In this document: piece by piece, positions 1 through 35,417 of the stretch
Numbering within the stretch: the stretch's first letter is position 1
Layout of the letters: the number at the start of each line of letters is the position of its first letter
NCBI GenBank assembly: GCA_905233645.1
Contig: CAJODZ010000026.1
Coordinates: 1 to 35,417 of the forward strand
Source: an uncultured Synergistales bacterium
GTDB lineage: Bacteria; Synergistota; Synergistia; Synergistales; Aminobacteriaceae
Direction of reading: 5' to 3'
Length of the DNA stretch: 35,417 bases
Position numbers and translations under genes: made by a program
Notes under the pieces: model-generated
What the model saw: the letters and a program-made list of their open reading frames with translations, nothing else
Told to the model about the DNA's origin: nothing
The model's database searches: none

Positions 1-233
1 AACGCACCGTAAAAAAGATATGGTACAAAATTTTTTAGAGCCGATTGACTTAGAGTTTTATTCGTTGCCGTTTTTATTCTTTTAAAATCAGTGAACTCAT
101 CGAAAAAACGGTCACGCGCTATTTTTAAGATAATATTATTATTTTTGCGCTGGTTATAAGTTTGGGTTTGAGCGTTTGCAATTCCGGCTGAAAGTATTAA
201 AAATAAGCAAGCGCATAAAAATTTTTTAATCAT
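1..233 (-). CDS. Secreted/lipid-exported protein, 3' part outside the window (partial)
   Basis: Open minus-strand frame from ATG at 233 to the window edge: MIKKFLCACLFLILSAGIANAQTQTYNQRKNNNIILKIARDRFFDEF...; signal peptide with an ANA-Q cleavage-like site. Absent from the ORF track because no stop lies inside the window. Confidence 0.7.
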   Translation of the reverse strand, partial: MIKKFLCACLFLILSAGIANAQTQTYNQRKNNNIILKIARDRFFDEFTDFKRIKTATNKTLSQSALKNFVPYLFYGA

Positions 234-244
234 GATTTTTATAA

Positions 245-2056
245 TTAACGCCATTCTCTGAAAAAGTCATTTAATCTCGTAGCGTCACGCATAATATCAG
301 GGTCGGTGCTTAACGATGACATTAGTTGCTCATAATTTGAAGTGTCTGTTTTTATCCAACCTTCTATTACTAACATCTTTTTCCAAAGTTTTATTAACTC
401 TTCACGCAAGGTATTCGTTCGATTTAAGACGCATAAATTTTGCGATATGTTGTAATAAGAGCCAAGTTCACGACAAATTCCGATTATTTTTGAGCGGTTG
501 TCTGTATCTTCACGGCTGACCTTTGCAAAATTTATAGTAAAGGCAACATCAACAGGTAAATCAAAAAATATCGCCGCCGCTAATCTGTTTGAAGCGATTG
601 CTAAATCATAAATTCCGCGCACTTGTTGATTGAGTTCGGTAATAGCTCTATAGTCGTCCGTTGTTGAGCGTTGATATTCTCTTTGAAAATCGCGTAAATC
701 ATTTTTAACATCTTCAAGCGCGGTCAACCAATCTTGTAATTTATGAATATTATCTCTGAAAATTCTATCAGGTGTCTGGTTAATTTTTGCTAATGCGTCT
801 CTAACGTTGCCAGTTTTCCCCCATGAAATTCGCGCGCCCGTTCGTGATAATGGTGCTAATTCAGTGCTGTCTAAAAATGCCTCAACCAACGGAAATAATA
901 ATTTTTCATCACGAACTGAATTACTTAAAATTTCAGCGCAAGCCGTCTTTAAAAATTCCTGATTTATATCGCCGTTTGGGTCAAATAATTCATGTATCGG
1001 AGCTGACGCAAGCAAAGCATATAAGGCAAGACATTCGTTAACGTTCTCTCTGCTTGGAAAATCACGAAATTTTTTACGAAGTTCATTCACGGAATATAAA
1101 GTTATCTCGTCCCAATCGCTGAATTTTTTGCTAAGTACAAATTTTCTAACGTCGTCGGGTAATCTTTTAAAGCAGCGTTGTAAATCTTCGATAAAATTTT
1201 TTAATTGTTCGCTGTCGTAGGAGTTGCCGGTGTCTAAATTTTCAACAACTCTATGATAAAAATCACTTCTTGCGTATTCACTTACAGTCTCTTCATCAAA
1301 ATCAACGTACATGATATCAAAGCCCGTTCCGTGTTGAAATACCCAATACGATAAATCTTCAGCTGAACATTTTGAAAACCAAGCTTTTGCATTCTTGCTT
1401 GAATTATTTACAGCTAAGGCTTGAGAGACGTTTTTAAAATTACACTTCTCAAGATATATTTCATAATTAGCACTGCTATCAACCGCATAAACTCCCCAAG
1501 TTAAATCCTCAAAAGTGCAGCCGTTAAAATTTGTGATAGTGCTTGGATAACAGCCGTTAGATTTATTATTTCGACCTGAGCGAACACCTTTAAAAGTTAT
1601 GTTATTTAAATTAACTTCTTTTGAGATTGAGTTAGTGCTAATTCCTGGAGCAGTACCGCACAAAATTGTTAAATTTGAGATTGTTAAATTATCCGACGTT
1701 GCTTCAGAAACTACATAATGACCTACAGCCGCAGGCCACCAAATTAAGACTTCGGCAGCATGAATAAGATTTTTTTTAGTTGAGCTTTCAGCGTCAAAAA
1801 CTGGTATTTTTTCATCTTGAGGGCTTATCGTTATATCAGGGTCAACGCCTTTAATAGTCCATATGTAACGAGGAATGACAAAATTTCCGCTGAACGATTG
1901 AGTAATCGTAATGTCTGTAACGCCGTCATCCAATGCCTTTTGAAAATCCTCAGCGTTACTTACACGTCTGGAATTTTTACCGGCAACAGCATTATCTGAA
2001 AATAATAATGCTATTAAAATTGAAAGTGATAATGTCAAAAAAATTTTGCGTTTCAT
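245..2056 (-). CDS. Secreted hypothetical protein, beta-helix-like N-terminal half
   Basis: 603 aa ORF with signal peptide (MKRKIFLTLSLSILIALLFSDNAVAG) and repeated short beta-strand-like segments (NLTISNLTIL..., NNITFKGV..., NFNGCTFEDL...). Confidence 0.8.
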   Translation of the reverse strand: MKRKIFLTLSLSILIALLFSDNAVAGKNSRRVSNAEDFQKALDDGVTDITITQSFSGNFVIPRYIWTIKGVDPDITISPQDEKIPVFDAESSTKKNLIHAAEVLIWWPAAVGHYVVSEATSDNLTISNLTILCGTAPGISTNSISKEVNLNNITFKGVRSGRNNKSNGCYPSTITNFNGCTFEDLTWGVYAVDSSANYEIYLEKCNFKNVSQALAVNNSSKNAKAWFSKCSAEDLSYWVFQHGTGFDIMYVDFDEETVSEYARSDFYHRVVENLDTGNSYDSEQLKNFIEDLQRCFKRLPDDVRKFVLSKKFSDWDEITLYSVNELRKKFRDFPSRENVNECLALYALLASAPIHELFDPNGDINQEFLKTACAEILSNSVRDEKLLFPLVEAFLDSTELAPLSRTGARISWGKTGNVRDALAKINQTPDRIFRDNIHKLQDWLTALEDVKNDLRDFQREYQRSTTDDYRAITELNQQVRGIYDLAIASNRLAAAIFFDLPVDVAFTINFAKVSREDTDNRSKIIGICRELGSYYNISQNLCVLNRTNTLREELIKLWKKMLVIEGWIKTDTSNYEQLMSSLSTDPDIMRDATRLNDFFREWR

Positions 2057-2231
2057 TATGTTTAAATAAGCCTCCTGCTGGAAAAGCTAAGATTTAAATT
2101 TAAAATACAACAAGCCTGCAACTTCTACAAGCGTGAAATTAAATACAAGACAGGCTGTTTAAATTTTAATTTCATGTAATAATTTTCATGCTCGTGAAAT
2201 TCGTGAAATTAAAAAAGAGACGGTGTTAAAT

Positions 2232-3248
2232 TTGCGTTATTCATTTAAATTTTTCAAGACTTTTTTCAAAATATCTCTGTGCTTGGTATTTTGCGTAATG
2301 TTTTTAAACTCGTGTTATGCGGCTGGTAAAAGTATTAACGCTGAAGGTGTAATTGCCTGGCCTCGTTACGGCGGTACGGATACTTTATTCAGATTGCTGA
2401 TAAATCATATAAACGCTAATAATAAAGACATAAGCATTACTCCAACGAATAAAATTGGTTTTGCCGGTGCGCTTGCTCTTCATTACGTATATTCGCATGA
2501 GGCTGACGCTACAAGAATTTTAATCGCTGCTGAAAATCCGCCGTTGTATAAATTTTTAGGTTACGGCGATAAAAATTATGACGATTTTGAATGTATCTTG
2601 CTCGCCGCGACTGAGCCTATGGCTTTAATTGTTCCTGCTGATTCAAAATGGCGTTCTTATTCTGAACTGATAGAGGATTCAAATACCGCTGAAAGAATTA
2701 CGCAAGCTATTACTAACGTTGGGAGTTTACCTTGGTCGTCATCAGCAATGTTAAACAGTGTCGCTCAAAGTAATTTTAAACAGGAATGGTACGATACAGA
2801 CGGAGCAGCAATGATGGCCGTTTTTGCTGGTGAAGCTGATTTCACATTCGTTAAAGTCCAAATGGCCAGACAAGCTGTTAAAAATGGAAGATTACGTTTT
2901 ATTTTTACGCTTACTGATGAACGTTTGCCCGAATGGGAAGATGTGCCGGCTGTTACGGAAGAGTTCCCTGAATTTAAAAAATATTTACCTTGGGGGCCGT
3001 TTTATGGTGCATTTGTTAAAAAAGGAACGCCGCCGGAAATTGTAGAGCGTCTTAAAAATGCTTTCATGAATGCTTATCAATCGCCGGCCTGTCAAAAATA
3101 TTTAGCTGACGGACGAATGATACCTTTAGGGCTTGCCGGTCAAGAAGCTAACGATTATATTCACAGTTGGCAGGAGAGAACTTTAGCGGCTTTCGCAAGT
3201 GGTAAACTTAATCTTGATTTCAAGTTTAATAATTTTGAAAATCAGTAG
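2232..3248 (+). CDS. TctC/Bug-family periplasmic solute-binding protein
   Basis: Signal peptide and TctC-like motifs (GGTDTLFR, WGPFYGAFVKKGTPPEIVERLKNAF). The ORF track starts at GTG 2223; TTG 2232 is favoured because the paralog at 3375-region has the same acggtgt-aaat-TTG arrangement. Confidence 0.85.
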   Translation: MRYSFKFFKTFFKISLCLVFCVMFLNSCYAAGKSINAEGVIAWPRYGGTDTLFRLLINHINANNKDISITPTNKIGFAGALALHYVYSHEADATRILIAAENPPLYKFLGYGDKNYDDFECILLAATEPMALIVPADSKWRSYSELIEDSNTAERITQAITNVGSLPWSSSAMLNSVAQSNFKQEWYDTDGAAMMAVFAGEADFTFVKVQMARQAVKNGRLRFIFTLTDERLPEWEDVPAVTEEFPEFKKYLPWGPFYGAFVKKGTPPEIVERLKNAFMNAYQSPACQKYLADGRMIPLGLAGQEANDYIHSWQERTLAAFASGKLNLDFKFNNFENQ

Positions 3249-3372
3249 AAAATTTTTAGCGGATAAACTTTTATCAAAATCAAGCTTTTTAGCGCACGGA
3301 CAAAAATCTAACGTTCATGTAATATTTTCAACGTAATTAAAAAATAATTTTCAAAAAGGAACGGTGTAAAAT

Positions 3373-4410
3373 TTGAACTATATTACTACTAAACAAAATT
3401 ATAAAACTGTTTTTAAAATCTGCTTGTGTATTTTTGTTCTTAGCATTTCGTTTTTGAGTTGCGCTTACTCCAAAGATAAAGAGTTTAATTTTAAAATCAA
3501 TGCTGAAGGTGTTATCGCTTGGGGACGAGGCGGAGGCACTGACTTTTTAGCAAGAACTTTAATTTCACACGTCAACGCAAATAACGCAGACATAAATATT
3601 GTTCCGGTTAATCGTACTGGTTTCGCTGGGGCTTATGCTCTCCAATATGCTTATAATAAAAAAGCGGACGGAGCTACAATTTTATTCAGTGCTGATAATC
3701 CGCCGTTGTATAAATTTTTAGGTTACGGCGATAAAAATTATGACGATTTTGAATGTATCTTGCTCGCTGGTTTAGAAATTGTAGGGATAGTCGTTCCTTA
3801 TGAATCACCGTATAAAAATTTTAGCGATATCGTTCAGGCTGTAAAAGAAGGCCAAGAAGTTATAGAAGCATCGACAAACGTTGGCGGCATGATTTGGAAC
3901 ATGACAAATATATTAAATAATTTTACTCACGTTCACTTCACTCAAGAGTGGTATACAGATGATAAATCGGCTATGGAGGCAGTATTTGCTGGAAAGGCCG
4001 ATTTTACTTTTGCAAAATTACAGTTAGTCCGCGAAGCTATCAGAAATGGCCGTGTTAGATATTTATCGTTGATTTCTGATAGGCAAATTCCTTATTGGGA
4101 AAAAACACCGCTAATAATTGATGAATACCCGGGTATGAAAGATTATTTGCCGTTCGGTTCTTATTACGGAGTATTTGTTAAAAAAGGAACGCCGCCGGAA
4201 ATTTTAGAACGTTTGAAAAAAGCTTTTTTAGACGCATATAACTCAAGAGCCTTTCAAAAATATTTACGAAATAATCAAATGTCGGCTCTCGGTTTACAGG
4301 GCAATGAAGCGAATAAATATTTAAGTGATTGGAGCAAAAGAACTTTATCAGCATTATCAAAGGCCGATTTAAATATGAATTTCAGATTTAACAGTCTCGA
4401 AGATTTATAA
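3373..4410 (+). CDS. TctC/Bug-family periplasmic solute-binding protein (paralog of preceding gene)
   Basis: 345 aa, TTG start with upstream aaaaggaacg; GGGTDFLART, FGSYYGVFVKKGTPPEILERLKKAF; shares long identical stretches with the preceding gene. Confidence 0.85.
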   Translation: MNYITTKQNYKTVFKICLCIFVLSISFLSCAYSKDKEFNFKINAEGVIAWGRGGGTDFLARTLISHVNANNADINIVPVNRTGFAGAYALQYAYNKKADGATILFSADNPPLYKFLGYGDKNYDDFECILLAGLEIVGIVVPYESPYKNFSDIVQAVKEGQEVIEASTNVGGMIWNMTNILNNFTHVHFTQEWYTDDKSAMEAVFAGKADFTFAKLQLVREAIRNGRVRYLSLISDRQIPYWEKTPLIIDEYPGMKDYLPFGSYYGVFVKKGTPPEILERLKKAFLDAYNSRAFQKYLRNNQMSALGLQGNEANKYLSDWSKRTLSALSKADLNMNFRFNSLEDL

Positions 4411-4446
4411 AAATTTTTTAAAAAATATTTTGCACGGAGGTAAATT

Positions 4447-4863
4447 ATGAAAAAATTTTTTAGGGAAATTGATTTAAATATAATGTGGATATTATTCCTG
4501 CTTATATGTTTAGCGGAACTTTCAGATTTTTTACCGGATTTCAATTTCAAAATTTGGGCTAGCCGTCTATGCGGATTGTTAATGTTAATAAGCGTCGTCT
4601 TTACAGCTCGTGAAGGAATTTTTATAACGATGAACGCTTTTTTAAATCAAAAATTAAAATTCGTAAGTGATATTGTTATGGCGTTGACTTATATTTTTAT
4701 CGAAGTGGCTCTATTTTCATGTTTAAAACTCATGTTAATGTACTCGCGCTCATCAGAGGCTACAATTTGGCTGGCTTGTTTGCATATTGCCTCGATAATA
4801 ATTTATCTGCTGTCGTTTATATTTTTAATACGCAACATTTTCAAAAATAGAAAGGGTGCTTAA
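4447..4863 (+). CDS. Small four-TM TRAP permease subunit (DctQ-like)
   Basis: 138 aa, strongly hydrophobic, RBS cggagg, abuts the DctM-like gene. Confidence 0.65.
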   Translation: MKKFFREIDLNIMWILFLLICLAELSDFLPDFNFKIWASRLCGLLMLISVVFTAREGIFITMNAFLNQKLKFVSDIVMALTYIFIEVALFSCLKLMLMYSRSSEATIWLACLHIASIIIYLLSFIFLIRNIFKNRKGA

Positions 4864-6144
4864 ATGTTTATGATTACGTTGATAGTTTTATTAGTCCTTA
4901 TGTTTTTAGGAGTGCCCGTATTTTTCAGCATGTTATTTTCGAGCACGGGACTGTTAATAACTGGAAATGCAAGCATTGAAGAGATTGCTTATTTTGCGAT
5001 TTACAAAACAATGAACGTTTCAAATGTCCCGATATTATTATGTTTGATGACGGGTTTAATTTGTTTCGAGGGAAAATTAACGGAACGTTTTTTTAATATA
5101 TTCTCTTACTTTTTTGGTAAAAGGCATACTTTCAGGCCAGTGATGTGCGTTTTGATAACGGTGCTTTTTGGATTTATATCGCCTTCAGCAACAGCCGCAA
5201 CAGCTTTAGCCGCCGGAATGTTTTTACCCGTTTTAATTTGCACTGGCTATACTCCTGGATTTAGTGCAGCAATTTTAATGTGTGCCGCTTCGTTAGGTTT
5301 TTTAATTCCGCCTAGTATTTCAATGCGAATTGCTGTAGGTCTTGCAAACGTTATGCCTGATGTTGGAAATATGAGCGGACTTGTTTTAGGGCTTGCCGGA
5401 GCTTTTATATTACTCGTCTACACGATTATTTACTGCATTGTCAACGAAGAAGGCGATGACGAAATAATAAATGCTCATCAGGAAGAATTATATAAAAAAG
5501 GTTTTCCCATTGTATTTTTTGAGGGTTTATTATCGGCGGTGTTACCCATAATTGTAGTTATAGGATTAACAACGCATAAATTCTCGTCCGGTCGGGCTTC
5601 TGCATTTTCTGTAATGTACGCAATAATCGTAAGCACTGTATTTTTCAAAACTTTAACATTTGTCGAATGCATTAACGTTATTAAAAACGGTTTGAGAAAA
5701 GTTGCGCCCTTGCTTGTAATATTATTCGCTGGAAATTTTTTAAGTGCTTGCCTTGAAAAGCTTGACGCTGTAAAAATTTTATCCGACTACATTCACATGG
5801 CTGGCAGTAATAGATATTTGGCAACGTTTATTATTTTCTCGGCATTATTCGTTTTAGGAATGTTTATGGATTCTGTTGATGCATGTTATATGTTACTGCC
5901 TTCAGTTTTACCAGCAGCATTTATGGCGGGGATTGAGCCTTATCATTTATTAACTGGTCTTGTTGGATTTGAGAGCATTGGTTTAATGACACCGCCTGTA
6001 GGTATAGCTTTATATGCCATGCTGTCGATTTCAGGTATAAAATTTTGGGAAGTATTTAAAAATTTAATAATACCGTTATTATTATTCATCGTGTTATTTT
6101 TGGCGTTTACGTTATTCCCGGAAATTACGCCGTTTATAAAATAA
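4864..6144 (+). CDS. TRAP transporter large permease (DctM-like)
   Basis: 426 aa; LGVPVFFSMLFSSTGLL N-terminus, ATAATALAAGMFLPVLICTGYTPGFSAAILMCAASLGFLIPPSI, GLMTPPVGIALYAMLSISG C-terminal motif typical of DctM rather than TctA. Confidence 0.85.
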   Translation: MFMITLIVLLVLMFLGVPVFFSMLFSSTGLLITGNASIEEIAYFAIYKTMNVSNVPILLCLMTGLICFEGKLTERFFNIFSYFFGKRHTFRPVMCVLITVLFGFISPSATAATALAAGMFLPVLICTGYTPGFSAAILMCAASLGFLIPPSISMRIAVGLANVMPDVGNMSGLVLGLAGAFILLVYTIIYCIVNEEGDDEIINAHQEELYKKGFPIVFFEGLLSAVLPIIVVIGLTTHKFSSGRASAFSVMYAIIVSTVFFKTLTFVECINVIKNGLRKVAPLLVILFAGNFLSACLEKLDAVKILSDYIHMAGSNRYLATFIIFSALFVLGMFMDSVDACYMLLPSVLPAAFMAGIEPYHLLTGLVGFESIGLMTPPVGIALYAMLSISGIKFWEVFKNLIIPLLLFIVLFLAFTLFPEITPFIK

Positions 6145-6163
6145 GAGGAGGTGAATTTTAAAA

Positions 6164-6421
6164 ATGCCTGCAAAAAGATTATGTCCTTATTGCAACGTCG
6201 AATTAAAGCTTGATACTCATAATTACACAATGGGCAGCTTTTTCGCTAAAAAACGTTTTCACACAGATATTTACGAATGCCCGAAGTGTGGCGAGATAGC
6301 TTTATACAAAACTGAGACTGATAAAAATCTCGTGAAGTGTCCTGTTTGCGGAACAAAGCATTATGCCGATGAAGCTTGTGTTGTTTGTGCATTGAATGCC
6401 AATACGCCCGAAGGTCATTAA
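6164..6421 (+). CDS. Small zinc-ribbon protein
   Basis: 85 aa with four CxxC knuckles (CPYC, CPKC, CPVC, CVVC); gaggaggtg RBS upstream. Confidence 0.75.
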   Translation: MPAKRLCPYCNVELKLDTHNYTMGSFFAKKRFHTDIYECPKCGEIALYKTETDKNLVKCPVCGTKHYADEACVVCALNANTPEGH

Positions 6422-6432
6422 AATTTTTTATA

Positions 6433-6466
6433 AGCTCCCTGATTTTTGAAGAGGGGGCTTTTTTTA
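6433..6466 (+). terminator. Intrinsic terminator
   Basis: AGCTCCCT-gatttttgaag-AGGGGGCT (8 bp with one G.T) followed by a T7 run, directly after the zinc-ribbon ORF. Confidence 0.75.
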
Positions 6467-6597
6467 TGCGCTTAAAAAATTTGACACTTTATTTTAAAAT
6501 CGATGTGTTAAAAAATTATGCGGCGGTTAAATTTTAAAAAGCTTTTTTGCAGTGGTAAACGTAGTTGCAAAATATTTTTAAGGAGGCAAATTTTTCG

Positions 6598-7308
6598 ATG
6601 AGAAAATTTTTTTATGCGAGTGTAATTCTAAACCTATTGTTAATTATTTTTATAGGCTTTGTCGCTGTGAAATATAACTGTCCAAGTAAACCCGAAAAGC
6701 GCGTAACCGGAAAATTGCCAGTAAATGCGCATTATAATGCTTTGGTAAACGTTTTTAATAATATTCCTGAAAGCAAGGGCGGTAACGTGATTATTTTTCT
6801 TGGTGACAGCATTACTGAATTTATGTATTTTGATGAATTATTAAATCTCGACGGCGTAAAAATTAAAAACCGCGGCATTGCCGGAGACACAACCGAAGGG
6901 ATTTTAAACAGGCTCGATGAAATAACAAAGGCTCACGCTGAAAAAATCTTTGTGCTTGCCGGTGTAAATGATATTTGGAACGGCGCAGATTTAAATCAAA
7001 GCAAAAAGAATTACAGAGAGATTATTAAAACACTCTCTCAAAATTCACCAGAAAGCAAAATTTTTATTCAAAGCATCGTTCCGGTTAGCGAGAGCTTAAA
7101 TTTTCCAAAAGACGCGATTGAAGATTTTAACGAAGAACTTCAAAGAATTGCCGCTGATTTTAATTGCACGTATTTGAATATTTACCCGTTATTTTTAAAT
7201 CAGAACGGCGACGCTGTTGACGAAAAATTATTTATCGACGGCATTCACATGAGCGGCGAAGGTATGAAAATTTGGGCGGAGTTTTTGAAAGATTACGTCA
7301 AAGATTAA
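6598..7308 (+). CDS. SGNH/GDSL-family hydrolase, membrane anchored
   Basis: GDSITEF block I, RGIAGDTTEG block II, GVNDIW block III, DGIHMSGEG block V. Start moved from TTG 6565 to ATG 6598, which follows aaggagg. Confidence 0.85.
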   Translation: MRKFFYASVILNLLLIIFIGFVAVKYNCPSKPEKRVTGKLPVNAHYNALVNVFNNIPESKGGNVIIFLGDSITEFMYFDELLNLDGVKIKNRGIAGDTTEGILNRLDEITKAHAEKIFVLAGVNDIWNGADLNQSKKNYREIIKTLSQNSPESKIFIQSIVPVSESLNFPKDAIEDFNEELQRIAADFNCTYLNIYPLFLNQNGDAVDEKLFIDGIHMSGEGMKIWAEFLKDYVKD

Positions 7309-8174
7309 AAATCTTTATAATAATTTGGCTCGTCAGTAAAAATTTTACAACATGCACGTCCGGCGTTTTTAGCTTTGTATAATGCGCGGTCGCTCTCTTG
7401 TAGTAATTGTTCGATTGATTTTTGAGTGTCGCTGTTGGATTGAGAAATTCCAGCGCTCACGGATAAATGAGACATGAATAAAGAGTTGTGATAATAATTT
7501 TCGAGCCGAATTAAAAACATGCTCACTTTTTCTTCAACGTCTTTAATTTTTCGCTTTCCTGTTAAGACTACAATAAACTCATCGCCGCCAAGCCTAGCAG
7601 GAAAGCCGTTTGGAAATTCGAGCTTTAACATTTTTGCGGTGTCTGCTAAAACTTTATCGCCCGTCTGGTGTCCGTAAGTATCGTTTATCTCTTTGAAATG
7701 GTCTAAATCGAATAATATGCAAACTAAATCTTTTTCATCGCGGTTATCCTCTAAATATCTCTGTAAATACCAGCGCGTTGCTAATCCTGTTAAATAATCT
7801 TGCCGCGCCATTTTGAACATTAACTCCCGATATTGCCGCTCTTTTGAACTATCGTTTAATTCACGTTCTATTCTTATTTGCAATTTGCGCATGTAAAATC
7901 TAACAGCATCGTCATTCAAAGGCCATAGCCAAATATCAAATAAGTGTTCGTAATCTTCGGGGTCAATAAATTCAAGCGAGGGCGTACACAAAATATATTG
8001 AGGAACGCTTAATTTGAGTGTTGATATTGTCATCTCAAAATCACACGCTAGAACCTCATCAATGCCACAAAATTTATATATATATTTTTCAGGAACTGGC
8101 ATTTTTTTCATTACGTTTACAACGTGCCTGTCAATTCCATATGTCTTTATTACGACTGTCTCTTCCGCGTGCAT
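7305..8174 (-). CDS. GGDEF diguanylate cyclase
   Basis: 289 aa with DYLTGLATR, FDLDHFKEINDTYGHQTGDKVL, RLGGDEF, DRALYKAKNAGR. Divergent N-terminal domain. No RxxD I-site upstream of GGDEF. Confidence 0.9.
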   Translation of the reverse strand: MHAEETVVIKTYGIDRHVVNVMKKMPVPEKYIYKFCGIDEVLACDFEMTISTLKLSVPQYILCTPSLEFIDPEDYEHLFDIWLWPLNDDAVRFYMRKLQIRIERELNDSSKERQYRELMFKMARQDYLTGLATRWYLQRYLEDNRDEKDLVCILFDLDHFKEINDTYGHQTGDKVLADTAKMLKLEFPNGFPARLGGDEFIVVLTGKRKIKDVEEKVSMFLIRLENYYHNSLFMSHLSVSAGISQSNSDTQKSIEQLLQESDRALYKAKNAGRACCKIFTDEPNYYKDF

Positions 8175-8179
8175 AATGT

Positions 8180-9057
8180 TTAAAATAATAATCCAATATA
8201 CGCAAAAATTAAACTCATTATTACGAATGGAATTACTGTCAAAAAATTTAATATCAAAATTTTTAACGCAACGCGAAATTTAAATAACCCAAAATAATAA
8301 CTGGCGTCCTGCCTCAAAATTCTTGTTAAAATTCCTAATGCACTCCCCAAAATTAACGCAAATAATGCCTGAAAATTATTTAACGCTCCTGGAGGGCGGT
8401 CATTTTTTCGTCGCGGAAGGTTTTTGCGAGAATCGAAGCCGCCGCTATCGTCCAACCTTCAAACGGAATTAACACGAAATTATTTTTCAACGCGCCTTCT
8501 AAAATTTTGTTAATGTACGGGATTAAAGAATACGCTAACGCGAAAAATAACCATGAGATTGGAAGAGAACGCGCTAATTTTTTAAACATGCTTTTTAAAT
8601 TAAATTTGTGCCTTTGAACTTCGATTTTTAAATTTAAAATTTCGGGGCTGTCACATTTTTTCAGAAAGCTCAATGCTACAAAAAACCGTCCTGCGCTCCG
8701 TAATAATAAAAACAATGCGAAAATACTTCCTGCAATTCCGGCCATGCTTGTTGACATTAAAAAAGTTCCCGGCCAACGTTTTAAATATGATATAAACGGC
8801 AACATTAAAACTGACCATATGACAACTTTTTCGGAGATTAAATTTTTTTCGAGAGCATTTGCTAAAACTCCTGCGCCCGTTTTTGATGAGCCTAGACTTA
8901 AAGTTAATGCTAACGCCGTCGTTGGATTTATAAAATTTAAGCGTTTCAAAAATCTGCGTGCTAAATCAAACCGTAAAATTATTTCACCAAGCAATAAGCT
9001 CAAAATAATATCAAGTGTTAATTTTAATTCACCGGCCAATAAATTATTTAACGCCAT
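8180..9057 (-). pseudogene. Nucleoside-recognition (Gate)-like membrane protein split by a -1 frameshift
   Basis: 225 aa ORF (8380..9057) and 91 aa ORF (8180..8455) overlap in different frames; the hydrophobic C-terminal part continues naturally after ...FRDEK|NDRPPGALNNFQALFALILGSALGILTRIL when one nt is added in the A6 run (8403-8408). Confidence 0.55.
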
Positions 9058-9743
9058 AACAAAATTACGCTCATGTATTCGGATAAATTATTTAAAGCGT
9101 CGACATCGTAAAAAATTTTCTCGTCGGGCGTTCCTGCTTTTTGGACGGTGATTATTTGCCTGAATGTTCCAGTGCTTTGAATTAAGTCCCGTAAATTTTT
9201 CAAAGCGGACGGTTTATAAATTGCTATAACGTCGGAATTTTCGAGAACTCTTTTAATTTTTGCGGGATTTGCTGTTGCTGGAACAATGCTTAAAATTTCG
9301 TCGGCCATCGCTAAAAATCTTTTTGCACAGGCGGCGGCGATTGAATGAGCAGAAATTCCAGGCACAAACTCAATTTCGACTTCGGGCGAAATCTTTTTAA
9401 GCGCGTCAATTAAATATTTGCCCGTTGAATATAAAGTTGCGTCGCCAATCATAGGGAAGAATATTTTTTGAGCGTTTAAAATTTCGTGCGACAGATTTTT
9501 TAATTGGGCATAAATAATTTCGTCGCGCTGTTGTTCATTTGATATCATCGGGAAAAATAGCGGCGTTAATTTTTTATCGGGCATAATTTTCAAGAATAGA
9601 TTTTCAGCAATTCCGATTATATTATTTTTTGCGCGCGGTACGAAAATTAAATCAGCGTCCTTTGCTAAATTTAATGCCTTTTGCGTAATTAAATCCTGCT
9701 CACCGGATGAGATACCAGCTATTATAATTTTTCGTGTAATCAT
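9048..9743 (-). CDS. cbiL: SAM-dependent tetrapyrrole methylase, precorrin-2 C20-methyltransferase-like (CbiL/CobI)
   Basis: IIIAGISSGEQDLITQKAL N-terminal methylase motif, FFPMIGDATLYSTG, VEIEFVPGISAHSIAAACA. Confidence 0.75.
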   Translation of the reverse strand: MITRKIIIAGISSGEQDLITQKALNLAKDADLIFVPRAKNNIIGIAENLFLKIMPDKKLTPLFFPMISNEQQRDEIIYAQLKNLSHEILNAQKIFFPMIGDATLYSTGKYLIDALKKISPEVEIEFVPGISAHSIAAACAKRFLAMADEILSIVPATANPAKIKRVLENSDVIAIYKPSALKNLRDLIQSTGTFRQIITVQKAGTPDEKIFYDVDALNNLSEYMSVILLWR

Positions 9744-9780
9744 TTGATTTTAAATTATAATAGCAATGTTTTAAAAGAAG

Positions 9781-10194
9781 GTGATTTTTATGACAATATT
9801 TTTAGCGTTTATAGCGATGAGTATATTTTTATACGGCTTATGGCAATGGGCGACGAGCGGTGCTGGTTTGTGGCGAATATTTCAACTTAGGCGCAACGCT
9901 CAATACATGACTAACGAAGAATTAAAACGCGCCGAAAAGGAGATACAAAAACTTGAAAGCAATACTGACCGGACTTTAGGTTTAAGCTTTAAAATTATTG
10001 GTACTGTAGCTCTTATAGTTTGGGCATTCTTGGGAATTACGACGGTGTTAAATATGTTTGGCGTAGATTTAATCGGTAACATGACATCACGCGCAAAAAT
10101 GTATTGGGCACAACCGGAAGTAAATTCTAAAAAGGCTGTTCAAAACCGCAGCAAAATGTTAAAAGATATGTCCTCAAAATTACGCAGACAGTAA
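9781..10194 (+). CDS. Small membrane protein of unknown function
   Basis: 137 aa, two TM segments, gaaggtga RBS, apparent operon with HAD and YyaL genes. Confidence 0.6.
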   Translation: MIFMTIFLAFIAMSIFLYGLWQWATSGAGLWRIFQLRRNAQYMTNEELKRAEKEIQKLESNTDRTLGLSFKIIGTVALIVWAFLGITTVLNMFGVDLIGNMTSRAKMYWAQPEVNSKKAVQNRSKMLKDMSSKLRRQ

Positions 10195-10236
10195 CGCAAA
10201 AAATTTTCTAAAATTTTTTAAAGAGGTGATTTAAAA

Positions 10237-10857
10237 ATTATTAAGCTTGCGATTTTTGACCATGATATGACTGTCGTAGATTCCAGTTATGCGATTATGG
10301 AAGGTTTTAATTATGTTGCTCGGACTGTCGGGCTGCCTGAAGTTGACCACGCAAAAACTATGGAATATATTGCGACACCCATTCAAGAAGCTGAATGGAT
10401 AACTTTATACCGTTCACAAAGTGAGAAGCTTGAACGTGAATTTATAAAGCCTTTTCCTGATACAATTTCGACGCTTGAAAATTTAAAAACTATGGGCGTT
10501 AAATTGGCTATGGCTTCAAATCGTGAAAACCCTATTTTAGTTTCAGAAAGGACGGGCTTAAAAAATTATTTCGATTTAATAGCTGGTGCGCGTGTTCCGT
10601 TTGGTGTTATAAATTACAAGCCTTCGCCCGATATGTTAATTAAGACGCTTGAATTTTTTAATATTCCTGCAGACGAAGCTGTTTACGTTGGAGATTCTGA
10701 AATTGATATTGAGACGGCTCACAATGCAAAAGTTCGGGCGGTTGGAATTACGAAAGGTAATTTTTCACACGAAGACTTTCAAAAAATGGGTGTGTGGTGC
10801 AGTATAGATAATCTCAGTGAATTATTAGAAATCGTTAAACGAGACGGGGAGTTTTAA
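10237..10857 (+). CDS. HAD-superfamily phosphatase, apparent ATT start
   Basis: HAD motif I (IIKLAIFDHDMTVVD) lies upstream of the first ATG (10267); MASNRENP motif II, KPSPDML and YVGDSEIDIETAHNA motifs III/IV. In-frame TAA at 10219-10221, no ATG/GTG/TTG between it and motif I; agaggtgat RBS about 8 nt before ATT 10237. Confidence 0.8.
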   Translation: MIKLAIFDHDMTVVDSSYAIMEGFNYVARTVGLPEVDHAKTMEYIATPIQEAEWITLYRSQSEKLEREFIKPFPDTISTLENLKTMGVKLAMASNRENPILVSERTGLKNYFDLIAGARVPFGVINYKPSPDMLIKTLEFFNIPADEAVYVGDSEIDIETAHNAKVRAVGITKGNFSHEDFQKMGVWCSIDNLSELLEIVKRDGEF

Positions 10858-10863
10858 CGTTTT

Positions 10864-13035
10864 ATGAGCGAGTTTGCTTTATCGTCCTACGGTGAATATT
10901 CTGAAGAAGTTAGCAATAACTCTCCGATACAACAAAAGAATGTATTTAGACCTGAGAATAAATTAGCTGAACAGACAAGCCCTTATTTATTACAGCAGGC
11001 TAATTCTCCCGTAGGTTGGTATTCATGGGGCAATGAAGCTTTTGAAATTGCTCGGCGCGAAGACAGACCAATATTTTTATCAATCGGTTATTCTTCAAGT
11101 CATTGGTGTCATGTAATGGATCGCGAATGCTTTTATGATTTAGAGGTTGCTGAATTATTAAACGATACTTGTATCCCCGTTAAAGTTGACAGAGAAGAAC
11201 GCCCCGACCTTGACGCTCTATTTATGGAAGTCTGTAAAGTCCAAAACGGGAGCGGAGGCTGGCCATTAAATATTTTATTGACACCTGAAGGACGGCCATT
11301 TTTTGCAACAACTTGGCTGCCAAAAAGGACATCGGGTCAAATGCCGGGTTTAACTGATATTTTGCCGCGTATAAAATGGTTATGGGTCATGCAACGTGAA
11401 GATATCGAACGCACAACGACTGATTTAGAAAATTTAATGAAGGCTCATTTAAATGAGATTGGCGGCATGCGTTCAGGAATTAAACTCGAAAATTTTGCGG
11501 CTCACGAAGCATTTTTAAAGTTGCGCAACTCTTTTGATGTTCAATGGGGCGGGTTTGGCGAAACTCCGAAAATCCCTGACATTCCGAAATTATTATTTTT
11601 ATTAAGATTTTCAAGCGATAATTCAGGAATGCACACGACAGCGTACGAACGTTATGATGCTTTTACGATGGTTGATATAACTTTACGTAGAATGTGGCGC
11701 GGCGGCATTCATGACCATTTAGGCGGAGGCTTTGCGAAATATGCTAACGACCAACGCTGGCTAATCCCTAATTTTGAAAAATTATTAAACGTTCAAGCGA
11801 TGTTATTGCTCACGGTTTCGATAGCACAAGAGATAAAGCCTAATCAATTTAACAAGATGATGGCAGAAGATTTAATCTCGTGTTTAGTCCGTGATTTTTG
11901 CGATGATAATTCTTACTCTCAAGGTTTCAGGACAGCGATTGATGCAGACACTCCCGAAGGCGAAGGGCAATATTATTTATGGACGGAGAACGAAATCAGA
12001 AATATTTTGCCGCAAGGAAGTGCAGGATTATTTTGTTCAGCTTATGCTGTTTTGCCTGGCGGAAATTTTATAACGGGGCTTTCAGGTTCGCAGATGAGCC
12101 AAAATATTTTATATGAGGCTTCATCAGTAACGGAACTTGCACGCCGGTATAATCTCAAAGGGAATGAAGTCGGAAGACGTTTATATGAGGCGCGAAAAAT
12201 TTTGCTTGACACTAGATTAAAGACGCGTGCGTTATTTTATGACGGCAAAATTTTAATGGACTGGAACGCTTTAATAACCGGTGCATTAGCGCGAGCGTCT
12301 GTAGTTTTTGATAATTCTGATTGGAAAGATATCGCGGAGCGGACGGCATTATTTTTACAGAAGAGCTTTAAAAATTCTAAGGGCGGTTATTTTCGCGTCT
12401 GGATTAACGGTAAAGCCAACACCGACGCTTTAGCATGTGATTACGCTGCTTTATTATGGGCATTAACGGAATTACACGCGGCCTGTAAAAAATTTAATTC
12501 GGGCGAAAAGCAATTAAATGACATTATGAAATTTGCACAGGAAATTGCGGACTTAATGCTTGAAAAATTTTCAGATGATAAGACCGGCGGTTTATATTTA
12601 ATGGCTGATACGGACGCAAATATTTTTTCACGTTTAAAATCTTGCGTTGACGGTGATACAGTTCCTGCGACAAATTCACTTGCAGCTATCGGGTTAAATG
12701 TTCTCGGTCAAATCTTAGAGGATAAAAAATACTCGGACGCTGCTAAAAAAATAATAGAATGTTTTTCGCGGCCAGCTGGCAGAAAAGCGATTGATTATGT
12801 CTCGTTAATCATTGCTGAAAGTTTATGGCAGCCCGTGAAAGTTAAACCAGTTAAAGCTAAATCAAAGCCCGATAATAATCAAGTTGACAACCTCGATGAT
12901 TTGCAACATGATAACGAGAATATAAATGCTAATCAGGACGAACAGCAGGCAACTTCAACGAGAACAGCTAGACGCGCAAGGGCTGAACGTACAAGGAGAA
13001 CAGCGGGGGCAAGAAGAACAGCGCGAACCCGTTAG
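10864..13035 (+). CDS. YyaL/DUF255 thioredoxin-fold plus glycosidase-fold protein
   Basis: NKLAEQTSPYLLQQANSPVGWYSWGNEAFEIARREDRPIFLSIGYSSSHWCHVMDRECF, GGSGGWPLNILLTPEGRPFFATTW-like region, FDPRWGGFG-like QWGGFGETPKIP, GGGFAKYANDQRWLIPNFEKLL. Arg/Thr-rich C-terminal tail. Confidence 0.9.
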   Translation: MSEFALSSYGEYSEEVSNNSPIQQKNVFRPENKLAEQTSPYLLQQANSPVGWYSWGNEAFEIARREDRPIFLSIGYSSSHWCHVMDRECFYDLEVAELLNDTCIPVKVDREERPDLDALFMEVCKVQNGSGGWPLNILLTPEGRPFFATTWLPKRTSGQMPGLTDILPRIKWLWVMQREDIERTTTDLENLMKAHLNEIGGMRSGIKLENFAAHEAFLKLRNSFDVQWGGFGETPKIPDIPKLLFLLRFSSDNSGMHTTAYERYDAFTMVDITLRRMWRGGIHDHLGGGFAKYANDQRWLIPNFEKLLNVQAMLLLTVSIAQEIKPNQFNKMMAEDLISCLVRDFCDDNSYSQGFRTAIDADTPEGEGQYYLWTENEIRNILPQGSAGLFCSAYAVLPGGNFITGLSGSQMSQNILYEASSVTELARRYNLKGNEVGRRLYEARKILLDTRLKTRALFYDGKILMDWNALITGALARASVVFDNSDWKDIAERTALFLQKSFKNSKGGYFRVWINGKANTDALACDYAALLWALTELHAACKKFNSGEKQLNDIMKFAQEIADLMLEKFSDDKTGGLYLMADTDANIFSRLKSCVDGDTVPATNSLAAIGLNVLGQILEDKKYSDAAKKIIECFSRPAGRKAIDYVSLIIAESLWQPVKVKPVKAKSKPDNNQVDNLDDLQHDNENINANQDEQQATSTRTARRARAERTRRTAGARRTARTR

Positions 13036-13073
13036 AAATATATTTTTATTAAAATTTTTAGGAGGTCATGATT

Positions 13074-15149
13074 TTGTTAAAAAAATTTTGCGGGGTTACG
13101 GGTGTTTTAATTTTAATTATTACATTCGCGGCCATGTCAAATAATCCGGTGCAAGCTTATGACGAAGGCTATCAATTTGATAACGTTTACTCTACACACG
13201 GATTACAAACTCAGTGGATGATTATCACTAAGAGCGGGACTACTGCTGGTAATTGGGCTTATGCTCTCAGCAATGATGAGGATACTACCCATACGTCCGT
13301 GCCTTTAAAAATTGCCGGTGATATCACAACTGAACGTTCAACTTTGAGCGTTTTAAATGGCCGTAACACTTTAAGCAATAATAATAGAGAGCTTGACGTT
13401 ATATTTTTAGTGTTATCCGGAAATGACCAGGAAGAAGCCGAAAACACGCTTGTGATTGATTTTTATCATTCGCCTGATGATGACGATGACGGAGAAGCGG
13501 TAACACCTGATGTTTCAGCCGGTACACTTCCTTATTATGTAGTTCGCAAAACTCCTCAAAATGGAACTTTAGACGATAGTAACGGTACTGGCAAAGAATA
13601 TAACTTATATTTTCAAAGACAGTCAGCTGCAGAATTTGGAAGTACACGCAGCAGCATGATATTCTCACAAATTCCGACTGATAGTTATCCTTCTACGCCT
13701 TCACAGACGACGTATATCCCTTTTGTCCTTGCGAATGTAAATGGTACGACAGCATCAAATCAGCCTTTAATCTTTAATACGATTTTGCGCAATAACAGAA
13801 GTACTAATCGCGGCGAGATAGTTGCTTACGACCGTTTTACATGGACAGTCGAAGAAGCCAAAACTCAATCTGAAAATACGCCTTGGGTGTTCGTCCCTGT
13901 AAGTTCTTTAACGTGGAGCAATAATAACGGTGAGAAAATTCCTTATTATTTAACAACTAAGCTCACAAATAGAACAGGCGTTAGATATGGAACATACCCG
14001 TATGATTATCCGACGATAACACCTCATCACTGGGAATTTGATTTGCCTAAATTAAGCGATTACGATAAATTACCCTCAAAATTTTATTTACATGAATTGA
14101 GCCACGCTGCACCAGGTTTAACGAGTGTTTATATATCAAATATAGACATGAACACCGTAACACCAGAAATTATGCAGTTATACCCTGTTGATCCGCCAAC
14201 ACCATATAATCCGTTGTCTTTAAAAATCAGATACAGGCCGGTTTATGGTTACAGTGTTGGTGAAGCGGAAGGGACTAGCAGCTCATCATCGACACCAGTC
14301 CCATACAGAATTACAGCATTTACTCCGCGCGCAGTGAGTTCAAGTTTTTATGAGACAGTCGCCGCAAAAATGAAAAAGAAGACATCTTCAACCTATGACA
14401 CTATCTTAGTTCCAGAAACCGCAGGTTTTTTCTCAGCTGGCGATGTTACTCCTGATTACATTTCGAGCGGTGTTTATTGTTCATTTGCAGTAAGTAAGAC
14501 AATCCCCGGCAATTATCGTCAAACAGGTTACGAAGGCATGTTACCGGTTGTTGTAACGTTCAATATTCCGGCCAGCAAGCTTGATAACTGGAACGATATG
14601 TTAACTCAATGGCATAACAACGACGGTTTATCAATCATCAAAACATATTTCAGAAATCGTTATACAGTCGGTTTATTAAGTTCTAACAACGGCAATAACG
14701 CCAACATGTTTTTAGACTTAGTTAAACGCATTGAGGAAGAACATAGCGATGATTGGACGGATTACATAAAAGTATTTTTAGACGAAGACCGCGAAGTTAT
14801 GACCGTAAGTTTTATAGTGTTATTGCTTGACGGTACGAGCGATGGAACTAATCCGGCTACGGGCATTGTTACGGACGAAACGCCCTCAGAATGGATACAG
14901 ACGAATAAATTTGTTGCGATTAGAGACGGTTTAGCAAATAACAAATGGGAAATGACATTTTTTATCGCTCCGGCAAATTACACTATTTCGGGCAATCAGC
15001 AAACCAACTCAACAGACCACACTAATACTAATCCAGGCAGCTCTGGTGGCGGCGGTGGCGGTTGTAATTTTGGCTTTATAGGTTCTTTAGCAGCTATGTT
15101 AATTATTTTTGGCGCAAGCTATTCACATAAAAAGGCAGGTAATTTTTAA
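13074..15149 (+). CDS. Secreted protein with Synergist-CTERM sorting tail
   Basis: Signal peptide, no recognised central domain, C-terminus GSSGGGGGGCNFGFIGSLAAMLIIFGASYSHKKAGNF. TTG 13074 favoured over ATG 13068, which is only 2 nt from the aggagg RBS. Confidence 0.8.
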   Translation: MLKKFCGVTGVLILIITFAAMSNNPVQAYDEGYQFDNVYSTHGLQTQWMIITKSGTTAGNWAYALSNDEDTTHTSVPLKIAGDITTERSTLSVLNGRNTLSNNNRELDVIFLVLSGNDQEEAENTLVIDFYHSPDDDDDGEAVTPDVSAGTLPYYVVRKTPQNGTLDDSNGTGKEYNLYFQRQSAAEFGSTRSSMIFSQIPTDSYPSTPSQTTYIPFVLANVNGTTASNQPLIFNTILRNNRSTNRGEIVAYDRFTWTVEEAKTQSENTPWVFVPVSSLTWSNNNGEKIPYYLTTKLTNRTGVRYGTYPYDYPTITPHHWEFDLPKLSDYDKLPSKFYLHELSHAAPGLTSVYISNIDMNTVTPEIMQLYPVDPPTPYNPLSLKIRYRPVYGYSVGEAEGTSSSSSTPVPYRITAFTPRAVSSSFYETVAAKMKKKTSSTYDTILVPETAGFFSAGDVTPDYISSGVYCSFAVSKTIPGNYRQTGYEGMLPVVVTFNIPASKLDNWNDMLTQWHNNDGLSIIKTYFRNRYTVGLLSSNNGNNANMFLDLVKRIEEEHSDDWTDYIKVFLDEDREVMTVSFIVLLLDGTSDGTNPATGIVTDETPSEWIQTNKFVAIRDGLANNKWEMTFFIAPANYTISGNQQTNSTDHTNTNPGSSGGGGGGCNFGFIGSLAAMLIIFGASYSHKKAGNF

Positions 15150-15152
15150 ATC

Positions 15153-18100
15153 ATGACGAAAAAATTTTTACTCGCTTTAATATTCATTCTTAGTGTTGCT
15201 TCAATCTCTTTTGCCGCAACAGCAACAAGAACGCCGGGAGTTTATGAAGTTCCTTCAACGATTGAAATTCCCGACCCTGATGACCCCGACGCAGACCCTA
15301 CGGAATTTGAATTAAACTCAATCGCGGATGCTATAGACTTTGCCAATAATCAAGAGGAAGAGCCTCCGGCAAGCGTTACGATTACTCTTGTATCAGGGTA
15401 TGACATAACAGGCGATGAAGAATTAGACACAAGCGATTTTAACGGCATTGTTAGGATTAACGGCTCTGTTCCTACAGTTACGGACGCCAGACATTACACG
15501 ATAAACGGCGGTCAAATCGTCTTTTCAAACGTATCATTTAACGGTAATGGTACTGGAGGCGGTGTAGTCATTAACTCGGGAGCGGAGGTAAGTTTTGACA
15601 ACGGCACTCGTTTTAATAGAAATTACGCCTCTGAATTAGATGACCCGCGCGGCGGAGCTTTATATATTTATGACGGCGGAACTGTTAATTTAGGAAATTG
15701 TACTTTTTCAAACAATACAGCTCATGCCGGAGGAGCAATTTTTAACGCAGGAACTTTGAATTTTAACGGTTCAGCAAGTTTTTCAAACAATACAGCGGAC
15801 GGCGAAGAACCTGACCCTGACGCAGACCCCGATGACGACGATGACTCATATCCTGGTTACGGCGGTGCGATTTACTCAACAAAAGAGTTAAATATTAACA
15901 ACGGCACATTTTCAAGTAACAGAGGACTTATGGGAGCGGCTGTTTATGCAACTGCTAACATCACGATTAACGGCGGAACTTTCACGAGCAACGGTACTAA
16001 TTCAACAATCACTACCACTAACGGCGGCGTTGCATATTGCACAGGAACATTAACAGTAAACGGCGGTACGTTTTCAAGCAATACAGCAACTAACGGCGGC
16101 GTTATTTCCGGTGCAAATTTGGCAGTTAATGGCGGTACGTTCTCACAAAATAATGCTGATTTAGGCGGAGCTGTTTATAGTACTTCGTCAATGACAATCG
16201 GCGCAGGAACTTTCTCAAACAACACGGCTAATCAGGGCGGTGCGGTTTATGCTTCAGCGGCTATCACAGTCAATAACGGAACTTTTTCGGGCAATACAGC
16301 AACTCGCGGCGGAGCAATCCTTTCAACTACAACTGTAACAATCAGCGGCGGAACGTTTGATAAAAACTCAGCAACCGGTACGACAGCTTTTGACCCCGAA
16401 GATACAGACGTTGACGGCGACGGAGGCGGAGCGGTTTATGCTAATTCAATCGTTGTGAACGGAGACGCTGTTTTTACATCGAATACTGCTGATGAAGAGG
16501 CTGGCTCAGGCGGTGCGTTATGTTCGTTATCGAATTTAAATATCAGTGCTGGAACTTTCGGCGAGACTTCACAAAACGGTAACAGTGCTAAAGACGGCGG
16601 AGCTGGTTTTGCTAAAGCTAGTGCGACAATCAGCGGCGGTTCATTTAATTACAACAAGGCCGGAATTGCGGACGAAGGTAACGGAGGAGCTATTTACGCA
16701 GGAAATAATATTACAGTTACGGGCGGAACGTTCACAGGCAATAACGTCAACGGCTCAACTGAGAACCATTTCGGCGGCGCGCTTTATGCTGGGACTAACG
16801 TAACTTTAAACGGCACAATGTTATTCAAAGAGAATATTGCGGATAACGGTTTTGGCGGAGCTATATATGCTGAACGTCGAATTTCAAATACTACCGGCCT
16901 CCCGATGTTTCAGGGCAACGAGGCTCATGCTGGCGGTGCGGTTTACTCTCCATATACCGGAACTGGCTCAAATTACGCTGTAAGTATGGTTAATGCCTCT
17001 TTTGATAAAAACTTATCAACAACGACCGGCGGAGCTGTTCACACTGAAGGCATTGCGAATTTTTCAAACAGCACTTTCACGGCTAACGAAGCTGGTACAT
17101 TTGGCGGCGGAATTTATGCTAACGGCCATGTAATTATTTTTGAATGCACGTTTGGCGGTTCGGGAACAACTTCAGGACTTGGAAATATTGCGGCGGCTTC
17201 TGGCGGTGGTATTTACACTCAAGGTTCAGGCACGAGCTACATTCAAAATAGCGCGTTCGTCCAAAATTCAGCGTTAAGAGGCGGAGCGGTAGCGTTAAGC
17301 AGTCCTCCGACAGCCGGAACACCAACGACAGACCTTCACACGATTTTAGTACAGCGTTGTTACTTTGGTTCTAATACAGCAACGAATGAAGGCGGAGCGT
17401 TAAGATTAGACGGTTATTCATCTCAAGTTTTGCAATGTACATTTGAAGAGAACAGGAATACAACGGGAGCTACAACACTTGAAGGCGGAGCGGCTTATTT
17501 AGCATCTCAAAGGATTGTTACAGCGAACTGTACTTTTTATAATAATTCAGCACCTTCAAGCACCGGCGGAGCTTTACACATCACGAGTGCCGGTTCTCAA
17601 TCGTTTGCAGCAATTTTAATGAATACTTTTGTAGGCAATAAAGTCGGTTCAGGAATGGGCGGAGGAATTTATTTAGACCGTTCCACAGGTATGACAATGT
17701 TTGGAAATTTAATGGTCAATAACACTGCCGGTACAGCTTCAGGGAAGGACGTATTTGTAAATTCCGGCGTAATCAGCTCAGGCGGTTATAACATTCTTAC
17801 GGACTTTGGTTTAATGTCATCAGGACGGCCAAGCTCATTCTCATGGTATATATCGCCTTCGGTAACCGGAGATGCTGAATTAGATTCTTTTGACGCGGAT
17901 TATTTAACGGGCGACTTTTTCACGACACCGATTAGTAAAGCAAATGCCAGTTATAACGTCGGGGCTAACACTGGTTATTCATTATGGGTATTAGCATTAA
18001 GACCGAGTACAGATGAAGCACCGAATATAGCATTAGGTTTTGCTTCCGGTGTAGCGTCGCGTCAATATTTTAATAATTACGGGCTTGAATATGTTGACGG

Positions 18101-19340
18101 TATTGATAACTCAAGGCCAAGCTCTCATCGTTGGGACACAGGCGCGCACCAATTATCGACAAAGATTGGCGAGGGCGGCGATGATGACGATGACGATACA
18201 GGATATTTAACTAAGATAAAAATTAGCGGCCTTCCTGCAACATTATGCTATGTCGGACAAACAACGAGTTTAGTTGTCAAGGGATATGACCAGGCAAATA
18301 GGCTATTAGGCAACGTAGCTGTAACTTGGTCAGTAAATCCGGGCGGTTATATTGAAATTGATGATAACACGGGCAATATTTATATTTACAGAGCTACAGC
18401 AGACAACGCATACGTAACAATTACAGCGACTGCTGCGAATGGGCTTACTGCTTCAACGAGGCTTTATATTCGCGAAGACGACGCTACAGGAACGAACTTA
18501 GCACCCAAAATTTGGAATATTATTTATGAATACATAAAGGATAGCGAAAGTAAATTAACGGTTGATACATCAACAACAACCGCAAGCATTGCAAGTGAAA
18601 CGTTTCAAAGTGAGTTTACTAATTTATGGTCAAGCACAGGGCAGTTAGCAACAATTTCCGATAATGATGATTTTGAATTAACTTCTAATCCGTCAACTAT
18701 CACAAACTCTGACGGCGATACAAGCGTAAAATCAGGCGTTGAAGTTTTTGTGAGTGGGTGTTCTGAAGGTGATATATTGCCTCTAGTTTATTCATGGAGT
18801 TTCGATGAGGACAATATAGCTCAATTAACATGGTCATCAGGTACGGCTAACGCTTCTATAGCTACGACAATGGACACTTTTAAAAATGTTTTTACGGCTG
18901 CTTTTCAAGATTACAACGGTAAAAATATTCCTGTAATAGGCTCAGGCGGCGTAAGTTTTGAAGATGCCGTAAACGCAGGTGCTTTTTACGTACAAGAAAA
19001 TAGCGGTTCAGTAACGGGATTAACTTTTTATTTGAAGGCTTATATTGCAAACGTCGCAGCAAATACAAATTCACAGCTTGTTACGATTGATGACGGCTCG
19101 AAAATTTTAATTGTTCCCGACGGTTTAAGCGATGAAAATATTGCTGGCTCGATGTTTTTATTGAAAAAAGCTAACACTTCAGGAGCTAGCGACAGCAACC
19201 CAACCACTCCAAGCGATAACGATAACAATAAAAATTCCAAAGACGAAGGCTCAGGCGGTGGTGGCGGCGGCGGTTGTAATTTAAATTTTGCCGGAATGTT
19301 AGGAATTTGCTTACTTGCTGTTTTTATAAAACGCAGATAA
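15153..19340 (+). CDS. Large Pmp-type right-handed beta-helix surface protein with BIG2-like domain and Synergist-CTERM tail
   Basis: 1395 aa, signal peptide, many GGA(I/V)-x-FxxN repeats (GGAVYASAAITVNNGTFSGNTATRGGAI), BIG2-like segment near residue 1020, C-terminus GSGGGGGGGCNLNFAGMLGICLLAVFIKRR. Confidence 0.9.
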   Translation: MTKKFLLALIFILSVASISFAATATRTPGVYEVPSTIEIPDPDDPDADPTEFELNSIADAIDFANNQEEEPPASVTITLVSGYDITGDEELDTSDFNGIVRINGSVPTVTDARHYTINGGQIVFSNVSFNGNGTGGGVVINSGAEVSFDNGTRFNRNYASELDDPRGGALYIYDGGTVNLGNCTFSNNTAHAGGAIFNAGTLNFNGSASFSNNTADGEEPDPDADPDDDDDSYPGYGGAIYSTKELNINNGTFSSNRGLMGAAVYATANITINGGTFTSNGTNSTITTTNGGVAYCTGTLTVNGGTFSSNTATNGGVISGANLAVNGGTFSQNNADLGGAVYSTSSMTIGAGTFSNNTANQGGAVYASAAITVNNGTFSGNTATRGGAILSTTTVTISGGTFDKNSATGTTAFDPEDTDVDGDGGGAVYANSIVVNGDAVFTSNTADEEAGSGGALCSLSNLNISAGTFGETSQNGNSAKDGGAGFAKASATISGGSFNYNKAGIADEGNGGAIYAGNNITVTGGTFTGNNVNGSTENHFGGALYAGTNVTLNGTMLFKENIADNGFGGAIYAERRISNTTGLPMFQGNEAHAGGAVYSPYTGTGSNYAVSMVNASFDKNLSTTTGGAVHTEGIANFSNSTFTANEAGTFGGGIYANGHVIIFECTFGGSGTTSGLGNIAAASGGGIYTQGSGTSYIQNSAFVQNSALRGGAVALSSPPTAGTPTTDLHTILVQRCYFGSNTATNEGGALRLDGYSSQVLQCTFEENRNTTGATTLEGGAAYLASQRIVTANCTFYNNSAPSSTGGALHITSAGSQSFAAILMNTFVGNKVGSGMGGGIYLDRSTGMTMFGNLMVNNTAGTASGKDVFVNSGVISSGGYNILTDFGLMSSGRPSSFSWYISPSVTGDAELDSFDADYLTGDFFTTPISKANASYNVGANTGYSLWVLALRPSTDEAPNIALGFASGVASRQYFNNYGLEYVDGIDNSRPSSHRWDTGAHQLSTKIGEGGDDDDDDTGYLTKIKISGLPATLCYVGQTTSLVVKGYDQANRLLGNVAVTWSVNPGGYIEIDDNTGNIYIYRATADNAYVTITATAANGLTASTRLYIREDDATGTNLAPKIWNIIYEYIKDSESKLTVDTSTTTASIASETFQSEFTNLWSSTGQLATISDNDDFELTSNPSTITNSDGDTSVKSGVEVFVSGCSEGDILPLVYSWSFDEDNIAQLTWSSGTANASIATTMDTFKNVFTAAFQDYNGKNIPVIGSGGVSFEDAVNAGAFYVQENSGSVTGLTFYLKAYIANVAANTNSQLVTIDDGSKILIVPDGLSDENIAGSMFLLKKANTSGASDSNPTTPSDNDNNKNSKDEGSGGGGGGGCNLNFAGMLGICLLAVFIKRR
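15640..17740 (+). repeat. Degenerate coding repeats of the beta-helix domain
   Basis: Recurring ggcgga-gc-gtttatgc and ggcggaac(g/t)tttc DNA units encoding GGAVY...GTF(S/T)xN. Confidence 0.8.
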
Positions 19341-19369
19341 AATTAAAATTTGTCAAGATCCTTTTTATT

Positions 19370-19399
19370 GCGGGCTTCCTTCGGGAAGTCTGCTTTTTT
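19370..19399 (+). terminator. Intrinsic terminator of the beta-helix gene
   Basis: 10-bp stem GCGGGCTTCC-TTCG-GGAAGTCTGC (two G.T wobbles) with a cUUCGg tetraloop, followed by T6. Confidence 0.9.
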
Positions 19400-19455
19400 A
19401 TCATTAACTGGCAAGAAGACTCCCACTTCTTCAAGTGGGAGATGAATTGCCTGTA

Positions 19456-19464
19456 TGGTATAAT
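19456..19464 (+). promoter_or_regulatory. Extended -10 promoter for the omegaRNA-like transcript
   Basis: TGGTATAAT = TGnTATAAT at 19456-19464; no good -35 seen. Confidence 0.45.
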
Positions 19465-19470
19465 ACCGCG

Positions 19471-19674
19471 CAGGTTTTCAAATGTTGCCCGTAAGGTAAC
19501 AGTACCTATGGAGCGTAGGGAAGGGTTAGCCTCATAAAAAACCCATAGCCTCGGAAACTGATTCCCATAGCCTCGGAAACTGATTCCTGTAAAACGAAAT
19601 CCTGAAGACTAAGAAGTATTCAGGTTAGGAGGATTAAAGGAAGCTGCCATCTTCTATAAGTGGCGGTAGTTCAC
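19471..19674 (+). ncRNA. omegaRNA-like (TnpB guide scaffold-like) RNA
   Basis: Stem-loops CCTGAA..TTCAGG (19601-19624) and GCTGCCATCTTCTATAAGTGGCGGTAGTTCAC at the 3' end resemble TnpB 3'-end RNA architecture; no tnpB in the window. Confidence 0.45.
19542..19585 (+). repeat. Perfect 22-bp tandem duplication
   Basis: cccatagcctcggaaactgatt x2 (19542-19563, 19564-19585). Confidence 0.95.
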
Positions 19675-19709
19675 GGATTATGCTAAAATGTATCAGGTGG
19701 ATAAAAAAT

Positions 19710-19743
19710 ACAGGAGACAGCGAAAGGGAACTGTTGCTCCTGT
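19710..19743 (-). terminator. Intrinsic terminator for the minus-strand small ORF
   Basis: Minus strand: ACAGGAG-caACAGttccctttcgCTGT-CTCCTGT followed by ATTTTTTAT. Confidence 0.75.
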
Positions 19744-19764
19744 TGGGAATTGAAAATCCCGGCG

Positions 19765-19941
19765 TTACTTCCCTAATTTTTCCTGAAGTTCAAGAACTTC
19801 GATGATCAATCCGAGTAAGCAATATAGAAAAACGGTGAGTGTAACCACTTTTGCGGGTAGGGAACTCACCAGTTTTTTTATTTTTTTCCACCAGGACTTT
19901 CCAGAAGGCTTGCGTTTCTTATGTTTCTGCCGGGTTTTCAT
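19765..19941 (-). CDS. 58-aa basic single-TM small protein (not in the ORF track)
   Basis: Read on the minus strand: MKTRQKHKKRKPSGKSWWKKIKKLVSSLPAKVVTLTVFLYCLLGLIIEVLELQEKLGK*. ggtgat RBS a few nt upstream of ATG, extended -10 upstream and intrinsic terminator downstream. Confidence 0.65.
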   Translation of the reverse strand: MKTRQKHKKRKPSGKSWWKKIKKLVSSLPAKVVTLTVFLYCLLGLIIEVLELQEKLGK

Positions 19942-20018
19942 GAAAAATCACCAGATTTCTAACGGTGGAGTTCCCTTGCTGACAGACCGTATTTCTGTCC
20001 GGATCCCTTTCTTAGAAA

Positions 20019-20027
20019 AGTATTATA
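20019..20027 (-). promoter_or_regulatory. Extended -10 promoter for the 58-aa ORF
   Basis: Minus strand TGTTATAAT (TGnTATAAT), about 80 nt upstream of the ATG; coordinates within a few nt. Confidence 0.45.
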
Positions 20028-20157
20028 ACAGTAGCCTCAAATGAAAACGTGTAATTTTTATGTAGCTGTTATTTGCACTCAGGCTCATAGAGTGATAAAC
20101 TTCCAATCCGAAAAAGTCAAAGTTAGTTAATTAAATTTAAAGGAGCGATTTTTTATT

Positions 20158-21042
20158 ATGGCTGTTCAATATAAAGATTATTATAAAATTTTAGGCGTTG
20201 AAAGAAGTGCAACTGCTGATGAAATAAAAAAGGCTTATAGAAATTTGGCTAAAAAATTTCATCCAGACGTAAATAAAAACAAAGACGCTGAACAAAAATA
20301 TAAAGAGATTAACGAAGCTTATGAAGTCTTAAAAGACCCTGATAAACGCCAAAAATATGATACGTTAGGAATGAATTGGCAGGCCGGTCAAGATTTCACA
20401 CCTCCTCCAGGCTGGGGACAGGGGAATTTTGGCGGCACTCATGTTGAATTTGGTGATTTGGGAGGGTTTAGCGATTTCTTCCAGACGTTATTTGGCGGCG
20501 GCGGATTTGGTGATATTTTTAACAATGCACGTTCAAGCCGTACTCCGGTTAGAAGAGATATCGACGCTAATTTAACTCTAACACTTGAAACAATTTTACG
20601 CGGCGGTGTCCATAATCTTGAATTAAATACTCAAAACGGGAAACGTGAATTAAAAGTTAGATTGCCGCGCGGCGTTACAGACGGTTCAAAAATTACGTTA
20701 AAGGGCAAAGCTGATAACGGCGGTGATATAAATATTACAATTCACGTCGCGAAACATGATGTTTTTACACTTGATGGCTATGACTTAACTTGTGAATATA
20801 AAATTAAAGCTTGGGACGCTGTCCTCGGTAAAAGCATAAATATTCAAACTTTGGACGGCTCAGGTACGGTCGAAGTTCCAGCAGGTGCGCAAGACGGAAA
20901 TAGATTAAGGCTCGCAGGTAAAGGACTTCCAAAACGCGACGGCACAAATGGAGATTTGTTTATAAAAATTAAAATCGAGTTGCCAAAAAGAATTACAAAC
21001 GAACAGCGTAAATTATGGGAAGAACTTGCTAAATTGGGCTAA
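20158..21042 (+). CDS. DnaJ-family co-chaperone, CbpA-like (no zinc finger)
   Basis: J domain DYYKILGVERSATADEIKKAYRNLAKKFHPDVNK with HPD motif, G/F region, C-terminal DnaJ domain. Confidence 0.92.
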   Translation: MAVQYKDYYKILGVERSATADEIKKAYRNLAKKFHPDVNKNKDAEQKYKEINEAYEVLKDPDKRQKYDTLGMNWQAGQDFTPPPGWGQGNFGGTHVEFGDLGGFSDFFQTLFGGGGFGDIFNNARSSRTPVRRDIDANLTLTLETILRGGVHNLELNTQNGKRELKVRLPRGVTDGSKITLKGKADNGGDINITIHVAKHDVFTLDGYDLTCEYKIKAWDAVLGKSINIQTLDGSGTVEVPAGAQDGNRLRLAGKGLPKRDGTNGDLFIKIKIELPKRITNEQRKLWEELAKLG

Positions 21043-21115
21043 ATGCTATAATTCACGATTACATAAATAAATTTGCTGGCAAAGTCAGTTTTTTAGTTTA
21101 GGAGTGTGTTTTTAC

Positions 21116-21679
21116 ATGCGGTCTTCAAAGATTTTAAACGTCCCTAATATTTTAAGCTTGGCACGAGTATTTTTAGCACCATTCGTTTTATTATTTATTT
21201 CATTGAGGCTTGATAAGCATGTACCGTTTTTAGATTTAAGCTGGGGTGATTTATTAGCTGCTATAGTTTTTATAATAGCCGGTATCACTGATGCTTTAGA
21301 CGGTTATATTGCTCGTAAGCACAAAATTATAACGACGCTTGGAATTTTTATAGACTCGCTAGCTGATAAAGTTCTAGTAATTGCGGCGATGCTTGCTTTA
21401 ATTGAAAGTAATAGATTGCCGGCATGGATAGCAATGGTAATTATTACGCGCGAATTTGTTGTTACTGGTTTTAGATTAGTTGCGGCTGCTGAAAAAATTA
21501 TCGTTCCGGCTTCAAAATTGGGCAAATTAAAAACCGTCATTCAAATTATTGCGCTCACAATGTTAATTTTAAATATGCCCTATGCAATGCGAGTTATGTG
21601 GCTGGCTGTATTTATTACCGTCTGGTCTGGAATGGATTATTTAATTAAAGGGAGCAAAATTTTAACCGGCGATGTTTAA
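21116..21679 (+). CDS. pgsA: CDP-diacylglycerol-glycerol-3-phosphate 3-phosphatidyltransferase
   Basis: CDP-alcohol phosphatidyltransferase motif DALDGYIARKHKIITTLGIFIDSLADK. ATG 21116 favoured over track start 21104 because ggag is at 21101. Confidence 0.9.
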   Translation: MRSSKILNVPNILSLARVFLAPFVLLFISLRLDKHVPFLDLSWGDLLAAIVFIIAGITDALDGYIARKHKIITTLGIFIDSLADKVLVIAAMLALIESNRLPAWIAMVIITREFVVTGFRLVAAAEKIIVPASKLGKLKTVIQIIALTMLILNMPYAMRVMWLAVFITVWSGMDYLIKGSKILTGDV

Positions 21680-22439
21680 TTTGACACAGCTTTTAATAAT
21701 TTGTCCGTTAATATTTTTAGCGGGCTTTGTGGACGCAATAGGAGGCGGAGGCGGTTTAATCTCTTTGCCTGCGTATTTAATAGCCGGATTTCCTGTACAT
21801 GTTGCTATAGGGTCAAACAAATTAAGCGCGGCGTTTGGTTCTGTAACAGTTACGCTTGAATATTTAAAAAAAGGTTTTGTGCCGATTAAATTAGCCTTTT
21901 TCTCGATGATATTTGCATTAACAGGTTCGGCGTTAGGTGCGGAAATTGCTTTAATGTTCAGCGATAAGATTTTTAAAATTTTAATGCTGTTCATTTTGCC
22001 GGCGACAGCTTTTTATGTTTTCAGGAGCAAAAAATTATTACATGGCCGCGCAAATAATAATTCTGAAATAAATTCAAGAACATATTTAATTGCGTCGTTA
22101 ATTGCTTTCAGCACAGGAGTTTATGACGGATTTTACGGGCCTGGAGCTGGAACGTTTATGATTTTATTATTAACCGGACTTGCAAAATTAAGTTTACAAA
22201 ATGCTAACGGTGTTGCAAAAGTTATGAATATGTCAACAAATTTAGCCGCTATTACTGTATTCATGTTAAACGGAAAAGCTGATTTAATGTCTGGTATTAT
22301 CGGCGGAATTTTTAGCATTGCCGGAAATATTACAGGAGCAAAATTATTTGAACGCGGCGGAGCAAATATCGTTAGACCAATAATTTTAATCGTTTTAACT
22401 ATATTTTTTGCGCGTGTAATTTTTGATTTAACGTTTTAA
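21672..22439 (+). CDS. TauE/SafE (TSUP) family permease
   Basis: GFVDAIGGGGGLISLPAYLIAGFPVHVAIGSNKLSAAFGS; overlaps pgsA by 8 nt. Confidence 0.88.
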   Translation: MFNLTQLLIICPLIFLAGFVDAIGGGGGLISLPAYLIAGFPVHVAIGSNKLSAAFGSVTVTLEYLKKGFVPIKLAFFSMIFALTGSALGAEIALMFSDKIFKILMLFILPATAFYVFRSKKLLHGRANNNSEINSRTYLIASLIAFSTGVYDGFYGPGAGTFMILLLTGLAKLSLQNANGVAKVMNMSTNLAAITVFMLNGKADLMSGIIGGIFSIAGNITGAKLFERGGANIVRPIILIVLTIFFARVIFDLTF

Positions 22440-22576
22440 ACAAGCAAGAGATATAGCTAAAAATTATTAGTGTTAAAAATTTAGCGCAATTCCTTGATTA
22501 AACTAAAGCGTGAGCGATTTTTGTGTGATTGTTATAATTTGCGCGTAATTTTTATAAAAAGGGGAATTTTTCTAAC

Positions 22577-23285
22577 ATGAACATTTTTAAATTTTTGGCA
22601 CTTGTATTTTTATTCAGCACAATGTTCAGTAGTTCGGCGTTAGCTTATTCAGTCAAAGCTCCAGAAGGCAAAACGTTAAAAGTTCATTGGGCTGTACTTC
22701 AATCAAAACAGGGCAAAATGAATGAGATGGGAGCTATCGGAGCAAGAACCGTCGCAAACACTTTACGGAGCTGTTGCTAAAGAAAATCCGGATTTAATGC
22801 GCTTGCTTGAAATTTATGAAGACGAGGAAGCTTATCAGATACACCGTTCAAGCGAAGGTTTTAAACAATATATTGAAGAGCGTGCGCCAATTCTTGAAAG
22901 TTTAATAATATTGCCTGTTGACCCCGTAGTTCTTGAGCAAAAGGCTGAAGGGCCTGGGACTTTAGTTAGCATGACAATCGTTGAAGTTGCGCCGGAAAAT
23001 CTTGAAGCTTTTAAAAAGCTTATCATTCAAGAAATGACGAGAGCTGTAAAAGAAGATGAGGGCGTATTAGGTTTATTTGCGACAGCTGAACAGGGGGAAA
23101 AGCAAAACAGGTTTCATACAATGGAAATTTATAGCGACGAAAACGCCCGCGAAAAATATTTGAGTTCAGAAAATTATCAGGAATATCGAAAGCAGGCAGA
23201 TAAATTTTTAACATTCCGCAAAGTTTTTGAAAATTATCCTGCTCAAATAATATTAAGCAAAAAAGGTTTGCACCTCGAAAAATAA
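22577..23285 (+). pseudogene. Secreted two-ABM-domain (antibiotic biosynthesis monooxygenase-like) protein split by frameshift
   Basis: ORF 22577..22780 (signal peptide, ...NEMGAIGARTVANTL) continues in another frame as ...LYGAVAKENPDLMRLLEIYEDEEAYQIHRSSEGFKQY (22722..23285); switch at about 22759-22767. Confidence 0.6.
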
Positions 23286-23319
23286 TTTGTTATTCGTGAT
23301 TTTTTAAATATAAAAAATG

Positions 23320-23350
23320 CCCCCCGTTTTTAAAGACGGAGGGTTTTTAT
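23320..23350 (-). terminator. Intrinsic terminator between convergent genes, best on the minus strand
   Basis: Minus strand CCCTCCGT-ctttaaaa-ACGGGGGG then CATTTTTTAT; plus strand forms the same stem with one mismatch then T5. Confidence 0.7.
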
Positions 23351-23360
23351 TATAAAAATG

Positions 23361-24977
23361 CTATTCTGATTTTGCAAATAATTTCACCACTAAAAGCGTT
23401 ACTATCATTAAGACTATCGCCGCTGGTAAAACTATTAACGCATTCGGAATAAAGCCTGCAATTATGTAACTCACAAAACTTACGCTCGCAACCGTTATCG
23501 CATAAGGCAACTGCGTCGAAACATGTACTACATGGTCGCACTGCGCACCAGCTGAAGCCATAATCGTCGTGTCTGAAATTGGCGAGCAATGATCACCGCA
23601 AACAGCTCCCGCCATACACGCTGATACACAGACAACACCTAACGGGTCGCTTAACGGGAATACGCTTAACGTTATAGGGATTAAAATTCCAAAAGTACCC
23701 CATGATGTACCCGTAGAGAACGAAATAAAACACGCTATGACAAAAATTACCGCCGGCAAAAACGCTTTGAAATTGACAGCAGAATTTTTAACAACTTCTT
23801 CAACAAATTGTTTCGCTCCGAGTGAGTCCGTCATGTTTTTTAAGCTCCACGCAAAAACAAGAATTAAAATCGCTGAAACCATTGATTTAAAACCGTCGGG
23901 GATACATTGCGAAATTTCGTGGAATGTCATCGTCCGTCTGCACATAAAATAAGCACCAATAAGCGTCGCAATTAACGTCATGGCCGAACCTAAAACTAAC
24001 CCAACGGAAGCGTCTGAATCGGCAAATGCTTCAACAAAATTTTTGCCTGAGAAAAATCCGCCCGAATAAATCATGCCGACAACACATAAAATTATTAAAA
24101 CAGCTACGGGTAAAACTAAGTCTAAAACTCTGCCCGCCGGCCTCTTTTTATTACCTTCGTCAGAATTTGAAGTCGCCATTCCTGAAAAAACATCGCCGTT
24201 AATTTTCGCATCGCGTTCGTATTTAGCCATAGGCCCGTAATCTAAACCGGTCAATGCTAAAAATATCATCATTACAATCGTTAATAACGCATAAAAATTA
24301 AACGGTATCGCTTTCACAAATAAATATAATCCGTTACCGTCTTCAACATAACTCGAAACAGCAGCAGCCCATGACGAAACAGGTGCAATAATACAAATCG
24401 GTGCGGCGGTAGCGTCGACTAAATATGCTAATTTAGCGCGTGAAACTTTGCTCTCATCAGTTACGGGACGCATGACTGAACCAACAGTTAAGCAGTTAAA
24501 ATAATCGTCAATGAAAATTAAAACGCCCAACAAAATCGTAGATAATTGCGCACCGGCTCTCGATTTAATATGTTTGCTAGCCCAATTTCCAAACGCAGCA
24601 GAACCGCCCGACTTGTTGATTAACGTTACCATTATCCCCAAGATTACCAGGAAAACTAATATGCCGGCGTTCGACGTGTCTGAAATTACAGCAACTATTC
24701 CGTCGCGAAAAACATGGTTAATCGTTCCTTCAAAGCTGAAATTTGAAAAAAGTAAACCGCCCGTAACAATTCCGACAAACAGAGATGTGTAAACTTCTTT
24801 CGTGATTAACGCAAGACCTATCGCTATAACCGGAGGCAGTAATGACCACGCTGTCTGATAAAAAGGCGATTGAGGCGCGGTCTCTTCAGCACATGCAACA
24901 CCAGTCAAGGCCATGAGCATTAAAAATACATACGGGAAAATCGAAGAACACTTGTTAAAAAATTTTGGTGCTTTCAC
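23361..24977 (-). CDS. NhaC-family Na+/H+ antiporter
   Basis: 538 aa, GDHCSPISDTTIMASAGAQCDHVVHVSTQLPYA motif, SFSTGTSWGTFGILIPI. Confidence 0.88.
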   Translation of the reverse strand: MKAPKFFNKCSSIFPYVFLMLMALTGVACAEETAPQSPFYQTAWSLLPPVIAIGLALITKEVYTSLFVGIVTGGLLFSNFSFEGTINHVFRDGIVAVISDTSNAGILVFLVILGIMVTLINKSGGSAAFGNWASKHIKSRAGAQLSTILLGVLIFIDDYFNCLTVGSVMRPVTDESKVSRAKLAYLVDATAAPICIIAPVSSWAAAVSSYVEDGNGLYLFVKAIPFNFYALLTIVMMIFLALTGLDYGPMAKYERDAKINGDVFSGMATSNSDEGNKKRPAGRVLDLVLPVAVLIILCVVGMIYSGGFFSGKNFVEAFADSDASVGLVLGSAMTLIATLIGAYFMCRRTMTFHEISQCIPDGFKSMVSAILILVFAWSLKNMTDSLGAKQFVEEVVKNSAVNFKAFLPAVIFVIACFISFSTGTSWGTFGILIPITLSVFPLSDPLGVVCVSACMAGAVCGDHCSPISDTTIMASAGAQCDHVVHVSTQLPYAITVASVSFVSYIIAGFIPNALIVLPAAIVLMIVTLLVVKLFAKSE

Positions 24978-25046
24978 TTTCTAAATACACTCCTTAAAAA
25001 ATTTATAACGCGGAAATTATAATCTTGTTTAAAAATTTTAATAATT

Positions 25047-27008
25047 TTAATTATTGTCGCGCTTTAATTTTAAATATTGGACGATTACACCAACAGCTAA
25101 TAACGTAAAGCCTGCTAAATCGCTCATAAAGCCAGGCACTAACATTAACAAACCTCCGGCTGCAAGCATTACACGAATTACAAAATTCATCGGCCTGAAT
25201 AAATAACCGTTTAACGCCGCCGCAACTCCAAAGATGCCTAGTAAAGCCGTTACACAAATTAAAGCTACTTCGATAAACGCTAATAACTCATTTAAAAACG
25301 GGTCTGCTCCGGAAATATGACCGATATTTTCAAATAACATCGCAGGCTCAAACGCAAATATATACGGAACAATGAACGCCGCTATTGCTAATCGTGTCGC
25401 GTTAAAAGCTGTCTTCATCGGGGGAGCTTTGGCTATCGCTGAACCAGCATACGCCGCTAACGCTACAGGAGGTGTGATATCAGCAACGATACCAAAATAA
25501 AATACAAAGAAGTGCGCGCAAACTTTTTCAATGCCAATAGCCGGAGCCATTAAAATCGGAGCACAGGTCGCCGCCATAATACAATAATTCGCCGTCGTCG
25601 GAACTCCCATCCCTAAAATTATGCAGCAAATCATCGTCAAAATTAGCGCTATAAAAGCATGGCCGCCCGAAATATTTACAACCATCGAAATTAACTGCGA
25701 GGCTAATCCTGTTGAAGTTATACAGCCGGCAACTAATCCAGCCATAGCACACGCAACCGCTACTGTAATTGTTCCTTTGCCTCCGGCTTCAAGAGCGTCA
25801 ATAATTTTCGTAAAGGTAATGCGTTCGTCAGAATTTATTAAACCGACAAGAATTGCAAAACCAATCGCTACAGCCGCTGAAAATTGCATCGTGTAAATAT
25901 TCATCGACACCATTACGACGAGCACGACTAACGGCAATAATAAATATATTTTTGGCAACAGCTCAATTATTTTCGGGAGTTCGTCTTTTGAAATTCCTTT
26001 TAACCCTAACTTTTTTGCTTCCAAATGAACAGCGATATAAATTCCTGCAAAATATAAAACAGCCGGCAAAATCGCTTTTAACGCAACTTGAGAGTACGGC
26101 ACGCCCATATATTCAGACATTAAGAACGCTGCCGCTCCCATTATCGGAGGCATGATTTGTCCACCAGTTGAAGCCGCTGCCTCGACAGCCCCCGCAAATT
26201 CAGCTTTGTAACCAGTCTTCTTCATCATCGGAATTGTAATTGAGCCTGTTGTTACGGTGTTCCCGACAGATGAGCCTGAAACCATTCCGCACAACGCAGA
26301 CGATATAACAGCAACTTTAGCAGGCCCTCCAGATGATGAACCGGCTATCGCGTTGGCCATGTTGATGAAAAATGCTGAAATCCCCGTACGCTCTAAAAAT
26401 GCTCCGAAAATAATAAACACGACTATATATTTCGCACAAACATCAATCGGAGTACTTCTAATTCCGTCGCCGGTCGAGTAATATAAATCGTAAATAACTT
26501 TTCCAAAACGAACGTTGCAAAACGCATAAACCATTAAAGCTCCGACAACACACAAAATCGGAATGCCAACACAACGCCTGCATAATTCCATCGTCGAAAT
26601 AATTGCTAAAATCGCCATCGTTACCATCAATTTATAATCAGGATTACGCGGACTTGTTACACGTAAAGCTAATTTGATTATGCTTTCAGCGTTCCAGGCA
26701 AAATAGAAAAACGGAATTACTCCAGCAAGCATGATTAAAATATCATAAACCGGCATTGAATTAGTTTTGACATGATGACGGCTAATCGGGTAATTTAAAT
26801 ATCCAATTATCAAAATCAGGCCAAGAAAAATATTTAATTTAATTTCCGGCATCATAGTGCTGAACAACGTAACGTAAATGCAATACAACGAGAATAATGC
26901 AGAAATCCAACGGATAAAAATTTTCGGCGCGCCTTCCCAAATTCGAGTATTGCTTTCGCGGTCATACTTCTTCATAACGTCGTCTAAGTCTTTTTGAAAG
27001 TCACTCAC
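25047..27008 (-). CDS. TRAP transporter fused permease (TAXI type)
   Basis: 653 aa, GSSVGNTVTTGSITIPMMKKTGYKAEFAGAVEAAASTGGQIMPPIMGAAAFLMSEY. Confidence 0.92.
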   Translation of the reverse strand: MSDFQKDLDDVMKKYDRESNTRIWEGAPKIFIRWISALFSLYCIYVTLFSTMMPEIKLNIFLGLILIIGYLNYPISRHHVKTNSMPVYDILIMLAGVIPFFYFAWNAESIIKLALRVTSPRNPDYKLMVTMAILAIISTMELCRRCVGIPILCVVGALMVYAFCNVRFGKVIYDLYYSTGDGIRSTPIDVCAKYIVVFIIFGAFLERTGISAFFINMANAIAGSSSGGPAKVAVISSALCGMVSGSSVGNTVTTGSITIPMMKKTGYKAEFAGAVEAAASTGGQIMPPIMGAAAFLMSEYMGVPYSQVALKAILPAVLYFAGIYIAVHLEAKKLGLKGISKDELPKIIELLPKIYLLLPLVVLVVMVSMNIYTMQFSAAVAIGFAILVGLINSDERITFTKIIDALEAGGKGTITVAVACAMAGLVAGCITSTGLASQLISMVVNISGGHAFIALILTMICCIILGMGVPTTANYCIMAATCAPILMAPAIGIEKVCAHFFVFYFGIVADITPPVALAAYAGSAIAKAPPMKTAFNATRLAIAAFIVPYIFAFEPAMLFENIGHISGADPFLNELLAFIEVALICVTALLGIFGVAAALNGYLFRPMNFVIRVMLAAGGLLMLVPGFMSDLAGFTLLAVGVIVQYLKLKRDNN

Positions 27009-27044
27009 TAAAAATCACAGCTCCTCTTTAAAAAATTTTTAAAA

Positions 27045-27079
27045 TAAAAAAACGGCCATGAATTTTTTAATCACAGCCG
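27045..27079 (-). terminator. Intrinsic terminator/attenuator between TAXI SBP and permease genes
   Basis: Minus strand CGGCTGTGA-ttaaaaaat-TCATGGCCG (9 bp with wobbles) then T7. Confidence 0.65.
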
Positions 27080-27113
27080 CTTTGATTTTTTAAATTAACA
27101 TACTCTTAAAAAA

Positions 27114-28112
27114 TTATTTTCCGCTAACGACTATGCCTTTCTCAGCAAAGTATTTAATTGCTCCGGCATGATACGGGACGGCTGTGTATGACGCGGCAAA
27201 ACCTAAATTTAACTCGTTTGCTTTTGCATGTGCCACAGCGATAGCGTCCTTGTTCTCAAAAATTCCGTATAAGAAATTAAAAACATCAACTTCCGAAACA
27301 TCATCGCGAGCTATTACAACCGCACCAACCGCTACTGTCCTTACGTCTTCGGGAGTGTTATAAACAACTTTTGAAATCGTGTAAGGCGAATAATACGGTG
27401 AAGCGGCGATTAACTTTACAATGTGTTCATCATCAAAGCCAACTAAATAAACCTGTTTTGTCGTAGCTAATGAAGTTACAGCAGTCGTCGGAATGCCAGC
27501 AACAATAAATGCAGCGTCAATTTTCCCGTCCTGTAAAGCTTCAACGCTATCACCAAATGATTGATACGTCGGCTTGATATCTTTCTCAATGTCTAAATCA
27601 TAAGCCGTTAAAACGTCGACAGCATTGAAATAAACTCCTGAACCAGCCGCACCGACTGAAACATTTTTGCCCTTTAAATCAGCGACGGTTTTAATTTCGG
27701 GATTAAGAGTAACGATTTGAACTTGTTCCATGTAAAGATTTGCGACCGTCGAAAAATTAGTAACTTTGTCATCAAAAAGTCTCGTGCCTTTGTAAGCATA
27801 AGCTCCTACGTCAGTCTGCACAAATCCTAATTGAGCGTCGCCGTCTTCCATTGCTTCGATATTAGCTTTTGAACCGCCCGATGTGATAACCGTAACTTTT
27901 GTTGAGGTCGTCTCAGTGACTTTTCCGGCCAAGACTGAACCAAATCCGTAATATGTCCCCTGAGCGCCTCCCGTCGAAAACGTTAAACGGCTTCCGCCTG
28001 CCATAGGGACAAACGTCACAACTTCCTGTTCAGGGGCTTGCATCTCTTCAGCAGCCATAACGGGTAAAGCTAACGCAAGAATAAAAGTGATTGCTAATAA
28101 AAATTTTTTCAT
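27114..28112 (-). CDS. TAXI-family TRAP solute-binding protein
   Basis: 332 aa with signal peptide; LTFSTGGAQGTYYGFGSVLAGKVTE, NIEAMEDGDAQLGFVQTDVGAYAY. Confidence 0.92.
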   Translation of the reverse strand: MKKFLLAITFILALALPVMAAEEMQAPEQEVVTFVPMAGGSRLTFSTGGAQGTYYGFGSVLAGKVTETTSTKVTVITSGGSKANIEAMEDGDAQLGFVQTDVGAYAYKGTRLFDDKVTNFSTVANLYMEQVQIVTLNPEIKTVADLKGKNVSVGAAGSGVYFNAVDVLTAYDLDIEKDIKPTYQSFGDSVEALQDGKIDAAFIVAGIPTTAVTSLATTKQVYLVGFDDEHIVKLIAASPYYSPYTISKVVYNTPEDVRTVAVGAVVIARDDVSEVDVFNFLYGIFENKDAIAVAHAKANELNLGFAASYTAVPYHAGAIKYFAEKGIVVSGK

Positions 28113-28205
28113 GTCCGTAAGAATTAAACTCCTTTACTAAAAATAAATTGCTTGAATATTTTAATCAACTTTAAATAAGACTGTCAACGAAGGTTTTGCT
28201 GTTAA

Positions 28206-30509
28206 TTATTTTGGAAGTTTAACGGCTTCTTCTTCAACATCGGCTTTTTGATTTTCGTCCTCTTCAATTTTTGGCGGCTCATAATTTCTAGTGTGAACAA
28301 CGCGTTGCGGAAATGGGATTTCAATTCCTTCACGATTAAACACCGAAGCTATATGATGACGTAAATCGCTTGAAACTTTTATACCGGCGGCCTGTTTTAA
28401 ATCAATCCAGTAATAAATCTCAAACTCTAAAGCGCTCTCACCAAAATTTTTAAATATAACCATTGGCGCAGGGTCTTTTAGAATTTTTGAATGGCCTTTG
28501 ACGATATCGTTTAATAATTCTTCAACTTTTCTAGTGTCCGAATTATAAGCGACACCGACTTTTAATAATTCGCGCTTCTTCATGTCTGAGCCTGTCCAGT
28601 TTGTAACGCTGTTCTCTAAAAAATATCTGTTCGGTAAAACAACGTCAAAACCGTCCCAAGTCTTTATACGTGTCGAACGTGAGCCAATGTCTTCAACTTT
28701 TCCAGACGCGCCGGCGACTTGGATAATGTCATTAACTTTAAACGGTCTGCTGAAAATTACTATGAAACCGCTGATTAAGTTGTTGAAAATATTTTGCATT
28801 CCGAAACCTAGACCAACTGCCATAGCACCGCCCATAAACGCAAACGCTGTTAAAGGAATTTCGACAATGTTTAAAGCGATTAAAGCGAACGCAACCCATA
28901 AAATATAAAATAAAATTCGTTGAACAGCATTCGCCGCCGTAACATTTGCATTAGCACGTTTTAAAATTCTGCGCTTTAATAAATTACTGCCCCATGAACT
29001 CAAAAAGAAGCTCGATAAAAATACAAGTATCGCAACTATTAAACGCCAAACTGTAACAGAATAGCCCTCGCCTTCCCATAATTGCGTGTTAAAAAATCCT
29101 AGAACAGTCTCGCGGCTGAAATTGCTGACTTTTTCAACAACACGTAACGCGCTTATATTATCGTTTGCTTCAGCGTTTAATCTCTGCTCTAAAAATATTA
29201 CGTTCGGGATTAGAGCTTCATATCTATTTAAGACATCAGAGACGATTTTGCGCTGGTTATCTAATGCCTGTAATAATATTTGCTGGACGTTAGATGATAT
29301 TCCTTCGGTGTTAGCTTGAGCCTGAGTGTTTTCGATTTGGCGTAAAATGCTTGCTTCAAGTGAACGAATGCCTTCCAACTGCCTTTGTAAATCCTGTACC
29401 TGCTTTTCGGAGCTGTCGCGTAATTTCCAAATCTCTTCGCCAGTAGCTTTATCGTGAAATAATTTAAATCTGTCGCGCCAAATTTGTTGAGCCTCGCGGC
29501 TGTAATTGATCTCCTCTTCGATGAACGATAATAAATACTCCCAATAATTAACACGCGCCGACCTTGCCTGAAAATTTGCATAATTAACCGTTAATTCTTG
29601 GCTGGTCTCATCTTTTGAAGTCATGACGGCTCTTGTACGGGCTAAGGCTAAATTTGCGCTGTCTAAAGATTTGCGAGCCTTGTTTAATTCTTCGGTTAAT
29701 TCGTTAATTCTAGTCTGCAATTTTTCGATATTAGCGTCTAAAACTTCCTGCGGAAATCTTAAAATGCTTGTCATATTTTCTAAACGGCGGCGTAAACGTT
29801 TTATATTGTCGACGTTAGCGTCAAAAGTTCTTTTTAAATCACGAACTTGAATTTGTGATAATGCAACGTTTAATCTCGCGTTCTCAAGTTCTAAAATATG
29901 CGTACGCGGAGTTTTAAGACCTGTGTCACCGGCTTCAGCCTCTTTTAATTGCTTTTTTAATTTAGCGGCCTCATCTAAATTTGAACGCAGCTTACTCAAT
30001 TTACTTTGCAAATAAAAAACCTGAGTTACAATTCCGCGCGATACTTTACTAATTTCACGGCGTAAATCATCTTGAGCGTTAATATCCGGTGAGGTCATTG
30101 CGGCTAAATCTGAAACGTCCTGCGATTTAATATCAAGGCCGGCTGTCTCAATTCCTTGACGAGAACCCTGAATTAAAGAGCTATAACTTACCAGCGATAA
30201 ACTTAACTCAGACAATACACGTAAATGATTTTCGCGCTGTTCATCGTTATAACCCCAAATGGCCATGTCATCAGACGCGCTCTCAGTTAAATTAGCAAGT
30301 TCCAAAATTCGAGCGTCGATATTCTCTTTACTTAAATCAATTTCGGCAAGCTCTTCGTTAATTGTTTTGCGTAATCTTGAAATATCGTTACTTATCTCGT
30401 TTTGAATATTCGTAACATAATCTGTAGCCACTTCTTGAGTTTCAGCACCGTGTGCAAAATTAGTCAGTGCTGTTAGAAATACGAGTGCAATTAAAAATTT
30501 TTTGAGCAA
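28206..30509 (-). CDS. MscS-family mechanosensitive channel with long periplasmic coiled-coil N-terminus
   Basis: 767 aa; GGAMAVGLGFGMQNIFNNLISGFIVIFSRPFKVNDIIQVAGASGKVEDIGSRSTRIKTWDG; signal peptide and coiled coil before the TM region. Confidence 0.9.
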   Translation of the reverse strand: MLKKFLIALVFLTALTNFAHGAETQEVATDYVTNIQNEISNDISRLRKTINEELAEIDLSKENIDARILELANLTESASDDMAIWGYNDEQRENHLRVLSELSLSLVSYSSLIQGSRQGIETAGLDIKSQDVSDLAAMTSPDINAQDDLRREISKVSRGIVTQVFYLQSKLSKLRSNLDEAAKLKKQLKEAEAGDTGLKTPRTHILELENARLNVALSQIQVRDLKRTFDANVDNIKRLRRRLENMTSILRFPQEVLDANIEKLQTRINELTEELNKARKSLDSANLALARTRAVMTSKDETSQELTVNYANFQARSARVNYWEYLLSFIEEEINYSREAQQIWRDRFKLFHDKATGEEIWKLRDSSEKQVQDLQRQLEGIRSLEASILRQIENTQAQANTEGISSNVQQILLQALDNQRKIVSDVLNRYEALIPNVIFLEQRLNAEANDNISALRVVEKVSNFSRETVLGFFNTQLWEGEGYSVTVWRLIVAILVFLSSFFLSSWGSNLLKRRILKRANANVTAANAVQRILFYILWVAFALIALNIVEIPLTAFAFMGGAMAVGLGFGMQNIFNNLISGFIVIFSRPFKVNDIIQVAGASGKVEDIGSRSTRIKTWDGFDVVLPNRYFLENSVTNWTGSDMKKRELLKVGVAYNSDTRKVEELLNDIVKGHSKILKDPAPMVIFKNFGESALEFEIYYWIDLKQAAGIKVSSDLRHHIASVFNREGIEIPFPQRVVHTRNYEPPKIEEDENQKADVEEEAVKLPK

Positions 30510-30611
30510 TTAAAAATTTCCCCCTGAGTTTAAAAAATCAATTATTTAAAATAATAAAACTACTTGCTAAAAATTAAAACCTGCTCTAAAATCAGCCACG
30601 TTATTTTTTAA

Positions 30612-30687
30612 GCGGACGTAACTCAGTTGGTAGAGTGTCAGCTTCCCAAGCTGAATGTCGCGGGTTCGAATCCCGTCATCCGCTCCA
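30612..30687 (+). tRNA. tRNA-Gly(CCC)
   Basis: Cloverleaf: GCGGACG/CATCCGC acceptor, anticodon stem TCAGC-TTCCCAA-GCTGA with CCC at 30645-30647, GCGGGTTCGAATCCCGT T arm, encoded CCA. Confidence 0.93.
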
Positions 30688-30938
30688 ATCCTTTATATTA
30701 TTTCCCGATTAAAAAATTTTTTAAAAGCCTTTAATTTTTGCAACTACGTTTACAACTACATAAAAGCATTTATAAATTTAACAGCCGCAAAATTTTTAAG
30801 CACATCGATTTTCAAACAAAGTGTTAAATTTTTTCAGCGTGAAATTTTTGCAGGCTTTAAAATTATTCGATACTTAATCTCTAGTATTAGAGCTTTAATT
30901 GCTGTATTATCCGCAAAAATAAAAAGGAGTTATTTTTT

Positions 30939-31253
30939 ATGTGGCTATTTGAGAAAAAAATTACGATATTTCAGCAGAAAAATAAAAATGAGTGGTTAAA
31001 AATTTCAAACGCTCTTAAAGAGGCAGGACTAAAAATTAAAGCTGGCCATTATGCTGCTGATACTTTAAATCCATGTGGTTGCGGAGCAAAGCTCGACCCT
31101 AGAAATTTTGGAGCTAAAGGATACATCGACCGCGAAGTCTATTTTATCGAAGTCCGGAAATCTGAGCTTCAGCGCGCCTACGAAATTATTAACGCAAACG
31201 GTTTTAATGCAGTCGTCGAAAATGACCCCGTAGGAAAATTAGGACGAATTTAA
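30939..31253 (+). CDS. Small conserved-looking protein of unknown function
   Basis: 104 aa, aaaggag RBS, compact globular pattern with NPCGCGAKLDPRNFGAKGYIDREVYFIEVRKSELQRAYEIIN. Confidence 0.65.
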   Translation: MWLFEKKITIFQQKNKNEWLKISNALKEAGLKIKAGHYAADTLNPCGCGAKLDPRNFGAKGYIDREVYFIEVRKSELQRAYEIINANGFNAVVENDPVGKLGRI

Positions 31254-31259
31254 AAATAA

Positions 31260-32615
31260 TTATTTTCCTACGCAAAATCTTGAAAAAATCGAATTTAATA
31301 ACTCGTCGCCGGCATCAATCCCCAAAACTTGAATAATTAAATTTCCGGCAGTGTTTAAAATTCCTGCTGTGATATCAATCTCATTTATCTCGTAATTGTC
31401 TAATGCACTTGATACTAAATTTAAACACTCTTTTAAATTACTTAATTGCGATGATGAAGCGTTAAGCCCTGAATTTAAAATCGTGTTGCCTGAAATTTTT
31501 TGTGAGAGTAAATTTTTTAAAGCGTCTATATTTTTTCCGGTTAAGGCTGAAATTTTAATAATGCTAACGTCAGGATATAAGCGCGAAATTGTTTGAACAT
31601 CAATTTTTTGCGGCATATCGATTTTGTTGACAGCAATTATTAAATTTTTAACGTCGCCGTTGAAATTTATTTCGCCTTCGTTTAAAAGCTCCTGCGTACC
31701 GTCTAATACCCATAAACATAAATCTGAATTTTTAATCGCGTCATTAGCAAGTTCAACTCCGGCATTCTCTATAACATCATCGGATTTACGCAAACCGGCA
31801 GTGTCAATCAAAGTTACAGGCACTCCGTCCAAAATAAAATTACATTCAATTAAATCGCGCGTCGTGCCCGGAATATCTGTAACGATTGAACGTTTTTGTT
31901 TCGATAAAGCGTTCATTAAAGAAGATTTGCCAGTATTCGGAAGACCGGCTATTACGATTTTTACACCGTCGCGTAAAAGAATGCCAGCCGTGCAATCCGA
32001 AATTAAACCGCTTAATTCCTGTTCGATGTTTTTTAAATTTGCAATTATGTCAAAATGTATGTGTTCGTGTTCCGGAAAATCTATTTCAAGCTCAATATTG
32101 CCGCGTAAAATCAAAATGTCATCATGAATTTTGTTAACACGCCGCGAAAATTCACCTGTTAAATTTCTGGCCGCCGCCGTTATAGCTTGAGTGCTTTGCG
32201 CTTGAATGACACCTAAAACGCCCTCGACTTCTCCTAAATCAATCCGCCCGTTTAAAAATGCCCGTTTTGTAAATTCTCCTGGCTCGGCCATTTTTGCACC
32301 GTTTGAAATTAAAAGTTCAAGGCATGTTTTAGCAAGCGTTATTCCTCCGTGAGTATGTATCTCGATGATATTTTCACCCGTGTAACTTTTAGGAGCGGCG
32401 AAGAACACGGAGTAAACTTTATCTAAAATATTACCGCCGGCATCTTTTAAAAAACTTAATTTCATGACACCGGCAGTATTTAAATTAAAATCTTTTCGCG
32501 TTAAAACTTTTTGGGCAATATCTACGCTCTCAAGTCCTGACATTCTGATTATTGCTATACCGGCTGAACCTTGAGGTGTAGAAATTGCGGCGATAGTATC
32601 TGATTTAAAGTTCAA
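31260..32615 (-). CDS. mnmE: tRNA modification GTPase MnmE
   Basis: DTIAAISTPQGSAGIAIIRMSG, GLPNTGKSSLMNALS P-loop, DIPGTTRDL, C-terminal FCVGK. Confidence 0.97.
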   Translation of the reverse strand: MNFKSDTIAAISTPQGSAGIAIIRMSGLESVDIAQKVLTRKDFNLNTAGVMKLSFLKDAGGNILDKVYSVFFAAPKSYTGENIIEIHTHGGITLAKTCLELLISNGAKMAEPGEFTKRAFLNGRIDLGEVEGVLGVIQAQSTQAITAAARNLTGEFSRRVNKIHDDILILRGNIELEIDFPEHEHIHFDIIANLKNIEQELSGLISDCTAGILLRDGVKIVIAGLPNTGKSSLMNALSKQKRSIVTDIPGTTRDLIECNFILDGVPVTLIDTAGLRKSDDVIENAGVELANDAIKNSDLCLWVLDGTQELLNEGEINFNGDVKNLIIAVNKIDMPQKIDVQTISRLYPDVSIIKISALTGKNIDALKNLLSQKISGNTILNSGLNASSSQLSNLKECLNLVSSALDNYEINEIDITAGILNTAGNLIIQVLGIDAGDELLNSIFSRFCVGK

Positions 32616-32625
32616 TTTCTAAAAT

Positions 32626-33912
32626 TTAAGCGTGCGCTTTTAACCAATCTTCGGCTCTGGTTCTGCTGCTAACTTCACCCAAACCAACAGCAATGTCTAA
32701 ATCATTTAAAAGCTCTCCGACTTTCGGCCCTGGCTTCATGTTTAATAAATGCATAACCTCACGGCCTGTCAAATATCTTGAGCTGCCCTCGTTTTGCATT
32801 GAGACAGTGTTAAAACGTCTTGCAACTTGATTTAAACGCCAGTCGTTCTCCTCAAGAGCTTCACGGTATCCGGGCAAAAATACTTCTGTCTGAGCAATGC
32901 ATAAAGCGTATTCTAATGCTGCTCTTGCCGCGTCCTGACTATATTTCAAAACAGTGCGGCATAATGACATTTCGGATAACGGTTTATAAAAATTCCTGTA
33001 ATTATTCGCTATCGCTATAACGTCCTCGATTATTTCAGCCGGAACATTCCATTTAGTCATATAATCCTGAATTAAATGGTCTGCTGATTTTGGCCGGTTG
33101 TCATCTTTTAAAACAGTCGTCCCAATTCTGCTGAATAAACCCGATAATATAAACGCATCGTTTTGCATGACTTTATGAGTGTCTATTCTCTTCTCAATGG
33201 CGTGTAAAGTTTTCATAACGTGCTCGAATAAATTACCGCCGTCATCATCAGGAACATGCTTTAAATTTTCAAGGTCTTTCAAGAAAAACGGAATTAACCC
33301 GTAATCGTCGCATAACTGCATAAATCTGTACGGTCTGCGTTTGATACCTTTTAAAATTTCACGTCCCCAACGTTCAGGAGCAATATTATTCATTCGTGAA
33401 GCGTGAGAATCTAAAAATTTGCGAACGTCCGAAGCACTCTTCCAGAAAATATCCATTTCAAGTTCCGCCGCAAAACGCAACATTCTTAAAATTCTTAACG
33501 GGTCTCTGTCAATTAAATCAACATCGTCGCCCGTAAGCCTTATGACTTTGTTACGAATGTCAAATCTTCCGCCGAACGGGTCAACTAATCCACCGTCTGA
33601 ACGTATCGCTATAGCCTCAATGCTTAAATCACGACACGCTAAATCGTCCTCAATAGTTCTCCCGCGTAAAGCAAAAGCCCTGAACGGTACACCTGATATT
33701 ACTCCCCTTAATGCAGGATATGGCCCTCTCGCGTCAACTGTACCAGTTCCAATAGAAAGCGCAACTGAATATAAATCCTTCTTTGAATCTATCGCAAGCG
33801 TTATATATTCTGGCTGCACTCCCATTTCAATCATGCGTACAGTATCTCCGACAAGCCACGCTTTAACGCCGGTCTGTTCAATTTTTTTGAGTACATCAAT
33901 ATAGTTGCGCAT
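32626..33912 (-). CDS. CCA-adding/poly(A) polymerase-family protein with degenerate catalytic motifs
   Basis: Family framework present (GLVDPFGGRFDIRNKVIRLTGDD...RDPLRILRMLRFAAEL), but GGxVRD reads GDTVRM, DxD reads YIT and the HD-domain metal motif reads LFSRIG. Confidence 0.8.
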   Translation of the reverse strand: MRNYIDVLKKIEQTGVKAWLVGDTVRMIEMGVQPEYITLAIDSKKDLYSVALSIGTGTVDARGPYPALRGVISGVPFRAFALRGRTIEDDLACRDLSIEAIAIRSDGGLVDPFGGRFDIRNKVIRLTGDDVDLIDRDPLRILRMLRFAAELEMDIFWKSASDVRKFLDSHASRMNNIAPERWGREILKGIKRRPYRFMQLCDDYGLIPFFLKDLENLKHVPDDDGGNLFEHVMKTLHAIEKRIDTHKVMQNDAFILSGLFSRIGTTVLKDDNRPKSADHLIQDYMTKWNVPAEIIEDVIAIANNYRNFYKPLSEMSLCRTVLKYSQDAARAALEYALCIAQTEVFLPGYREALEENDWRLNQVARRFNTVSMQNEGSSRYLTGREVMHLLNMKPGPKVGELLNDLDIAVGLGEVSSRTRAEDWLKAHA

Positions 33913-34008
33913 GAAAATTATTCCTTTCTTAATCTCTAGTGATATTTAGTACGTTCAAAATTCTAGCACGTACGCGAAAAAAAGCCTGATACATAATGCA
34001 TAAATTTC

Positions 34009-34457
34009 TTACCAGCCGGTTTCGTGATCTTCAGGCGATAATTTGTTATACGGATTTTGTATCCAGTCAACAACTCCGCCCCGATAACTTTTAACCTTTA
34101 AAGGGTCATAGCCAAATTCACCGACTAAGGCTTCGCCGAAACGTCCCGAGCTTTGACCGTCTGTGCAATATAAAATTATCGTGTTGCTCTTCGTTAAACC
34201 TGATTTAGCCAAAGCCGCAACCGCCGCCGTTACTCCTAAATCATCAAGCGGAAAGTTTATAGCACCTTCAATATGTCCTCCAGGAATACCGCGCGCAGGA
34301 GATTGACCCCAGAAAATTTCTTCGGAGCGCGTGTCAACAAGTATAACTTTTTTTTTTCCAATTCAACGCGCGGCGATAACATATTTAACATTACAGATAC
34401 GGCCAGAACAATTAAAAAGATTACGGGCGCAGCTGCTTCAACTTTCATTGTTCGCAT
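34009..34457 (-). CDS. Membrane-anchored rhodanese-domain protein requiring a -1 shift at A_AAA_AAG
   Basis: 0 frame gives MRTMKVEAAAPVIFLIVLAVSVMLNMLSPRVELEKKK; -1 frame gives VILVDTRSEEIFWGQSPARGIPGGHIEGAINFPL...IILYCTDGQSSGRFGEALVGEFGYDPLKVKSYRGGVVDW. The A10 run is at 34348-34357. Confidence 0.7.
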
Positions 34458-34463
34458 AAATTA

Positions 34464-35417
34464 TCAAGCCTCCGCTAAAGATTTTACATGCTTGAAATTT
34501 ATCACAGCGAAAATTATTAACAAAGTGAACGCAATCAAAATCGCCGCCATTCCTCCTGTAAAGCCGTAATATTCTGCTAAGACACCAACGAAGAAGGGCA
34601 TTAACATCGCTCCTAAACAACCGATTGAAAATATTATTCCCATCGCTAAAGGATATCTATTCGTAAATGGTGCCGTCCCTGCATAAATAATTGGACTTAA
34701 TCCGGACATAAATAATCCTAATGCGCCGGCTGTCAATGCAATTAAAAAAGACCCCGTCGAAAATAACATCGCTACAAAACATATAACTGAACTTACGCTC
34801 AAGAATAATAATAAAATTTTTTGAGCTATGTATCTCGACGCTATCGCGCATAAAACTCGGCCGATAAACATTATTAACCAGAACAACGCCGCCATTGATT
34901 GAGCAAACTCGTGTGTCATTCCCTTTTCAAGCACGAACGTTACTAGCCAGCCGTTAACAGCATATTCGCAACATAAATAGAAAAATAATAATGCTGAGAC
35001 CGTTATAAAGCCCGGCTCTTTGAAAAAGCCTAATTGATTAGGATTTGAAGTTACGCTTTTTTCTTCGGGGGCATTCTTTTCAACGTCGGCTAATGCTAAT
35101 AAAGCTGTCGATACAACACCAAATAAAGCCATGACCCAAAAGCCCGATTGCCAATTTGAAAAAATCTTCCTCGAAAACATTAAAACTATTGGTGCGGCTA
35201 TCGCTCCGAACGCAAAAATCGAATGCAAAACTCCTTGAAACGAGGGTTCGCCGTCTGTCATTAAATTTATTAAAGCAGTGTTATAACTAATCGCGCTCCC
35301 ACGACCTAAACCAATTAAAACGCATACAGGCAATAAATACACCGGATTAAAATCAAACGTAAATACAAAAACGCTGGCGTATGCCACAGTTGACATTAAC
35401 AAAATTACAGGCTTGCG
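34464..35417 (-). CDS. MFS transporter, N-terminus outside the window (partial)
   Basis: Open frame runs to the window edge (RKPVILLMSTVAYASVFVF...); 12-TM MFS-like pattern. Confidence 0.8.
   Translation of the reverse strand, partial: RKPVILLMSTVAYASVFVFTFDFNPVYLLPVCVLIGLGRGSAISYNTALINLMTDGEPSFQGVLHSIFAFGAIAAPIVLMFSRKIFSNWQSGFWVMALFGVVSTALLALADVEKNAPEEKSVTSNPNQLGFFKEPGFITVSALLFFYLCCEYAVNGWLVTFVLEKGMTHEFAQSMAALFWLIMFIGRVLCAIASRYIAQKILLLFLSVSSVICFVAMLFSTGSFLIALTAGALGLFMSGLSPIIYAGTAPFTNRYPLAMGIIFSIGCLGAMLMPFFVGVLAEYYGFTGGMAAILIAFTLLIIFAVINFKHVKSLAEA

Follow-up and report, generated by a model that had tools for sequence, protein, structure and literature searches.

A minus-strand gene of 58 codons in the window (the whole 35,417-nt stretch analysed here, contig CAJODZ010000026.1 of an uncultured Synergistales bacterium) is best explained as part of a type I toxin–antitoxin module of a new family, a reading to which we assign a probability of about 0.7. 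Under the proposed mechanism, the full-length mRNA would be closed and poorly translated through pairing of its 5′ and 3′ ends together with a leader pseudoknot, and a cis-antisense RNA of ~190 nt would pair with the 3′ UTR and the ORF, leading to RNase III decay and/or a translation block by analogy with RatA and SR4 in Bacillus; on loss of the antisense RNA, processed mRNA would be translated and the peptide would damage the membrane.

The gene lies between a plus-strand gene for a 1395-aa beta-helix/PMP-type protein (15153–19340) and a plus-strand dnaJ-like gene (20158–21042), with the following coding and expression signals:

19765–19941, minus strand: toxin-like ORF of 58 aa (coding 19768–19941; stop TAA 19765–19767), with a basic N-terminus (net +13 before the transmembrane segment) and one hydrophobic helix
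19947–19952, minus strand: Shine–Dalgarno sequence GGTGAT, assigned from sequence
20022–20030, minus strand: sense promoter, extended −10 TGTTATAAT, no −35 recognised
19710–19743, minus strand: sense intrinsic terminator, stem ACAGGAG/CTCCTGT, loop of 20 nt, tail ATTTTTTAT

The ORF, ribosome-binding site (RBS), extended −10 and terminator, along with a leader hairpin described below, are all present where the original prediction had placed them. A generic scanner called neither the sense promoter nor the sense terminator in the window: it accepts only promoters with a −35 box and terminators with a loop of 3–8 nt, and the signals here are an extended −10 and a 20-nt loop. Recurrence at equivalent positions in dozens of relatives places these locus features beyond coincidence; most family members have a −10 of the extended type at the position homologous to that of the window. 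A single-sequence AlphaFold2 model of the window protein comprises helices at residues 16–27 and 29–57 (mean pLDDT 78).

A single query with the 58-residue protein retrieved no relative from the genome and viral collections, but weak matches at E ≤ 1 opened the way to the family: a first profile built from six members revealed its large extent, and a second, built from 45 members, located relatives in 51 of the 188 genomes of the phylum (E ≤ 0.001), all within one of its 12 families. They occur in 40 of the 43 genomes of the genus to which the window belongs, six further genera are represented as well, and a genome may contain as many as nine copies; copy numbers counted in draft genomes are probably too low because many arrays sit at contig ends. 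At least two copies are found on sixteen of the examined contigs, where neighbours are mostly spaced at 310–390 bp; one contig (G041:C147) carries five consecutive copies. Tandem arrays of three to five modules were observed at loci L076 (G041:C147), L077 (G107:C2), L078 (G049:C58) and L134 (G045:C126), and some neighbouring array copies differ in their 5′–3′ pairing sequences. Other copies (on G054:C5, G052:C10, G007:C25, G046:C99 and G017:C74) show in-frame stops within the toxin frame or close to it and are apparently decayed modules.

Typical members of the family carry a basic stretch of ~20 residues followed by ..LAAALYWLvRliLLLWDRF, with a median N-terminal net charge of +9 and a median best 19-aa hydropathy of 1.9. 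Membrane type I toxins are described as shorter than 60 aa and as having a single transmembrane helix (PMC8309996); family peptides have a median length of 46 aa (range 29–58, the shortest lengths being due to automatic start choice), and one transmembrane helix is predicted, residues 29–57 in the model of the window protein. The profile recovers full-length ORFs with an RBS at a fixed place. Differences among related copies are distributed over codon positions 1, 2 and 3 as 608:259:1569, with a synonymous share of 61% against 24% expected, and this codon-position bias and excess of synonymous differences indicate that the protein is under purifying selection. The suggestion of a small translated membrane protein, type I toxin-like and with a structured, possibly translation-limiting mRNA, gains support from homologues with a conserved reading frame, which answer half of the refuting condition attached to the original prediction, and from covarying RNA structure, whereas the description of the gene as standalone has to be given up: a large family exists, and a conserved antisense promoter, unseen in the original prediction, faces the gene.

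Within the same genome, a second intact copy of 54 codons, reached from a weak protein match, is located on contig C10, with promoter, leader, RBS and terminator laid out as in the window. The leader also recurs on contig C23 (79% identity over 65 bp, E 7e-9 in a DNA search); there a relic (7247–7330, minus strand, of locus L008), which adjoins clpC, retains the promoter and the pseudoknot leader with an ORF of only 10 codons and a GTG start, and could be a dead copy or a leftover leader RNA. Comparison with known families yielded nothing of note in Pfam-A for 45 members, none of which matched the Hok, Ldr, Fst or TxpA/holin-like families at E ≤ 1, no match of note for five members in NCBIfam or PHROG, and nothing relevant in Rfam for the window and family loci. 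Pattern and blastn searches of viral contigs, plasmids and phages returned nothing convincing, and tblastn with one family member against plasmids and phages returned no match; a Gemmatimonadetes match and a match within a repeat array in another genome were both dismissed as chance.

Several elements of the mRNA are predicted to pair:

20004–20011, minus strand: 5′-end mRNA segment GAAAGGGA, one side of the 5′–3′ long-distance pairing
19722–19729, minus strand: terminator-loop segment TCCCTTTC, the other side of that pairing
19981–19999, minus strand: 5′-UTR hairpin H1, GACAG(AAATACGGT)CTGTC, from sequence and family covariation
19962–19966, minus strand: pseudoknot strand ACCGT, just upstream of the RBS, pairing with loop ACGGT at 19986–19990

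Taken alone, the 5′–3′ pairing of the window is modestly unlikely, its 8 bp being reached by 38 of 1000 shuffles. Across the family, the first ~20 nt of each of 82 copies were compared with the terminator region by the sum of Watson–Crick runs, and each copy fitted its own partner better than those of others (523 versus 446 ± 8 permuted, none of 5000 permutations as high); in 69 aligned leaders the H1 arms (277 paired cells versus 240 ± 4 permuted) and the pseudoknot (386 versus 341 ± 4) likewise covaried, with the proviso that all three sets of permutations ignore the relatedness of copies, so that the z-scores are inflated. Compensated versions of the 5′–3′ pairing include GAGGGG/CCCCTC, GAGGGAG/CTCCCTC, CGGTGGG/CCCACCG, GAGAGAG/CTCTCTC, GAGGAAGT/ACTTCCTC and GCGAAGGGAG/CTCCCTTCGC; the C10 copy has just five contiguous Watson–Crick pairs, or seven with one G–U. 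In all three leaders of the genome the hairpin loop is complementary to the stretch preceding the RBS (window ACGGT/ACCGT, C23 CACGG/CCGTG, C10 TTACGG/CCGTAA). The window copy is a divergent family member, and its 5-bp pseudoknot was read directly off the sequence, the family alignment misregistering the window row by one base. An anti-RBS pairing of CACC with GGTG, proposed originally, is present in the window (19949–19967) but is not conserved: the aligned leaders rule it out as a family feature, the conserved partner of the segment being the leader-hairpin loop, and, its bases being engaged in the conserved pseudoknot, it can be at most an alternative local state.

On the opposite strand, the outline of a candidate antitoxin RNA can be discerned:

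19681–19689, plus strand: antisense promoter, extended −10 TGCTAAAAT, just past the sense terminator
19696–19887, plus strand: predicted cis-antisense RNA of ~192 nt, antitoxin candidate, placed from promoter and terminator positions
19834–19887, plus strand: predicted antisense intrinsic terminator within the ORF, GGTGAGTG..AACTCACC then AGTTTTTTTATTTTTTT, from sequence and synonymous controls

The predicted RNA would be complementary to the 3′ UTR and most of the ORF in the window. Among 73 copies picked by protein match and sense promoter, 70 have an exact TGnTAnAAT on the other strand no more than 160 nt beyond the stop codon, against 1.7 expected and 1 for a reversed-pattern control, and the wider motif profile, TRTGnTAnAAT, has the extended −10 form. 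The in-ORF hairpin is preserved by codon choice and is followed by a U-tract on the antisense reading: antisense terminator scores of at least 16 were obtained for 67% of copies versus 16% of synonymous controls, and the hairpin of the window was equalled by one of 500 family-codon and none of 500 own-codon synonymous controls. For the same hairpins, at least six T occur in the next 10 nt in 46 of 58 cases on the antisense side versus 14 of 58 on the sense side; the assignment as an antisense terminator is nonetheless not clean, because many copies are T-rich on the sense side too (33 of 73 score at least 16). At strict cut-offs, all four RNA features occur together in 46 of 69 copies.

The original prediction starts the locus at 19675, a single base away from the end of an unrelated ~275-bp repeat (19398–19674, minus strand). 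This repeat begins GTGAACTACCGCCACTTATAG and ends in the hairpin CTCCCACTTGAAGAAGTGGGAG and AGTTAATGATAA; some 7 bp separate it from the antisense promoter. About ten more near-complete or long partial copies of this repeat, at 73–98% identity, are present in the genome, the window copy having an extra internal duplication of 22 nt; its ends suggest a non-autonomous IS200/IS605-type element. Directly upstream of the 1395-aa Chlamydia-PMP/beta-helix repeat protein gene, a plus-strand gene (13068–15149) encodes a 693-aa protein with no Pfam match, and the two products are a possible secreted or surface pair; a Cas effector with tracrRNA was ruled out as the neighbour, the 1395-aa product being of beta-helix/PMP type.

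The entire RNA evidence would fit equally well a non-toxic small membrane protein, such as one regulating a membrane complex, whose dosage a structured mRNA and a cis-antisense RNA would keep low. Copy numbers ranging from zero to nine, tandem amplification and decayed copies within one genus are, however, typical of toxin–antitoxin modules and unusual for a housekeeping regulator, making this alternative unlikely. Much less probable still is a selfish or regulatory repeat built on structured RNA, to which the short ORF would be incidental: such an element could account for the covariation of RNA structure and for the C23 copy, in which promoter and leader outlast all but 10 codons, but the bias over codon positions, the synonymous excess and the recovery of full-length ORFs with a fixed RBS all argue for a selected protein.

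The antisense RNA itself might be dispensed with if the downstream TGnTAnAAT served otherwise, as a terminator tail or protein site, and control lay solely with mRNA folding or with a trans-acting RNA. Overlap of the motif with the terminator U-tract (TATTTTATCACA) in many copies speaks for this, yet a terminator has no need of the conserved CAYA (antisense TRTG), and in the window, C10 and G041/G056 copies the motif is separate from the terminator, which has a U-tract of its own; we regard this version as very improbable. A type I module with a cis-antisense antitoxin is the preferred reading of the locus.

Features of several known type I systems are combined in the family. A small membrane protein (here a predicted toxin) and a 3′-overlapping antisense RNA (likewise predicted) recall bsrG/SR4 and txpA/RatA of Bacillus subtilis, whose antitoxins bind the 3′ ends of the toxin mRNAs and promote their degradation (PMC6562991); the protein here differs in having no Pfam match to any known toxin family, the overlap, at ~190 nt versus 100–140 bp, would extend across most of the ORF, and a leader pseudoknot and pairing of the 5′ end with the terminator loop are present. 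Pairing of 5′ and 3′ ends inactivates the full-length type I toxin mRNAs of Hok and AapA (PMC6733600). Likeness to aapA/IsoA of Helicobacter/Campylobacter extends to multiple copies, a small basic single-helix protein (a predicted toxin here) and a 5′–3′ long-distance interaction in the full-length mRNA, indicated in the family by covariation but between different partners (cf. PMC6733600): the AapA Shine–Dalgarno sequence is masked directly by the 3′ end, whereas here the 5′-terminal stretch pairs with the terminator loop. With hok/Sok the family would share a 5′–3′ closed, translationally inert mRNA and a membrane peptide with a positively charged N-terminus, differing in the lack of a Hok family match and in a predicted antisense RNA on the 3′ side. 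Transcription of IsoA starts inside the toxin ORF, whereas the antisense promoter here lies beyond the terminator.

No report linking type I systems with Synergistetes was found in the open-access literature searched, an absence that is not proof; a 2025 paper states that such systems had previously been identified solely in Proteobacteria, Firmicutes and Tenericutes, adds its own cyanobacterial case, and attributes this narrow range of phyla to search methods that depend on known sequences (PMC12390103). The present family, its genes below common ORF cut-offs and its members lacking a match in family libraries, would escape such methods. On balance, and with only slight preference, we take it to be the first type I family of the phylum, composed of tandem membrane-toxin genes in which the coding segments for the basic and transmembrane regions also serve as the antitoxin RNA's terminator, and in which each copy has its own compensated pairing of 5′ end and terminator loop, so that neighbours may be regulated separately. 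The family would provide one RNA switch in dozens of natural variants, opening 5′–3′ closure, pseudoknot control and antisense pairing to tests by compensatory mutation, and would offer a clean case for why such modules multiply in tandem.
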